In this document: piece by piece, positions 1 through 64,000 of the stretch | How the letters are laid out: every line of letters begins with the position of its first letter | How positions within the stretch are numbered: the stretch's first letter is position 1 | Assembly (NCBI GenBank): GCA_900457075.1 | Contig: UGYN01000002.1 | Location: 434,001 to 498,000 of the forward strand | Length of the DNA stretch: 64,000 bases | Direction of reading: 5' to 3' | From: Serratia quinivorans | GTDB lineage: Bacteria > Pseudomonadota > Gammaproteobacteria > Enterobacterales > Enterobacteriaceae | Position numbers and translations under genes: made by a program | The notes under the pieces: generated by a model | What the model was told of the DNA's origin: nothing | The model's input: only the letters and a program-made list of their open reading frames with translations | The model's database searches: none

Positions 1-2274
1 CACCGCACCCTCGTCCGCCTTGCGCATTGACGCGCTGATAAATTGATAAGTCAGTTTCTGGTTTTCCTTGTCCAACTCGACCTTCACCGAGCCGCCGTCC
101 ACCAGCGAGCCGAACAGCAGTTCGTTAGCCAGCGGTTTCTTCAGGTTTTCCTGCATCACACGCGCCATTGGACGAGCGCCCATCGCACGGTCGTAGCCTT
201 TCACTGACAGCCAGTCACGCGCTTCGTCACTCACTTCCAGCGACACGCCCTTCGCATCCAGCTGCGCCTGCAGTTCGACGATAAACTTATCGACAACCTG
301 CTGGATCACCTCGGTCGACAGATGGTTGAACCAAAGAATATTGTCCAGACGGTTACGGAATTCCGGCGTGAACACTTTTTTGATCTCTTCCATCGCGTCG
401 GTGCTGTTGTCCTGCTGGACCAGGCCGATCGATTTACGTTCTGTCTCGCGCACCCCGGCGTTGGTGGTCATCACCAGGATCACGTTGCGGAAGTCCGCCT
501 TACGGCCGTTGTTGTCGGTCAGGGTCCCGTTGTCCATCACCTGCAGCAGCAGGTTGAACACGTCCGGATGCGCCTTCTCGATTTCATCGAGCAGCACGAC
601 CGAGTGCGGATGCTTGAGCACCGCGTCGGTCAGCAGACCACCCTGGTCGTAACCGACATAGCCCGGAGGCGCGCCAATCAGACGGCTAACGGTATGACGT
701 TCCATATACTCGGACATGTCAAAGCGCAGCAGTTTGATATCCATCGCCTTCGCCAGCTGTACCGTAACCTCGGTTTTCCCGACCCCGGTTGGCCCGGCAA
801 ACAGGAAGGAACCGACAGGCTTGCGATCGTGGCCCAGACCCGCACGGCTCATCTTGATTGCCTCGGTCAGCGCTTCAATCGCCTGATCCTGGCCAAATAC
901 CAGCATTTTCAGGCGGTCGCCCAGGCTTCTCAACACATCGCGATCGCTCGCCGACACGGTTTTTTCCGGGATACGTGCGATACGCGCCACCACCGACTCA
1001 ATGTCGGAAACGTTAACGGTTTTCTTGCGCTTGCTGACCGGCATCAACCGGCTGCGAGCCCCCGCCTCGTCGATCACGTCGATAGCCTTGTCCGGCAGAT
1101 GACGGTCGTTGATGTATTTCACCGACAGCTCAACCGCGGCACGCACCGCTTTCGCGGTATAACGCACATCGTGGTGCGCTTCGTACTTGGTTTTCAGGCC
1201 GTTGATGATCTGAATGGTCTCTTCCGGCGTCGGCTCGATAATGTCGATTTTCTGGAAGCGACGGGCCAAGGCGCGATCTTTTTCAAAGATGTTGCTGAAT
1301 TCCTGATAGGTGGTCGAACCTATGACCCGGATCTTGCCGCTGGAAAGCAGCGGTTTGATCAGGTTGGCGGCATCTACCTGCCCACCGGAAGCCGCTCCGG
1401 CACCGATGATGGTGTGGATCTCATCGATAAACAGGATGCTGTTCTTGTCCTGCTCCAACTGTTTCAGCAGGGCCTTGAAGCGTTTCTCGAAATCGCCGCG
1501 GTATTTGGTACCGGCCAGCAACGATCCTATATCCAGCGAATACAGCGTACAGTCCGCCATCACTTCCGGGACGTCGCCCTGCACGATGCGCCAGGCCAGC
1601 CCTTCGGCAATCGCGGTTTTACCCACGCCGGACTCACCCACCAACAGCGGGTTATTCTTGCGGCGACGGCACAACACCTGAATGGCACGCTCCAGCTCAG
1701 GACCACGGCCAATCAAGGGATCGATACCGCCCACCCGGGCCAGTTGGTTGAGGTTGGTGGTGAAGTTTTCCATACGGTCTTCCCCTCCGGACTGCTCTTC
1801 ATTCACCGGGTTTTCCGCATTCGGCGCTTGGCCCGGCTCGTCTTTACGTGTGCCATGTGAAATGAAGTTCACTACGTCAAGACGACTGACGTCGTGTTTG
1901 CGCAGCAGGTAAGCCGCCTGCGACTCCTGCTCGCTGAAAATTGCCACCAGCACGTTGGCGCCGCTGACTTCGCTGCGGCCGGAAGATTGGACATGGAATA
2001 CCGCACGCTGCAGTACGCGCTGGAAGCTGAGCGTCGGCTGAGTGTCGCGCTCTTCTTCGCTGGCGGGCAGCGTCGGCGTGGTTTGTTCGATAAAGGCTTC
2101 GAGTTCCTGGCGTAATGCGGCCAGGTCCACCGTACATGCCTCAAGCGCTTCCCGCGCGGCAGGGTTGCTGAGTAACGCCAGCAACAGGTGCTCCACGGTC
2201 ATAAACTCGTGTCTGTGCTCACGCGCTCTGGCGAAAGCCATGTTGAGACTGAGTTCCAGTTCTTGATTGAGCAT
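1..2274 (-). CDS. clpA: ATP-dependent Clp protease ATPase subunit ClpA (3' end cut by window)
   Basis: Hexameric AAA+ unfoldase that feeds substrates, including N-end-rule proteins delivered by ClpS, into ClpP. Reading the minus strand, the protein opens MLNQELELSLNMAFARAR, the usual ClpA N-terminus. Two nucleotide-binding modules follow, with Walker A motifs GESGVGKT (about 1613-1640) and GPTGVGKT (about 780-805). The 758 codons present equal the family's usual length, but no stop is reached, so only the last few residues lie outside the window. It sits 27 nt downstream of clpS in the same direction, the conserved enterobacterial arrangement. The identification is secure. Confidence 0.96.
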   Translation of the reverse strand, partial: MLNQELELSLNMAFARAREHRHEFMTVEHLLLALLSNPAAREALEACTVDLAALRQELEAFIEQTTPTLPASEEERDTQPTLSFQRVLQRAVFHVQSSGRSEVSGANVLVAIFSEQESQAAYLLRKHDVSRLDVVNFISHGTRKDEPGQAPNAENPVNEEQSGGEDRMENFTTNLNQLARVGGIDPLIGRGPELERAIQVLCRRRKNNPLLVGESGVGKTAIAEGLAWRIVQGDVPEVMADCTLYSLDIGSLLAGTKYRGDFEKRFKALLKQLEQDKNSILFIDEIHTIIGAGAASGGQVDAANLIKPLLSSGKIRVIGSTTYQEFSNIFEKDRALARRFQKIDIIEPTPEETIQIINGLKTKYEAHHDVRYTAKAVRAAVELSVKYINDRHLPDKAIDVIDEAGARSRLMPVSKRKKTVNVSDIESVVARIARIPEKTVSASDRDVLRSLGDRLKMLVFGQDQAIEALTEAIKMSRAGLGHDRKPVGSFLFAGPTGVGKTEVTVQLAKAMDIKLLRFDMSEYMERHTVSRLIGAPPGYVGYDQGGLLTDAVLKHPHSVVLLDEIEKAHPDVFNLLLQVMDNGTLTDNNGRKADFRNVILVMTTNAGVRETERKSIGLVQQDNSTDAMEEIKKVFTPEFRNRLDNILWFNHLSTEVIQQVVDKFIVELQAQLDAKGVSLEVSDEARDWLSVKGYDRAMGARPMARVMQENLKKPLANELLFGSLVDGGSVKVELDKENQKLTYQFISASMRKADEGAV

Positions 2275-2301
2275 AAGCACCTCCCCAATAGATTGCCTTA
2301 T

Positions 2302-2622
2302 TCAGGCTTTTTCCAGCGTACAAAGCAACGGATGCTCGTTCTCCCTGGCATAACGGTTCACATGCACGACTTTGGTTTCCGCCACCTCGGCGGTAAATAC
2401 ACCGCAGATCGCCTTGCCTTGATAGTGGACCGTGAGCATCAGTTGCGTTGCGCGTTCAATATCATAAGAAAAGAACTTTTGCAGAACGTCAATCACAAAT
2501 TCCATCGGTGTGTAATCGTCGTTGTTAAGTATAACTTTATACATAGACGGCGGTTTTACCGCATCGATTTGTTTTTCTTCGGCCAAGTGTTCAAAATTTA
2601 GCCAATCGTTGTTATTGCCCAT
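2302..2622 (-). CDS. clpS: ClpS adaptor protein
   Basis: Adaptor of 106 aa that binds the ClpA N-domain and redirects ClpAP toward N-degron substrates. The diagnostic segment [11 protein letters not shown] at about residues 33-43 forms part of the N-degron pocket, and the conserved [10 protein letters not shown] segment follows. Length equals that of E. coli ClpS. It is directly upstream of clpA on the minus strand and divergent from cspD, as in other enterobacteria. Confidence 0.96.
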
Positions 2623-2981
2623 CGCTGCTCATCTTCTCTGCTCTGTCCTTTTATATGGGGACAGGTTCCGGTTATTCAAAGTGGGGTATCCATACTATTT
2701 TATCATCTTCGCCAGCATCCCGCCGCACTGGAACGTGCGCAAATATCTCTGACGAATTGTTACCAAACAATGTCAATAGCGTTACCTGCTTCAAACTTTG
2801 ATGAACTGCTCGCTGCCCACAAAAGCCGATCCCTTGACGTGATAATCATTTGCTCTAGAGTGTAAATTCATGGGCTGGTGGTGTTTTAACCACTTTCAGG
2901 CTCATCTGCCGCCTGCCACTGGCGGGTGCGAATTCAGTTATTCATCTCACCTAAAAATTGCGTTGCGAGGGATGTAAAAGC
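2623..2981. other. clpS-cspD divergent intergenic region
   Basis: A 359-nt spacer between divergent genes with no convincing ORF. It carries a sigma70-like promoter candidate for cspD (separate entry) and must also hold the clpS promoter. The stretch between that candidate promoter and the cspD start is about 120 nt, so cspD mRNA probably has a moderately long 5' leader. Confidence 0.6.
2834..2861 (+). promoter_or_regulatory. Candidate sigma70 promoter for cspD
   Basis: TTGACG at 2834-2839 matches the -35 consensus in five of six bases. TAGAGT at 2856-2861, 16 nt further, is a fair -10. The pair points toward cspD, whose ATG is at 2982. Recognised by eye only. Confidence 0.4.
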
Positions 2982-3203
2982 ATGGAGACGGGTACTGTTA
3001 AATGGTTCAACAACGCCAAAGGGTTTGGGTTTATTTGTCCTGAAGGCGGTGGCGAAGACATATTCGCCCACTATTCTACGATTAAGATGGATGGGTACCG
3101 GACGCTAAAAGCTGGCCAGCAGGTCAGTTTTGACGTGCACCAGGGGCCAAAAGGGAATCATGCGAGTCTTATTGTGCCAGTGGAAAGCGAGGCGTTGGCC
3201 TAA
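2982..3203 (+). CDS. cspD: Cold-shock-like protein CspD
   Basis: Single-stranded nucleic-acid-binding OB-fold protein of 73 aa. CspD is stationary-phase induced and inhibits DNA replication in E. coli. The RNP1 motif KGFGFI (about residues 12-17) and RNP2-like DIFAHY (about 26-31) are present. The start METGTVKWF was chosen over an upstream in-frame ATG at 2958 because it matches the family and has GAGG 11 nt upstream. Lying opposite clpS-clpA is its classical location, and the longer acidic tail (PVESEALA) fits CspD rather than CspA or CspE. Confidence 0.95.
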   Translation: METGTVKWFNNAKGFGFICPEGGGEDIFAHYSTIKMDGYRTLKAGQQVSFDVHQGPKGNHASLIVPVESEALA

Positions 3204-3233
3204 ACGCTTCCACCCAGTCAGTCTGAAACACCG

Positions 3234-3270
3234 AAAAAAAATGCCAGCCGCCGTATGACTGGCATTTTTT
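3234..3270. terminator. Bidirectional terminator between cspD and macB
   Basis: The stem ATGCCAG/CTGGCAT has an A-run before it and a T-run after it, so it can work as an intrinsic terminator for cspD on plus and for macB on minus. It lies exactly between the two convergent stop codons. Confidence 0.85.
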
Positions 3271-3279
3271 ATTGGCTTG

Positions 3280-5226
3280 TTATTCGCGAGCCAGAGCGTC
3301 AATCGGGTTAAGCCGCGCTGCGCTGCGTGCAGGCAGATAGCCAAACACCACGCCAATGGCGGTAGAACAGACAAACGCACTCAACAACGCTGCCGGAGGG
3401 AAACTGATCTGCCAGCCCGGTAGCACCAGTTGCACCAGCAGGCCGATGGCAAACGACAGCGTAATGCCCAGGGCACCACCCACCAGGCACACCAGCACCG
3501 CTTCAATCAGAAACTGCTGCAGCACGTCCCCGGAGCGAGCGCCGACCGCCATACGAATGCCGATCTCGCGAGTACGCTCCGTCACCGACACCAACATGAT
3601 GTTCATCACGCCGATGCCGCCAACCACCAGTGAAATCACCGCCACCAACGTCAGAAATAGCTGCAGCGTGCGCGTGGTTTTTTCTGCGGTCTGCACCAGG
3701 CTGTCCATGTTATAGGTGAAGATGTCTTTCTTGCCATGGCGCAGCGTCAGCAAACGCGTCAACTTCTGCTCCGCTTCCTGGCTATTGTAGCCCTCGCGAA
3801 TACGTACAGTGATCGAATCAAAATAGGCGTTACCCATCAGCCGGTTGGCCATAGTGCTGTAGGGTACCCAGACATTCAGCGTCTTGCTGCTGCCGAACAT
3901 CGACTGCTTCTCCTTCGCCACGCCAACCACCGTCGCCGGCATATTGCCCACCAGGATCACCTGACCGACCACGTCCTTTATATTGGGGAATAACCGGCGC
4001 TGAGTATTGGCGTCGATGACCACCGTTTGCGACTGCGATTGCACCTGCAGTTGATCGATACCGACGCCCTGGGTAAAGGTCATGCCGTAGACGCGGAAAA
4101 ACTGTTCGCTGACCCCGGTAACATTGGCCGCCACATCGACGTTACCCAAGCGCAACCGCATGCTGCTGGCAATCGTGGGCGACAGCGCATTGACATAAGG
4201 CTGCTCGCGCAGTGCCTCAAGATCGTCGTATTTCAGTGCCTGCCGGAAGGTCGGATCGTCGTCGCCGAAGTCCTTGCCGGGGTAAATGTCGACCGTATTG
4301 GTGCCGATGGACTTGATATCCGCCAGTACCATCTGTTTGGCGGCGTCGCCGATCACCAGGATCGACACCACCGAGGCAATGCCGATAATAATGCCCAACA
4401 TGGTCAGCGCGGTGCGCATTTTACTTGCCGCCATCGCTCGCCAGGCCATCACCAATGCCTCACGAAAACGGCCGGTCGTTTGCTGCCAGGACGGCGCCGG
4501 TGCCACCATCTCCAGCGGTTTGGCGTTCGGGTTGCTCTGCCGTTCCGGGCGTGAATCGGCAATGATCTCTCCGTCGCGAATTTCAATGATCCGCTCAGCC
4601 TGCTGGGCCACCGCCGGATCGTGAGTGACGATAATCACCGTATGCCCCTGCTCACGCAGTTGCTTGAGGATGGTCATCACCTCCTCGCCAGAATGGCTAT
4701 CGAGGGCACCGGTCGGCTCATCCGCCAGGATCACCTGCCCCCCGTTCATCAGCGCACGGGCAATACTGACCCGCTGCTGCTGGCCGCCGGAAAGCTGGCT
4801 TGGCCGGTAACCAACGCGTTCACCCAGCCCCAAACGCTGTAACAGCGCAATCGCACGCTCACGCCGCGCTGCCTTACCCAGTCCGGCATACACCGCCGGG
4901 ACCTCAACGTTATGCGCCGCGCTCAGATGAGGCAGTAAATGATAACGCTGGAAGATAAAGCCGAAATGCTCACGCCGCAACCGGGCCAGCGCATCCCCAT
5001 CCAGCGTCGCCACGTCCTGTCCGGCCACCCGATAAACGCCGGCGCTGGGCTTATCCAGACAGCCAAGAATATTCATCAGCGTCGACTTGCCGGAGCCGGA
5101 GGCTCCCATAATCGCCACCATTTCACCGGCATTGATGCTCAGGCTCACGTCCTTCAACACCGCTACGGTCTGGTCGCCCGACTGATAGCTGCGGCTGATG
5201 CCGCTCAGTTCCAACAGCGCGGCCAT
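3280..5226 (-). CDS. macB: Macrolide/enterotoxin export ABC transporter MacB
   Basis: Fused ATPase-permease of the MacA-MacB-TolC tripartite efflux pump, 648 aa. The N-terminal ABC domain shows Walker [10 protein letters not shown] (about residues 40-48), signature LSGGQQQR and Walker [12 protein letters not shown] first transmembrane helix near residue 275 is followed by a large periplasmic domain, then three C-terminal helices typical of the MacB/FtsX fold. The gene overlaps the macA stop, so the two are translationally coupled. Family substrates are macrolides, heat-stable enterotoxin and lipids such as protoporphyrin. The actual substrate here is unknown. Confidence 0.95.
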
Positions 5227-6368
5227 CAGAGAGCCTCCGCGCCGCCACGGCTGACAATCACTTCATCGCCAATATTCAGTCCGCTGAGAATTTGCACGTC
5301 GATATTATTACGCAGGCCAATGGCCACCTCGCGCTTTTCCTCCTTGCCCTGTTTCAATATCGAAACATGGTAGCGATTATCGGCGATTTGATCGCCCAAC
5401 GCTGCCAGAGGAATGACCTGCACCTGCTTGACGCCCGCCAGTTGAATATGCACCTGCGCCGTCATCTGCAGTCGCAATAATCCCTCGGGATTGGGCACTT
5501 CAAAACGCGCATAGTAAAAGATGGCGTTATTGACCTTTTCCGGCGTTGGCTGAATATCTTTCAGCACGCCGTCAAAGCGTCGGTTAGGATCGCCCAGCAC
5601 GGTAAACCAGGCTTTTTGGCCCGGCTTGAGGCTGATGACGTCCGCTTCCGACACCTGAGCCTTCACCAGCATGGTGCTGAGATCCGCCAGCGTCAAAATG
5701 TTCGGTGCCTGCTGCGCAGCTATCACCGTCTGGCCCTGCAGCGTGGTGATTTGCACCACGTCACCGTCCATCGGTGCTTCTATACGGGTAAACGCCAGAT
5801 TGATCTTGGCAGTATCCAGGCTGGCCTGATTCCTGGCGATCTGCGCCTGAATGGTACCCACCTGCGCCTTCTTCACCGCCAGTTGTGTCGCCGCCTGATC
5901 CAGATCCTGGCGTGACACCGCCTGCAGTTTGGCCAACGCCTGATTACGCTGCAGCGTTACCGCCGCCAGCTGTTGCTCAGCCTGCGCCTGTTGCAACTGG
6001 GCGTGCAATTCACGCAACGTCGCCTCACCCTCACGGATGCTGTTTTGCGCCTGTTGCGGATCAATTACCCCAAGCAACTGGCCTTTTTTAACCCGATCGC
6101 CGATCTCGACATACAGGCTTTCCAACTGCCCACTCACCTGCGCACCCACGTCAACCTTGCGTACCGCGTCAAGCTGGCCGGTTGCCAGTACGTTTTGCTG
6201 TAGATCGCCCTTGACCACCTTCACCGTTTTAAATGGAGTCGGGGCCGGGTGGCTGAAGTACCAGGCCGCCATCGCCACGATCGCCACCAGTACGATTAGC
6301 GCCATGACCCAGCGTCGCTTATGTCCTTTAAACCACGTCAAAATAGGTTCCTGCCTGTTGCAATTCAT
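5226..6368 (-). CDS. macA: Periplasmic adaptor (membrane fusion) protein MacA
   Basis: Adaptor subunit linking MacB in the inner membrane to TolC; 380 aa. One N-terminal membrane anchor (about residues 19-36) is followed by the lipoyl half-motif [10 protein letters not shown], an alpha-hairpin rich in Q/A/L (about 110-180) and beta-barrel domains, as in MacA. It is longer at the N-terminus than E. coli MacA by roughly ten residues. No strong ribosome-binding site supports the first ATG, so the true start may be slightly internal. First gene of macAB, divergent from the ybjX reading frame. Confidence 0.93.
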
Positions 6369-6532
6369 GCTGCCAACAGCGGCAGCGGAGCTAAATTATC
6401 ACGCACGATGATGAATAACTAAACCTTGGTTCAACACAATGTGGAGACACCCTTGGTTACATTCTGCATTGAACTCCCGTTTAGTGAAGGCTTGGTGAAA
6501 TAGCGCCATTCAACACAGCCAAGGATTTCATC

Positions 6533-7504
6533 ATGTCTCAGCTCAGCTATCCACTCGTATCTGCACGCCCGCTTAACGGCTGGCAATTGATGACGGCGCT
6601 GGCCAATGGCGACAAGGCACCCAGCAAAGCCTGGAAGAAAACATCATTTCGCCTGAAGTTTATCGGCCGTTCATTATTGCGCTGGCCGACCACCAGCGCT
6701 CTGCTCAATACGCTGGCATCCAACCCTTTGCTGGATGAGATCTTGAACGCGCAGGCCCAATCTGCCGTGCAAGCTGCATCGCCCGTATCTGGCGGCGAAC
6801 ATGAGCAAAATCGAGAGCCTGTTCGCCCCTGCGCGATCATTACGATCTCAGCAAACAACGCATGCCGATGAAAATGCTGCTCGGTCATCTGAACAAACCC
6901 TTTTTGCTGACCCGCGCCTGCGGCAAGAGTGGTGCCGCCGTTTCACTGGAGCTGGCAGCCATCGATCATCTGAATAAGGAAGGGGAAGCCACCCTGCTGC
7001 TGCGTAATGGCAACGGGATTATGCTGGCGGAAATCACCTTTGCATTGATGCACTATCAGCAACAGCCCACGCTGTTTATCGGGGGATTGCAGGGAGCCAA
7101 TCACCAGGTGCCGCATGCGGAAATCCAGCAGGCCACCAAAAGAGTGTCACGGGTTGTTCCCAAAACGGCTGGTGCTGGAAGGGATTTGCACTCTGGCGCG
7201 CCATCTGGGCATTCAGCAAATTGTGGCGGTCGGCAATGCCACACATATCTACCAAAACTGGCGCTATCACAGTAAAAAGAAAGACCAACTGCATGCCGAT
7301 TACGATCAATTCTGGACATCAATGGGCGGCAAGATGCTGGAAAGCGGCTATTTCCTGCTGCCGGAGCAGATCGCCCGTAAACCGATCGAAGAGGTGGCCA
7401 GCAAAAAACGTGCAGAATATCGCCGCCGCTATCAACTGCTGGACGAGCTGGAACAGGGGATGGCCGAGCATTTCAGCAACCAACCCCGTTTTGCCGGGGC
7501 CTAG
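6533..7504 (+). pseudogene. ybjX: VirK/YbjX family protein, broken by three +1 frameshifts
   Basis: DUF535 (VirK/YbjX) family; VirK homologues contribute to virulence and antimicrobial-peptide resistance in Shigella and Salmonella, with biochemistry unknown. Homology runs frame 2 (6533 to about 6755), frame 3 (for example PNLPCKLHRPYLAANMSK), frame 1 (from about 6830, MPMKMLLGHLNKPF) and frame 2 again (from about 7150, CHGLFPKRLVLEG, to the TAG at 7502). Each change is a single extra base: near CAGGCCC, in a C-run (GCCCCTG) and in an A-run (ACCAAAAGAG). They sum to 3 nt, so total length stays that of an intact gene of about 323 aa. Either sequencing error or a genuine pseudogene. Ends overlapping ybjD tail to tail by 4 nt. 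Confidence 0.85.
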
Positions 7505-9165
7505 TCGGCCCGGCCGCGCGCCAGCCAGATCACGCGTGAGAACATTTTTTTCAGCAATGGCGGCACCGAGTCCGTGCCCCACTCGCCCGCTTGCATCGCC
7601 ACCTCAATGGCCAGGTCGGGCTTCGACGAGTGATGCACTGCCTTGAGGATCACCTTGCGTACCGGCATCTGAGCATTGCTCGGCACGGAGGCGACCCGGT
7701 AATAGACCGGGCTGAAACCTTCACGGAACATAAAGTGTTCCATATCCGGTGCTGGTAACGCGGTCAGCCGGTCACGCTCGTTATCCTCATGGTTATCCAG
7801 CATGCCGCGGACGGTGCCGGCGTATTTGCGCCCTGCCTCATCGCCATCCACCAACGCATGCCACTCAATGCCCATACGCCGGGCGAACCTCAGCAGCGGC
7901 TTCAGGCCGCACTGGGCGAATTCAATTACCCGTACCCCTTCCGCCTCAAAATGATAACCGCACTGGCGAGCCAGCTCGTTGAGCAGCCAGACTTCGGTTT
8001 CGCCTTCTACCAGCAGCCAACAACGGGCGAACAGCGACGACGGTCGATTAAACCGAATATGAAAAGAAATGCGCCGCCCATCCTCCGGCCCCAGCCCGCG
8101 CGGCCCAAGGCGATAAGTGGCCACCCGCCCCGACTCACGCACCAACCGACAAACGTGCTCAACCGGCACCAGGGAGACCAGTTCGCTGGAGTTAGTGGTG
8201 GTGATGCGCTGCAGCGGCAGTTGGTTAAGTAACCCCCAGGCTACCGAAAGCATGATCGGATGCAGGCGCGTTTCCGGATCCTCCACCAGCAGCAGCGGCC
8301 GGGCGTGCGGATCCAGTTTGACGCTGCCCTTGGCCTGTAACAGCGTAGAAAACATGCCCAGTAAAATAAGACGCATGCTGCGACTATTGGGTTCGGCCAC
8401 CATACGGTTGATACTGTCCAGTGAGCGCCATGCCTGTTGATCCTGATCTTGATCCAGCCGTTTCCGGCGCGGCCGCGTCACCTGTGACCCCTGCTCGGCA
8501 AAGTAGTGTTCCAACAGTTGCTGCATAGCCGCCAGCCCCTGTCGCAGCTCGGCGTTGGTCAACTTTTGCGGGTTGCGCACCAGCTCACGCATCAGTTGAT
8601 CCAACTGCTGGGCCAGCGCCTTGTTATCGGCCGGATGTTCATCATTTAACGTGCTGGGCCGCAGGCGGCGGATAAAACGCGCGTCGCGCAGGCGCAGTAC
8701 CGGGTGGATACGGATAATGGCGTGTGCCAGTTGCTCAATATGGTGCAACTGCATCGGATTACCGTCGGCATCCAGGAAACCGCGCCAGGTGCAAACCGTG
8801 CCGTCATCGGCCAGTTCACCTTCGCAGCGATAATAAATGCGGTTCAGGTTATCCCCGCCCTTGACCCACAGCGGCGACAGGTGGCGGTAACGCGGTAGGT
8901 GAGCATGGCCGATATCTTTCTCGCAGAAGGTAAATACCACCTGCAGGTGCCGATCTTTGGCCTCTTCCTCACCGGGCGGGAAATGGAAATCGTGCGCTTC
9001 AAAACGGTACAGCTTGGGTTCCGGTGCCAACAGCAGGGTCAGCGCGTCAAGCAGGCTGGATTTACCCCAGGCATTTTCGCCGAGCAGCAGCGTGTTGTCG
9101 TCCAGCATCAGTGACAGCCGGTTAATGCCGCGGAAACCTACAATCTCGATTCGCTCTAAGAACAT
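7501..9165 (-). CDS. ybjD: OLD-family ATP-dependent endonuclease-like protein YbjD
   Basis: Overcoming-lysogenization-defect (OLD) class protein of 554 aa: an SMC/RecF-like ABC ATPase fused to a C-terminal Toprim nuclease. Walker A GENAWGKSS lies at about residues 29-37. An ABC segment LLLVEDPETRLHPIM occurs near 290-305. Toprim acidic motifs LLVEGETEVWLL (near 395) and LVDGDEAG (near 445) supply the metal-binding residues. The E. coli orthologue is uncharacterised. It ends four bases inside the ybjX 3' end and is divergent from lysO, as in E. coli. Confidence 0.92.
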   Translation of the reverse strand: MFLERIEIVGFRGINRLSLMLDDNTLLLGENAWGKSSLLDALTLLLAPEPKLYRFEAHDFHFPPGEEEAKDRHLQVVFTFCEKDIGHAHLPRYRHLSPLWVKGGDNLNRIYYRCEGELADDGTVCTWRGFLDADGNPMQLHHIEQLAHAIIRIHPVLRLRDARFIRRLRPSTLNDEHPADNKALAQQLDQLMRELVRNPQKLTNAELRQGLAAMQQLLEHYFAEQGSQVTRPRRKRLDQDQDQQAWRSLDSINRMVAEPNSRSMRLILLGMFSTLLQAKGSVKLDPHARPLLLVEDPETRLHPIMLSVAWGLLNQLPLQRITTTNSSELVSLVPVEHVCRLVRESGRVATYRLGPRGLGPEDGRRISFHIRFNRPSSLFARCWLLVEGETEVWLLNELARQCGYHFEAEGVRVIEFAQCGLKPLLRFARRMGIEWHALVDGDEAGRKYAGTVRGMLDNHEDNERDRLTALPAPDMEHFMFREGFSPVYYRVASVPSNAQMPVRKVILKAVHHSSKPDLAIEVAMQAGEWGTDSVPPLLKKMFSRVIWLARGRAD

Positions 9166-9357
9166 CTGTCGCCTCCCGTGCGCGCGGTCACCGTCCTTAA
9201 TGGGGTGGCCTCCTCAGAGCATGGTCAAAAAACCCCTTGCAGGTCAAGCGGACGACGTCAAATCTGCCGCTTTACTCCGGACGTGGTTTTGGTTAGCGTG
9301 TGGAGCCTCGCCGCTCATCCAGGCGCCGCCCTCAGAACAAAGGACGCAAGCTTCACC

Positions 9358-10254
9358 ATGTATTCAGGACTGCTGATTATTCTGTTACCGCTGATTGCCG
9401 GTTACCTTATTGCGCTACGTAGCCGGACTTTACTGCAAACCATCAACCGCCTGCTGAGCTGGATGGTCTACGTGATCCTGTTTTTCATGGGTATCAGCCT
9501 GGCGTTTCTGGAGGACCTAAGCAGCAACCTGGTGTTGATATTCCAGTATGCTTCGGTGTTTTTCCTGTGCATTCTCGCCGCCAGTTTGCTGATGCTGGCA
9601 CTGCTGGAACGCAAAATGCCGTGGCACAACAGCCATAAACAGGAAAAACTGCCCTCCCGTCTGCATATGGCGCTCGAATCGCTCAAGCTTTGCGGCGTGG
9701 TGCTCGGCGGTTTCCTGCTCGGCCTGACGCAGTGGCAATGGCTGCAGTTTGCCAACAAAGGCAGCGAATACGCCCTGATCTTCCTGCTGCTGCTGGTGGG
9801 CATCCAGCTGCGCAACAGCGGCATGACGCTACGCCAAATAGTGCTTAACCGACGTGGCATGATAGTCGCCGTGGTGGTGGTGATAAGTTCACTGGCCGGC
9901 GGTGCGCTGGCGGCGCAACTGCTGGGGCTGCCGATTAAGGCCGGGCTGGCCATGGCGTCCGGTTTTGGCTGGTATTCGCTTTCCGGCATTTTAATCACCG
10001 ACGCCTATGGCCCGGTATTAGGCAGCGCGGCCTTCTTTAACGATCTGGCGCGTGAACTGGTAGCCATAGTGCTGATCCCGACCCTGGTACGTCGTAGCCG
10101 CTCGTCAGCGCTGGGTCTGTGCGGCGCCACCTCCATGGACTTTACCCTGCCGGTGCTGCAACGCAGCGGGGGGATGGAGATAGTGCCACCGGCCATCGTG
10201 CATGGCTTTCTGCTCAGCCTGCTGGCACCGGTACTGATCGCCCTGTTCTCTTGA
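9358..10254 (+). CDS. lysO: L-lysine exporter LysO (YbjE)
   Basis: Inner-membrane lysine (and thialysine) exporter, 298 aa, against 299 in E. coli. About eight hydrophobic helices are evident from MYSGLLIILLPLIAGYLIAL onward. The C-terminal half carries family signatures ASGFGWYSLSGILITDAYGP and FFNDLARELVAI with the acidic residues needed for transport. An open frame continues upstream to 9178 but lacks similarity. The ATG at 9358 matches the family start, so it was chosen. In E. coli the gene is regulated by ArgP; no site was resolved here. Confidence 0.93.
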   Translation: MYSGLLIILLPLIAGYLIALRSRTLLQTINRLLSWMVYVILFFMGISLAFLEDLSSNLVLIFQYASVFFLCILAASLLMLALLERKMPWHNSHKQEKLPSRLHMALESLKLCGVVLGGFLLGLTQWQWLQFANKGSEYALIFLLLLVGIQLRNSGMTLRQIVLNRRGMIVAVVVVISSLAGGALAAQLLGLPIKAGLAMASGFGWYSLSGILITDAYGPVLGSAAFFNDLARELVAIVLIPTLVRRSRSSALGLCGATSMDFTLPVLQRSGGMEIVPPAIVHGFLLSLLAPVLIALFS

Positions 10255-10260
10255 CCCTTC

Positions 10261-10280
10261 TCCGGGGGTTCGCCCCCGGA
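10261..10280 (+). terminator. Hairpin after lysO
   Basis: A perfect 8-bp stem TCCGGGGG/CCCCCGGA closed by a TTCG tetraloop, 6 nt after the lysO stop. No T-run follows, so it may stabilise the 3' end rather than act as an efficient intrinsic terminator. Confidence 0.6.
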
Positions 10281-10311
10281 AAGCGTAATAATTCCCATCC
10301 GCACGGTAAAA

Positions 10312-10325
10312 TTGCGCTAAATCAA
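10312..10325 (+). promoter_or_regulatory. FNR-like site upstream of hcp
   Basis: TTGCGCTAAATCAA keeps TTG and ATCAA of the FNR consensus TTGAT-N4-ATCAA, with two mismatches in the left arm. E. coli hcp is activated by FNR under anaerobiosis, so the position about 100 nt before the ATG is sensible. Not proven. Confidence 0.45.
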
Positions 10326-10386
10326 ACTTGCCCTTGGTAGCATCACAAAAGCCTTTTTAAGCCCCGGTTGCCGATCTATGCTCATA

Positions 10387-10409
10387 AACAAGCATTATAA
10401 ATGCAACTT
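10387..10409 (+). promoter_or_regulatory. NsrR-like operator of hcp-hcr
   Basis: An 11-1-11 palindrome: left arm AACAAGCATTA, one spacer base, right arm AAATGCAACTT. The right arm matches the NsrR half-site AAATGCATCTT at 10 of 11 positions and the left arm at most positions. NsrR is the NO-sensing repressor of hcp in enterobacteria. The site ends 16 nt before the hcp start codon and overlaps the leader, suited to repression. Confidence 0.7.
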
Positions 10410-10425
10410 TAAAAAGGAAGCGATT

Positions 10426-12075
10426 ATGTTTTGTGTGCAATGTGAACAAACTATCCGTACCCCGGCAGGCAACGGCTGCTCTTATGCCCAGGGTATGTGC
10501 GGCAAAACGGCGGAAACCTCCGACCTGCAGGACCTGTTAGTTGCGGCGTTACAGGGGCTTTCCGCCTGGGCGCTGCAAGCCAGGGCGCTCGGGATCGTCG
10601 ATCATGATATTGACAGCTTCGCCCCACGAGCTTTCTTCTCTACCCTGACCAACGTCAACTTCGATTCAGATCGCATTATCGGTTACGCACGCGAAACCAT
10701 CGCCCTGCGCGAATCTCTGGCCACCCGTTGCCGTCTGCTGGACGCCAGCGTCCATGTCGAACACCCATTGGCCAGTCTGCAGCTGGCCGGCGATGATATG
10801 TCTTCGCTGCTACAGCAGGCCGCGCAGTTTGCCCTCAATACCGATAAAGCCGAGGTCGGCGACGACGTACACGGCCTGCGCATGCTGTGCCTGTACGGCC
10901 TGAAAGGCGCCGCGGCCTATATGGAGCACGCTCACGTACTGGGCCAGTCCGATGACCAGATCTACACCGACTACCACGCCTTTATGGCCTGGCTCGGCAC
11001 CCAGCCGCGCGACGTGGATACCCTGCTGAACAACGCCATGGGTATCGGCAAAATGAACTTCAACGTGATGGCGATCCTCGATCACGGCGAAACTCAGGCT
11101 TACGGCGATCCGGTGCCAAGTGCGGTGAACGTGCGTCCGGTGGCAGGCAAAGCCATTCTGATCTCCGGCCATGATCTGAAAGATCTGCGCATGTTACTCG
11201 AGCAAACCGAAGGCCAGGGCGTGAACGTTTACACCCACGGTGAAATGCTGCCGGCGCACGGCTACCCGGAACTGAAAAAATTCAAGCATCTGGTGGGCAA
11301 CTACGGCAGCGGCTGGCAGAACCAGCAGACCGAGTTCGCCAAATTCCCCGGCCCGATCCTGATGACCTCTAACTGCATTATCGATCCCAATGTCGGTAAC
11401 TATGGCGATCGAATCTGGACGCGCAGCATCGTCGGCTGGCCGGGCGTCAACCATCTGGAAGGGGACGATTTCAGCCAGGTGATCGTTCAGGCGCAGAGCA
11501 TGAGTGGTTTCCCCTATAGCGAAATCGAACATATGATCACCGTCGGCTTCGGCCGCCAGACGCTGCTCAACGCCGCCGATACGGTGATCGACCTGGTGGC
11601 GCAAAAGAAACTGCGTCACGTCTTTTTGGTCGGCGGCTGTGACGGTAGCCGCGATGAGCGCAGCTATTTCACCGACTTCGCCCGCAGCGTTCCACAAGAC
11701 TGCCTGATCATGACGCTGGCCTGCGGCAAATACCGCTTCAACAAACTGGATTTCGGTACCCTGGAAGGCTTGCCACGTCTGTTGGACGTCGGTCAGTGTA
11801 ACGACGCCTATTCCGCCATCATGCTGGCGGTCAAACTCGCCGACACCCTCGGTTGCTCGGTCAACGAACTGCCACTGAGCCTGGTGCTGTCGTGGTTTGA
11901 GCAAAAGGCGATTGTCATCCTGCTGACGCTGTTGTCATTGGGGGTTAAAAACATTGTTACCGGGCCAACCGCGCCGGGCTTCCTGACCGACAACCTGATG
12001 GCGATCCTCAACGACAAGTTCGGCATGCGTCCGATCACCACCGTTGAGCAGGATCTGCAAGCCCTTCTCGGCTGA
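10426..12075 (+). CDS. hcp: Hybrid cluster protein / hydroxylamine reductase Hcp
   Basis: Cytoplasmic iron-sulfur-oxygen cluster enzyme of 549 aa. It acts as a high-affinity NO reductase and protein S-nitrosylase and can reduce hydroxylamine. The N-terminal cysteines follow C-x2-C-x11-C-x6-C (residues 3, 6, 18, 25), the spacing of enterobacterial [2Fe-2S] Hcp. Later hybrid-cluster segments such as [15 protein letters not shown] and LACGKYRFN are present. The ATG at 10426 has AAGGAAG just upstream; an earlier in-frame ATG at 10378 was rejected because it would lie upstream of the NsrR-like site. Co-directional with hcr after a 53-nt gap. Confidence 0.96.
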
Positions 12076-12128
12076 TAACGTTATTCCTGGGGTCGCGGAT
12101 AGCGGCCCCTTTGCTTTTGAGGTGCCCA

Positions 12129-13133
12129 ATGACCCAACCCAGCCCACTTTGCCCCAACCGCATGCAGGTGCATTCGATCCAGCAGGAAACCGCCGACGTC
12201 TGGACGCTCAACCTGATCTGCGATGTTTTTTACCCTTATCAACCCGGTCAGTTTGCGCTGGTCAGTATCCGTAATAGCGAAGACACTCTGCGCGCCTATA
12301 CGCTCTCCTCTTCGCCCGGCCAGAGCCGTTTTCTCAGCATCAGTGTACGTTGCCTGCCGGACGGCGTGGGTTCGCGCTGGTTAACCGGCGAAGTCAAACC
12401 CGGCAACACCCTGTGGCTGTCCGATGCGCAAGGCGAGTTTAGCTGTGAACAACATCCGGCCGATCGTTACCTGATGCTGGCGGCCGGCTGCGGCGTAACG
12501 CCGATCATCTCCATGTGTCGCTGGCTGGTGGCCAATCGCCCGGCCTGTGATATCGCAGTGATCTTTAACGTACGCACTCCCGCCGATACCATTTTTGCCG
12601 AGCAATGGCGCGAGTTGTGCGCCACGCACCCGCAACTGCGACTGACGCTGATGGCCGAACAGGACATTCAACCAGGTTATCTCAATGGGCGAATCAGTGC
12701 CGAAGTGCTGCGCCAGGCGGCGCCGGATATCACTGAGCGCACCGTGATGACCTGCGGCCCGGCCCCCTATATGGCTCAGGCAGAACGGCTTTGCCTGCAG
12801 CTGGGCGTAGCGGCCGACCGTTTCCATAAAGAGCAGTTCCATACCCCGGCAGCCACCGATGGCGAACAGGGCGAAGGATTAACCTTGCGCACCGCCCGCC
12901 CGCTGCGTGAGTTCCGCGTACCGGTCGGCAGCACATTGCTGGCGGCAATGGAAGCTCACGCGCTGCCGGTTAACGCCGCCTGCCGCGCTGGGGTGTGTGG
13001 TTCATGTAAAACCCGCATCCTCGAAGGTGATTACACCACCACCAGCAGCATGACGCTGACGGCGGCTGAAATCGCCCAGGGCTATGTGCTGGCCTGCAGT
13101 TGCCAACTGCAAGGTGACGTCACCCTCGCCTGA
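12129..13133 (+). CDS. hcr: NADH oxidoreductase Hcr (Hcp reductase)
   Basis: Flavo-iron-sulfur protein of 334 aa that passes electrons from NADH to Hcp. An N-terminal FAD domain contains RAYTLSSSPG (about residues 58-67). An NAD-binding domain contains AAGCGVTPI. A C-terminal plant-type [2Fe-2S] ferredoxin domain has CRAGVCGSCKTR and a later single cysteine (LACSC). The start MTQPSPLCPNRMQVHSI matches the family; the longer frame begins 18 nt earlier without similarity. Confidence 0.95.
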   Translation: MTQPSPLCPNRMQVHSIQQETADVWTLNLICDVFYPYQPGQFALVSIRNSEDTLRAYTLSSSPGQSRFLSISVRCLPDGVGSRWLTGEVKPGNTLWLSDAQGEFSCEQHPADRYLMLAAGCGVTPIISMCRWLVANRPACDIAVIFNVRTPADTIFAEQWRELCATHPQLRLTLMAEQDIQPGYLNGRISAEVLRQAAPDITERTVMTCGPAPYMAQAERLCLQLGVAADRFHKEQFHTPAATDGEQGEGLTLRTARPLREFRVPVGSTLLAAMEAHALPVNAACRAGVCGSCKTRILEGDYTTTSSMTLTAAEIAQGYVLACSCQLQGDVTLA

Positions 13134-13263
13134 TGCTTTCTGCCCCGTCGGCCACGATGGGGCATTTATCGGCAAGCAGGCTTTACCTTCCCCTTCTACA
13201 CTTTCCCGGTTCCATGTTCGTTACTGCGTTATTTGAGAAAGACTGATAAGTCATACCCAATAG

Positions 13264-13306
13264 ATTTCAAGTCACGGCCAGGCGGCACACGCTGTGGTTT
13301 GAAAGA
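13264..13306 (+). repeat. Dispersed palindromic repeat, copy upstream of poxB
   Basis: ATTTCAAGTCACGGC is followed, after a short loop, by the near-complement GCTGTGGTTTGAAAG, giving a long hairpin 32 nt before the poxB start. The outer arms and following GAT-AAGGG-like tail resemble the copy at 15099-15137. It looks like a small dispersed element whose 3' edge sits in the leader of the next gene. Confidence 0.65.
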
Positions 13307-13337
13307 TAAAGGGACCTTTACAACGCTTGGGGGAATT

Positions 13338-15060
13338 ATGAAGCAAACTATAGCCACACTGATCGCCAAAACTCTGGAACAGGCCGGTGTGAAACGCATT
13401 TGGGGCGTCACCGGTGATTCGCTCAACGGCCTCAGCGACAGCCTGCACCGTATGGGCACCATCGAATGGCTGGGAACCCGCCATGAAGAGGTCGCCGCCT
13501 TCGCCGCCGGAGCAGAAGCCCAGTTGACCGGTCAGTTGGCGGTCTGTGCCGGCTCCTGCGGCCCCCGGTAACCTGCATCTGATTAACGGTCTGTTCGACT
13601 GCCACCGCAATCATGTGCCGGTGTTGGCGATTGCCGCACACATTCCCTCCAGCGAGATCGGCAGTGGCTATTTCCAGGAAACCCACCCGCAAGAACTGTT
13701 TCGCGAATGCAGCCACTACTGTGAACTGGTCTCTAACCCGGAACAGTTGCCCCGGGTACTGGAAATCGCCATGCGCAAGGCGATCCTCAATCGCGGCGTG
13801 TCGGTGATCGTCCTGCCGGGCGACGTGGCGCTGCGGATGGCACCGGAAGACGCCAGCATGGTGTGGCACACCCCGGCACTGCCGCTGGTGCAACCGCCAA
13901 TGAGCGAACTGAACAGGCTGGCGGAGACCCTGAACAAGGCGAAGAACATTACGCTGATGTGCGGCAGTGGTTGTGCAGGCTCCCATGACGAAGTGGTCAA
14001 GTTGGCCGAACTGTTGCAGGCTCCGGTGGTTCATGCACTGCGCGGTAAAGAGCATATCGAATGGGACAACCCCTACAGCGTCGGCATGACCGGGCTGATC
14101 GGTTTCTCTTCCGGCTACCACGCCATGATGAACGCCGATACGCTGGTATTGCTCGGTACCCAGTTCCCGTACCGTGCCTTCTATCCGACCAATGCCAATA
14201 TCATTCAGATCGACATCAACCCCGGCAGCATCGGCGCACACTGCCCGGTCAATATGGCGCTGGTGGGGGATATCCATACCACCCTCACTGCCCTGCTGCC
14301 GCAGTTGGAACCCAAGAGCGACCGTGCGTTCCTCGACAAGGCGCTGGAGCACTACCGCACTGCGCGCAAGGATCTCGACGGGCTGGCGACGGCCAATGAC
14401 GATCAGCCGATTCACCCGCAGTACCTGGCGCAACAGCTCAGCCGGTACGCCAGCGATGACGCTATCTTCACCTGTGACGTCGGTACGCCCACCGTTTGGG
14501 CCGCACGTTATCTGAAGATGAACGGCAAACGCCGCCTGCTCGGGTCGTTCAATCATGGCTCGATGGCGAACGCCATGCCACAGGCGATTGGCGCACAGGC
14601 CACCGAACCGGGCAAACAGGTGATCGCCATGTGCGGCGACGGCGGCTTCACCATGTTGATGGGGGATTTCCTGTCGCTGGCCCAACTGAAACTGCCGGTC
14701 AAGATTGTGATTTTCAACAACAGCGTACTGGGCTTCGTGGCGATGGAAATGAAGGCCGGTGGCTACCTGACTGACGGCACCGATCTGCACAATCCTGATT
14801 TTGCGGCCATTGCCAACGCCGCCGGCATCAAAGGCATTCGCGTAGAGAAAGCTTCTGATTTGGATGGGGCGCTGCAGGAAATGCTGGCGCATCCCGGCCC
14901 GGCACTGCTGGACGTCGTCACCGCCAAACAGGAACTGGCGATGCCGCCGCAGATCAAATTCGAGCAGGCCAAGGGCTTTAGCCTGTATATGCTGCGCGCC
15001 ATTATCAACGGCCGCGGTGACGAAGTGGTCGAGCTGGCAAAAACCAACTGGTTGCGTTAA
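13338..15060 (+). pseudogene. poxB: Pyruvate dehydrogenase (quinone) PoxB, single frameshift
   Basis: Peripheral-membrane ThDP/FAD flavoenzyme that oxidises pyruvate to acetate and CO2 with ubiquinone in stationary phase. The first 75 codons ([20 protein letters not shown] onward) run to a stop at 13569. The rest of the protein continues in another frame from [14 protein letters not shown] to the stop at 15060. The break is one extra C in a C-run at about 13560-13566: GGC CCC GGT AAC is expected and one more C is present. With it removed the product is about 573 aa, the normal length. The ThDP motif [17 protein letters not shown] is intact, so sequencing error is as likely as inactivation. 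Confidence 0.9.
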
Positions 15061-15098
15061 TAATCGTGTCCTCTTTCAGCTAAAACTATCTCCAACAA

Positions 15099-15137
15099 AT
15101 TTCAAGTTGCAGCCAATAACGCTGCGGCTTGAAAGAT
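15099..15137 (+). repeat. Dispersed palindromic repeat, copy upstream of ltaE
   Basis: ATTTCAAGTTGCAGC, loop CAATAAC, then GCTGCGGCTTGAAAGAT. The two arms pair over about 15 bp with one mismatch. It is related to the copy at 13264-13306 and likewise ends just before a ribosome-binding site (GGGGAAAAGG) of the downstream gene. The parallel placement before poxB and ltaE suggests a mobile palindromic element. Confidence 0.7.
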
Positions 15138-15156
15138 GAAGGGGAAAAGGATTTTT

Positions 15157-16173
15157 ATGCTTATCGATCTACGCAGTGACACCGTGACCCGCCCCAGCGC
15201 CGCGATGCGCGAGGCCATGGCCCAGGCAGAAGTGGGTGATGATGTTTACGGCGATGACCCCACGGTCAACGCTCTGGAGGCAGAAGCGGTCCGTCTGTCC
15301 GGTAAAGAGGCGGCGCTGTTCCTGCCAAGCGGCACTCAGGCCAACCTGGTGGCGTTGCTGAGCCATTGCCAGCGCGGTGACGAGTACATTGTCGGCCAGC
15401 AGGCGCATAACTATAAATACGAGGCCGGCGGCGCGGCGGTGCTCGGCAGCATCCAGCCACAGCCGATTGAAGCTGACCCGGACGGCACCCTGCCGCTCGA
15501 TAAGGTCGCGGCGGCCATCAAACCCGACGATATCCACTTTGCCAAAACGCGCCTACTGAGCCTGGAAAACACCATCAGCGGCCGTGTGCTGCCCTTGGCG
15601 TACCTGCAGCAGGCCTGGCAATTCAGCCGCGAGCATCAACTGGCGTTACACATCGACGGCGCACGTATCTTTAACGCCGCCGTCGCGCTAAATGTGCCGT
15701 TGAAAGAGATTGTGCAGTACTGCGACACCTTCACCATTTGCCTGTCGAAAGGGCTGGGCGCGCCGGTGGGTTCGTTGCTGTGCGGCAGCGAAGCCTTTAT
15801 CCAGCAGGCCCTGCGCTGGCGTAAAATGACCGGCGGTGGCCTGCGGCAGGCCGGTATTCTGGCGGCGGCCGGTCTCTATGCGCTGGAGCACAATGTCGAA
15901 CGCCTGCGTGAAGATCACGACAATGCCAAATGGCTGGAACAACAACTGCAGCGGATTGGCGTGGAAATCGTCGAACCGGGCGCGCAGACCAACGTACTGT
16001 ACCTGCGCCAGTCACCAGAGCTGGCGGCCAGGCTGGGTCCCTGGATGCGTGAGCGCGGCGTGCTGATCAGCAGCGGACCACTGACGCGCATTCTGACCCA
16101 CCTTGACGTCAGCCGTCAGGATTTGCAGCAAGTGGTCGATTTATGGCAGCAGTTCCTCAGGCAGCACGCCTGA
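15157..16173 (+). CDS. ltaE: Low-specificity L-threonine aldolase LtaE
   Basis: PLP enzyme that splits L-threonine and L-allo-threonine to glycine and acetaldehyde; 338 aa, fold type I. RSDTVTRPS is at the N-terminus, HIDGARIFNAAVAL contains the cofactor aspartate, and LSKGLGAPVGS contains the Schiff-base lysine. The ATG at 15157 follows a good GGGGAAAAGG. The order hcp-hcr-poxB-ltaE equals that of E. coli. Confidence 0.95.
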   Translation: MLIDLRSDTVTRPSAAMREAMAQAEVGDDVYGDDPTVNALEAEAVRLSGKEAALFLPSGTQANLVALLSHCQRGDEYIVGQQAHNYKYEAGGAAVLGSIQPQPIEADPDGTLPLDKVAAAIKPDDIHFAKTRLLSLENTISGRVLPLAYLQQAWQFSREHQLALHIDGARIFNAAVALNVPLKEIVQYCDTFTICLSKGLGAPVGSLLCGSEAFIQQALRWRKMTGGGLRQAGILAAAGLYALEHNVERLREDHDNAKWLEQQLQRIGVEIVEPGAQTNVLYLRQSPELAARLGPWMRERGVLISSGPLTRILTHLDVSRQDLQQVVDLWQQFLRQHA

Positions 16174-16209
16174 GTGCTTGTCTGTACGGGGCGTCAACGC
16201 GCCCCGCAT

Positions 16210-16557
16210 TCAGAGTATCCAGCGGCCATAAACCCAGTACCAAATCGCCAGCGTCGCCACAATATTCAGCACCACGCTGACGATAAACCAGGTTTTGAAC
16301 GGCTGTTTCTGGGTTTTATGGCGAAAGACCTGCTGCGCAACTATCGCTCCCACCCAACCGCCCACCAGCCCGAACACCAGCAGCGTGCTTTCCGGCACCC
16401 GCTGCCAGCTTCTGCGTGCAGCAAACTTATCCGCACCGTAGACCACCAGCGTCAGCAGGTTAGCCAACAGCCACCACATCCAGATCGGATGCAAGAAAAA
16501 CAAACTGGCGATCAGCGCCAGTCCCAACAGGGCATAACAAACAGCATTGAGTTTCAT
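16210..16557 (-). CDS. DUF1294 family small membrane protein
   Basis: Protein of 115 aa with four predicted transmembrane segments. It shows the DUF1294 signature (YGADKFAARRSWQRVPESTL followed by GGWVGAIVAQQVFRHKT). In other proteins this domain often follows a cold-shock domain; here it stands alone. No function is known. It lies in the convergent gap between ltaE and ybjT and is not part of the E. coli order. Confidence 0.85.
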   Translation of the reverse strand: MKLNAVCYALLGLALIASLFFLHPIWMWWLLANLLTLVVYGADKFAARRSWQRVPESTLLVFGLVGGWVGAIVAQQVFRHKTQKQPFKTWFIVSVVLNIVATLAIWYWVYGRWIL

Positions 16558-16710
16558 ATCTTCCGGCTTAACGCAGACAAACGGCGGATAGTGTGACGCC
16601 CCCCGTCAGCGGATGCAATGCCCGCATAACCACACAAAAAGTGCATTTAAACCACGAGTTTGGCATCCTGTGACTATGCTAAACAGACTTTCACCGCAAA
16701 GGCGGCGCTA

Positions 16711-18150
16711 ATGACAGCTCAACGCGTACTGGTTCTTGGGGCCAGCGGCTATATCGGCCAAAACCTAATCCCCCACCTGATTGAACAGGGACATCACATT
16801 ACCGCCGCCGCACGTCGCATCGAATGGCTGCAGGAACAGCACTGGCCGCAGGTTAACTGCCAATATGTCGACGTTTACCGGCCGGAAACCCTGGCCGCCG
16901 CGCTGTGGGAGATCGACGCGGTTTATTATCTGATCCACGGTATGGGCGATGGCGATGATTTTATTGAAAAGGAACGCCAGGCCGCTGAAAACCTGCGTGA
17001 CGCGCTGCGTAATTCCAGCGTCAAACAGGTCATTTTTCTCGGCGCATTGCAACCCGAGGGCGACAGCTCGCCACACCTGGTGGCACGCAAGCTGACCGGG
17101 GAGATCCTGCGTCAGAGCGGTGTTCCCGTCACCGAGCTAAGAGCCAGTATTATTGTCGGCCCCGGCTCGGCCGCGTTCGAAATCATGCGCGATATGGTCT
17201 ACAACCTGCCGGTGCTTACGCCACCGCGCTGGGTACGTTCCAAATCTTCTCCGGTGGCGTTGGAAAACCTGCTGGTATATCTGGCCGATCTGCTGGCGCA
17301 TCCGGCGGAAGAAAACCGCATTTTTGACGTCGCCGGCCCGGAGTACATCAGCTACCAGACCATGTTTGAACGCTTTATTGCCATCAGCGGCAAGAAACGC
17401 TGGCTGATCCCGATCCCGCTGCCGACCCGATTTATCTCGGTCTGGTTTATCAGCATGATCACCTCGGTGCCCACGTCTATCGCCAACGCGCTGATCCAGG
17501 GGCTGAACCACGATCTGCCCGCCGACGGTAAACCGCTACAGACGTTAATCCCGCAGACGCTACAAACCTTCGATCAGGCGGTGACGGCCACCCTGCGGCG
17601 TGAGGAGGAAGTGGTCGATTCCGCCGACTGGGGTTACGACCCGGAAGCGCGGGCGCGCTGGCGGCCGGGCTATGGTTTTTATCCGAAGCAGGCGGGTTGC
17701 TCGATAGAAACCCAGGCATCCAGCCAGGCCCTGTGGCATACGGTGCAGCAACTGGGGGGCAAAGAGGGCTATTTTTACGCCAATATCCTGTGGCAGATCC
17801 GCGCACGTATGGACGATATGATTGGCAACCGCGTGGTTTATGGCCGTCCGCAGCGCGACACGCTGGAGGTTGGCGACGTCGTCGACGGCTGGAAGGTGAT
17901 CACCCTCAAACCACAGCGGCTATTGGCACTGCTGTTTGGCATGAAAGCCCCCGGCCTGGGCCGCCTCGCTTTCACCATCAAGGATCACGGCGACCATCGT
18001 ACCCTGGACGTACGAGCCTGGTGGCACCCCGCCGGGTTTAGCGGGCTGCTGTATTGGTTCGCTATGATGCCCGCTCATCTGTTTATTTTTCGCGGTATGG
18101 CACGGCGTATTGCCAAACTGGCCGAAGAGCATCCGCGCAATCAGCCGTAA
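16711..18150 (+). CDS. ybjT: SDR-family NAD(P)-binding protein YbjT (DUF2867)
   Basis: Inner-membrane-associated protein of 479 aa. An N-terminal atypical short-chain dehydrogenase domain has the nucleotide-binding motif GASGYIG (about residues 9-15). A C-terminal DUF2867 domain includes a hydrophobic stretch ([20 protein letters not shown]). The start [10 protein letters not shown] matches E. coli YbjT (476 aa); the upstream in-frame ATG at 16660 is not conserved. Physiological role unknown. Followed by ybjS as in E. coli. Confidence 0.92.
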
Positions 18151-18318
18151 CAGGCGGCATCCAGATGCTCAATTGTCGATCAACCGCACACTTTGCTGCT
18201 GCGGTTAGGCCCTTTCCGATTGCATAGAGCACGAAATAACGGAAGAATGGCATCTTATTTGCTGTAGCGCCGCTGAAGGCCGTCAGCATTCTGATTTTTG
18301 GTGAGAATAGAGTTCGTT

Positions 18319-19329
18319 ATGAAGGTATTGGTCACCGGTGCAACCAGTGGGTTAGGCCGTAACGCCGTTGAATATCTGCGCCGTCAGGGCATTAAAGTGC
18401 GCGCCACCGGTCGCAACCAGGCGATGGGCAATCTGCTGGAAAAAATGGGTGCGGAATTCATTCATGCCGATCTCACCAATCTGATCTCATCGCAGGCCAA
18501 AGCCATGCTGGCCGATGTGGACGTGCTGTGGCACTGCTCCAGTTTCACTTCCCCCTGGGGTACCGAAGAAGCCTTTGAACTGGCCAACGTGCGCGCCACC
18601 CGTCGCCTGGGCGAATGGGCGGCGGCCTACGGCGTTTCGCAGTTTATCCATATCTCTTCGCCGGCGGTTTACTTCGACTATCATCACCATCGCAATGTTA
18701 CCGAAGACTTCCGCCCTGTACGCTACGCCAACGAGTTTGCCCGCAGCAAGGCCGCCGGTGAACAGGTGATCCAACAGTTAGCGCTGTCCAACCCGCAGAC
18801 CCACTTCACCATCCTGCGCCCTCAGGGGTTATTCGGACCGCACGACAAGGTGATGCTGCCGCGTCTGTTACAGATGATCAAACGCTATGGCAACCTGCTG
18901 CTGCCACGCGGCGGTGCCGCGCTGGTGGACATGACCTATCTGGAAAACGCAGTGCACGCCATGTGGCTGGCGACCCAGAAAGAAAATACCCCGTCGGGCC
19001 GCGCCTATAACATCACCAACCAGCAACCGCGTCAGCTACGTAGCGTGGTGCAGCAGTTGATCGACGAGTTGGGCATGAAGTGTCGGATCCGCTCGGTACC
19101 CTACCCAATGCTCGACATGATGGCGCGTGGCATGGAAAAGCTCGGCAGCAAAAGTGAAAAAGAGCCGGTACTGACCCACTATGGCGTCGCCAAGCTCAAT
19201 TTTGATCTGACGCTGGACACCACACGTGCCCAGCAAGAGCTGGACTACCGGCCAATTATTTCGCTGGATGAAGGTATCTCGCGTACCGCCCGCTGGCTGA
19301 AGGATCACGGCAAGCTGCACGGCCTGTAA
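18319..19329 (+). CDS. ybjS: NAD-dependent epimerase/dehydratase-like YbjS
   Basis: Extended SDR-type oxidoreductase of 336 aa. [13 protein letters not shown] carries the Rossmann motif, and the catalytic-like S...Y-x3-K appears as [11 protein letters not shown] with a later [13 protein letters not shown]. The ATG at 18319 was chosen over 18298 from the family N-terminus. The substrate is unknown. 168 nt separate it from ybjT and it converges on amiD. Confidence 0.92.
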
Positions 19330-20166
19330 TTAACGGGCGGCTCCGTATTTCAGCAACAGCGCATCGACAATCGCCTCACTCTCCGCATCCGGCTCACCGC
19401 GATAATCGCTGGGCCGGAAATGCATCTGAAACGCCGCCAGCACGTTTTTTTGCTGCCTGACATCCCAGCGCGCATCCATGCCGTAACCGTAACTCGCCAG
19501 CTTGGCCATCAACGGTGCCAGCGGCACTTCGGCATGCTTATCCCGCCCGCCCAATAGTTTCTGCACCTGCCCCTCATCCGGCCAGGCACCTATGCCCGCC
19601 TGCGCCAGTTGCTGCCAGGGGAATAACGGACCGGGATCCTGCTTGCGCTGCGGTGCAATGTCGCTGTGCCCCACCACGTCCGTCGGCTGAATGCCGTAGC
19701 GCTGGATAATATCGCGGCTCAGTGGGATCAACAGGGCAATTTGCTGTGGCGTATAGGGCTGCCAGTGGGTAAACAGCAGGGTTTGGTTGAACCCGCGATT
19801 GACGATCTCAATACCGATCGAGGTGTCATTGAGGTTGGTTCTGCCGCGCCAACTGCTGGCCCCGGCATGCCATGCTCGCAGAGCTTCCGGCACCAGTTGA
19901 AATGCCACCGGTTTGCCCTGAGCCAACGGCGGGTGCGCCGGCAACAGATAATGCGCACTAACGTGTTCATCCGTCAGGGTTTTCAATGAGGAGTGGAAGT
20001 CTTCGGCGGTGTAATGCATCACCAGAAAACGAATGCGCTGGTCTGCGCCCTGGGCCTGATGCAGCGTTTCTAGCTGATAGCCACCATGATCGACGATGGT
20101 GTTCTGCGGCATGCTTTGGCAGCCTGCGAGCAGCGCCACGGCAAATATCCCTGGCCAAATTTTCAC
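19330..20166 (-). CDS. amiD: N-acetylmuramoyl-L-alanine amidase AmiD (lipoprotein)
   Basis: Zinc amidase anchored in the outer membrane that cleaves MurNAc-L-Ala bonds, including anhydro-muropeptides. It is 278 aa. A lipoprotein signal peptide ends in lipobox LLAGC (Cys16). The amidase_2 domain has VMHYTAEDFHSS (first zinc His) and VGHSDIAPQRKQDPGPLF (second His and Asp). A C-terminal peptidoglycan-binding-like helical domain (from about residue 205) completes the AmiD architecture. Convergent with ybjS. Confidence 0.94.
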   Translation of the reverse strand: MKIWPGIFAVALLAGCQSMPQNTIVDHGGYQLETLHQAQGADQRIRFLVMHYTAEDFHSSLKTLTDEHVSAHYLLPAHPPLAQGKPVAFQLVPEALRAWHAGASSWRGRTNLNDTSIGIEIVNRGFNQTLLFTHWQPYTPQQIALLIPLSRDIIQRYGIQPTDVVGHSDIAPQRKQDPGPLFPWQQLAQAGIGAWPDEGQVQKLLGGRDKHAEVPLAPLMAKLASYGYGMDARWDVRQQKNVLAAFQMHFRPSDYRGEPDAESEAIVDALLLKYGAAR

Positions 20167-20312
20167 GAATCCCTCCTGTATTAGCTACGCCGAATTTGTT
20201 ACCCGGATTGATTAACTTGCATCCAATAATCAAGTTATTCAATAAATGATGACAGAGATGCCAGCCTCATCATTATTACGCCCCAGAGATTACCGGGGCG
20301 TGAAAGAAGGGA

Positions 20313-20636
20313 TTAACGACTGACTTTCACTGCGGTGCCGCTGACGGTCACCATCAGCATACTGCTGTCTTTACCCACGGTTTCGTAATCGATATCAATC
20401 CCGACCACTGCGTTGGCGCCCAACTCTTTTGCCTGCTCTTCCAGTTCCTTGAAGGCGATCAGACGCGCTTTACGCAGCTCTTTCTCATAGGCCCCGGAAC
20501 GGCCGCCGACGATGTCACGCACGCCGGCAAAGAAATCACGGAAAATATTGGCACCCAAAATTGCCTCGCCGGTGACAACGCCGCAGTACTCGGTAATGGT
20601 AAACCCTTCCAGGGTCGGGGTGGTTGAAAGCTGCAT
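20313..20636 (-). CDS. ybjQ: YbjQ, heavy-metal-binding-domain family (DUF74)
   Basis: Protein of 107 aa of the UPF0145/YbjQ family, which forms pentameric rings. Family marks are [21 protein letters not shown] at the N-terminus, [17 protein letters not shown], and [14 protein letters not shown] near the C-terminus. Function unresolved. A GC-rich stem (about 20280-20300) behind its stop may terminate it. Divergent from ybjP. Confidence 0.93.
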
Positions 20637-20796
20637 TAAAACTCCTTGCTGATTGATTCATGGCATTTATCTGACCATCGTTTTAGCATTATGTTCTGTA
20701 TTGAAATGGCACGCACTACGAATGCAAGGCCAGAAATCGCATTTATACTGTAGGCTAGTGGTCTTCATGGTAGAGACTTTCACATAAGGTAATGAG

Positions 20797-21345
20797 ATGA
20801 AAACAAAAACGATTGCGGCTGTTTTTCCCTTAGCGCTGTTACTGAGTGCCTGCACCACCGTTGAACCGGCATTCAAGGATATCGGCACCCGTACTGGCGG
20901 TTGTGTGGAAGGCGGCCCGGATGCGGTGGCCCAGAAATTTTACGATTTGCGCCTGCAACAAGGTGCCGGTACTACCCTGCCGGACAGCAACCGTCTGGCG
21001 CAATTGCAGCCTTACCTGAGTAAAGTGCTGTACCAGGATCTGGTAACTGCTAACCAGAATCCGGGCAAACATCAGGTCACCGGCGATCTGTTTACCGGCA
21101 ATGCTCAGGGGCCGACCAGCGCCACCGTCGCCAGCGCGTCGACCATTCCTAATACCGATGCCAAAAATATCCCGTTGCGCGTTCAACTCAGCTACCAGAA
21201 AGACGGTGGCAGCGCAGTCAACTGGCAGGATGAAGTGCTGATGGTGCGCGAAGGCACCTGTTGGGTCGTGGACGATATCCGCTATCTGAACGTGCCACCG
21301 CACGCTGCCAGCGGTACGCTGCGTCAGGTATTGGAAAACCAGTAA
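20797..21345 (+). CDS. ybjP: Putative lipoprotein YbjP
   Basis: Protein of 182 aa with a lipoprotein signal peptide (LLLSACTTVEPAFKD, lipobox Cys near residue 20). The C-terminal half matches YbjP (VASASTIPNTDAKNIPLRV, QDEVLMVREGTCWVVDD, AGTL-like SGTLRQVLEN). About ten residues longer than the E. coli homologue owing to an insertion after residue 45. Function unknown. It precedes the art operon, as in E. coli. Confidence 0.9.
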   Translation: MKTKTIAAVFPLALLLSACTTVEPAFKDIGTRTGGCVEGGPDAVAQKFYDLRLQQGAGTTLPDSNRLAQLQPYLSKVLYQDLVTANQNPGKHQVTGDLFTGNAQGPTSATVASASTIPNTDAKNIPLRVQLSYQKDGGSAVNWQDEVLMVREGTCWVVDDIRYLNVPPHAASGTLRQVLENQ

Positions 21346-21354
21346 GCCAACTCA

Positions 21355-21382
21355 ACCACCGGTGCCCCTGGGTACCGGTGGT
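21355..21382 (+). terminator. Hairpin downstream of ybjP
   Basis: Perfect 9-bp inverted repeat ACCACCGGT/ACCGGTGGT with a 10-nt loop, 9 nt after the ybjP stop. No long T-run follows, so termination strength is uncertain. Confidence 0.5.
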
Positions 21383-21544
21383 TAGATAAATGCCTTGATT
21401 ACGCGCAATATTTGTTCAATTTGAGAAATTTCGCTACCTGCCTCACAGCATGCACGACAAATCCCCCCTTCGAACCTGACTCGCGGTATCTTGTGCTATT
21501 CTTTTACTATTCTGCCGCGCAGTAATAAATTTTAACGCACAAAG

Positions 21545-21562
21545 ATTGCATAAGTATTCTGT
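21545..21562 (+). promoter_or_regulatory. ArgR (ARG box)-like site before artP
   Basis: ATTGCATAAGTATTCTGT fits the ARG box TGAAT-N4-ATTCA with two mismatches and sits 45 nt before the artP ATG. The art genes of E. coli are ArgR-repressed, so this is a reasonable operator candidate. Confidence 0.5.
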
Positions 21563-21606
21563 GGAAGTTAACATTCGCGGCATCAATATCTATTCAATTC
21601 TGGCGC

Positions 21607-22335
21607 ATGAGCATTCAACTTAACGGTATCAATTGCTATTACGGCGCACATCAGGCGCTGTTTGACATCACGCTGGATTGCCCAGCAGGGGAAACCTTAG
21701 TGCTGCTGGGTCCAAGCGGCGCGGGGAAAAGCTCGTTATTGCGGGTGTTGAACCTGTTGGAAATGCCGCGTTCGGGCCAGTTGCAGATCGCCGGTAACCA
21801 ATTCGACTTTAAGCAGGCTCCGGGCGAAAAAGCCATTCGCGAGCTGCGGCAGAACGTCGGCATGGTATTCCAGCAATACAATCTCTGGCCTCACCTCACC
21901 GTGGTGCAAAACCTGATCGAAGCGCCTTGCCGCGTGCTGGGCCTGACCAAGGCTCAGGCGATGGAGCGTGCCGACAAACTGCTCAAGCGCCTGCGTCTGA
22001 CCGACTTTGCCGATCGTTTCCCGCTGCACCTATCCGGTGGCCAGCAACAGCGTGTGGCCATTGCCCGTGCGCTGATGATGGAACCGCAGGTATTGCTGTT
22101 TGATGAACCGACCGCCGCGCTGGATCCGGAGATCACCGCCCAAATCGTCAGCATCATTCGCGAATTGGCCGGCACCGGGATCACCCAGGTGATCGTGACC
22201 CACGAGGTGGAAGTGGCGCGTAAAACCGCCAGCCGCGTGGTGTACATGGAAAACGGCCACGTGGTGGAACAAGGCGATGCCAGCCACTTCAAGAATCCAC
22301 AGACCACCGAGTTTGCCAATTACTTATCACACTAA
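21607..22335 (+). CDS. artP: Arginine ABC transporter ATPase ArtP
   Basis: ATP-binding subunit of the ArtPQM arginine importer, 242 aa. Walker [10 protein letters not shown] (about residues 36-44), Q-loop MVFQQYNLW, signature LSGGQQQR and Walker [13 protein letters not shown] are all intact. Polar-amino-acid ABC family. First gene of artPIQM; the next start is 33 nt downstream. Confidence 0.96.
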
Positions 22336-22368
22336 CAATTTTACTTGCTGTAATTTGGGGAGTTTGCG

Positions 22369-23100
22369 ATGAAAAAACTAATAATCGCCGCCGTTCTGGC
22401 CGGCATCAGCGTTTCCGCCTCTGCAGCCGAAACCATCCGTTTCGCTACCGAAGCTTCTTATCCTCCATTTGAATTTATTGACGCCGGCAACAAGATCCAG
22501 GGCTTTGATGTCGATCTGGCCAATGCGCTGTGTAAAGAGATGCAGGCCGAGTGTACCTTCACCAATCAGGCCTTTGACAGCCTGATCCCAAGCCTGAAGT
22601 TCAAGCGCTTCGACGCGGTGATGGCCGGTATGGACATCACGCCTGAGCGTGAAAAGCAGGTGCTGTTTACCAAGCCGTATTACGACAACTCCGCGCTGTT
22701 TGTTGCCCAGAAAGGCAAAGTGGCTGACGTCGCTGCGTTGAAAGGCAAGAAAGTGGGCGTGCAGAACGGTACCACTCACCAGAAATACCTGACCGATAAG
22801 CATCCGGAAATCACCACCGTGCCTTACGACAGCTATCAGAACGCCATTCTGGATCTGAAAAATGGCCGCGTCGATGCGGTATTCGGTGACACTGCGGTGG
22901 TCAACGAATGGCTGAAACAAAACGCGGCACTGGCCGCCGTGGGCGACAAAGTGACCGATAAAGACTACTTCGGTACCGGCCTGGGCATTGCCGTTCGCCA
23001 GAAAAATACCGATCTGCAGGGCAAGTTCAACGCCGCTCTGGACAAGATCAAACAGGATGGGACTTACGAAACCATCTACAAAAAATGGTTCCAGCAGTAA
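22369..23100 (+). CDS. artI: Periplasmic amino-acid-binding protein ArtI
   Basis: Extracytoplasmic solute-binding protein family 3, 243 aa, with a Sec signal peptide ([19 protein letters not shown], cleavage before AETIRF). Family signatures [14 protein letters not shown] and [22 protein letters not shown] are present. It is closely similar in sequence to the separate artJ-encoded protein downstream. Ligand range of ArtI in E. coli is not settled. Confidence 0.93.
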
Positions 23101-23108
23101 TCACTCTG

Positions 23109-23825
23109 ATGAATGAAATTCAACCTTTAGCAAGCGCCGCCGGGATGACCGTCGGCCTTGCCGTTTGTGCCCTTATCCTTGGGCTGATCCTGGCGATGCT
23201 GTTTGCCGTCTGGGAGTCATCACGCTGGAAAGTGGTTAGCTGGCTCGGCACCGCCTGGGTCACTCTGTTGCGCGGCCTGCCGGAAATTCTGGTGGTGCTG
23301 TTCATCTATTTCGGCTCATCGCAGCTGTTGTTGATGCTGTCCGATGGCTTCACCCTGAACCTTGGTCTGTTCCAACTGCCGATCCAACTGGCGATTGATA
23401 ACTTTGAAGTCAGCCCGTTCCTGTGCGGCGTCATTGCTCTCGCCCTGCTCTATTCGGCCTATGCGTCGCAAACGCTGCGTGGCGCATTGAAGGCCGTGCC
23501 GCAGGGGCAATGGGAATCCGGTCAGGCACTGGGCATGAGCACGACGGCAATTTTCTTTCGCCTGATCATGCCGCAGATGTGGCGTCACGCCCTGCCCGGC
23601 CTCGGCAACCAGTGGTTGGTGTTACTGAAAGATACCGCGCTGGTGTCACTGATTAGCGTTAACGATCTGATGCTGCAAACCAAAAGCATTGCCACCCGCA
23701 CCCAGGAGCCTTTTACCTGGTACGTTATTGCGGCGGCGATTTACCTGGTGGTCACCCTGATCAGTCAGTACATCATTAAACGCATCGAACTGCGCACCAC
23801 GCGTTTTGAGCGGGGGCCAGCCTGA
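23109..23825 (+). CDS. artQ: Arginine ABC transporter permease ArtQ
   Basis: Inner-membrane permease, 238 aa, same length as E. coli ArtQ. Five hydrophobic helices are visible. The EAA-like loop [24 protein letters not shown] contacts the ATPase. The start [14 protein letters not shown] at 23109 was preferred to 23085, which would overlap artI. It overlaps the artM start by one base. Confidence 0.95.
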
Positions 23826-24493
23826 TGTTTGAGTTCTTGCCGGAAATTATCAAAGGGCTGCACACCAGCCTGACGCTGACCATCACCGCGCTGATCGTGG
23901 CGCTGGTGCTGTCGCTGGTGCTGACGGTGATCCTGACGCTGAAAACGCCGATCCTGACGCCGCTGGTAAAAATCTATATCACCCTGTTCACCGGTACGCC
24001 GCTGCTGGTGCAGATCTTCCTGATCTACTACGGCCCCGGTCAGTTCCCGGCGATCCGCGAGTATCCGTGGTTATGGAACTTGCTGTCGCAGCCGTGGCTG
24101 TGTGCGATGATCGCATTGGCGCTGAACAGCGCCGCCTATACCACCCAACTGTTTTACGGTGCGGTACGGGCGATACCGGCCGGTCAGTGGCAATCTTGTG
24201 AAGCGCTCGGCATGTCGCGTTCGCAGTCGCTGCGTATCCTGCTGCCATTCGCCTTCAAGCGTGCGCTGTCGTCTTACTCCAACGAAGTGGTGCTGGTGTT
24301 CAAAAGTACCTCGCTGGCCTATACCATCACCCTGATGGAAGTCATGGGCTACAGCCAGCTGATGTATGGCCGTACCTACGACGTGATGGTGTTTGGTGCT
24401 GCCGGGTTGGTGTATCTGTGCGTCAACGGCCTGCTGACGCTGCTGATGCGTCTGGTCGAGCGCCGTGCATTGGCGTTTGAACGCCGCAACTGA
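23825..24493 (+). CDS. artM: Arginine ABC transporter permease ArtM
   Basis: Second permease, 222 aa, pairing with ArtQ. It carries the EAA loop GQWQSCEALGMSRSQSLRILLP and a family N-terminus ([19 protein letters not shown]). Its ATG overlaps the artQ stop (TGATG), indicating translational coupling. Last gene before a strong terminator. Confidence 0.95.
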   Translation: MFEFLPEIIKGLHTSLTLTITALIVALVLSLVLTVILTLKTPILTPLVKIYITLFTGTPLLVQIFLIYYGPGQFPAIREYPWLWNLLSQPWLCAMIALALNSAAYTTQLFYGAVRAIPAGQWQSCEALGMSRSQSLRILLPFAFKRALSSYSNEVVLVFKSTSLAYTITLMEVMGYSQLMYGRTYDVMVFGAAGLVYLCVNGLLTLLMRLVERRALAFERRN

Positions 24494-24513
24494 GTCAGTA
24501 GAGCGATACTCTC

Positions 24514-24542
24514 AAAGCCCTGCCATCGTGCGGGGCTTTTTT
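24514..24542 (+). terminator. Terminator of artPIQM
   Basis: Stem AAAGCCC/GGGGCTTT with a short loop followed by six T, about 20 nt after artM. This is a canonical intrinsic terminator separating artM from artJ. Confidence 0.85.
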
Positions 24543-24571
24543 ACACCCGGAACAAATTTTTAATCATTTAT

Positions 24572-24589
24572 ATTGCATATTAATTCATT
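24572..24589 (+). promoter_or_regulatory. ArgR (ARG box)-like site before artJ
   Basis: ATTGCATATTAATTCATT matches TGAAT-N4-ATTCA with a single mismatch in the core. It is embedded in AT-rich DNA 113 nt before the artJ start. artJ is the most strongly ArgR-regulated art gene in E. coli. Confidence 0.65.
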
Positions 24590-24701
24590 AAATGGCAGGG
24601 TTAACACCGACCGACAGCCGCCAAAACCTCTGGGTTATTGTCAGTAAAATCAAGCGGTGACGAGATAAAAACACGCAGTCTTGCAGACAGGAGCTTTAAG
24701 C

Positions 24702-25436
24702 ATGAAAAAACTATTGCTGGCCGCCACGGTATTAGCAGGCATCGCCTTTAACGCCAGCGCAGCCGAGACCATTCGTTTCGCCGCTTCCGCCACCTACCCG
24801 CCGTTTGAGTCGCTGGATGCCAACAACAAGATCGTGGGTTTTGATATCGATCTGGCTAACGCGTTGTGCAAACAAATGAAGGCCGAATGTACCTTCACCA
24901 ACCAGGCGTTCGACAGCCTGATCGCCGCGCTTAAATTCAAGAAATACGACGCGGTGATCTCCGGTATGGACATCACGCCAGAGCGCAGCAAGCAAGTTGC
25001 CTTCACTCAGCCCTATTATGCCAACTCGGCAATTGTGATTGCCGAAAAAGGCAAATTCAGTTCGCTGGCGGATCTGAAAGGGAAAAAGGTCGGCATGGAG
25101 AACGGTACCACCCACCAGAAATACATGCAGGACAAACACCCGGAGATTAACACCGTCTCTTACGACAGCTATCAGAACGCCATTCTCGAGTTGAAAAATG
25201 GCCGTATTGACGGCGTATTCGGTGATACCGCCGTGGTGAATGAGTGGCTGAAGAACAACCCTCAGTTGGCTCCGGTCGGTGAACACGTTACCGATGCACA
25301 ATACTTCGGTACCGGTCTGGGTATTGCGGTACGGCCGGACAATCAGGCGCTGCTGGCCAAGCTCAACAGTGCGCTGGACGCCATTAAGGCCGACGGCACC
25401 TACAAAGCCATTAACGACAAGTGGTTCCCGCAGTAA
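24702..25436 (+). CDS. artJ: Arginine-binding periplasmic protein ArtJ
   Basis: High-affinity arginine-binding protein, 244 aa, with signal peptide MKKLLLAATVLAGIAFNASA. The core repeats the ArtI pattern ([38 protein letters not shown]). It is in its own transcription unit after artM with its own ARG-box candidate. The start at 24702 was selected for the signal peptide and the GGAGCTTT upstream. Confidence 0.94.
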   Translation: MKKLLLAATVLAGIAFNASAAETIRFAASATYPPFESLDANNKIVGFDIDLANALCKQMKAECTFTNQAFDSLIAALKFKKYDAVISGMDITPERSKQVAFTQPYYANSAIVIAEKGKFSSLADLKGKKVGMENGTTHQKYMQDKHPEINTVSYDSYQNAILELKNGRIDGVFGDTAVVNEWLKNNPQLAPVGEHVTDAQYFGTGLGIAVRPDNQALLAKLNSALDAIKADGTYKAINDKWFPQ

Positions 25437-25545
25437 GCGCTATTCGGGGCGTGGAATGCCACGCCTTGTTTACCAAACCTAAGCATTGTCCACAGTTCCT
25501 TTCGGTGCTAAATTTGATACTAAATATAACACCAAAGGAAACATC

Positions 25546-25797
25546 ATGATCGTCCAGCCCATTCTGGCAGATTCAGCAGTCAGCATCAGCGATTTTAAAA
25601 AATCACCTAACGCAGCACTCAAAGAAGCCCACGGACAGCCCGTTGCCGTGCTTACCAATGGGAAGATTTCCGGTTATTACGTCTCTCCTGAGACCTGGCA
25701 AGCCATTGCTGAATGCCTCGAGGATATTGAACTCGCTGAAATAGTCCGCTCACGGATGAGTGGCAAACGTATTAAGGTCAATCTGGATGACTTATAA
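25546..25797 (+). CDS. Phd/YefM (StbD-like) antitoxin without an adjacent toxin
   Basis: Protein of 83 aa resembling type II antitoxins of the Phd/YefM superfamily: VSISDFKKSPNAALKEA followed by PVAVLTNGKISGYYVSPETW is the typical N-terminal DNA-binding fold. The C-terminal helix (residues 50-83) would be the toxin-binding part. AAAGGAA precedes the ATG by 6 nt. Partner toxins of the RelE/StbE type normally follow directly, but here only 3 nt separate the stop from the end of rlmC on the other strand, so no toxin gene is present. Role is therefore uncertain: an antitoxin relic or an anti-addiction gene. Confidence 0.8.
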   Translation: MIVQPILADSAVSISDFKKSPNAALKEAHGQPVAVLTNGKISGYYVSPETWQAIAECLEDIELAEIVRSRMSGKRIKVNLDDL

Positions 25798-25800
25798 CCT

Positions 25801-26928
25801 TTAATTACGAACCAGCAGCGTCAGTACTTCGTAATGGGCGGTATGCGGGAACATATCAAACAGCTGTACGCGCTCGATGCGGTAATCCGGCAACATCTCA
25901 ATGTCTTTCGCCATGCTCTCGGCGTTACAGCTCGAATACAGAATATAGCCCGGTGCCATCTGGTTCAGATAGTCGCACAGTGCCTTGCCAATACCGCGTC
26001 GCGGCGGGTTAACCAGCACCAGTTGCGGCACGCTGCCTTCGGCGGTAGCGAACCGGGTAGAATCCAGCGCCTGGAAATCGACGTGTTGCAAACCCAGAGT
26101 TTTCGCCGATTGGCGCGCGCAGGCAATCGCCTCGGCGCTAATTTCGATGCCGGTCAGGCGTGTTTCCGGCAGCGCGCAATGCAGGCCAAACCCACCCACA
26201 CCGCAGAACAGATCCCACATACTGTCGATAGCCAGTGCCCGCACCCAGTCACGGGCAGTGGCGTAAAGCTCGGCGGCCACCTGCGGGTTGGTCTGGAAGA
26301 AACTTTGCGGGCGGATATACAACGGCACCTGGTTAAATTGCTCTTCCAGCGCCTGTTGCTCGGTCAGCGGGATCTCGCGCTCCCCTTCCATAATCGCCAT
26401 ATGTACCGGCTGAATATTGGCGGAAATCACCCTGAGCTGCGGCAACTGCTGTTGCAGCCACGGCAGTGCGGCACGCAGCTGCGCCAGCTTGCTGTCTGAA
26501 CGAAGTACAAAGCGCAGCATTACGCCACCACTGTGGGTACTTTCAGTCAGTAACAGGTACTTCAGTTCGCCACGTTTACGCGCCACGTTGTAGGGCGTCA
26601 GGCCAGCGCGGGCGATAAAACTTTTCAGCACATCAAACATCGGCGAGAAACTGGCGGGATACAGTGGACAGGCGCTCAGATCCACCGCCGTGCCGTCACG
26701 ATGCAGCATGCCCAGTAGCGGACGCTCTACGCTGCCGCTGACTACCATTTTGGCTTTATTGCGAAATGCGCTCTGCTCGCCGGCGATCGGCTCTAGCCAC
26801 TGCGCAACGTCACGGTCACTCAGCAGTGATTGCAGATGATGCTGTTTGTCCGTCAGTTGCTGCGGGTACGGCTTTTCCAACCACTGACAGGAACGGCAGG
26901 TGCCCGCCGTATACAAAGCGCAATGCAT
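25801..26928 (-). CDS. rlmC: 23S rRNA (uracil-747-C5)-methyltransferase RlmC
   Basis: SAM-dependent RNA methyltransferase making m5U747, 375 aa, exactly the E. coli length. N-terminal cysteines [14 protein letters not shown] bind the [4Fe-4S] cluster. The SAM motif is [14 protein letters not shown], and the catalytic cysteine and general base lie in [13 protein letters not shown]. The start MHCALYTAG was chosen rather than an upstream in-frame ATG at 26979 because it equals the family start. Confidence 0.95.
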
Positions 26929-26996
26929 GAAGATAACCCTGAGTTCGGGGTGAATAATTAAGGGCGCAGAGTTTATCACTCTACGCCGTTAAAATC

Positions 26997-27494
26997 TCAA
27001 TTGCGCACGGCGAAATAACGGCGGCTGGTAGCGGGAACAAACAATAATGCCAGAATGACGACATCGGGGATTTTTTGCAGGATCAGCATGTGCAAGATTT
27101 GGCCGCTGGTTTCACCTTCAACGGTAAAGACCTCCGGCAGAAAACTGCCAATGGTGGCCAACAGCAGATAACCAACCACCAGGCATTGGCAGGCCACAAA
27201 ACCCCAACGCCCCCAGTTGCGGCCGCGCATCACCGCAAAACCGCAACTGATTTGCAGGCACAGTAATAATAGGCCAGCCAGAAAGATCAGGGTGGAATCC
27301 CAGGCCTGTGCGCTGGTGCTGACGAACTCCTGAGCGCCATCGACCCCCAGCTCCCCCAACAGCAACAGCACGCTGATGCACTTGATAGCCACCATCGCCG
27401 TTCCGGCCACCATCACCGGCACTGGCGCATCTGAATTCATTCTTATTCCCTGCCTGCTGTTCAGCATGTCTGACATGTCCATGTTCCGCAACAA
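26997..27494 (-). CDS. ybjO: Inner-membrane protein YbjO (DUF2593)
   Basis: Protein of up to 165 aa with four hydrophobic helices and the C-terminal signature LQKIPDVVILALLFVPATSRRYF, matching E. coli YbjO. Several ATGs lie within the first 19 codons (residues 1, 5, 10, 19), so the start is uncertain. Function unknown. It lies between rlmC and potI, the E. coli order. Confidence 0.88.
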   Translation of the reverse strand: MLRNMDMSDMLNSRQGIRMNSDAPVPVMVAGTAMVAIKCISVLLLLGELGVDGAQEFVSTSAQAWDSTLIFLAGLLLLCLQISCGFAVMRGRNWGRWGFVACQCLVVGYLLLATIGSFLPEVFTVEGETSGQILHMLILQKIPDVVILALLFVPATSRRYFAVRN

Positions 27495-27542
27495 AACGCC
27501 ACCTGTTTAGGTTAAGGATGCACGACGCGTTTAAGTGGGCGT

Positions 27543-27565
27543 TTCCCTCTCCAGCGGAGAGGGAA
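27543..27565. repeat. Perfect 10-bp hairpin between potI and ybjO
   Basis: TTCCCTCTCC, loop AGC, GGAGAGGGAA. Purine/pyrimidine-rich hairpins of this kind occur in intergenic regions of many enterobacteria. Without a T-run it is more likely an extragenic palindrome than an intrinsic terminator. Confidence 0.6.
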
Positions 27566-27671
27566 CAATATCAACTTAAGTGACCAGCATTAACCTATTC
27601 AGGCGGCATATATAAAGTCAGGTAATCAATTGCAATACCAATAATTGCAAAAATAGCAGGTTTAATCAGAC

Positions 27672-28517
27672 TCAGCTACGGGCAGCCTTTTGTAATTCGC
27701 GCGATCGCTGTTTTTCCGAGCGCGCCATAAACCACCATGCAATCAGGCCGATAACGCCGACCACCAGCAGGATCAAACTCGCCAGGGCGTTAATTTCCGG
27801 ATTAACCCCCATTCGTACGCTGGAGAACACCAGCATCGGCAAGGTAGTCGCGCCCGGCCCGGCGACGAAACTGGCAATCACCAGGTCATCCAGCGACAGG
27901 GTAAAGGCCAGCATCCAACCGGCGATCAGCGCCGGTGCAATCATCGGCAGAGTGATCACAAAAAACACTTTCAGCGGTGTCGCGCCCAGATCCATCGCCG
28001 CCTCTTCGATAGAGCGATCCAACTCACGCAGGCGCGAGCTGATCACCACCGAAACATAGGCAGTACAGAAAGTGACGTGCGCCAGCCAGATGGTAAACAT
28101 CCCCCGTTCCGACGGCCAACCAAAGGCATGCCCCATCGCCACAAACAGCAGCAGCAACGACAGGCCGGTGATCACATCCGGCATAACCAGCGGTGCCGTC
28201 AGCATAAAGGCAAAACCGGTTGAACCACGAAAACGGCCAAAACGGACCATCACCACTGCCGCAATCGCTCCCAGCACCACCGCAGCGGTCGCCGAGGCGG
28301 CGGCGATAGTCAGGCTGAGCCCGACGGCGCTGATCATCGCCGAATCATGGAACAACTCGGTATACCAGCGCGTGGACCAACCGGCCCACACCGTCACCAG
28401 TTTGGAACTGTTGAACGAGTAGATCACCAGCATCAGCATCGGCGCATACAAGAAGGTGAAACCCACTACCAAAATAGCGATACGCCACGGCGAGCGCACT
28501 ACCGGCAAGTTGTTCAT
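27672..28517 (-). CDS. potI: Putrescine ABC transporter permease PotI
   Basis: Inner-membrane permease of the PotFGHI putrescine importer, 281 aa, with six predicted helices. The EAA loop EEAAMDLGATPLKVFFVITLP is intact. Its start overlaps the potH stop by 4 nt, so the pair is translationally coupled. Last gene of the operon. Confidence 0.95.
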   Translation of the reverse strand: MNNLPVVRSPWRIAILVVGFTFLYAPMLMLVIYSFNSSKLVTVWAGWSTRWYTELFHDSAMISAVGLSLTIAAASATAAVVLGAIAAVVMVRFGRFRGSTGFAFMLTAPLVMPDVITGLSLLLLFVAMGHAFGWPSERGMFTIWLAHVTFCTAYVSVVISSRLRELDRSIEEAAMDLGATPLKVFFVITLPMIAPALIAGWMLAFTLSLDDLVIASFVAGPGATTLPMLVFSSVRMGVNPEINALASLILLVVGVIGLIAWWFMARSEKQRSRELQKAARS

Positions 28518-29479
28518 CCCTGCCCCCCTATTTCCTTGTTCTGGTGCTTATGGAACCAGAGAATCGGTACGATCAACAGCAGCAGCATGACGGTGGCCAC
28601 TGCCGAGGCTACTGGCCAGTCACGGTTATTAAAGAACTCCTGCCACAGTACCCTGCCGATCATAATACTGTCCGGCCCGCCCAGCAGTTCCGGGATAACG
28701 AATTCGCCGACCGCCGGGATAAACACCAGCATAGAACCGGCAATAATCCCGCCTCGGGTCAGCGGCATAATCACGCTGAAAAAGGTTTTCAACGGTTTAG
28801 CCCCCAGATCCAGCGACGCCTCCACCAATGAATAGTCCAACCGCGTCAGCGCGGTATAAATCGGCAGCACCATAAACGGCAGGTAGGAGTACACCACGCC
28901 GATATACACCGCCAGATTGGTGTGCAGGATCACCAACGGCTGATCGATCACCCCGGTCCATAACAAGAAGTTATTGAGGATACCGTTATTTTTCAGAATA
29001 CCCATCCAGGCGTAAACGCGGATCAGGAACGAGGTCCACGACGGCAGGATCACCAACAACAGCAAAATATTGCGGGTTGAGGATTTGCTGTGCGCCACCG
29101 CCCAGGCCAGCGGATAGCCGATGACCAGACAGCAAACCGTCGATACCGCCGCCACCTGCAGCGATTGCAGATAAGCGTCTATATACAGCGGATCGTCGGT
29201 CAGTTGCAGGTAGTTGGCAAAATTGAGCGCGATGTCCAGCTTACCCTCTGCCCAGCTCATCAGGTCAGTGTAGGGCGGGACCGCCAACGCCAGTTCCGCC
29301 AGGCTGATCTTGAACACGATCAGGAACGGCAGCAGGAACAGCAGCGTCAACCACAGCAGCGGCACCGCGATCACCAGCTTGCGGCCATGGGCCATCTGCA
29401 GGCGCTGGAAAAAGGCTTTTAACGGGCCGGGCCCTTTGGCCGGTGGTTCCGGCGGTGTGTGTTCAGCAAGCATTGTCAT
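28514..29479 (-). CDS. potH: Putrescine ABC transporter permease PotH
   Basis: Permease of 321 aa with six helices and a hydrophilic N-terminus of about 35 residues. The EAA loop is VEASLDLGAKPLKTFFSVIMP. Partner of PotI. It starts 25 nt after potG ends and overlaps potI by 4 nt. Confidence 0.95.
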   Translation of the reverse strand: MTMLAEHTPPEPPAKGPGPLKAFFQRLQMAHGRKLVIAVPLLWLTLLFLLPFLIVFKISLAELALAVPPYTDLMSWAEGKLDIALNFANYLQLTDDPLYIDAYLQSLQVAAVSTVCCLVIGYPLAWAVAHSKSSTRNILLLLVILPSWTSFLIRVYAWMGILKNNGILNNFLLWTGVIDQPLVILHTNLAVYIGVVYSYLPFMVLPIYTALTRLDYSLVEASLDLGAKPLKTFFSVIMPLTRGGIIAGSMLVFIPAVGEFVIPELLGGPDSIMIGRVLWQEFFNNRDWPVASAVATVMLLLLIVPILWFHKHQNKEIGGQG

Positions 29480-29504
29480 AATGATTATTCCTCACCTTCT
29501 CGAC

Positions 29505-30638
29505 TCACACCGTCAACACGACACAGCTGTCGGCTTCCCAGCACAGGTGCACTTCGTCGCCCCAGGTCGGCATCCCTTTGCGGAAACGGTGACCGTTTTG
29601 CAATTGGGCACTAATAATCTGGCCGCTGAGCAACTTCACATGGTAGATCGACAGGTCGCCGAGGTAGGCGATATGTGCCACCTCCCCAACCGCAAAGTTG
29701 CAACCGTCCTGCGGAACCTCTTCGCACAGCATGATTTTTTCCGGCCGCAGCGCGACCTGGATCGGCACGCCGTCCACTACCGAGGCGTCGGAGTCCACCT
29801 TAATCGCATGGCGCAAACCGGGACTTTGCAGGATCAAGCCATCGTCATGACGCTCTTGCAGCACACAATCAAAAACGTTCACCGAGCCGATAAATTCAGC
29901 GCTGAAACGGCTGTTCGGATGCTCGTAGATCTCTTCCGGCTCGCCGATCTGTACAAATTTTCCACGGTTCATGATGGCAATGCGCCCTGCCATGGTCATC
30001 GCCTCTTCCTGGTCATGGGTGACCATTACGCAGGTCACGCCAACCCGCTCAAGAATATCCGTCACTTCCAGTTGCATGCGGTCACGCAGTTTTTTATCCA
30101 GTGCGCCCATCGGCTCATCCAGCAGCAGCAGTTTCGGCCGTTTGGCCAGGCTGCGTGCCAGTGCCACCCGCTGGCGTTGGCCACCGGATAGCTGGTGCGG
30201 TTTACGCTTGGCGAATTCCTGCATGTGCACCAGCGACAGCATTTCCGCTACCCGATCGGCGATTTCCGCACGCGGCATTTTGTCCTGTTTCAGACCGAAG
30301 GCGATGTTTTGCTCTACCGTCATGTGCGGGAACAGCGCGTAGGACTGGAACATCATATTGATCGGCCGCTGGTAAGGCGGCACATGCGACATGTCCTGCC
30401 CATCGAGCACAATCTGCCCTTCCGTCGGCTGTTCAAAACCGGCCAGCATGCGTAAAAGCGTCGACTTCCCGCAGCCAGATGGCCCCAGCAAAGCGAATAT
30501 TTCGCCCTTATAGATGGTCAGGCTGACGTCTTCGACCGCGTTTTGGCCGTCAAAGGTTTTGGTGAGGTTACGGATTTCCAGCAGAGGGGTGAAGACCTTC
30601 TGCGACTTGGCTTGAGGACGAGGGATGACGTCGTTCAA
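29505..30638 (-). CDS. potG: Putrescine ABC transporter ATPase PotG (TTG start)
   Basis: ATPase of the putrescine importer. Walker A GPSGCGKST, signature LSGGQRQR and Walker B LLLDEPMGALD are present, with a C-terminal TOBE-like regulatory domain. No ATG lies at the conserved N-terminus. TTG at 30636-30638 gives (M)NDVIPRPQAK, the E. coli PotG start, exactly 377 aa, with GGAGAG 8 nt upstream. An ATG-initiated extension to 30734 would add 32 residues of unrelated sequence and run into the intercistronic hairpin. Confidence 0.92.
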   Translation of the reverse strand: MNDVIPRPQAKSQKVFTPLLEIRNLTKTFDGQNAVEDVSLTIYKGEIFALLGPSGCGKSTLLRMLAGFEQPTEGQIVLDGQDMSHVPPYQRPINMMFQSYALFPHMTVEQNIAFGLKQDKMPRAEIADRVAEMLSLVHMQEFAKRKPHQLSGGQRQRVALARSLAKRPKLLLLDEPMGALDKKLRDRMQLEVTDILERVGVTCVMVTHDQEEAMTMAGRIAIMNRGKFVQIGEPEEIYEHPNSRFSAEFIGSVNVFDCVLQERHDDGLILQSPGLRHAIKVDSDASVVDGVPIQVALRPEKIMLCEEVPQDGCNFAVGEVAHIAYLGDLSIYHVKLLSGQIISAQLQNGHRFRKGMPTWGDEVHLCWEADSCVVLTV

Positions 30639-30704
30639 TCGGGGTGCTCTCCGGTGCAAACAGTACAAAAAACCACGGCAATTGCCATGGCCCAAAATGG
30701 CAAT

Positions 30705-30727
30705 GCAGGCGGGGAGCACCCGCCTGC
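30705..30727 (-). promoter_or_regulatory. potF-potG intercistronic hairpin
   Basis: Inverted repeat GCAGGCGGG/CCCGCCTGC with a 5-nt loop in the 135-nt gap between potF and potG. Strong stems between a binding-protein gene and its transporter genes usually protect the upstream mRNA, giving excess binding protein. That role is inferred here. Confidence 0.6.
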
Positions 30728-30773
30728 CGGTCAAAACAACCCTGAAACCGGCCCAACGGCCGCCCTCTGAGTA

Positions 30774-31883
30774 TTAGCGTCCGCTTTTAACTTTAGTCCA
30801 GGCGCGGGTAATCACACGATCCAGCTTCGGCGACTGCACGTTCAGCGTAAACAGCTTGGCGCGCAGATCGGCCGGTGGGTACACGTTCGGATTGTTGCGG
30901 ACTTCGGCATTGACCAGCGGTGTAGAGTCCTTCACCGCGTTGGCGTAATACACAAAGTTACTGATCCCCGCCATAACATCAGGCTTCATCAGGAAGTTCA
31001 GGAACTGGTAGGCAGCGTCCTTGTTTTTGGCATCCGCCGGCATGGCGAACATGTCAAAATAAGTGAGCGCTCCCTCTTTCGGGATCGCATAGGCCACGTT
31101 CACACCGTTCTTCGCTTCTTTGGCGCGATTGGCCGCCTGCATCACGTCGCCGGACCAGCCGATCGCTACGCAGATATCACCGTTTGCCAAATCGTTGATG
31201 TACTGGGAAGAGTGGAAATAACGGATGTTCGGCCGCAGCTTGAGCAACAGATCGTTGGCTGCACCGGTGTAATCTGCCGCGTTGGTGCTGTTGGGATCCT
31301 TGCCCAGGTAGTGCAGCACGGTGGCATAGACCTCACTTGGCGCATCCAGGAAGGAAACGCCGCAGCTCTTCAACTTCTCGAGATTTTCCGGTTTGAGGAT
31401 CAGATCCCAGCTGTCAACCGGTGCGTCTTTGCCCAGTACCGCCTTCACCTTGTCGACGTTATAGCCGATGCCGGTGGTCACCATCAGATAAGGGATACCG
31501 TACTTGTTGTCCTTGTCATTGTGCGCCACCAGTTGCAGCATCTCGGGATCAAGGTTTTTGTAGTTCGGCATCTTGCTCTTGTCGAGCGGCTCGAAAATGC
31601 CGGCCTTCGACTGACGCTCAAGGAAATTGGATGAAGGAACTACCAGATCATAACCGGTGCTGCCCGCCATCAGTTTGCCTTCCAACACTTCGTTGGAGTC
31701 AAAGACGTCGTACACCACTTTAATGCCGGTTTCTTTCTGGAATTTGGCTAAGGTGTCCGGCGCAATATAGTCGGACCAGTTATAGATGTGCAGCGTTTTT
31801 TCCTCGGCTGACGCCGTGACGCTTGCTGCCATCAGCAGGCCGGCAACCACACCCGATAACCACTTTTTACGTAGGGTGACCAT
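30774..31883 (-). CDS. potF: Putrescine-binding periplasmic protein PotF
   Basis: Solute-binding protein of the spermidine/putrescine family, 369 aa. The signal peptide is near residues 1-26 (WLSGVVAGLLMAASVTASA). The mature start EEKTLHIYNWSDYIAPDTL contains the ligand-binding W and S/D residues. The ATG at 31883 follows GGAGGAA; longer in-frame extensions upstream were rejected. First gene of potFGHI. Confidence 0.95.
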   Translation of the reverse strand: MVTLRKKWLSGVVAGLLMAASVTASAEEKTLHIYNWSDYIAPDTLAKFQKETGIKVVYDVFDSNEVLEGKLMAGSTGYDLVVPSSNFLERQSKAGIFEPLDKSKMPNYKNLDPEMLQLVAHNDKDNKYGIPYLMVTTGIGYNVDKVKAVLGKDAPVDSWDLILKPENLEKLKSCGVSFLDAPSEVYATVLHYLGKDPNSTNAADYTGAANDLLLKLRPNIRYFHSSQYINDLANGDICVAIGWSGDVMQAANRAKEAKNGVNVAYAIPKEGALTYFDMFAMPADAKNKDAAYQFLNFLMKPDVMAGISNFVYYANAVKDSTPLVNAEVRNNPNVYPPADLRAKLFTLNVQSPKLDRVITRAWTKVKSGR

Positions 31884-32291
31884 CCGTAACTTCCTCCAAA
31901 ACAGGGGTGAATCATAGAATTGAACTTGTACCGCCAAACGATACAAAACCTTTCCTGATCGAGCGCAATCGTTGCAACCGCGGATTGAATGTCTATGCAA
32001 TTGATTGCATACACCTTTTTTAGTTGCCCAGCCCGCATGGTCACCAGGGGAATCGCAAGCCCTTAGCAGAATCAGCAGCATAACCGCTGTTGCCAAAACG
32101 CACCAGCCTCCGGGGATAAAACCGGCTTTTATCGATTTTTTATGCAGTTTGTCTGTATGTGATACGCCATTAATGGCATAAACGAAGAGGAATATCTGGC
32201 AGCAAAGGGTAAAACACAGAATATATTATTGCGGAAGGGAATAACGGCAGCATGCCGCCAGAGGGACGGCACGCATCATGTACAGTGGGGA

Positions 32292-32771
32292 TCAGTGCAG
32301 CATTGGCAGGCGCTCAGCCGCAGCCGTGTTATCTTCTTCGTCACCCATAAACAGCAGATCGTTCGCCCGCGCCTCGAGGATCACCATCGAGATTTGCTCT
32401 TCACCCTGCTGCATAAAGTGGGTGAACTGCTCCAGCGTGACGCCAACGGCAATGCTCAGCGACTGACAGACGATCAGCTTCGGCAGATTGTCGTCCTGAA
32501 TATCAACAAACGCCTTGATGGTCAGCGAACTGGCGTTGATCTGGCTAAGATCGGCCACCAGCGGGATCAGTGCGGTCGGCTTCACTTCGGCCAGGGCGGA
32601 GAACAGGATCACGTTGTCGACCAGATCGAGCTTGGCATCAAACACGCCATCAAAATTTTGCATGTGCGGCAGGTGCAGCGCCTGACAGGAATCGCACTCA
32701 AAGAATGAAATGCCCGATTGATCCAGCCAGCGTCGCAACAACGCCAAATCAGGGACAATGAGTGAATCCAT
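32292..32771 (-). CDS. ybjN: YbjN family sensory-transduction regulator
   Basis: Protein of 159 aa matching enterobacterial YbjN, with N-terminus MDSLIVPDLALLRRWLDQSG. YbjN has a fold related to type III secretion chaperones and affects motility, fimbriae and stress tolerance in E. coli; its molecular activity is unclear. Located between potF and rimK as in E. coli. Confidence 0.92.
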   Translation of the reverse strand: MDSLIVPDLALLRRWLDQSGISFFECDSCQALHLPHMQNFDGVFDAKLDLVDNVILFSALAEVKPTALIPLVADLSQINASSLTIKAFVDIQDDNLPKLIVCQSLSIAVGVTLEQFTHFMQQGEEQISMVILEARANDLLFMGDEEDNTAAAERLPMLH

Positions 32772-32932
32772 AATACCAGCCTCACAATATTCAAAACGCG
32801 AAAAGGCGCATAGCTTACGGAATATTGCCCCACTACGCCACGATCAATGCGGCTTAATTCGCTATTAGGGTAAATATGGTCGATAAAAAGCCGCAACTCC
32901 AGCCACAGAAAGGCGAATTTTTTACGGCAAAC

Positions 32933-33835
32933 TTATCCGCCAGATTTCAACCTGAAACCCGGCCTGCCGCGCTGCTCGATATACTCGATCATCCTGCCGG
33001 CGATATCCAACCCGGTGGTGCTTTCCACCCCTTCCAACCCCGGTGAAGCATTGACCTCCATCACCAGCGGGCCACGGGCCGCACGCAGGATATCCACCCC
33101 GGCGACATCCAGCCCCAGTGTGGTGGCGGCCTTGACCGCAATCGCCCGCTCTTTGGCAGTGATGCTTACCTTGCGGGCGGTGCCACCCCGGTGCAGATTG
33201 GAACGAAACTCCCCGGGTTTGGCCTGGCGCTCAATGGCTGCGACTACCTTACTCCCCACCACCAGACAGCGCACATCACTGCCCTGCGCCTCGCGAATAT
33301 ATTCTTGCACCAGAATATGAGCGTTCAGGCCACGAAAGGCATCAATCACGCTTTCTGCCGCCTGGCGAGTTTCCGCCAGTACTACGCCAATGCCCTGCGT
33401 ACCTTCCACCAGTTTGACCACCAGCGGCGCACCGCCAACCAGTTCGATCAAATCACCGGTGTCGTCGGGCGAATGGGCAAAACCGGTGATCGGCAAATCG
33501 ATCCCCTGCCGTGCCAGCAACTGCAGCGAACGCAGCTTGTCACGCGCACGAGTGATCGCCACCGACTCATTAAGCGGATAACTGCCCAACAGTTCAAACT
33601 GGCGCAGCACTGCAGTGCCATAGAAGGTCATGGCGGAGCCGATACGCGGGATCACCGCGTCGTAACGCTCCAATTGGCGGCCGCGATAGTGGATAGTCGG
33701 CGCGGCCGGGTTGATGTTCATATAGCAAGAGAGTGGATCGATAACCTCGATGCTGTGGCCGCGCTGTTCCGCCGCCTCCACCAAGCGTTTACATGAGTAC
33801 AACGTTCCATCGCGCGAAAGAATGGCAATTTTCAC
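32933..33835 (-). CDS. rimK: Ribosomal protein S6 glutamate ligase RimK
   Basis: ATP-grasp ligase, 300 aa, that adds glutamates to the C-terminus of ribosomal protein S6 and can make poly-alpha-glutamate. Visible are the nucleotide-binding segment [19 protein letters not shown], the central [20 protein letters not shown], and the metal-binding [13 protein letters not shown] near the C-terminus. Start [14 protein letters not shown] agrees with the family. Confidence 0.95.
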
Positions 33836-33892
33836 TCGTCACCCCAAAAAGGCAAGCCCCTGTCTGGCAGGTATGTCTCCGGTGGCCATTAT

Positions 33893-34198
33893 TCAGGCAC
33901 GCGGCTCACTGTCGTTTTTATCTTCAGGCGTATCAGGCTTGCGCCGATCGTTCTGCGGCGGCTGACCACCGCGCATCAATGGGCCAAACCCCTGCACCAC
34001 CCGCCAAACCAGAAATGCCGCCGCCGGCACCATCAGCGCCACGCCGAGGAAGATCATTCCCACCGCCGCCTGCTGTGAGGCCAACCAGCCGGGTAATTGA
34101 ACGTGGCTATGTATACTTAGATAAGCCAGCACCAACAACAGCATGCCCAGCCCTTCCAAAACCAGCACGGTACGCGGTAAGTCACCGAATGAACGCAT
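33893..34198 (-). CDS. ybjC: DUF1418 family protein YbjC
   Basis: Small membrane protein of 101 aa with two transmembrane helices (about residues 10-30 and 42-65) and a charged tail PQNDRRKPDTPEDKNDSEPRA. MRSFGDLPRTVLVLEGLGML matches YbjC. The ATG at 34198 follows GGAGAAGA; a longer frame to 34243 lacks a ribosome-binding site. In E. coli nfsA lies between ybjC and rimK; here only 57 nt separate them. Divergent from grxA. Confidence 0.88.
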   Translation of the reverse strand: MRSFGDLPRTVLVLEGLGMLLLVLAYLSIHSHVQLPGWLASQQAAVGMIFLGVALMVPAAAFLVWRVVQGFGPLMRGGQPPQNDRRKPDTPEDKNDSEPRA

Positions 34199-34439
34199 AT
34201 TTTCTTCTCCAGAAGCTCTGCCTCCAGTGTAGTGAATTCCCATCGGCGGCGACAGCCCCGGCGGCTTAATCGGTTACATGAATCAAATTAACAGGTAATT
34301 CCTGCTTTTTTTTCGCCGACCCAACGGGCATAGTAAGCGCCATCAATGCGGGTAATGTTCAGGCTTAAGTCTTTTTCGACCGACAGAATGTCATTGCAGT
34401 TGCGATTAAATTATTGAATATCAATCTAAGGAGTGTTGC

Positions 34440-34703
34440 ATGTTTGCAGTTATCTTCGGGCGCCCAGGCTGTCCTTATTGTGTCCGTGCGAAAGAGTTGG
34501 CGGAAAAACTGACTGAAGAACGTGACGATTTCAACTTCCGTTATGTTGATATCCACGCTGAAGGCATCACCAAGGCCGACCTGGAAAAAACCGTCGGCAA
34601 GCCGGTAGAAACCGTACCGCAGATTTTCCTCGATGAGAAACACATCGGCGGCTGCACCGATTTCGAAGCTTATGCCAAAGAAAACCTGAATCTGTTCCAG
34701 TAA
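34440..34703 (+). CDS. grxA: Glutaredoxin 1
   Basis: Glutathione-dependent dithiol disulfide reductase, 87 aa. Active site CPYC at residues 11-14. The glutathione-binding segments TVPQIFLDEKHIGGCTD are present. It reduces ribonucleotide reductase and OxyR; grxA is OxyR-induced in E. coli. AAGGAGTG precedes the ATG. Confidence 0.96.
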   Translation: MFAVIFGRPGCPYCVRAKELAEKLTEERDDFNFRYVDIHAEGITKADLEKTVGKPVETVPQIFLDEKHIGGCTDFEAYAKENLNLFQ

Positions 34704-34720
34704 GCTTCAGGCACAACGAG

Positions 34721-34748
34721 AAAAAGGCGCTCATAGCGCCTTTTTTTA
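34721..34748 (+). terminator. Terminator of grxA
   Basis: Stem AGGCGC/GCGCCT with loop TCATA-type spacing, flanked by an A-run and seven T. Strong intrinsic terminator that could also serve ybjM on the other strand. Confidence 0.88.
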
Positions 34749-34755
34749 TTTTCCG

Positions 34756-35136
34756 TTAGCCACGATGACACTGCCGGTAGGCCTGCAACAGGCCGCGCGC
34801 AAACAAAGCCAGCAACGCCCCGAACATGCACCAGAACACCGCGCTGGTGGCATAAGCCAATTCCTGCCACACCGAGGCAGACGGCGTTAGCCAGAAATGG
34901 CGGATGATCAGACACAGCGGCAACGCATACAACGCCCCCAGTAGCGGGCAGAGAATGCGTTTTTTGCTCGATAAGTAGCTCGCGACCACGCCGGGTATCA
35001 CAAACAGCAACAGGCCGGTCTCCCCCCGGTGTTCATGATCCGTGCTGCCAAATGCCCCACTCTGCTGGCCGAGATACACCAGGCTGAACAGCAGAAAACA
35101 GCTTAATATTCCCCACCAATACCGTTCACTCGCCAT
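34756..35136 (-). CDS. ybjM: Inner-membrane protein YbjM
   Basis: Protein of 126 aa with four predicted transmembrane helices; length and location between grxA and ybjL equal E. coli YbjM (125 aa). Function unknown. Convergent with grxA. Confidence 0.85.
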   Translation of the reverse strand: MASERYWWGILSCFLLFSLVYLGQQSGAFGSTDHEHRGETGLLLFVIPGVVASYLSSKKRILCPLLGALYALPLCLIIRHFWLTPSASVWQELAYATSAVFWCMFGALLALFARGLLQAYRQCHRG

Positions 35137-35451
35137 GCCCCCTCCCCCTTTAATCTCATTACCACACCGTAGAAATCAGCCGTGCCACAATGCCGGTGAC
35201 GCCTTGTCGTAAACCGACAACGCTAAACTGAACTTTTTCCTTGGCCTAAAGAGAGTTAAATGCTTTTGGCAGGGCATGAACCCAGCTTTATGCTGGCTGT
35301 CACGCGCCATAGCGACTAGAATAAACGCCGCCGATCGATGCTTCGAATCGCCTTTCGCTGGTTAGTTATTTATGAAGTCGCTTTTTGACTGAATTTATAT
35401 CTTATATTTATCTATATCAAGCACTTACTGGTAAACAATAAGTTATCCTAC
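35137..35451. other. ybjM-ybjL divergent intergenic region
   Basis: 315 nt without an ORF worth calling. The ybjL-proximal 100 nt are AT-rich and presumably contain its promoter. A small stem CCAGC-TTTAT-GCTGG lies at about 35280-35294. No other element recognised. Confidence 0.5.
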
Positions 35452-37140
35452 GTGAACATAAACGTCGCTAGTTTGTTAAACGGTAACTACATCCTGTTAC
35501 TGTTCGTGGTACTCGCGCTGGGGCTGTGCCTCGGTAAAGTCCGTCTGGGCTCCGTTCAACTCGGTAATTCCATTGGTGTTTTGGTGGTTTCGCTGTTGCT
35601 CGGCCAACAACACTTCGCCATTAACACAGAAGCGCTGAACCTCGGCTTTATGCTGTTTATTTTCTGCGTTGGCGTGGAAGCCGGACCGAACTTTTTCTCG
35701 ATATTTTTCCGCGACGGAAAAAATTACCTGATGCTGGCGCTGGTGATGGTCGGTTCCGCGATGGTGATTGCCATCGGTCTGGGCAAACTGTTCCATTGGG
35801 ATATCGGCCTGACCGCCGGTATGCTCGCGGGCTCAATGACCTCGACCCCGGTTCTGGTCGGCGCCGGTGATACGCTACGTAATACCATCACCAATGGCCC
35901 GGCACTGCTGGCAGCGCAGGATCATCTGAGCCTCGGCTACGCCCTGACCTACCTGATTGGTTTGGTGAGCCTGATTTTCGGCGCGCGCTACCTGCCCAAG
36001 CTGCAACACCAGGACCTCTCCACCTCCGCCCAACAGATTGCCCGCGAACGCGGCCTGGACACCGACAGCCAACGCAAGGTTTACCTGCCGGTCATCCGCG
36101 CCTATCGCGTTGGCCCCGAGCTGGTAGCCTGGGCCGATGGCAAAAATCTGCGTGAGCTGGGTATCTATCGCCAGACCGGTTGCTATATCGAACGTATCCG
36201 TCGTAACGGTATTTTGGCCAACCCGGATGGTGACGCGGTATTGCAGGTGGGCGATGAAATTTCACTGGTCGGCTATCCCGATGCCCATGCGCGACTGGAC
36301 CCCAGCTTCCGCAACGGCAAAGAAGTCTTCGACCGCGACCTGCTGGATATGCGCATCGTCACCGAAGAGATCGTGGTTAAAAACAGCAATGCGGTGAACA
36401 AACGCCTGAGTCAGTTGAAGCTGACCGATCACGGCTGCTTCCTCAACCGGGTGATCCGCAGCCAGATTGAAATGCCTATCGACGACAGCATTGTGCTCAA
36501 TAAAGGCGATGTGCTGCAGGTTAGCGGTGACGCCCGCCGGGTGAAAAGCGTGGCGGAGAAGATTGGCTTTATCTCGATCCACAGCCAGGTGACCGACCTG
36601 CTGGCATTCTGCGCCTTCTTTATTATCGGGTTATTGATAGGCCAGATCACCATTCAGTTCAGCAATTTCTCCTTCGGCATCGGTAACGCTGCCGGTTTGC
36701 TGATGGCCGGCATCATGCTCGGCTTCCTGCGCGCCAACCACCCGACCTTCGGCTACATTCCGCAGGGTGCGCTGAACATGGTCAAAGAGTTCGGCCTGAT
36801 GGTATTTATGGCCGGTGTCGGTCTGAGCGCCGGTGCCGGTATCGGTAACAGTCTGGGAGCCGTTGGCGGCCAGATGCTGATCGCCGGGTTAATCGTCAGC
36901 CTGGTGCCGGTAGTGATTTGCTTCCTGTTCGGTGCCTACGTGCTGCGCATGAACCGCGCCCTGCTGTTCGGCGCAATCATGGGGGCCCGCACCTGCGCGC
37001 CAGCGATGGAAATTATCAGTGATACTGCGCGCAGTAACATTCCTGCGCTGGGTTATGCCGGGACCTACGCCATAGCTAACGTATTGTTAACCCTGGCAGG
37101 CTCGTTGATAGTGGTGTTGTGGCCGGGGATCCTCGGCTAA
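35452..37140 (+). CDS. ybjL: Putative AAE-family transporter YbjL (GTG start)
   Basis: Aspartate:alanine exchanger (AAEx) family transporter, 562 aa. Two blocks of about five helices (residues 1-165 and 380-560) flank two cytoplasmic RCK_C/TrkA-C regulatory domains (about 200-370). The start is GTG at 35452, giving [18 protein letters not shown] as in E. coli YbjL (561 aa). The substrate is unproven. Immediately upstream of the rybB sRNA. Confidence 0.93.
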
Positions 37141-37199
37141 CCGATAAGCAATGAAGATGAATCAGTGGCAAAAATATTTTGAAATTTTTATCCCCGGTG

Positions 37200-37227
37200 A
37201 GAACTTTCCTTTCGGGGGGTAGTCTTA
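37200..37227 (+). promoter_or_regulatory. Sigma-E promoter of rybB
   Basis: -35-like AGAACTT (37200-37206) and -10-like TCTTA (37223-37227) are separated by 16 nt and end 6 nt before the RybB 5' end. They match the sigma-E pattern GGAACTT...TCTGA in spacing and most bases. rybB is a known sigma-E target. Confidence 0.75.
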
Positions 37228-37233
37228 ATTAGT

Positions 37234-37313
37234 GCCACTGCTTTTCTTTGATGTCCCCATTTTGTGGAGCCCGTTAGTCCCGCCTATTTAGGTTCAAGAC
37301 TAGCGGGTTTTTT
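37234..37313 (+). ncRNA. rybB: RybB small regulatory RNA
   Basis: Envelope-stress sRNA that with Hfq represses outer-membrane porin mRNAs. The 5' end GCCACTGCTTTTCTTTGATG is identical to the E. coli RybB seed region, and the following GTCCCCATTTTGTGGAGCCC is also conserved. The 3' terminator stem has changed by compensatory substitutions (CCCGTTAGTC/GACTAGCGGG) and ends in six T. About 80 nt, as in E. coli, and next to ybjL as there. Its terminator forms the left edge of the accessory island. Confidence 0.95.
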
Positions 37314-37319
37314 ATTGCC
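37305..37319 (+). repeat. Left direct repeat (putative attL) in the rybB terminator
   Basis: GGGTTTTTTATTGCC, identical to 43225-43239. The repeat starts in the last three bases of the rybB terminator stem, covers its T-run and adds six bases. The two copies enclose 5.9 kb of AT-rich DNA with phage and IS remnants, as expected for integrase crossover sites that rebuild an RNA gene's 3' end. Confidence 0.65.
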
Positions 37320-37586
37320 AAAAATAAAACACACTATATATCAATAAGTTACACAGCGTCCAGATTGCCTTTGGCGATGGAATGGCGACAGCGGTATTGA
37401 TACCCAATCCATTGACTATCAACACACCCATTAATTGCATAACAAATCATTAAATTAACAATTAAAATCATAATGTTATAATCATGAAGCACATCATACT
37501 TATCCAAGTGTTAAAGCTATAAAGTCTAGTCTCAGCTCTTTCGAGAGACCGTCATAATTGGCATACGGAAATTGGAAGGTATTGTG

Positions 37587-38132
37587 ATGATAAAATTTGC
37601 ATCCGAATTTTCGGAAATCCCAGAGGCTCTAAGAAATAATCAGCCACTTAAAGATAAAGTACTTCTACTGATTAAACAAAAACCGATTGTAGGGAAGGTT
37701 ACTGAAGGTGGTAATCGTCTAGAAGAGTTTAAGGCAGTGTTAGCGCGCCTCGTCAACAATGATATTGATTTTGCCCAGGCGCTACATGACGTCGAAGATG
37801 CAATCCCTCGATATACTTCGATTCATTCTGGAAGTAATACCGTTTTTGCCACTGGCTGGCCTGAGCGCCTCCTTAGAACTCAGTTAAGCCGCTTCTATAA
37901 TCAAGCTGTTATGGAAAAGGAACTAAGCGAGGGGCGAACAGAATGTTTAGTACCGCCTTCTAGTTCTGAGCAATCAAGCTCTAAATGTTCCCAATTATTG
38001 GCTGGTAAAGTTCATGACATAAGCCACCTATACAAACTACTTGTATCTTCGTATGAAGAAGGAAATTGGGGGAAAGAGCCTAAAATCCCTGACCATCCAC
38101 ACTGCACGCATGTAGTTAAACCGCTAGCCTAG
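37587..38132 (+). CDS. Unknown protein, first gene of the island
   Basis: I do not recognise this protein of 181 aa. It is soluble, mixed-charge and has no signal peptide or membrane helix. A serine-rich patch (PPSSSEQSSSK, about residues 125-135) splits an N-terminal domain from a C-terminal tail ending in a His/Cys cluster (HPHCTH). The ATG at 37587 has GGAAGG 7 nt upstream; the frame extends to 37572. Codon use is AT-rich compared with ybjL, suggesting transfer with the island. A good terminator follows, so it is probably a stand-alone expressed gene. Confidence 0.75.
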   Translation: MIKFASEFSEIPEALRNNQPLKDKVLLLIKQKPIVGKVTEGGNRLEEFKAVLARLVNNDIDFAQALHDVEDAIPRYTSIHSGSNTVFATGWPERLLRTQLSRFYNQAVMEKELSEGRTECLVPPSSSEQSSSKCSQLLAGKVHDISHLYKLLVSSYEEGNWGKEPKIPDHPHCTHVVKPLA

Positions 38133-38177
38133 CCCAACCTATAATTTCAGCTACCAACAGATTAAAATCACATGTAA

Positions 38178-38201
38178 GGCCAGGAAACTCCTGGCTTTTT
38201 T
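38178..38201 (+). terminator. Terminator after the unknown island gene
   Basis: GCCAGGA, loop AAC, TCCTGGC followed by six T, about 45 nt after the stop codon at 38132. Confidence 0.85.
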
Positions 38202-38420
38202 ATTTCTTCAAGTTATTACTTTAGTCTATCAAAACCTACGTATTTTTAAAAAAATCTTTTAAATTCAATCAAGTGAAATGTCACTTAAATCCACAGCGAG
38301 ATCCAAAAACTGAAAATTACTGAAATCTGTTTCAATCTTTTTGTAAGTATCCCTGTAATCCGCACCATTCACTTTTAGAGATCTTCCGACATACTGATTA
38401 TGTCACCTGAGGAGATCGCT

Positions 38421-38686
38421 ATGCGTAAGATCCGATTCACCGAGCACCAGATCATCGCCGTCCTGAAATCAGTCGAGGCTGGCAGGACCGTCAAAGATGT
38501 CTGTCGCGAGGCCGCTATTTCCGAAGCCAGCTACTACAACTGGAAAGCGAAATATGGCGGCATGGAAGCCGCTGATATCAAAAAATCAAAGATCTTGAGG
38601 ACGAGAATCGTCGTCTGAAGCAGATGTTTGCCGATCTGAGTCTGGAATGCCGGGCGCTGAAAGACGTCATCGAAAAAAAGCTTTAA
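38421..38686 (+). pseudogene. IS3-family transposase OrfA, frameshifted
   Basis: Helix-turn-helix (HTH_8 type) subunit: RKIRFTEHQIIAVLKSVEAG and CREAAISEASYYNWKAKYGG. The expected run of seven A in the codons for KK-I is only six at about 38580-38585. The frame therefore slips to a stop near 38618 instead of reading the leucine-zipper-like part (DLEDENRRLKQMFADL) to the TAA at 38684. An A-AAA-AAG slippery heptamer for programmed -1 frameshifting remains at about 38673-38680. Confidence 0.82.
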
Positions 38687-38717
38687 ACCAGCGATAAAGC
38701 GTGAGCTTGTCAACTAT

Positions 38718-39530
38718 TTGACCGCGCAGTTTACGATGAGCATACACCAGGCATGCAGGACGTTATCGCTGAGCAGGACGGTGTTTCGTTATCAACCGGA
38801 TATGCGACGTGATGAACCGCTGATCCAGAGGCTGACTGAGGCGGCTGAGCGCTATCCCCGCTACGGATTTAAGAAGCTTTTTCAGGTGCTGCGCAGGCAG
38901 GGTCACGTCTGGAACCACAAGCGGGTACACCGGATTTACTGTCTGCTGAAACTGAATTTTCGGCGTAAGGGTAAACAACGTCTGCCGGTGCGTAATCCGG
39001 CTCCACTGGCAACGCCGGAAGCGCTCAATCAGAGTTGGTCTATCGATTTTATGCACGACGCGCTGGTGTGCGGTCGACGTTTTCGAACCTTCAACGTCGT
39101 GGATGATTTTAACCGCGAGGCTTTGGCCATCGAAATTGACCTGAGTATCCCTGCACAGCGGGTCGTCCGGGTGCTGGACAGGATTGTGGCAAACCGTGGA
39201 TATCCGCTGAAAATGCGGATGGATAATGGGCCGGAACTGATATCACTGGCTTTGGCGCAATGGGCTGAAGACCATGGTGTGATGCTGGAATTTATTAAGC
39301 CGGGTAAGCCAACGCAGAACGCATTTATCGAACGGTTTAACCGAACTTACCGGACAGAAATACTGGATTTTTACCTGTTCAGAACGCTGAAAGAAGCACG
39401 GGAAATTACGGAACGCTGGCTGAATGAATACAACAGTGAGCGACCCCATGAATCCCTGGATAACCTGACACCGGAAGAGTACCGGCTGATGGCTGAGAAA
39501 CCGGAAATCTCAAAAAGTGCGTGGAACTAA
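38718..39530 (+). CDS. IS3-family transposase OrfB (DDE integrase domain)
   Basis: Catalytic part of the transposase, 270 aa from the first ATG; homology begins about 30 nt earlier (KRELVNYL). The HTH_21 region YPRYGFKKLFQVLRRQG is followed by the rve core. DDE residues are in WSIDFMHD, MRMDNGPEL and NAFIERFNRTYR. One A appears to be missing at the orfA/orfB junction (TTTAAACC where TTTAAAACC is expected), which puts the normal fusion out of frame. Confidence 0.88.
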   Translation: MTAQFTMSIHQACRTLSLSRTVFRYQPDMRRDEPLIQRLTEAAERYPRYGFKKLFQVLRRQGHVWNHKRVHRIYCLLKLNFRRKGKQRLPVRNPAPLATPEALNQSWSIDFMHDALVCGRRFRTFNVVDDFNREALAIEIDLSIPAQRVVRVLDRIVANRGYPLKMRMDNGPELISLALAQWAEDHGVMLEFIKPGKPTQNAFIERFNRTYRTEILDFYLFRTLKEAREITERWLNEYNSERPHESLDNLTPEEYRLMAEKPEISKSAWN

Positions 39531-39546
39531 AGCTGGGATACTTACA

Positions 39547-39729
39547 GTGCCGCCGCAAATGATCGGGGTTATTCCTGACAACTCCGGCGGATTTGGGGAT
39601 GTGAGGAAAACCGCGCAGGTGTTTGTACGTAATGAATTAACGCAGTTACAAGAGCGCATGAAGGAGGTTAACGAGTGGATTGGTGAAGAGGTGATCCGTT
39701 TATCTAAATATGAATTACCCACCGAATAA
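39547..39729 (+). pseudogene. C-terminal remnant of a P2-like phage portal protein (gpQ)
   Basis: Directly after the IS end, an open frame encodes VPPQMIGVIPDNSGGFGDV, then RKTAQVFVRNELTQLQERM and KEVNEWIGEEVIRL. This is the C-terminus of PBSX/P2-type portal proteins, where a PP-x-M-x-G-x-x-P-x-N-x-GGFGD segment and VFVRNEL..LQ are typical. Only about 60 of some 340 residues remain; the rest is absent, cut off by the IS. The identification is from memory of the family and not a search. Confidence 0.7.
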
Positions 39730-39736
39730 TAACTAT

Positions 39737-39773
39737 AAAAAAACCTAACAACCCGCACTCACGGGTTATTAGG
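39737..39773 (-). terminator. Terminator of the oxygenase gene
   Basis: On the minus strand the stem CCTAATAACCCG / CGGGTTGTTAGG with loop TGAGTG is followed by six or more T. It lies 15 nt past the oxygenase stop and may also end the portal stub in the other direction. Confidence 0.88.
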
Positions 39774-39787
39774 TGAAAAAATAAAAA

Positions 39788-40492
39788 TCAAGCATACTCA
39801 TGTTCATGGAAGAACATTGGATCTCCGTTGCTCTCCCCTATTGTTGTTAATATAGGTTGCAATTCATCACGAGTACACCCAAACTGCCAACAAACAAGAA
39901 TTCGTTTATCATTTAGATGTGCCTTATATGATTGCGTTCTATGTATAGTATCTGTACCATCAAAAAGAATTGCCTCACCTTCTTTATACTTATGTACAGT
40001 TGAAAGCTCATCATAGTTATCATAATCGTCACGATGAGCTGATGTCGTCTCTAAACCGCCGAAGTATGGCTGAAAAGGGAATAAGGGAGTAAGTAACGTA
40101 CCACTCTCATTCCCCTCCAATCCTTCATGATAGAAGTCAGAATGCCACCGTCCTGTTGGATAGCTACCAATCGTCTCAATAATATTTGCTTGCACAACTC
40201 GCATAGTTCCTCTGTCATTTCCGATGATATCTCTACTAAGCGCAAGCTCACAACCATCTAGAACATCACGAAAAATCTTCAAAGCGCCTGGTGACTTTGC
40301 AAAATACCATCTCATACTAACAGAGTTAAACTCCTCACTATAATCCTCATGTGCTTTGATGCCAATATCCACTGAAGGATCTAAAGAATCCCTAAGTATA
40401 TCTAAATATAACTCTCTTATAGGCTCAAGGGCATCAAATGAAAAAGCCAATTTTGTTACACCATTAGTTAGAAATTCACTTTTTTTTGACAT
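39788..40492 (-). CDS. 2-oxoglutarate/Fe(II)-dependent oxygenase of the repeat-peptide operon
   Basis: Protein of 234 aa with the facial-triad pattern of non-heme iron oxygenases: H117-x-D119 in RWHSDFYHEG, distal H184 in DGTDTIHRTQSY, and R197 (NDKRILVCWQF) 13 residues later, placed to bind the 2-oxoglutarate carboxylate. The sequence between is compatible with a double-stranded beta-helix (GEAILFDGTDTIH). No signal peptide or membrane helix. AAGGAT precedes the ATG. It is the last gene of a minus-strand operon behind the MAAETKPAR repeat gene. I infer that it hydroxylates or otherwise oxidises that peptide (Lys, Pro or Met are candidates), but a small-molecule substrate cannot be excluded. 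Strongly AT-rich codon use marks foreign origin. Confidence 0.82.
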   Translation of the reverse strand: MSKKSEFLTNGVTKLAFSFDALEPIRELYLDILRDSLDPSVDIGIKAHEDYSEEFNSVSMRWYFAKSPGALKIFRDVLDGCELALSRDIIGNDRGTMRVVQANIIETIGSYPTGRWHSDFYHEGLEGNESGTLLTPLFPFQPYFGGLETTSAHRDDYDNYDELSTVHKYKEGEAILFDGTDTIHRTQSYKAHLNDKRILVCWQFGCTRDELQPILTTIGESNGDPMFFHEHEYA

Positions 40493-40507
40493 GATTCATC
40501 CTTATTA

Positions 40508-40532
40508 AAGGCTCTTAGTACTTAAGAGCCTT
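40508..40532 (-). promoter_or_regulatory. Intercistronic hairpin between repeat gene and oxygenase
   Basis: AAGGCTCTTA/TAAGAGCCTT, a perfect 10-bp stem with a 5-nt loop, lies in the 55-nt gap between the precursor stop and the oxygenase start. No T-run follows in the transcribed direction, so it should attenuate or stabilise rather than fully terminate. Such stems between precursor and enzyme genes are common in ribosomal-peptide operons. Confidence 0.7.
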
Positions 40533-40547
40533 GTCATGGTTATTAGC

Positions 40548-41297
40548 TTACGCAAACGCCATATTATAACGAACTTCCGCCGCCATACGGCTGGCTTGGT
40601 TTCCGCCGCCATGCGGGCTGGCTTGGTTTCCGCTGCCATACGCGCTGGCTTGGTTTCCGCTGCCATACGCGCTGGCTTGGTTTCCGCCGCCATACGGGCT
40701 GGCTTGGTTTCCGCCGCCATGCGAGCTGGCTTGGTTTCCGCTGCCATGCGAGCTGGCTTGGGTTTCCGCTGCCATGCGAGCTGGCTTGGTTTCCGCTGCC
40801 ATGCGGGCTGGCTTGGTTTCCGCTGCCATGCGGGCTGGCTTGGTTTCCGCCGCCATGCGGGCTGGCTTGGTTTCCGCCGCCATGCGGGCTGGCTTGGTTT
40901 CCGCTGCCATACGCGCTGGCTTGGTTTCCGCTGCCATACGTGCTGGCTTGGTTTCCGCTGCCATACGCGCTGGCTTGGTTTCCGCTGCCATACGGGCTGG
41001 CTTGGTTTCCGCTGCCATACGGGCTGGCTTGGTTTCCGCTGCCATACGGGCTGGCTTGGTTTCCGCTGCCATACGGGCTGGCTTGGTTTCCGCTGCCATA
41101 CGCGCTGGCTTGGTTTCCGCTGCCATACGGGCTGGCTTGGTTTCCGCTGCCATACGCGCTGGCTTGGTTTCCGCTGCCATACGCGCTGGCTTGGTTTCCG
41201 CTGCCATACGCGCTGGCTTGGTTTCCGCTGCCATACGCGCTGGCTTGGTTTCTGCTGCTAAACGATTTTTTTTACCCACAATGCTTACATTTTGCAT
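40548..41297 (-). CDS. Tandem-repeat protein, 25 x MAAETKPAR; candidate multicore precursor peptide
   Basis: Open frame of 249 aa: a 12-residue head MQNVSIVGKKNR, a first unit LAAETKPAR, repeated MAAETKPAR units and a tail MAAEVRYNMAFA. AAGGA lies 9 nt upstream of the ATG. In the current read, one extra G near 40759-40761 and one missing base near 40588-40590 shift about six units into a second frame (QASxxGxGN units). The two changes compensate, so head and tail share one frame and the gene stays open. With both corrected, all units read MAAETKPAR. The unit is hydrophilic, with Lys and Arg as possible protease sites and no Cys, Ser or aromatic residue. There is no recognisable leader peptide or signal sequence. 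Neighbours are an MFS exporter upstream and a 2OG oxygenase downstream on the same strand. No known protein family is recognised. Confidence 0.75.
   Translation of the reverse strand: MQNVSIVGKKNRLAAETKPARMAAETKPARMAAETKPARMAAETKPARMAAETKPARMAAETKPARMAAETKPARMAAETKPARMAAETKPARMAAETKPARMAAETKPARMAAETKPARMAAETKPARMAAETKPARMAAETKPARMAAETKPARMAAETKPARMAAETKPARMAAETQASSHGSGNQASSHGGGNQASPYGGGNQASAYGSGNQASAYGSGNQASPHGGGNQASRMAAEVRYNMAFA
40587..41261 (-). repeat. 25 tandem 27-bp repeats
   Basis: Twenty-five copies of a 27-bp unit (each contains GGCTTGG on the plus strand) with no spacers. On the minus strand the unit encodes M-A-A-E-T-K-P-A-R. Differences between units fall at third codon positions: the Ala before Arg uses GCG, GCC, GCT and GCA; Arg uses CGT or CGC; the first Ala uses GCA or GCG. 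The first unit has Leu (TTA) in place of Met. The block is markedly GC-richer than the AT-rich genes on both sides. Confidence 0.92.
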
Positions 41298-41398
41298 TTT
41301 ATCTGTCCTTAATAATGATTATTAATGCTAATAGTGCCTATGCACTCCTACGAACAATGCCCAATATAAATTTAGGCATTGAATTTATGACTACCCAA

Positions 41399-42641
41399 TT
41401 ATTTCTTATAAATAACCTTAGCAGTAAAATAGGTTGCAAGAACAATCGAAGCAATCGCAAAACAGAAAAGATAACTTGAAGATAAACTATAAAGATATGT
41501 ACCCATTGCAGGCCCTAAAACATACCCAAATGCAGAAGCACCAAAAAGAAAACCTGCAACGCCACTTTGCTCATCATTACTCACAGCCAATGATGCTGCT
41601 GACTGAATAGATGGAATCAGCATTCCAAACCCCACCCCCAGCAATCCTGAAGAAGCATTTATAACCATTGAATAATGATATGGGAAAATCATCCCCAAAA
41701 AACCCAACACACATGCAGAAGAACCAAAAAATAAGAAGTGCCTTAGCAGATGGTTTAAATATTTGAATGTAAACCAACTGAGTAAACACCATCGAAACAG
41801 CCATTATTGAAATAGTAATCCCGGTTTTAGCCACAGCTCTTGCCGGATCCAATGAAAATAGGTCCTGAATATAAAATGATATGGTTTGCTGGAAAGATGA
41901 AAAGGCTATGTAAGTTAAGGCGATCCCTATAAACACAGGAAGTACTCTTCCATCATTTATTCTGATGGTTTTATTTTCTTTCATCGACGCACTTACAGAT
42001 TCTACTTTATCTTTAGAAAGTACAAAAAAGCCCAATATGGTCCCAATAAAAGAAATCACTGCAGCCACATATATTGGCAATAACAGTGAGAATGAACCTA
42101 ATGACGAACCTAATAAAGGACCAATTATCGATCCAATACCATATGCGGACGCAATAAGTGCCATCCCCGCCCCACGTTCCTTTCTATTTGTACTTTCCGC
42201 AATATAGGTCATCGCCGAAGGATGAATTCCTGCTGTTAACGCTCCTGTTAAACATCTAACAAACAATAAAGACAAAAATGCTGCAGTGATAGAAAGGTAA
42301 TGACTCAAACTAATCTTTAAAACCAAAGCTAAAACCAACGTTCCTATCGTATAGAATATCATTCCAGCCAAGTAAGAATTCCTGCTCCCGAATGTTCTAA
42401 TTAGCTTTCCCCACATACCTGAGCACAGTGTTATAACTAATGCTGCAATTGTAACAATCATTCCAACACTAAACTCAGTCAAACCAATCTCTCTGCTCGC
42501 TGGCCCGAGGATGGTATAGAGTAATGTTTGCCCGATACCCACGCATACTAACCCTATAATTAGAGTTATATGATGCATTAGCTCTGGATTTGATTTGTTT
42601 TCTGATACATTAGCATCTGCTTGAGTCATCGATGTCAGCAT
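41399..42641 (-). pseudogene. MFS transporter of the repeat-peptide operon, one frameshift
   Basis: Major facilitator of about 410 aa with some twelve hydrophobic helices, probably an exporter of the drug:H+ antiporter type. The N-terminal part runs from 42641 or, more probably, 42629 (MTQADANVSENKS). It includes GMWGKLIRTFGSRNSYLAG in the loop 2-3 (motif A-like) region and GIHPSAMTYIAESTNRKERG in the central part. At about 41727-41732 a T-run one base short (on the minus strand) moves the reading frame. The C-terminal four helices continue in the next frame (MLGFLGMIFPYHYSM to the stop at 41399). Likely an intact gene with a homopolymer error. First gene of the operon; 101 nt separate it from the repeat gene. 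Confidence 0.82.
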
Positions 42642-43263
42642 CCGTCCATGTTAATGAATTGTTACCACATAAAACTACAAATGTTAAATGCGCCTTAAGA
42701 TTTGAGGTTAATTTATAACTAAATCAATTCAAAAACATTTTTGTTTAAAACGTTAAAAACAAAACTTAAAACCATTAAGAAACATAAAATGAATCACAAA
42801 ATGAAATTAATGACACTTAAATTGTAAAATTTTAGATTTTTATGCTTATAAAAACTTTCATCATAGAACATTTTCATACTATTAATAGCTACTCGTTTGA
42901 TATTGCATAACATTTTTCTAAACATAAAAATTCATTAAGATAATTCGTAACTAGTTCTTATGTGATTTTAGAAAAAAGTTGAAAACACCTGAAGTGTGGT
43001 CTACATGAAAGCTAGCTATAACTAATCTCTTTCTACTAACCTATTACCTTTACACCGCACTGCCCGCTTCATGTATCGCTTTTAATGCACTTGCATGATC
43101 CAGCGCGATCCGCGTCAGTGCTAACGCTGCGTATTCCTTATTATGGCTGGATCACATACGGGGAGCGGGTCAAGAATCCGACATTACTAACTGAGCGTTG
43201 TATCTAATCCTGGGGGCAGGTCATGGGTTTTTTATTGCCTGAATAAACTCCGCAGGAGAAAAA
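42642..43263. other. AT-rich right end of the island
   Basis: 622 nt without an intact gene. The operon promoter should lie in the very AT-rich first 300 nt. At about 43050-43148 (minus strand) a short open stretch reads NKEYAALALTRIALDHASAL and ends AIHEAGSAV-stop. It looks like the C-terminus of a lost gene but is not recognised. The right direct repeat is at 43225-43239. Confidence 0.5.
43225..43239 (+). repeat. Right direct repeat (putative attR)
   Basis: GGGTTTTTTATTGCC, a perfect 15-bp copy of the rybB-terminator sequence at 37305-37319, in the same orientation. Base composition returns to the GC-rich backbone within a few tens of bases to the right, so it marks the island's end. Confidence 0.65.
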
Positions 43264-44232
43264 TCACAGGGTTTGCGAGTAGCTAACCCATTTCGACATG
43301 TCCTGATGGGAGATATTTCCACCGCACACTACCATCCCAATGACGGCGTTAGCAGGAAGATTGGGGGCAATGGCCATAGCCGCAGGGATCAGCGTCCCGG
43401 ACGCCAGTTCAACCCATAATTTTGCATCTTCGCCAAAGGCCACCATTCCCTCTACCGCTGCCTTATCCGATACCACAACCACTTCCTCGATATAAGCTTG
43501 AGCATGGGCCAGCATCATTTCATCAATGACAGGCACGCCGAGGGTAGAGATAATTGAAGTCACCTCAATGTTCACCGGTTTGCCGGCGCGCAATGCCTGG
43601 TGCATCGAACTTGCCCCAGAGGTTTCAACCCCCCAAATTCTCATTTCTGGCTTTATGGCTTTTAGCGCAGTAGCCACACCAGCCAGCATACCGCCGCCGC
43701 CCACCGCAACCAGGACATCGGTAAGTTCCGGGCAATCGGCAATGAACTCAAGTGCCAGGGTTCCGTGTCCTTCAGCAATCAGCGAGTCGTTGCAATCATC
43801 AATGACTACGTATCCCTGGTCAGCCAAAGCCTTGGCCCGCTCAAACGCAGCGTGAACATCAGATTCCACGATAACAGAGCTGCCCAGTTCACCCACCCGG
43901 TCAATGGCGGTTGCCGGGGCACTTTTCGGCATAATAATAGTGACATCAGCCCCAAAGATCTTCGCCGCCTCGGCTATCGCAATGCCAAAATTACCGCCGC
44001 TCACCGCCACAAACCGGTTATCTTTAACATTATCCGCCAGGCTCAAAAATTTGTTAAGCACGCCCCTGGCTTTAAAAGAGCCCCCCAACTGAGTATTTTC
44101 AAGTTTCAGGAAAACCGGCCTCTGTAGTTTTTCAGTCAGTTTCGGTGCTGGAATAGTGGCGGTGCGAATAACTTTCCCGTTGAGCCGTTCTGCTGCTTCA
44201 GTAATGGCGCTAAATTCAATTAATTTTGTCAT
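43264..44232 (-). CDS. Threonine/serine dehydratase-like PLP enzyme
   Basis: Fold-type II PLP enzyme, 322 aa. FLKLENTQLGGSFKARG contains the Schiff-base lysine, VSGGNFGIAIAEAAK the phosphate-associated loop, and VAVGGGGMLAGVATALK the glycine-rich cofactor loop. This pattern is shared by catabolic threonine dehydratases, serine dehydratases, serine racemases and hydroxyaspartate dehydratases, so the substrate is open. There is no C-terminal ACT domain, arguing against a biosynthetic IlvA. Located just outside the island's right repeat. Confidence 0.85.
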   Translation of the reverse strand: MTKLIEFSAITEAAERLNGKVIRTATIPAPKLTEKLQRPVFLKLENTQLGGSFKARGVLNKFLSLADNVKDNRFVAVSGGNFGIAIAEAAKIFGADVTIIMPKSAPATAIDRVGELGSSVIVESDVHAAFERAKALADQGYVVIDDCNDSLIAEGHGTLALEFIADCPELTDVLVAVGGGGMLAGVATALKAIKPEMRIWGVETSGASSMHQALRAGKPVNIEVTSIISTLGVPVIDEMMLAHAQAYIEEVVVVSDKAAVEGMVAFGEDAKLWVELASGTLIPAAMAIAPNLPANAVIGMVVCGGNISHQDMSKWVSYSQTL

Positions 44233-44474
44233 TTTTGCCCAGTCAGGTGAATTTTATTGTTGCGCATATAAAGCTGACATTTTAATCCTGCAGCCTTTAT
44301 CGGAATACACGTCAAACTACAGACTTTTACTGCCGTTTTCTATTGCTTCACGCCAGGGTGCGATAAACAAAAAAAACCGTCCGAGGGGCAATGGCCAACG
44401 GCGCAATGCACTCTCCAGACGGGTTCATTTTCGGGTAATCACTTAGCCGTGCTAATGGTTAGCACGCATCGGTA

Positions 44475-44987
44475 TTACTTCTGTTCTGCCTTGCTGACGG
44501 TGTCTTCGGCTTTCCACACGCGGTATTTCACTTCCACGTCTTTCGGTGCGTAGACCACGATTGGCAGGCGGCTGTTGTAACGTTGCATGGCAGCGTCACC
44601 CAGGTTGGCAGCGATAAATTTCTGCTGTTTGGTATTGTCCGGGCAAGCCATCATGGTGGAAGCCGGCTCAGACAGTTTTTCCACTACCAGGTAGTCGTAA
44701 CCCCAACCGGAAAGGGTTTTGGTTTCCAGCGTACCGCCAATCATGTGGCGGTTACAGTCCACTTCCAGCGTTTTGCCAATCAGCAGTTCAACCTTGAAAT
44801 TCTCTTCGTGTTCCTGCTTCGGCAGGTAAATCACCTGGCGGCTCATGCCCTTTTCGGCTTTCGGGTAAGGAGCGACCTTTTCCAGCGGTTGCTTGCTGAT
44901 ATCGGTGTCTTCGGACGAGGTAGCAGCAATGGCGCTGGCGGAAACGGCCATCAGCAGGCCGGAAAATACAACGGATGCCTTGTTCAT
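44475..44987 (-). CDS. eco: Ecotin, periplasmic serine protease inhibitor
   Basis: Dimeric inhibitor of trypsin-fold proteases, 170 aa with a signal peptide ([16 protein letters not shown]). The reactive loop is [13 protein letters not shown] with Met at P1, as in E. coli ecotin. The two cysteines of the loop disulfide ([12 protein letters not shown] and MMACPD) and the C-terminal dimerisation strand ([11 protein letters not shown]) are present. It protects bacteria from host neutrophil elastase and digestive enzymes. Confidence 0.95.
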
Positions 44988-45128
44988 GTTTATATCCCTA
45001 CAATTTATTAAATGCTCCGGGCATAAGCTAATACACTACCGGCAAGCTCGCCAGTAGTTTAATCTTCTTTACAATATGCAATGGCCAGTGGCAATAACCC
45101 ACCAATGGCCATTAATTAGGGTAAATCA

Positions 45129-45968
45129 TTAACGAGTTGCGTTTTTGGCGATATAAGCTTTCACCACCTGATAGACATAATCCTGGCACGCCAGGCCAGT
45201 CTGCGGATCGTATTTACCCTGATTGGTTATATTGTTGGACAACACGCGGATGCCGACAAAAGGGATGTTGAAGGATGCGGCGATCTGCGCAGCGGAGGCG
45301 GTCTCCATCTCTTCAACCGAGGTATGATAGTTTTCGTGGAAGTAACCAATACGGTCCAGTTCACTGTTCCACACATCGGCGGAGCCGATAACCCCTTCAA
45401 CCACCTTGCCCTGTGTATAGCCACTCTTCACACTTTCAGCTATCGCCAACAGTTTGGCGTCAGCCGGAAACTGACGGATGCTGTGGGCATTTTTATCTTC
45501 ACCGGCACTGCCTTTCGAAGCCAGTAAATCCATCGGCTGCCATTGTCGCGAGTCACTGCCTTCCCCCGCCGCCTTCTTCGGTGTTTTAAACGCGCCCAGG
45601 CTGACCGAATACTTGCCCAATACGATGTCGTACACCTTCAGCGCCGGGTCGTGGCCACCGGCAGTTCCCTGATTGATAATTGCTACCGGATGAAATTGGG
45701 TTGCGGCAATAGCCGTCGCGGCCGCTGCATTCGACATGCCTTTCAGGGTTTCTGACACCACCACCGGATAGCCATCCACCGTGCCGCGCCAGAAACGCCA
45801 ACCGCCAATCTGCTCTTCACGCGGGTTTTCCAGGCGTTGGGCAAAACGTTCTGCCTCTACCGGCATCGCGCCCTGCACCACAATCGGCCCGGTAACCTGC
45901 GCTGATACCAAAGGGGAAAAAACCGCACTACAGGCTGCCAACAGCGCCAAATTCAATTTTCTTGTCAT
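45129..45968 (-). CDS. Secreted MTA/SAH nucleosidase-family protein
   Basis: Phosphorylase/nucleosidase (PNP_UDP_1) fold protein, 279 aa, with a Sec signal peptide (LNLALLAACSAVFSPLVSA). INQGTAGGHDP and VEEMETASAAQIA are the MTA/SAH nucleosidase motifs, including the ribose-binding Glu-Met-Glu and, further on, a loop where the catalytic Asp would lie (IRVLSNNITN, here Asn rather than Asp). The usual cytoplasmic Pfs has about 230 aa and no signal peptide, so this is a periplasmic paralogue. ATG at 45968 was taken over a GTG 6 nt earlier. Next to ecotin, same strand. Confidence 0.85.
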   Translation of the reverse strand: MTRKLNLALLAACSAVFSPLVSAQVTGPIVVQGAMPVEAERFAQRLENPREEQIGGWRFWRGTVDGYPVVVSETLKGMSNAAAATAIAATQFHPVAIINQGTAGGHDPALKVYDIVLGKYSVSLGAFKTPKKAAGEGSDSRQWQPMDLLASKGSAGEDKNAHSIRQFPADAKLLAIAESVKSGYTQGKVVEGVIGSADVWNSELDRIGYFHENYHTSVEEMETASAAQIAASFNIPFVGIRVLSNNITNQGKYDPQTGLACQDYVYQVVKAYIAKNATR

Positions 45969-46104
45969 CACCACATCATTCCAATAAAAAGCAAACGATT
46001 ACCTTAGCCGAAAGCCAATAATCCGCCTATTGCTTTCTTAAGCTCGGTACTCTGGGCATTAAGGTTTTCTTAAGACAGAATTATTACAGTGGCAACATCC
46101 GTTA

Positions 46105-46857
46105 ATGTCACCGAGCCTGCGCGTGAACCCAAAACCTTCATTAAATCAATCCTCAACAACACCCCAAATTAAGACTAACGCCCTTTACTCCCTGCCGGCA
46201 TCCTTTTACCGTTGGCAGGTTTTGGGATTGGTAGTCAGTGGCTTGCTGTTCCTTTGGCTGTCGCGTAACGAACAATTGGACTGGGCTGTCAGCAATTACT
46301 GGTTCGATGCCACCAGCGGACATTTCCCCTGGCAGAACGATCGCTGGCTGGACCTGATTAACCACCGTTTGCTGAAAATTGGCGTTATTACCGGTGCGGT
46401 GCTGGCGCTGTTTTGGGGCATTTACCGCCGTAACCCGCGCATGATCGTCAGCATGTTGCTGATCGGCATTGGCCCATTGGTGGTCGGCATTCTTAAAGCT
46501 ACCAGCGCACATTCCTGCCCATGGGATTTGATCGAATACGGCGGCAAGGCGATGTCCTACCCGCTGTTCGGCACCATTCCGACAGAGCCCGGGCCGGGCC
46601 GTTGCTTCCCTGGTGGTCATGCCTCCAGCGGTTTTGCGGTGATGGCGCTGTTTTTCCTGTTTTATCCGCAACGCCCGCGCCTGGCCTACTGGTGCTGGTT
46701 CGGCGGTATTGCGCTCGGCATGCTGATGGGTTTTGGTCAGGTGATGCGCGGCGCACATTTTCTTACCCATAACCTGTGGGCGGGTTGGTGGGTTTGGCTC
46801 AGCCAACTGGCTGTTTATTGGATGGTGAGCGGGTATCTCCGCCGCAAGACGAGGTAA
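46105..46857 (+). CDS. PAP2-family membrane phosphatase
   Basis: Phosphatidic-acid-phosphatase type 2 protein, 250 aa, six predicted helices. The three phosphatase motifs are visible: KATSAHSCPWD (weak motif 1 region), GRCFPGGHASSGFA (motif 2, with GGHAS) and RGAHFLTHNLWAG (motif 3, with the His of H-x4-H type). A long polar N-terminus of about 35 residues precedes the first helix. Substrate may be a lipid A, phosphatidylglycerol-phosphate or isoprenyl phosphate. The next gene, ybjG, starts 5 nt later, so they form an operon. Confidence 0.85.
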   Translation: MSPSLRVNPKPSLNQSSTTPQIKTNALYSLPASFYRWQVLGLVVSGLLFLWLSRNEQLDWAVSNYWFDATSGHFPWQNDRWLDLINHRLLKIGVITGAVLALFWGIYRRNPRMIVSMLLIGIGPLVVGILKATSAHSCPWDLIEYGGKAMSYPLFGTIPTEPGPGRCFPGGHASSGFAVMALFFLFYPQRPRLAYWCWFGGIALGMLMGFGQVMRGAHFLTHNLWAGWWVWLSQLAVYWMVSGYLRRKTR

Positions 46858-46862
46858 ATATT

Positions 46863-47468
46863 ATGGAGCAATTGAATTATCTTCTTTTCGCCTGGATCAA
46901 CGCGACCCCGGCGTCCCCCGAGTGGATGATTGATATCGCCACCTTTTTGGCGCGCGATCTGATCGCTATCGTACCTATGCTGATCGTTGGGCTATGGCTG
47001 TGGGGGCCGCAGAATCAACTGGTGTCGCAGCGTCAAGTGGTGGCCAAGACGACAATTGCTCTGCTGTTCGCCATGCTTGCCTCCGCGACCATTGGCATGC
47101 TGCTGCCGCACGAACGGCCGTTTGTGGCCGGTGTCGGTTATACTTTCCTGGCCCATGCGCCGGACAGCTCCTTCCCCAGCGATCACGGTACCGCCATCTT
47201 CACTTTCGCTCTGGCCTTTTTGTTCTGGCACCGGGTCTGGTCAGGCATTTTATTGCTGACTGTCGCGGCCGGCATTGCGTGGTCGCGCGTCTATCTGGGC
47301 GTACACTGGCCGCTGGATATGGTAGGCGGCTTCCTGCTCGGCCTGGTCGGCTGCCTGTTTGCTCAATTGGTCTGGAACCTGTTTGGCGATAGCATCGCCG
47401 ACAAACTGACGCGCCTATACCGCTTCCTGTTCGCCTTCCCGATCCGCAAGGGCTGGGTGAAAGAGTAA
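46863..47468 (+). CDS. ybjG: Undecaprenyl-diphosphate phosphatase YbjG (BcrC-type)
   Basis: PAP2 phosphatase of 201 aa that recycles C55-PP to C55-P for cell-wall synthesis and gives bacitracin tolerance. N-terminus MEQLNYLLFAWINATP. Motifs: PHERPF (motif 1), SFPSDHGTAIF (motif 2) and SRVYLGVHWPLDMVGG (motif 3). Orthologue of E. coli YbjG (198 aa), which is also located near deoR and dacC. Confidence 0.93.
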   Translation: MEQLNYLLFAWINATPASPEWMIDIATFLARDLIAIVPMLIVGLWLWGPQNQLVSQRQVVAKTTIALLFAMLASATIGMLLPHERPFVAGVGYTFLAHAPDSSFPSDHGTAIFTFALAFLFWHRVWSGILLLTVAAGIAWSRVYLGVHWPLDMVGGFLLGLVGCLFAQLVWNLFGDSIADKLTRLYRFLFAFPIRKGWVKE

Positions 47469-47504
47469 GCCTGTATTTTGGCCGGGGCGGCACCGCCCCG
47501 GTTA

Positions 47505-48347
47505 TCACACCACCCCGGTTGTCACGCAGAACTCCCGCGTTTTCCCCGCCCCGATCATCATTCTCGAGTGTTCACTTTGCCCTTGCGGACTACAGGTGGC
47601 CGGCTGAATGAACCTGAACAGGCGCTGATTTCCCTGCTGTGTAATGCGGCGCAGGCCATAATTGAACTGCTCGGTGGAGAAACGCGTAACATATCGCCTC
47701 CCCTTCGACGCCAACATATAGAACTCGGCCTGATCAACATACAGTGACAAATCGTCCGAGCACTGTAGCCCTTCTTCGGTGATGCTCCCCGGTGGCGTCA
47801 GCGCCGGCGTCGGCAGGTTCTGCCTGAACACCGCTGCGGGAATACAGCCGTAGTTAAGCTGGCAAACATAACTTAGCGGCAGGGGGCGGTCGGCAAGGTT
47901 GGTAATTTGCATATCAATGGAGAATTGAGCACTGTCCGCCGTCAAACGGACCGCCGGACGCAACCGACAATGTTGATGGGCAGATTCCCCACGACCGTAC
48001 AGCGCCAGCGTATCGCCCTCAACCTGCAACCAGACAAGCTGCATGTCTAAGAATGAGCCACCCTGAGGTGACCAGGGGGAATGAAAGGCAACACTGCCGT
48101 CCGGTTTGCCCCCGAGAGTTTTGACACTGCGACGGCCCGACTTCAACGAGTAACCATCAAAATCGGCATCCCAAATCGTCAGCGCGCGGTAAGGCAATAC
48201 TCGCAGTGAGCCACGGCGGTTTGCCAGCGTCAGCATCGGCCCTGCGGCTTCACAGTTAAAAGCGGTGACTACAAAATCCGCATTGCGGAAAACTTCATAC
48301 GGTTGCGCTCCGAACTGTTCTGGCGCCAAATTTATTATCATATCCAT
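47505..48347 (-). CDS. DUF4432 aldose-1-epimerase-like protein of the deoxyribose module
   Basis: Protein of 280 aa of the galactose-mutarotase-like superfamily (DUF4432). No catalytic motif could be assigned with certainty. The ATG at 48347 follows GGGGAA; a longer frame begins at 48368. It is divergent from deoC, and each gene has a DeoR-type palindrome close upstream. I therefore infer a role with 2-deoxyribose or deoxyribose-phosphate sugars, perhaps as an epimerase. Confidence 0.8.
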   Translation of the reverse strand: MDMIINLAPEQFGAQPYEVFRNADFVVTAFNCEAAGPMLTLANRRGSLRVLPYRALTIWDADFDGYSLKSGRRSVKTLGGKPDGSVAFHSPWSPQGGSFLDMQLVWLQVEGDTLALYGRGESAHQHCRLRPAVRLTADSAQFSIDMQITNLADRPLPLSYVCQLNYGCIPAAVFRQNLPTPALTPPGSITEEGLQCSDDLSLYVDQAEFYMLASKGRRYVTRFSTEQFNYGLRRITQQGNQRLFRFIQPATCSPQGQSEHSRMMIGAGKTREFCVTTGVV

Positions 48348-48397
48348 ACTTTTCCCCTGGGTGTTCACGCGAGTTATCCCGCGACCAACGCCTAAAA

Positions 48398-48413
48398 TGT
48401 TACTTAAATAACA
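48398..48413 (+). promoter_or_regulatory. DeoR-type operator near the DUF4432 gene
   Basis: TGTTACTTAAATAACA, a perfect 5-bp-armed 16-bp palindrome (TGTTA...TAACA). The E. coli DeoR operator is TGTTAGAATTCTAACA. It lies 50 nt before the DUF4432 start. Confidence 0.7.
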
Positions 48414-48503
48414 TTTATCTCACCCCATGTTATACGTTAAACAGCCAAAAAACGATGATCTGGCATTCATTTTTAAACATCACTATTTTTGCCGCCAGTT
48501 AAA

Positions 48504-48519
48504 TGTTATTATTCTAACA
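48504..48519 (+). promoter_or_regulatory. DeoR-type operator before deoC
   Basis: TGTTATTATTCTAACA differs from the E. coli DeoR consensus at only two or three central positions. It lies 43 nt before the deoC ATG, in promoter range. The 106-bp distance to the other palindrome would allow looping by one DeoR oligomer. Confidence 0.8.
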
Positions 48520-48562
48520 TTACTCACATCCTGCTTTGATAAAACCTTAATAAGGAATCGAG

Positions 48563-49243
48563 ATGACTACCGAAAACATTGATTACGCCCGCTATGTCGA
48601 TCACACCCTGCTGGCGATGGATGCCACTGAAGAGCAAATCGCCAAACTGTGTGAAGAAGCGCAACAGCACAACTTCTACGCCGTCTGCGTTAACTCTGGT
48701 TACGTGCCATTGGCTGCGCACCTGCTGCAAGAAAGCGAAGTGAAAATCTGCTCGGTGATTGGTTTCCCGCTGGGTGCCGGCCTGACGGTAACCAAAGCTT
48801 TCGAAGCTAAAGCGGCAATTGCTGCCGGCGCGCAGGAAATTGACATGGTGATCAACGTGGGTTGGCTGAAAAGCGGCCTGCTGGATGAAGTTAAAGCCGA
48901 CATCGCCGCAGTGCGCGAGGTTTGCGCGGCGATCCCGTTGAAGGTAATATTGGAAACCTGCCTGCTCAGCGATGCGCAGATCGTTCAGGTTTGTGAAATG
49001 TGTCGCGAACTCGATGTGGCCTTCGTTAAAACCTCTACCGGCTTCAGCACCGGCGGTGCTCGTGAAGAGCACGTCAAACTGATGCGCGCGACGGTGGGCA
49101 GTGAGATGGGCGTTAAAGCATCCGGCGCCGTGCGCGATCGCGCAACCGCCGAGAAGATGATCAAAGCAGGTGCAACGCGTATCGGCACCAGCTCTGGCGT
49201 AGCAATCGTTTCCGGTGATCAGGCCGCTGCCGGCAGCTACTGA
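48563..49243 (+). CDS. deoC: 2-deoxyribose-5-phosphate aldolase DeoC
   Basis: Class I aldolase, 226 aa, that cleaves deoxyribose-5-phosphate to glyceraldehyde-3-phosphate and acetaldehyde. [16 protein letters not shown] is the N-terminal signature, the Schiff-base lysine is in [15 protein letters not shown], and the second lysine is in [11 protein letters not shown]. It belongs to the short (about 220-aa) DeoC class rather than the 259-aa E. coli type, so it may be a second deoC besides one in a deoCABD operon. Flanked by deoR downstream. Confidence 0.93.
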
Positions 49244-49388
49244 TAACCTGAGGCGTCTGGGTACCGGGCGCACGCCGTGATAATCTGATGCGGGGTAATA
49301 AGTTCAGCCAATGGCTGGGCCGCTATTACCCCGCATTTGTGTGTTCAGCCCTGATGAAACTTTCTTAACCCTGTGGGAAGACAGACAG

Positions 49389-50153
49389 ATGGAAACGCGG
49401 CGCGAAGAACGTCTCAATCGATTAGTCCAGGCGTTAAAGCGCTCTGACAAGATCCACTTAAAAGAAGCCGCCGTCCTGTTGGGCGTGTCAGAAATGACCA
49501 TTCGCCGCGATCTCAGCGCAGAACCGGCGGCCGTGGTTCTGCTGGGCGGTTACGTGGTGGCCGATCCGCGCAGTAACGGCGTGACCCACTATTTTGTTTC
49601 CGACCAAAAAGCCAAGCAGGTCACGGAAAAACGCCGTATCGGCCTGCTCGCCGCGCAGCTTATCAGCGAAAACGACACCGTATTTTTCGACTGCGGCACC
49701 ACTACGCCGGCGATCATCGACGCAATCGCTGACGACCTGGTCTTCACCGCGGTCTGCCACTCACTCAATACCTTCCTGGCGTTACAGGACAAACCGAACT
49801 GCAAGGTGATCCTGTGCGGCGGCGAATTCAAGCCGAACAACTATATATTCACCGCCGTCGGCCGCCACAGCGAGCTGGATCATATCTGCCCCAATATCGC
49901 CTTTATCTCCGCCGCCGGTTTGAGCCTGCAGCATGGCGCAACCTGCTTTAACTTTGATGAACTGGAGATGAAGCACCGGGCGATAACGATGTCACAACAA
50001 AAAATCCTGGTGGCCGACCACAGTAAATTCGGCAAAACCAAACCCGCCTGCATCGGGCCATTGACTCAATTCGACCGGGTGATCACCGATCGCCAGCCTG
50101 ACCCCGAGTTTGCGGAGTTTTTCAGCGAAAACGCGATCGCCATTCGTTTTTAA
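49389..50153 (+). CDS. deoR: Deoxyribose operon repressor DeoR
   Basis: DeoR-family transcription factor of 254 aa. The N-terminal HTH (EERLNRLVQALKRSDKIHLKE, then GVSEMTIRRDLS) binds operators. The sugar-phosphate sensor domain contains DTVFFDCGTTTPAI and ILVADHSKFGKTKPACIG. It is closest in pattern to E. coli DeoR (252 aa), whose effector is deoxyribose-5-phosphate. The start METRREERL was used rather than an in-frame ATG at 49311. Same direction as deoC, 145 nt downstream. Confidence 0.93.
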   Translation: METRREERLNRLVQALKRSDKIHLKEAAVLLGVSEMTIRRDLSAEPAAVVLLGGYVVADPRSNGVTHYFVSDQKAKQVTEKRRIGLLAAQLISENDTVFFDCGTTTPAIIDAIADDLVFTAVCHSLNTFLALQDKPNCKVILCGGEFKPNNYIFTAVGRHSELDHICPNIAFISAAGLSLQHGATCFNFDELEMKHRAITMSQQKILVADHSKFGKTKPACIGPLTQFDRVITDRQPDPEFAEFFSENAIAIRF

Positions 50154-50580
50154 TCTGCATCCAGCCGTCGACCCCGGTCGGCGGTGCTCTTCACCCCCCT
50201 TCTATCCCAGCAAGACTTTGGACAAATAACGTGCAATTGATTCGATTATTTTATTATCCCTACCCGAAAGCAGGTTAATAAATTGAAACAGTTTTGCAGG
50301 CTTATTCCTTCTGCGCAGATAAATCTTACGCAATATTACTTTTTCACTCTGCATAACAACGCTTTTATATGATAAATCGCAGTAGCGTCCGCGCGATAAA
50401 TATCAACAATTACGCAACTAACGCGCTTTAAATATAACCAATCCAGCTTATTTATATGATGAATGATTAAGCAATTCTATCCGCTATCCACTTAACTAGT
50501 TTACCCACGTTATTAGCTGGATATTCAAAATAAATAAAATAAAAACAATACGTTAAGACAAATTTCGCTTTAAATCGCAA

Positions 50581-50596
50581 TGTGATCTGTGTCACT
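50581..50596 (+). promoter_or_regulatory. CRP-cAMP-like site upstream of sdaC
   Basis: TGTGATCTGTGTCACT fits TGTGA-N6-TCACA with one mismatch at the last base. Its centre is about 64 nt before the start expected from the TAAAAT box, close to a class I activator position. Confidence 0.7.
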
Positions 50597-50678
50597 AAAA
50601 CCGCTTAATCCGGGTTTTTAGCTAGATCCAAACTCTCGCTTAAAATATATTGCTCGACTTGCTGACAACGGCAGCGTT

Positions 50679-50710
50679 TTATCTGGTTACAGATTGCTCA
50701 TACCAGATAA
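50679..50710 (+). promoter_or_regulatory. Inverted repeat in the putative sdaC leader
   Basis: TTATCTGGT and ACCAGATAA, a perfect 9-bp inverted repeat with a 14-nt spacer, just downstream of the inferred transcription start. It could be an RNA hairpin or a dimeric regulator site; which is unknown. Confidence 0.5.
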
Positions 50711-51121
50711 ACCCTGAAACATTGATGAGAGCGTTTTCAGCATGAAATCTTACACAAGCGCGCAACATATGCATGAAAAACCAATATAAACGCATTTAGC
50801 CGCACACATTACGCATTTGAGAGCATGATCACGGTTTTTTCTACTGTAAATCGTTATCTTGCCGCCAACGAAAATCGGCAGGCAATGACCTTCCGGCAGC
50901 AGTCCCGATACGACGCCCTATATAGGCTAAATATCATTTGATTAGTTATCCGGCACAACTGCCAAGGGTAATTAGACGATTAAACAACCAGGGGGACGCC
51001 AACCATCCCCGCAAGCAACATCTGATTCTTACCGATGCCGCCATCTGATATTGCGTCATTCGGATTTAACCTTAAGTTTTGCCTTTAATTTTAAATTAGC
51101 GTGTTCACTTCGGAGATATTT

Positions 51122-52417
51122 ATGGACACTACACAGACCGGCACTATAGCCTCTGCGGCTTCTGGCTCTACCAGTACCTGGCGTAAAACCGACACCATGT
51201 GGATGTTGGGCCTGTATGGCACCGCGATTGGCGCGGGCGTTTTGTTCCTGCCAATCAACGCCGGTATCGGTGGTTTGATCCCCCTGATCATCATGGCCAT
51301 CATTGCGTTCCCGATGACCTTCTTTGCGCACCGTGGCCTGTGCCGCTTCGTTCTTTCCGGCAAAAACGCCGGTGAAGACATCACCGAAGTCGTTGAAGAA
51401 CACTTTGGTATCAGCTCCGGTAAGCTGATCACCCTGCTCTACTTCTTTGCCATTTACCCCATTCTGTTGGTTTACAGCGTCGCCATCACCAACACTGTCG
51501 ACAGCTTCATTACCCACCAACTGGGGATGGCTTCGCCGCCACGTGCCATTTTGTCGTTGATCCTGATTGTCGGCCTGATGACTATCGTGCGTTTCGGCGA
51601 GCAGGCTATCGTGAAGACCATGAGTATCCTGGTGTTCCCGTTTGTCGCCGTATTGATGCTGCTGGCTGTGTACCTGATCCCGAACTGGACCACCGCCATC
51701 TTCGATAACGTTTCTCTGTCCGGCGCAGGCACGGGTATGGGTCATGGTCTGGTTATCACACTGTGGCTGGCGATCCCGGTGATGGTGTTCTCCTTCAACC
51801 ACTCACCAATCATCTCTGCCTTTGCCGTAGCCAAGCGTGAAGAGTACGGTCAGGAAGAAGCCGAGAAGAAATGCTCCCGCATTCTGGGCTTCGCTCACAT
51901 CATGATGGTGTTGACCGTAATGTTCTTCGTGTTCAGCTGCGTGCTGAGCCTGTCGCCGGAAAACCTGGCGGAAGCCAAGGCGCAGAACATCTCCATTCTG
52001 TCTTACCTGGCTAACCACTTTAATAACCCGATGATTGCCTACATCGCACCAGTTATCGCCTTTATCGCCATCACCAAATCGTTCCTCGGTCACTATCTGG
52101 GTGCACGTGAAGGCTTTAACGGTCTGATTGCCAAGTCGATGAAAAGCCGCGGTAAAACCATCAGCACCAACAAACTGAACCGCATCACCGCCCTGTTTAT
52201 GCTGGTGACTACCTGGATTGTTGCGACCCTGAACCCAAGCATCCTCGGCATGATCGAGAATATGGGTGGCCCAATCATCGCCATGCTGCTGTTCCTGATG
52301 CCGATGTACGCTATCCGTAAAGTGCCGGCCATGCGCAAATACAGCGGCCACATCAGTAACGTGTTCGTGGTAGTGATGGGCCTGATCGCCATCTCCGCAA
52401 TCCTGTACAGCTTCTAA
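51122..52417 (+). CDS. sdaC: Serine:H+ symporter SdaC
   Basis: Inner-membrane serine transporter of the STP (HAAAP) family, 431 aa, eleven predicted helices. [19 protein letters not shown] at the N-terminus and [11 protein letters not shown] in the middle are family signatures. Near-identical in length to E. coli SdaC (429 aa). Upstream of a serine deaminase gene, so serine is imported and broken down by the products of one locus. Confidence 0.95.
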
Positions 52418-52425
52418 TCAAGCCC

Positions 52426-52452
52426 AGCCGGCGCTACCTTGCGCCGGCTTTT
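52426..52452 (+). terminator. Terminator-like hairpin between sdaC and sdaB
   Basis: AGCCGGCGC/GCGCCGGCT with a 6-nt loop followed by TTTT. It may partly terminate sdaC transcripts and lower sdaB expression relative to sdaC. Confidence 0.7.
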
Positions 52453-52508
52453 CAGCACGGCCCCCTTTCCTGCATTAACGCCTAACACCTGAAGAAGGAG
52501 GCGAGACC

Positions 52509-53876
52509 ATGGTCAGCGTTTTCGATATTTTCAAAATTGGTATTGGCCCATCCAGCTCCCACACCGTCGGCCCGATGAAAGCCGGCAAGCTGTTTGTCGA
52601 TGAATTGATTGCCAGCCAGCAGTTGATGGATACCACTCGCGTGGTGGTGGACGTCTACGGTTCGCTGTCGCTGACCGGCAAAGGTCACCACACCGATATC
52701 GCCATTATCATGGGGTTGGCGGGTAACCTGCCGCACGATGTTGATATCGACGGTATCGCCGGTTTTATCCGCGACGTTGAACAACGCGGCCGCCTGTTGC
52801 TGGCAAAGGGCCACCACGAGGTTGATTTCCCGCTGCAAACCAGCATGAATTTCAACAGCGATAATTTACCGCTGCACGAAAACGGCATGCGCATCAGCGC
52901 CTTCGCCGGTGAACAACTGTTACACAGCAAAACCTATTACTCTACCGGCGGCGGTTTTATCGTCGATGAAGAAAACTTCGGCCTGGCTGCGGCCAATCCG
53001 GTTCAGGTCCCCTTCCCGTTCAACTCGGCGCGAGACTTGCAGCAACACTGTAAAGACGCCGGTTTGTCGTTGTCCGGCCTGGTGATGCAAAACGAATTGG
53101 CGCTGCACAGCAAGGCCGAGATCGACGCGCACTTCGCCGACGTCTGGCAGGTGATGCGCGCGGGCATCGAACGCGGTATGAACACCGAAGGTCTGTTGCC
53201 CGGCCCGATGAAGGTTCAACGCCGCGCCGCTGCCCTGCGCCGCCTGCTGGTGACCGGCGACAAGAACAATATCGATCCGATGAACGTGGTCGACTGGATC
53301 AATATGTTCGCCTTTGCCGTTAACGAAGAAAATGCTGCCGGTGGCCGTGTGGTCACCGCCCCGACCAACGGCGCCTGTGGCATCATCCCGGCGGTGCTGG
53401 CCTATTACGACCAGTTTATTCGCCCGGTAAACCCCAATTCCTACAGCCGTTATTTCCTGACGTCCGGTGTGATCGGTGCGCTGTACAAGATGAACGCTTC
53501 AATCTCCGGTGCCGAAGTGGGCTGTCAGGGCGAGGTGGGCGTCGCCTGCTCAATGGCCGCAGCAGGGTTGGCAGAATTGATGGGCGGCAGCCCGGCACAG
53601 GTTTGTATCGCGGCGGAGATCGCCATGGAGCACCACCTGGGGCTAACCTGCGATCCGCTGGCCGGTCAGGTTCAGGTACCCTGTATCGAACGTAACGCGA
53701 TTTCCGCGGTGAAGGCGGTCAATGCCGCACGTATGGCGCTGCGCCGCACCAGTGAGCCGCGCGTGTGCCTGGATAAGGTGATCGAAACCATGTATGAGAC
53801 GGGCAAAGACATGAACGCCAAGTACCGCGAGACATCGCAAGGGGGATTGGCGATCAAGGTAGTGGCCTGTAACTGA
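52509..53876 (+). CDS. sdaB: L-serine dehydratase (iron-sulfur), SdaB
   Basis: [4Fe-4S] enzyme of 455 aa that deaminates L-serine to pyruvate and ammonia. [15 protein letters not shown] at the N-terminus starts the beta domain. Cluster cysteines are in [26 protein letters not shown] and, further on, LTCDPLAG. The family also includes SdaA and TdcG; the pairing with sdaC favours SdaB. AAGGAGG upstream supports the ATG at 52509. Confidence 0.93.
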
Positions 53877-53884
53877 TAAAAAAT

Positions 53885-53914
53885 GAGGGCGCAATCATCA
53901 ATGACGGCGCCCTC
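53885..53914. terminator. Hairpin between sdaB and dacC
   Basis: GAGGGCGC/GCGCCCTC, perfect 8-bp stem with a 14-nt loop, in the 63-nt convergent gap. An A-run before it gives a T-run for the minus strand, so it can serve both genes. Confidence 0.7.
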
Positions 53915-53939
53915 TTCTTAAAGCTTATTGCTGTAACCC

Positions 53940-55145
53940 TTAACCAAACACGCTACCGAACCACTGGGTCAGCTTCATCATCACCATGTCCCAGATGCGG
54001 CTGAAGAAGTTACCTTCTTTCACTTCCTGCATCGCCACCAGCGGATACTGCTCAATGGTTTTACCGTCAAGCTGGAAATCAATGGTGCCGACCACCTGAT
54101 TTTTTGCCAGCGGGGCTTCCAGCGTCGGCTGGTTCAGCTTGTAACTGGCCTTCAGGTTTTTCATCTGCCCTTTCGGGATGGTAACGGCTGCGTCTTTCGC
54201 TACGCCCAATGGCACTTCACCGACGTCGCCAAACCACACTTTCTGGGTCACAAACGGCTTGTCAGTCTTGATTGGCGTGGCGGTTTCGTAGAAGCGGAAA
54301 CCCCAGGTCAGCAGTTTTTCACTTTCACTAAAGCGGATACGGTCGCTTGGCGCCCCCAGCACTACCGAAATCAAACGCATTGGCCCGTCGGTAGCGGAGG
54401 CTACCAGGTTATGCCCGGCGCCACCGGTATAACCGGTTTTGATGCCATCAACGCTCAGGTTGGTGCTCCACAACAGACGGTTGCGGTTAACCTGACGAAT
54501 TTTATTGAAGGTGAACTCTTTTTCTTTGTGCAAAGCGTACTCATCCGGCACATCGCGGATCAGTGCCTGGCCGAGCAGCGCCATATCGCGTGCGGTGCTG
54601 TACTGCCCTTCCGCATCCAGGCCGTGCACCGTCAGGAAATGGGTATTCTGCAGGCCCAGAGATTTGGCGTAGTTGTTCATCAAGCCAACAAACGAATCCT
54701 GACTGCCCGCGACATAATCAGCCAACGCGATGCTGGCATCATTACCCGACTGAATGACGATGCCCTTGTTCAGTTCCATGACCGGCACCTGATCGCCCGG
54801 CTTGATAAACATCAACGAGGAGCCGCGCAGCGCCGGGTTGCCGGTTGCCCAGGCGTCCTTACCCACGGTCACCATATCCTCAGGTTTAATCTTGCCGGCC
54901 TTGATCGCCTGGCCGATCACATAGCTGGACATGATCTTGGTCAGGCTGGCGGGGTCAAGACGGGTGTCGGCATTGCCTTCCGCCAGGATTTTTCCGCTGT
55001 TGTAATCCATCAGCACGTAGGCCTTGGCGTCAACCTGTGGCGCGGCCGGCGCTTCGGCCGCCTGAACAACAGGTACGGCCAGCAACAGTATGCTGACGCT
55101 AAAAGTTAATTTTTTCAGAGTGCTAGGTAAGTTTCTTTTCATCAT
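53940..55145 (-). CDS. dacC: D-alanyl-D-alanine carboxypeptidase DacC (PBP6-type)
   Basis: Low-molecular-mass penicillin-binding protein of 401 aa trimming the terminal D-Ala of muropeptides. Signal peptide near residues 1-29. Active-site motifs SLTK (S-x-x-K), SGN and KTG ([10 protein letters not shown]) are present. A C-terminal amphipathic anchor ([19 protein letters not shown]) matches DacC. Its location beside deoR supports dacC over dacA. The ATG at 55145 or 55142 could be used. Confidence 0.93.
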
Positions 55146-55611
55146 GACGTCGCCAGAGTATCCATTCAAATCATTGAAATAGCGTTAACTTTCAAACATA
55201 TTCACGTTTTCAGCCAACCAGCGAGAGTGGCCCGGCACGCATTTACCAACCGCAAACTCCCTGCGGCCCCATGACGGGTGAGCGGCGCACCGAAAATGCC
55301 CTTGCTGTGAGTTTATTAGATTCATCTTATTTTTGCAGGGTTTAGCATGAATTTTCATCATTTTTACATAACTGTACGCTGTTACGCGTAATTTGGATAA
55401 AAAGCCAGCCGTAAGTGTTTTTTTTTATACTACTCACCGCTAAACGGCTGCACATCTAAACTGCTGAACATCTGCGCCTCCATACGTCCAAATAAGATTA
55501 ATATATTCCAAAAATGCATATTGAACGGTTATTTGTTCTTTTTAATGCGCTTATTGGCAGAGCTATCATCCATATAACGGCTTTTAAACCGCATTATTTT
55601 GGAGACACCCC
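55146..55611. other. dacC-CBS divergent intergenic region
   Basis: 466 nt, AT-rich near the CBS gene, without a convincing ORF. It presumably carries both divergent promoters. A run of T (about 55420-55430) and several short inverted repeats are seen but none could be assigned to a regulator. Confidence 0.45.
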
Positions 55612-56979
55612 ATGGCCATACCTCATTCCGTCATCGATATGATCGGCAACACTCCGATGCTGGAACTGACCGGGTTCGATACCGGCCCCTGTCGGCTGTT
55701 CGTCAAACTGGAGAATCAAAACCCCGGCGGTTCGATCAAGGACCGCGTGGCACTATCGATGATCGAACAGGCGGAGCGTGACGGCAGCCTGCAGCCAGGC
55801 GGCACCATCATTGAAGCCACCGCCGGCAATACCGGCCTGGGGCTGGCGCTGGTGGCCGCCCTGAAGGGATATAAACTGCTGCTGGTGGTGCCGGACAAAA
55901 TGAGCCGGGAGAAGATTTTCCATTTGCGTGCGCTGGGTGTGGAAGTTTTGCTGACCCGTTCCGACGTGGGCAAGGGCCACCCGGCTTACTATCAGGACTA
56001 CGCCAAACGCCTGGCGAGTGAGATACCCGGCGCGTTCTATATCGATCAGTTTAACAATCCTGCCAATCCGGCGGCCCATTCCCGCACCACCGCCCCGGAA
56101 CTGTGGCAACAGATGGAGCATCAGGTGGATGCTATCGTGGTCGGTGTCGGCTCCGGTGGCACGCTGGGCGGTCTTAGCCACTATTTTGCCGAAGTATCGC
56201 CGCAGACCGAATTTGTGCTGGCTGACCCGGCCGGTTCAATCCTGGCGGATTATCTCGATAACGGCCAGATAGGCGAGGCCGGCAGTTGGCTGGTGGAAGG
56301 CATAGGTGAGGATTTCGTCCCACCGTTAAGCGATTTCAACCAGGTGCGCAACGCCTACCGCATCGGTGATGCCGAGGCCTTTACCACCGCACGCGACCTG
56401 CTGCGTAAAGAAGGCGTGCTGGCCGGCTCGTCTACCGGCACCCTGTTGGCCGCCGCGCTGCGCTATTGCCAGGCGCAGACGGAACCGAAACGGGTGGTCA
56501 CCTTCGTGTGCGACAGCGGCAACAAGTACCTGTCTAAAATGTATAACGATCACTGGATGCTGGAACAGGACCTGTTGAGTAAACCACAGCATGGCGATCT
56601 ACGCGATCTGATCGCCTACCGCCATGACGAGGGCGCGGCAGTGTCGGTGGCATCGGAAGACACTCTGGCGATCGTCCATGCCCGCATGCGGCTGTATGAC
56701 ATTTCACAGTTGCCGGTGCTGGAGGGCGATCGGGTGATCGGTCTGATCGACGAGTGGGATCTGCTGAATGCCGTGCAGGCCGACGCCAAACATTTCAGCC
56801 TGCCGGCCTCCCACGCAATGACCCATTCGGTCAAAACCTTGCAAAAGGAAGCCAGCTATCAGGATTTGCTCGCCACCTTCAACCATGGCCACGTGGCGGT
56901 GGTGCTTGACGGCGAGCGTTTCCTCGGTCTGATTACCCGCACAGACGTACTTAACGCCTGGCGCCAAAAATTACGTTAA
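55612..56979 (+). CDS. Cystathionine beta-synthase
   Basis: PLP enzyme of 455 aa that condenses serine (or O-acetylserine) with homocysteine. The fold-type II core has QNPGGSIKDRVA (Schiff-base lysine), ATAGNTGLGLALVAA and VGVGSGGTLGG. A C-terminal pair of CBS domains (about residues 340-455; VASEDTLAIVHARMRLYDIS, LDGERFLGLITRTDVLN) distinguishes it from cysteine synthase CysK/CysM. It starts the reverse transsulfuration pair; the gamma-lyase gene begins 13 nt later. Confidence 0.93.
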   Translation: MAIPHSVIDMIGNTPMLELTGFDTGPCRLFVKLENQNPGGSIKDRVALSMIEQAERDGSLQPGGTIIEATAGNTGLGLALVAALKGYKLLLVVPDKMSREKIFHLRALGVEVLLTRSDVGKGHPAYYQDYAKRLASEIPGAFYIDQFNNPANPAAHSRTTAPELWQQMEHQVDAIVVGVGSGGTLGGLSHYFAEVSPQTEFVLADPAGSILADYLDNGQIGEAGSWLVEGIGEDFVPPLSDFNQVRNAYRIGDAEAFTTARDLLRKEGVLAGSSTGTLLAAALRYCQAQTEPKRVVTFVCDSGNKYLSKMYNDHWMLEQDLLSKPQHGDLRDLIAYRHDEGAAVSVASEDTLAIVHARMRLYDISQLPVLEGDRVIGLIDEWDLLNAVQADAKHFSLPASHAMTHSVKTLQKEASYQDLLATFNHGHVAVVLDGERFLGLITRTDVLNAWRQKLR

Positions 56980-56992
56980 TAAGGATGATTGT

Positions 56993-58138
56993 ATGGCCAA
57001 GTTTGATACGTTGACCGTTCACGCCGGTTATACCCCGGACGCTACCGGCGCAGTGATGCCGGCCATTTATGCCACCTCCACCTATGCCCAACCGGCACCG
57101 GGGGAACATACCGGCTATGAATATTCGCGCAGCGCCAACCCAACACGCACTGCGTTGGAGAGCGCCATCGCCGAACTGGAAAGCGGCAGCCGCGGCTACG
57201 CTTTCGCTTCTGGTCTGGCGGCCTGCTCGACGGTGCTGGAGCTGCTCGATCAGGGCAGCCACCTGGTGGCGGTTGACGATCTGTACGGCGGGACCTATCG
57301 CCTGCTGGAAAAGGTACGTAGCCGCACCGCCGGATTGCGGGTTACCTATGTTTCACCGGCGGACATTGCCGCACTGGAGCAGGCGATCGAACCGGATACC
57401 AAAATGATCTGGGTGGAAACGCCGACCAATCCGCTGTTGAAGCTGGCGGATCTTGGCGCCATCGCGGCGATCGCCAAAAAACACGATTTAATCAGCGTGG
57501 CGGACAACACCTTCGCCTCACCTTATATTCAACGTCCGCTGGAACTCGGCTTTGACGTGGTGGTGCATTCCGCCACCAAATACCTCAATGGCCATTCCGA
57601 CGTGGTGGCCGGTGTGGCCGCGGTAGGGAGTAACCCGGAACTGGCCGAACAGCTGGGCTTCCTGCAAAACGCGGTAGGTGGCATTCTCGATCCGTTCAGC
57701 AGCTTCCTGACGTTGCGCGGTATCCGCACGCTGGCGCTGCGCATGGAGCGTCACAGTAATAGCGCCTTGCGCATCGCCCAGTGGCTGGAAAGCCAACCGC
57801 AGGTTGAAGAAGTCTACTATCCGGGCCTGCCGAGCCATCCGCAACACGCGCTGGCGGCGAAGCAGATGAGCAGTTTCGGCGGCATGATTTCGGTGCGCCT
57901 GAAAGGTGACGATGCCTTTGCCCGTCGGGTGATCAAGCGTTCAAAACTGTTCACCCTGGCAGAAAGCCTGGGCGGCGTGGAAAGCCTGATTAGCCAACCG
58001 TTCAGCATGACCCATGCGTCGATCCCGCTGGAGCAGCGGCTAAAAACCGGCATCACGCCACAGTTACTGCGCCTGTCGGTAGGCATTGAGGATGCGGATG
58101 ATCTGATCGCCGATCTGCAGCAGGCGCTGGCGGAGTAA
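56993..58138 (+). CDS. Cystathionine gamma-lyase (Cys/Met metabolism PLP enzyme)
   Basis: Fold-type I PLP enzyme, 381 aa. VHSATKYLNGHSDVVAG carries the Schiff-base lysine. YATSTYAQPAPGEHTGYEYSR is the N-terminal family segment, and SLGGVESLISQPFSMTHAS is the C-terminal one. Such proteins can be gamma-lyase or gamma-synthase (MetB); being co-transcribed with cystathionine beta-synthase makes gamma-lyase the natural reading. Together they would convert homocysteine to cysteine. Confidence 0.92.
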   Translation: MAKFDTLTVHAGYTPDATGAVMPAIYATSTYAQPAPGEHTGYEYSRSANPTRTALESAIAELESGSRGYAFASGLAACSTVLELLDQGSHLVAVDDLYGGTYRLLEKVRSRTAGLRVTYVSPADIAALEQAIEPDTKMIWVETPTNPLLKLADLGAIAAIAKKHDLISVADNTFASPYIQRPLELGFDVVVHSATKYLNGHSDVVAGVAAVGSNPELAEQLGFLQNAVGGILDPFSSFLTLRGIRTLALRMERHSNSALRIAQWLESQPQVEEVYYPGLPSHPQHALAAKQMSSFGGMISVRLKGDDAFARRVIKRSKLFTLAESLGGVESLISQPFSMTHASIPLEQRLKTGITPQLLRLSVGIEDADDLIADLQQALAE

Positions 58139-58159
58139 TCGCAGCCCTGATGTAAAACC

Positions 58160-58220
58160 GTAGGGGTCGAACATGTTCGACCCAATTTAACCCATTGGGC
58201 GCTGCATGCGGCGCCCCTAC
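58160..58220. repeat. Composite palindromic intergenic repeat
   Basis: A 61-bp element with outer arms GTAGGGG and CCCCTAC. Inside are two self-complementary blocks: GGGTCGAACATGTTCGACCC and, after AATTTAACCCATT, GGGCGCTGCATGCGGCGCCC. It lies between the gamma-lyase and a convergent gene, where it could act as a two-way terminator. The regular design suggests a dispersed miniature element. Confidence 0.7.
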
Positions 58221-58222
58221 CA

Positions 58223-59242
58223 TTAGGCGACAACGTCCTGGTAATAGCGCTGCGCCACGTCGGGATGAGAGCGGATGCGTCCTTTCAGGTAGTTAAAGCC
58301 CACGTCACGCAACAGTGGATTATGCGGATCGCTGGCTGGACCACGCGCCTCGGCCGCCAAATGCGCAGGGAGCTGATACAGCGGCACCACGGCGTCCAGC
58401 CGTGCCCCGAGGAAGAAGGCAATCGACAGGCGCTCGCTGCCCGCCGGCGGTGTCTCTACCCGGTGCACCGTGGCACGCAGATAGCCGTTGGTTGCCAACT
58501 CCAGCAGTTCACCGATGTTAACCACAAAGCTTTCTTCAAGCGGTTCGGCGTCAACCCAGCGCCCTTCGTCAACTTCAACCTGCAGACCTTTCTGCCGGTC
58601 CTGCAGCAAAAAACTGAGAAAACCGGAGTCTTTATGGGCGCCCACCCCTTGCCCGCTGTCGGTAGCATCCCGCCCCGGGTAACGGATCAGTTTGATATGT
58701 TCATTGGGTTTATCGCCGTAGAGCGAGTCAAATGCCTGCTCCGGCAACGAAAGCGCCAGCGCGAAGGCGCGCAACAGTCGCAGCGACATGGCGGTCATCG
58801 CCTGCTGCCACTGCAACAGTAACGGTTTGAGTGCGGGCAACGCCTCAGGCCATTGATTCGGCCCCTGTAAACGCGCCCATCGCGGAGTCTCATTGGCCAG
58901 TTGCAACGCAGGACGCTCCGCGCCGATATCGAACTGTTCGCGCCAGTCCGGCTGTCCGCGCGTCAATTCGGCCGCCGCTCGGTTATAACCGCGGAAATGC
59001 GGCGAATGCACCATCTGCACCGCCAGCTTGTCGGCTTCCGGCAACGCAAAAAACTGCCGGGCATGCTGCTGCAGTTGAGCATTCAACCTGTTATCCACGC
59101 CGTGTCCGCGCAGATAGAAAAAACCTACGTCACGGGCGGCCTCACGCAACCCGTCAAGAAATGCCTGCCGCTGTCGCCGGTCGCCGTCAAGCTGCGAAAG
59201 ACTCAGCTGCGGCAGCGTCTTCAACGTCAGTGGTGGCGTCAT
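58223..59242 (-). CDS. Isopenicillin-N-synthase-like 2OG/Fe(II) oxygenase
   Basis: Oxygenase of 339 aa of the IPNS/2-oxoglutarate plant-type family. The N-terminal DIOX_N domain (DVGFFYLRGHGV) precedes the catalytic HxD (VGAHKDSGFLSFLLQD), distal His (ATVHRVETP) and the R-x-S motif (ERLSIAFF). The start MTPPLTLKTLP at 59242 has AGAGGAACAGGATA upstream; a longer frame starts at 59269. Real substrate unknown; similar genes are common in Proteobacteria. Confidence 0.87.
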   Translation of the reverse strand: MTPPLTLKTLPQLSLSQLDGDRRQRQAFLDGLREAARDVGFFYLRGHGVDNRLNAQLQQHARQFFALPEADKLAVQMVHSPHFRGYNRAAAELTRGQPDWREQFDIGAERPALQLANETPRWARLQGPNQWPEALPALKPLLLQWQQAMTAMSLRLLRAFALALSLPEQAFDSLYGDKPNEHIKLIRYPGRDATDSGQGVGAHKDSGFLSFLLQDRQKGLQVEVDEGRWVDAEPLEESFVVNIGELLELATNGYLRATVHRVETPPAGSERLSIAFFLGARLDAVVPLYQLPAHLAAEARGPASDPHNPLLRDVGFNYLKGRIRSHPDVAQRYYQDVVA

Positions 59243-59426
59243 TATCCTGTTCCTCTTCATCTCCGACAAAAACCGGACCGCTATAAAGGCGAATGATCAG
59301 CATCGTTAACTCCTGGATGGCCAGTGCATTAGCCCTATAGTTACCACCCCGCCAGAGACGCCAGCCAATATTGTTGCGTTCTAAGTTATGCAAAAATTCA
59401 ACAAAGCGTCGCAAAACTGTCATCAA
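59187..59426 (-). CDS. Small unknown protein overlapping the oxygenase start
   Basis: Open frame of 79 aa (or 78 from the second ATG) with a basic, tryptophan-containing N-terminal part (ERNNIGWRLWRGGNYRANAL) and an acidic C-terminus (VGDEEEQDNDATTDVEDAAA). It overlaps the next gene by 56 nt on the same strand and is divergent from the HAD gene. The pattern is protein-like and would fit a co-transcribed small gene, but no family is recognised. Confidence 0.5.
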   Translation of the reverse strand: MMTVLRRFVEFLHNLERNNIGWRLWRGGNYRANALAIQELTMLIIRLYSGPVFVGDEEEQDNDATTDVEDAAAAESFAA

Positions 59427-59535
59427 GGTTTCTTATGCTCTGCGCAATTTGTTTGCCGCCACTGGCTGGCGGCTTACGCTATCCGCTATTCTGTATACAC
59501 CCCCATTTCACTCCCTGCCTGCTGGAGAAATACTG

Positions 59536-60192
59536 ATGGATTTAGCCTTATTCGACCTGGATGAAACCCTGATTGATGATGACAGCGCCAGCCTGTGGAT
59601 GCGCTGGTTAGTCACCGAGGGGTTTGCGCCGGCGGAACTGGAACAGCAGGAACAGCAGCTGATGCAGCTCTATTATCAGGGCAAGCTGTCGATGGAGGAT
59701 TACATGCAGGCCACGCTGGCCCCGTTGGCCGGCCTGAACACCCAGACGGTGGCCGGTTGGGTGCAGCGTTATATCCGCCGCGATATTCTGCCGCGTGTCT
59801 ACCCCGCCGCCCGTGAACGACTGCTGTGGCACCGCGAGCGCGGTGACTGCATTTTGGTTATTTCCGCCACCGGCGAACATCTGGTCGCGCCGATTGCCGC
59901 ACAGTTGGGTGCCGACGACGCACTGGCGATTGGCGTTGAGGTGCAAGACGGCCGCTTCACCGGTAACACTTACGGCACCATGACTTACCAACAGGGCAAG
60001 GTAACTCGCCTGAAAAAGTGGCTGGCTGAACACCCGGAGTTGAGCTTCGAGCACAGCCACGGTTACAGCGACTCACTCAACGACAAGGCGATGTTGGAAT
60101 ATGTCGACAGCGCCACGGTGATTAATCCGGACAGAGAGCTCAACGCGCTGGCGGTGGAGCACGGCTGGGAGATTTGCCGCTGGGAGCGCTGA
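59536..60192 (+). CDS. HAD-superfamily IB phosphatase
   Basis: Haloacid-dehalogenase-like hydrolase, 218 aa. Motif I DLDETLIDDDS (nucleophile Asp; DxDxT), motif II VISATGEH, motif III lysine in QQGKVTRLKKWL, motif IV GYSDSLNDKAML. A cap insertion between motifs I and II marks subfamily IB (PSPase/HisB-like). CTGGAGAAA supports the ATG at 59536. Substrate unknown. Confidence 0.9.
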   Translation: MDLALFDLDETLIDDDSASLWMRWLVTEGFAPAELEQQEQQLMQLYYQGKLSMEDYMQATLAPLAGLNTQTVAGWVQRYIRRDILPRVYPAARERLLWHRERGDCILVISATGEHLVAPIAAQLGADDALAIGVEVQDGRFTGNTYGTMTYQQGKVTRLKKWLAEHPELSFEHSHGYSDSLNDKAMLEYVDSATVINPDRELNALAVEHGWEICRWER

Positions 60193-60296
60193 ATGTGCCG
60201 CCCGGTCGGCAAAAAATGCCTTCCGGTGTGACAACGGCTCAATTGTGGCGTACGAATAACAGCTTAGGTTAATTCACCCGTATAAAGAGGCGTTCT

Positions 60297-60917
60297 ATGC
60301 TGACCATTTGGGGTCGTGAAAATTCGAACAACGTCAGAAAAGTGCTGTGGTGCGCCGCAGAACTGGAGCTGAACTACAGCCATATCAATGCCGGTGGCGC
60401 CTTTGGCAAAGTGAACGATGAGCTCTACCGTTCATTAAACCCGAACGGCCTGGTGCCGTTGCTGCAGGACGATGACTTCGTGCTGTGGGAATCCAACACC
60501 ATAGTGCGCTATCTGGCGGCAAAGTTTGGCAGTGAGCCGTTCTACCCGCAGGATCTTCAGGCACGCGCCAGCGCCGAGAAATGGATGGACTGGACCACCG
60601 CCACCATTGTCAGCCACTTTAGCGTGGTGTTCTGGGGCCTGGTGCGCACCAAGCCGGAACTGCGCGACATGGCCAAGATTGAAGCGGCGATCGCCGCGCT
60701 GGAAAAGCACTTCGACATCGTGGAAGCAACCCTGGGCCGCCAGCCTTATCTTTCCGGTGAGTCGTTCGGTATCGGTGACATCCCGCTAGGCAGCTTTGCT
60801 TACGCCTGGTTCTCCATGCCGATTGAGCGCCAACCCCGCCCGAACATGGAACGCTGGTATCAGCAACTAACCGAACGCCCGGCCTATCAGCGTGGCGTCA
60901 TGAGTGAGTTAACCTGA
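60297..60917 (+). CDS. gstB: Glutathione S-transferase GstB
   Basis: GST of 206 aa. The thioredoxin-like N-domain opens MLTIWGRENSNNVRKVLWC and has the glutathione-binding LNPNGLVPLLQDDDFVLWESN (cis-Pro and E-S pair). The C-terminal helical domain ends RPNMERWYQQLTERPAYQ. It matches E. coli GstB (YliJ), which follows dacC-deoR there. Confidence 0.88.
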   Translation: MLTIWGRENSNNVRKVLWCAAELELNYSHINAGGAFGKVNDELYRSLNPNGLVPLLQDDDFVLWESNTIVRYLAAKFGSEPFYPQDLQARASAEKWMDWTTATIVSHFSVVFWGLVRTKPELRDMAKIEAAIAALEKHFDIVEATLGRQPYLSGESFGIGDIPLGSFAYAWFSMPIERQPRPNMERWYQQLTERPAYQRGVMSELT

Positions 60918-61099
60918 GTTTTCTGCGCCCCTGCCGGGGCGCTATTATTTCTCCGCCAGTTGCCGGAACATCCCCCTGAAGTCATCTGGCCCGCCGCCCC
61001 TAACGCACCCAGCGTGCTGACCCCATGTTTATATTAAATTTCAACATGTTGCCTTTTCCACGGACTGTGCTTAAGTTAAGGGTTCACCAAGGAGGAAAC

Positions 61100-61519
61100 A
61101 TGAACATCACCGTTACCGAGATACCTGACGAAGCAACCCTCAACGTGATCCGTATGGGGTTGCGGGCCCATAATAGCCCATATATTGACCCTACCCAACG
61201 CAAGCCCCTTGCCGTCTATAGCCAGGATGAAGCCGGTCGGGTGGTCGCAGGCCTGACCGGTGAAACCTGGGGCAACTGGTTGAGCGTGGAATGGCTGTGG
61301 GTGGATGATTCGCAGCGCGGCAGCGGGTTAGGTCGCAAGGTGGTGCTGGCGGCGGAACAGGAAGCCAGGGCGCGGGGTTGTCGTTATGTTCGCCTGGATA
61401 CCTTCAGCTTTCAGGCGCGCCCCTTCTACGAGAAACTCGGTTACCAACTACAGATGACGCTGCAGAATTATCCGGTAGAGCACGAATGTTACGTTCTCAC
61501 CAAAACTCTTTTTGAATAG
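61100..61519 (+). CDS. GNAT-family N-acetyltransferase
   Basis: Protein of 139 aa with the acetyl-CoA motif A region VEWLWVDDSQRGSGLGRKVV (Q/R-x-x-G-x-G/A type loop) and motif B-like RPFYEKLGYQLQMTLQNYP. GGAGGA precedes the ATG by 4 nt. Acceptor substrate unknown. Precedes the corA-like gene by 11 nt, same direction. Confidence 0.9.
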   Translation: MNITVTEIPDEATLNVIRMGLRAHNSPYIDPTQRKPLAVYSQDEAGRVVAGLTGETWGNWLSVEWLWVDDSQRGSGLGRKVVLAAEQEARARGCRYVRLDTFSFQARPFYEKLGYQLQMTLQNYPVEHECYVLTKTLFE

Positions 61520-61530
61520 CAGGTGGCTTG

Positions 61531-62512
61531 ATGGAAACCGCAACCATGGTTGTGAATTGCGTGGCGTACAAGGCCGGTCAACGGCTGGGGTGAAGTGACC
61601 ATTGATGATATCAGCGAGGTGGTCAAACAGCCGGACACCTTCGTCTGGCTCGGGTTGTGGCAGCCGGAAGACGCCTTTATGCGCAAGGTGCAGGAGGAGT
61701 TTGGCCTGCACGATCTGGCGATTGAGGATGCGCTTTGTGCCCACCAGCGGCCCAAGCTGGAAGCCTACGGCGATTCACTGTTTATCGTGGTCAAAACCGC
61801 GCAGTGGGGTCAGGGCGAAGTCGAATACGGCGAAACACACTTCTTCGTCGGCAAAAACTTCCTGGTTTCAGTGCGCCACGGCGCATCACCCAGCTATGCG
61901 CCGATCCGCGCCAAAGCCGAGGAAAATCACAGGCAAATGTGCCGTGGGCCGGGTTTTGCCTTGTATTCGGTGCTGGACTTTGTGGTGGATAACTACCGTA
62001 CCGTGGTGGCGAAGTTCGAGCAGACCATCGAAGGCATCGAAGCCAACATGTTTAAATCGGAGTTTGATCAGGCCGCCATTGAGAACGTCTATACCCTGCG
62101 CCGTCACCTGCTGGCACTGCGCAATGCCGCGATGCCGATGGACGAAATCTGCAATCAGCTGATTCGCCTGCATGAAGAGGTGATCCCGAAAGAGCTGCGC
62201 GCTTATGTACGCGACGTGCAGGACCATGCGCGCCAGGTGGTCAGCAACATCGACGATATGCGCGAAATGCTGACTAACGCCATGCACGTCAACCTGGCGC
62301 TGGTCACGGTAAAACAGAACGAAGTGGTAAAACGACTGGCGGGCTGGGGGGCGATCCTGGCGATCCCAACGGTAATATTCAGCCTGTACGGCATGAACTT
62401 CGCCAATATGCCGGAACTGAAATTCCCCTGGGCCTATCACACCATCCTCGGGGTGACCGGCGTCGGCTGCTTCTTCCTGTATCAAAAACTGAAGAGATCC
62501 GGCTGGCTGTAA
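61531..62512 (+). pseudogene. CorA-family Mg2+/Co2+ transporter, one frameshift near the start
   Basis: Divalent-cation channel of about 326 aa. The C-terminus has two helices with the family-defining GMN in SLYGMNFANMPELKFPW. The N-terminal 19 codons (METATMVVNCVAYKAGQRLG) read to a premature TGA. The remainder continues in the next frame from EVTIDDISEVVKQ because CTGGGTGAA appears as CTGGGGTGAA near 61586-61590. If real, translation could restart at the ATG at 61595. More likely a homopolymer error. ATG 61531 has AGGTGG upstream. Confidence 0.85.
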
Positions 62513-62552
62513 GCGGCACAGGGGCTGCGCACGACAGCCCCGTTTTTACCCT

Positions 62553-63935
62553 TTACTCGGGCTGAACCTGCGGCAGCGGGCCTGGTCGGGTCAGCAGGCT
62601 GCCAATCAGAAAGGCCGCCCCGCCCGCCAACAGACCCCCGTAGATTGGGCTGTTGGCCTCAATGCCGTGATAATACATCAGCACCAATACGCTCAGACTG
62701 CCGGTCAGCATGCTGGCGATAGCACCGGTGCTGGTGGCACGTTGCCAAAAAATCGCACCGATCAGCGGGATCAACATACCGCCCACCAACAGGTTATAGG
62801 CCAGCGTTAGCGCCATCATTACGTCGCGCACCACGAACGCCAGCCCCAACATAATGCAACCCATGACAAACGTCGTGAATCTCCCGGCCGCCAGCCCACC
62901 GGAGGGCCGCTTGCGGACAGCCGGCAATACATCTTCCAGCGCGATGGTTGACGATGCCAACAAACAGGCACTGGCCGTCGACATCAGCGCCGCCAACGCC
63001 GCCGCAGCCACCAGCCCGCTGACGCCCGGCGGCAGCACCGCCTGAGCAATGGCGGCAAAGGCACCGTCGGTATTGGTCAGTTGCGGCAGTACCAACTTGC
63101 CGGCCATGCCAATCAGAGCGCCGGCCACCCCATACAGCACGCAGTACACCCCAGCCCCCAACCCGGCATAGCGAGCAATATTGGTGCTGCGGGCGGTAAA
63201 TACCCGCTGCCAGATATCCTGACCAATCAGAATGCCGAAGAAGTAGATCAGGAAGAACACCAGGATGGTATCAAGCCCGATCGACGACAGCTGGTAGTAG
63301 CTGTCCGGCAACAGGTGACTGAACGCCGCCCAACCCCCGGCCTTGACGATGCTCATCGGCATCAACACCAGCATCATGCCGACGGTCATGATGATAAACT
63401 GGATGATGTCGGTTAGCGTCAACGACCACATGCCGCCCAGCGTGGAATAAAGCACCACCAAACCGCCGCCGAGCAGAATCGATGCGGTGAACGACAAATC
63501 AAACATCACCTGCATCACACTGCCGATAGCAATAATCGAGGTCACGGCCACCATCAGGTCATAAGCCAGCATGATGGCACCGCTGGTGACCCTGGCGGCC
63601 GGATGATAGCGCCGCGCCAGCACCTGGCTGACGGTGTAGAGCTTTAGCTTGAGCAAGGGTTTGGCCAACACCAGGCTCAACACCACAATCCCCGCCCCCA
63701 GCGCGCCACACAGCCACACGCCCGAGATCCCGTAGGTGTAACCCAGCTTAACGCTGCCAATGGTCGACGCCCCGCCAAGCACCACGGCGGACAGCGTGCC
63801 CAGGTACAAACAGGGCCCCAGATTACGGCCGGCCACCAGATAATCTTCCTTGGTGGTGGCCCGGCGAACGCCAAGCCAACCCACCGCCCCTATCACCAAA
63901 AAGTAAAACACCACTACCAGCAGGTCGAGATTCAT
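62553..63935 (-). CDS. Sodium:solute symporter family permease
   Basis: SSS-family transporter, 460 aa with 12-13 predicted helices. RRATTKEDYLVAGRNLGPCL near residues 25-44 is the family's conserved cytoplasmic loop, and STASACLLASSTIALEDVL occurs in the helix-8 region that contributes to the sodium site. Substrate not predictable. The stop of another minus-strand gene lies 22 nt upstream, suggesting an operon. Confidence 0.88.
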   Translation of the reverse strand: MNLDLLVVVFYFLVIGAVGWLGVRRATTKEDYLVAGRNLGPCLYLGTLSAVVLGGASTIGSVKLGYTYGISGVWLCGALGAGIVVLSLVLAKPLLKLKLYTVSQVLARRYHPAARVTSGAIMLAYDLMVAVTSIIAIGSVMQVMFDLSFTASILLGGGLVVLYSTLGGMWSLTLTDIIQFIIMTVGMMLVLMPMSIVKAGGWAAFSHLLPDSYYQLSSIGLDTILVFFLIYFFGILIGQDIWQRVFTARSTNIARYAGLGAGVYCVLYGVAGALIGMAGKLVLPQLTNTDGAFAAIAQAVLPPGVSGLVAAAALAALMSTASACLLASSTIALEDVLPAVRKRPSGGLAAGRFTTFVMGCIMLGLAFVVRDVMMALTLAYNLLVGGMLIPLIGAIFWQRATSTGAIASMLTGSLSVLVLMYYHGIEANSPIYGGLLAGGAAFLIGSLLTRPGPLPQVQPE

Positions 63936-63957
63936 CGGTCACTCCGCATGCTTGTTA

Positions 63958-64000
63958 TTATTCGGTATCAGGCGCAACGGCTCCGCCGATCGGGTTATCG
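63958..64000 (-). CDS. 3' end of a gene upstream of the symporter (partial)
   Basis: The last 13 codons of an open minus-strand frame (DNPIGGAVAPDTE then TAA) at the window edge. Spacing to the symporter start suggests co-transcription. Too short to name. Confidence 0.45.
   Translation of the reverse strand, partial: DNPIGGAVAPDTE

Follow-up and report, generated by a model that had tools for sequence, protein, structure and literature searches.

The window, a stretch of 64,000 nucleotides from Serratia quinivorans, carries on its minus strand an MFS exporter gene, a repeat (precursor) gene and an Fe(II)/2OG oxygenase gene, in that order, beside the remnant of a P2-like phage gene. The features of the cassette and its margin are as follows.

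39517..39729, plus strand: P2-like portal gpQ remnant, C-terminal 60 residues (phrog_68, E 2.1e-18), facing the cassette
39743..39774, minus strand: stem of the terminator hairpin 3' of the oxygenase gene (folded stretch z -4.9 against dinucleotide shuffles), followed by a U-run
39788..40492, minus strand: Fe(II)/2OG oxygenase, 234 aa (catalytic residues; model pLDDT 93.7; fold matches)
40507..40532, minus strand: stem-loop in the gap between repeat gene and oxygenase gene (z -3.2)
40548..41297, minus strand: repeat (precursor) ORF, comprising a 12-residue start, 18 in-frame nonapeptides, a frame-shifted part and a return to frame
40575..41258, minus strand: 27-nt tandem array, unit MAAETKPAR (TRF, 25.3 copies, 96% matches)
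40589..40590, minus strand: short G-run in the last unit, the frame return point (from the sequence)
40760..40762, minus strand: G-run of the sole 28-nt unit, the frame exit point (from the sequence and unit alignment)
41399..41710, minus strand: C-terminal ORF of the MFS exporter, in another frame (MFS_1, E 5.4e-07, below the curated cut-off)
41577..42641, minus strand: N-terminal ORF of the MFS exporter (MFS_1, E 5.3e-33), ending out of frame

The first-pass annotation had read these genes as an operon ended by a strong terminator; the list of open reading frames confirms the three minus-strand genes and their order, and the hairpin with its U-run confirms the terminator. The operon itself is real and is conserved in other genera. 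Three features had escaped that annotation: the frameshifts in the window copy, the P2-like remnant next to the cassette, and the stem-loop in the gap before the oxygenase gene, which is seen in all five loci described below.

The repeat gene, with its start ATG at 41297, had been described as 25 head-to-tail nonapeptides. An array of 25.3 copies is indeed present, but it does not run in a single clean frame: 18 units are in frame, five are in another frame and two are interrupted, with 23 units being regular, and the short last unit (40589-40590) restores the frame for the final residues of the ORF. The remaining three TRF rows of the scan describe arrays of just 2.1-3.4 copies, and a one-unit DNA pattern gave 23 matches in the window's genome, all within this array (control, 0). 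Across loci the consensus unit is xAAE[T/V]K[P/L]A[R/K], in which A2, A3, E4, K6 and A8 are invariant over 64 regular units; because four of ten P. syringae units carry Leu at position 7, Pro7 is unlikely as a single obligatory target of modification. Where units differ, they do so mostly at third codon positions (minor bases there: 25/26 in the window, and 17/17, 4/5, 22/35 and 4/4 in relatives L002, L005, L007 and L013 respectively), which argues that the peptide is under selection; combined with the unit common to all five loci, this variation points to an encoded precursor selected as a peptide, as a RiPP precursor would be. Units number from 3, in Photobacterium, to about 25 per locus, and the N-terminal segments that precede them in the four readable loci are 4-22 aa long and unlike one another by eye. 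A chance array is ruled out by the third-position bias and by co-occurrence with the oxygenase at every locus, while plus-strand ORFs across the array (40536-41261 and 40774-41325) are not favoured, since it is the minus-strand peptide that is conserved in other genera.

Profile matches to the repeat ORF comprise DUF6470 (47.6 bits, above the Pfam cut-off of 28.9), Plasmodium_HRP (42.9, below its cut-off of 45.8) and RAP1 from Pfam, and YdhT, L23 and GAPDH from NCBIfam, each of the latter far below cut-off; all are taken as repeat or composition effects. A protein search with the repeat, in which 8000 candidates were scored, found none at E 0.001, which the low complexity of the query may explain. 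In the single-sequence model of the first 19 units there are short helices, but the overall fold is not a confident one (pLDDT 73, pTM 0.22).

The oxygenase had been recognised at first pass by an HxD...H...R pattern, and these residues are located at H117, D119, H184 and R197. As H116, D118, H183 and R196 (numbered without Met) they form invariant columns in a 34-row family alignment, and they are kept at five of five loci; the HxD...H facial triad and the 2OG-binding Arg have these roles by analogy. Matches to the Fe(II)/2OG superfamily fold cover the model from end to end, and the protein is confidently modelled as a PhyH/proline-hydroxylase-like Fe(II)/2OG enzyme. Among the matches listed, AsqJ, H11, SnoN, EctD and human PHYH share 10-17% identity with it, and none of these is known to act on this nonapeptide. 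No Pfam or NCBIfam profile matches the window oxygenase above cut-off, the Pfam 2OG families TauD and 2OG-FeII_Oxy_3 included; Pfam offered none at E 0.1, the best being CD45 at 0.29. The TauD profile matched nine of 34 family members, with a best E of 0.005 (cut-offs are not displayed for these matches), and the best hits of a PDB sequence search, at E 0.37 and 0.082, were both unrelated proteins. The family is rare, with 56 proteins at E 0.001 in a profile search of 5.8 billion proteins that scored 3670 candidates and whose reach was limited to shared words. Searches of plasmids (also with P0018 as query) and of phages gave no match to the oxygenase, and viral scans with P0018, P0010 and P0027 gave no relative. 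Its pN/pS lies between 0.17 and 0.44 in all 10 pairs among the five loci.

Searches with the oxygenase only yielded five independent loci: the window, two in Pseudomonas, one in Photobacterium and one in Vibrio. A 27-nt-period array lies directly upstream of the oxygenase at all five, none having been dropped, and an MFS gene precedes the array at each of the four loci that can be read further upstream, the fifth contig beginning inside the array. It had been proposed that homologous oxygenases should have a repeat ORF beside them; the five readable loci all do, a count outside which most of the 56 family members lie, for example those of Pantoea, Paraburkholderia, V. cholerae and Shewanella. 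The genome samples were subsets of larger groups, and only the best first-look candidates were scored (7 of 14 in G000, for instance). Oxygenases, exporters and unit type (ETK or EVK) cluster alike, placing the window with Pseudomonas and Photobacterium with Vibrio, as would be expected of one inherited cassette. The operon DNA had no match in E. coli genomes at megablast level, and its matches to three Streptomyces plasmid records were rejected because the repeat there is a different one (PHGTATPAS-like). Searches of the open-access PMC literature listed no paper on the cassette and no occurrence of the string AAETKPA, which, for open-access text only, is weak evidence of absence.

The exporter had been assigned to the correct family, but in the window its gene is split over two frames, the switch occurring at about 41700-41745. 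Residues 5-303 of the N-terminal ORF align to residues 1-299 of the L005 exporter with 36% identity, and the C-terminal ORF aligns to residues 307-400 of the same protein. Membership of the MFS follows from the MFS_1 profile for the window's N-terminal ORF and, for three relatives, from alignment to that ORF; the relatives of the MFS protein are of Tet and multidrug types. Since frame breaks affect both the array and the MFS gene, the locus of this strain could be inactive and in decay, regardless of the role of the cassette in other genomes. We regard this as possible though rather unlikely: the array breaks at G-runs and the exporter near an A-run, poxB is likewise split, as in an assembly with indel errors, and the oxygenase frame in the window is uninterrupted and retains the four catalytic residues. 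Frames are open in the readable cassettes of relatives, and assembly error is a plausible source of the breaks in the window.

On balance, we lean towards the view that the cassette is a mobile, leaderless multicore modified-peptide system. The central idea of the first-pass annotation, a leaderless multicore peptide served by a 2OG oxygenase and an exporter, is thereby partly supported, through the constant array and MFS gene. The sequence shows that the middle gene encodes a polyprotein of near-identical nonapeptides. The position of the oxygenase, adjacent to the repeat at all five loci, suggests that it acts on the repeat product, and it would most likely hydroxylate the same residue in each unit, E4 or K6 being favoured by their invariance and reactive side chains. 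A host peptidase would then separate the units at basic residue 9, and the MFS protein would export the peptide of roughly 1 kDa, in the manner of microcin C. We recognised no peptidase or recognition domain in the cassette; leader peptides and RRE domains are common in RiPP clusters but not universal. MFS pumps are not known to export long polypeptides, so that an uncut product would be at odds with this scheme. The stem-loop 3' of the repeat gene would hold enzyme transcripts at a lower level than precursor transcripts, and the patchy distribution, linked to prophages, points to a competition peptide or similar accessory trait. If this is true, the cassette would be a minimal bacterial route from one gene to many copies of a modified nonapeptide, working without classical leader, recognition domain or dedicated peptidase and spread between genera partly by prophages. 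It would provide a clean test of leaderless core recognition by a 2OG oxygenase, and an exported-peptide class in Pseudomonas, Vibrio, Photobacterium and an enterobacterium. Profile-based mining would miss such a class because the oxygenase has no above-cut-off Pfam or NCBIfam match and the repeat looks low-complexity.

Fungal dikaritin (ustiloxin) multicore RiPPs also have tandem short cores that are split at basic sites and receive oxidative tailoring, but with eukaryotic secretion, Kex2-type processing and unrelated oxidases. Microcin C starts as a formylated heptapeptide, undergoes modification and leaves the cell through the MccC pump, which the source describes as an MFS pump in one passage and as an ABC exporter in a table (PMC7680869). 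The mccA-F system resembles the predicted action of the cassette in that a very short ribosomal peptide is modified and pumped out, but microcin C is a single heptapeptide ending as an aspartyl-adenylate mimic, whereas the cassette has a tandem polyprotein and a 2OG oxygenase. The cassette also contains no recognised immunity enzyme. No ORF listed for four loci was recognised as an MccB-type adenylating enzyme, the neighbours having been profile-scanned in part. The PflC and PosC enzymes of Pseudomonas, which are alpha-ketoglutarate-dependent HEXXH enzymes, are described as hydroxylating peptides and cleaving the backbone oxidatively at the Ala within an Ala-Arg-Met-Asp motif at the C-terminus (PMC12636437). 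That motif is similar to the unit junction of the cassette, Pro-Ala-Arg-Met-Ala; however, the cassette oxygenase is of HxD...H...R type, the PflC/PosC precursors have a nitrile-hydratase-type leader, and the word 'repeat' is absent from the main text of that paper (PMC12636437). The oxygenase could be both tailor and cutter, oxidising the alpha-carbon of the invariant Ala8 before Arg9 or Lys9 in each unit and so breaking the chain with no peptidase, an idea that we would call a long shot. Many identical peptides would result, each amidated at the C-terminus and bearing an N-terminal keto-acyl group. Polyprotein, oxidative chopper and pump would together make up a self-contained peptide factory, carried in part by phages.

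Neither cutting nor export would be needed if the repeat protein remained whole and intracellular, serving as a low-complexity polymer, flexible and basic, that is modified by the oxygenase and binds nucleic acid, metal or another partner, with the MFS protein a separate matter. A net charge of +1 per unit, a resemblance to KPAA-type basic repeats, the lack of a peptidase in the cassette and a polymer-like variation in unit count would suit such a role. We nevertheless think it unlikely, given that the unit is conserved exactly and not merely in composition, that Photobacterium manages with three units and that the MFS gene is retained at all four readable loci. The chain might instead be a scaffold or store on which one residue, probably Lys6, is oxidised, full proteolysis then freeing a modified amino acid or very short peptide, which the MFS protein would export to serve as antimetabolite or signal. 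Tet and multidrug-type MFS relatives move small molecules, and K6 never varies, but we hold this to be quite unlikely: with A2, A3, E4 and A8 held as well, more is conserved than one modified residue needs, although enzyme recognition could also explain it.

The prophage context raises a further prospect: the modified repeat protein or peptide might not be exported but work within the lysogen, as part of an anti-phage system or of another system that serves prophage fitness. The gpA-gpQ hotspot of E. coli P2-like phages is described as holding anti-phage systems, but also other cargo (PMC9122126). In the window, the gpQ C-terminus (77% over 60 residues to a Yersinia phage portal) adjoins the cassette in the orientation expected of hotspot cargo, and the arrangement of a small cassette convergent with gpQ is as in a Yersinia phage; the difference is that only the 60-residue remnant is present and the gpA side was not found, six-frame inspection by eye beyond the cassette revealing no gpA remnant and one 33-aa stretch without phage match. 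We judge such a role inside the lysogen very unlikely: an exporter is an odd part for a defence system, PADLOC (2023 library) returned no family at E 0.01 for the oxygenase, the window's N-terminal MFS ORF or the MFS proteins of three relatives, and the P. syringae copy has no phage gene among the nearby ORFs read. The Photobacterium copy, which counts in favour of a prophage function, sits in a prophage record, and this was the one record matched in viral_contigs by a DNA pattern of two tandem units.

On its minus strand the window carries three genes in succession, encoding an exporter of the MFS class, a tandem-repeat protein (40548-41297) and an Fe(II)/2OG oxygenase of 234 residues (39788-40492). 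The remaining rows of the tandem-repeat scan of the window held only 2.1-3.4 copies each.

40575-41258, minus strand: 27-nt tandem array, 25.3 copies, 96% matches
41577-42641, minus strand: N-terminal ORF of the MFS exporter, aligning with residues 1-299 of the Photobacterium exporter
41399-41710, minus strand: C-terminal ORF of the MFS exporter, aligning with residues 307-400 of the same protein

Homologues were sought with the oxygenase as sole query. Among 5.8 billion proteins, and within the tool's reach, a protein search recovered 33 relatives (E 0.001), and 56 proteins came from a profile search. The gene is rare: in overlapping genome samples it occurred in one of 148 relative genomes, 1/369 from the class, 1/394 from the order and 1/392 from the family, in each case the window's own genome, in 2/398 from the genus of L002 (itself counted) and in 1/260 from the family of genome G132. 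Four further loci came from the genome samples, one genome_contigs scan and one viral_contigs scan, and all were kept.

L002: Pseudomonas sp. RIT288
L005: viral_contigs record; oxygenase identical over 231 residues to P0022, Photobacterium kishitanii
L007: genome G826; oxygenase identical to P0016, Pseudomonas syringae
L013: genome G1688; oxygenase identical over 234 residues to P0019, Vibrio gazogenes

The first-pass annotation had predicted that such oxygenases would be paired with repeat ORFs in other genomes, and an array does lie immediately ahead of the oxygenase at all five loci read. The arrays comprise 25 units in the window, 3 in L005, 10 in L007 and 17 in L013, with 11 visible in L002, where the contig begins within the array. 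An MFS gene precedes the array at the four loci with a readable upstream side, its products sharing 29-41% identity in local alignments. The oxygenases, exporters and unit types all give one pairing: the window joins Pseudomonas, with AAETK units, and Photobacterium joins Vibrio, with AAEVK units. In the reverse direction, a degenerate DNA pattern spanning two tandem units was present in a single viral_contigs record, the L005 prophage, and a one-unit pattern run across the window's genome gave 23 matches, all in the window array (reversed control, 0).

Residues A2, A3, E4, K6 and A8 of the nonapeptide never vary across 64 regular units, a count that leaves out degenerate units at the array ends. 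Position 5 has T in 43 units, V in 20 and A in one; position 7 has P in 60 and L in four, and position 9 has R in 43 and K in 21. The pattern used to pick the units itself fixed or restricted positions 2-9. Units follow one another every 27 nt throughout the four other arrays, and also in the window array outside its interrupted units, so that no unit within an array was missed except those two. Minor bases among units fall at codon position 3 in 25/26 cases in the window, 17/17 in L002, 4/5 in L005, 22/35 in L007 and 4/4 in L013; no P value is attached, because copies inside one array are not independent. Judged by these codons, selection acts on the peptide. Outside the units the repeat ORFs differ between loci, both in their N-terminal segments (4-22 aa) and in their C-terminal tails.

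The operon outlined by the first-pass annotation is borne out, and more strongly than its single copy could convey, with two of its genes broken in the window. From the ATG at 41297 the repeat ORF runs through a 12-residue start into LAAETKPAR and MAAETKPAR units, and its frame is then broken in the assembly, with 18 regular units in frame 0 and five in frame 1; the two irregular units, one of 28 nt and one short, both lie at G-runs. The exporter is broken near an A-run, and these positions make assembly error a plausible cause of the frame breaks. The window copy may instead be decaying. Split genes were sought in the window at ORFs with odd-looking starts, and poxB is likewise divided between ORFs in different frames (13233-13571 and 13546-15060), which again points to indel errors or decay in this assembly; clpA is in frame as far as the window edge, and the model matches of potF and potG extend over their full lengths.

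The co-occurrence of the cassette genes, the reading frame of the repeat and the classes of enzyme and exporter are established, and the cassette may be placed with the modified ribosomal peptides, as a candidate rather than a proven RiPP. In the mechanism we propose, the oxygenase would modify every unit, with E4 or K6 the likeliest site; cutting at residue 9 would separate the units, and a product of about 1 kDa would be exported by the MFS pump. The nearest working precedent is microcin C, a modified heptapeptide that is expelled by such a pump according to excerpts of PMC7680869 (one table there says ABC). A bolder possibility is suggested by PflC and PosC, 2OG-dependent enzymes described in PMC12636437, which hydroxylate a peptide and also cleave the peptide backbone, at the Ala in ARMD. 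The cassette junction, P-A-[R/K]-x, likewise places an invariant Ala ahead of a basic residue, and by this analogy the oxygenase itself could cut the chain at the unit junction, which would account for the missing peptidase; the enzymes belong to different families, however, so the parallel is no more than a lead. In a single-sequence structure model, 19 units formed short helices with no confident overall fold (pTM 0.22).

A stem-loop separates the repeat gene from the oxygenase at all five loci, with folding scores against dinucleotide shuffles (z) of -3.2 in the window, -2.1 in L002, -5.8 in L005, -2.9 in L007 and -5.6 in L013. It is followed by a U-run in L007 and, less clearly, in L002, which fits a leaky terminator that would hold the precursor above the enzyme.

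In its genomic settings the cassette behaves as a mobile accessory element. Its end in the window abuts a phage remnant:

39517-39729, plus strand: C-terminus of a P2-like portal protein gpQ (last 60 residues of the ORF; phrog_68; 77% to Yersinia phage)

In the Yersinia phage, convergent genes occupy the stretch from gpQ to gpA, the cos-proximal hotspot where E. coli P2-like phages carry numerous anti-phage systems along with other cargo (PMC9122126); the gpA side was sought in the window and not found. The P. syringae cassette is enclosed by two direct repeats of 210 bp that are 100% identical (L007:7740-7949 and 11030-11239). Both correspond to the 3' end of a xylR-like gene, as though the cassette had come in along with a duplicated gene end. 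The Photobacterium cassette is flanked by a tail-protein and integrase pair and by a second integrase, and that of V. gazogenes neighbours a CRISPR-like array (61-nt period) and a Cas1 gene (L013:11871-13856).

An IS3-family element (38400-39530; transposase ORF 38718-39530) abuts the gpQ remnant beside the window cassette. The Photobacterium prophage cargo (L005:3065-4048 and 7147-7872) also includes a protein with weak similarity to LmuA (PADLOC E 4.1e-4) and, downstream of the oxygenase, a TylF-type methyltransferase. The window array has 64% GC against 38% for the window oxygenase and MFS genes, and its core codons (40575-41258) are the Pseudomonas consensus codons in 6/7 cases (L002:1-300), whereas most synonymous sites differ between the oxygenases (pS 0.80-0.87); either separate movement of the array or constraint on its codons would account for this.
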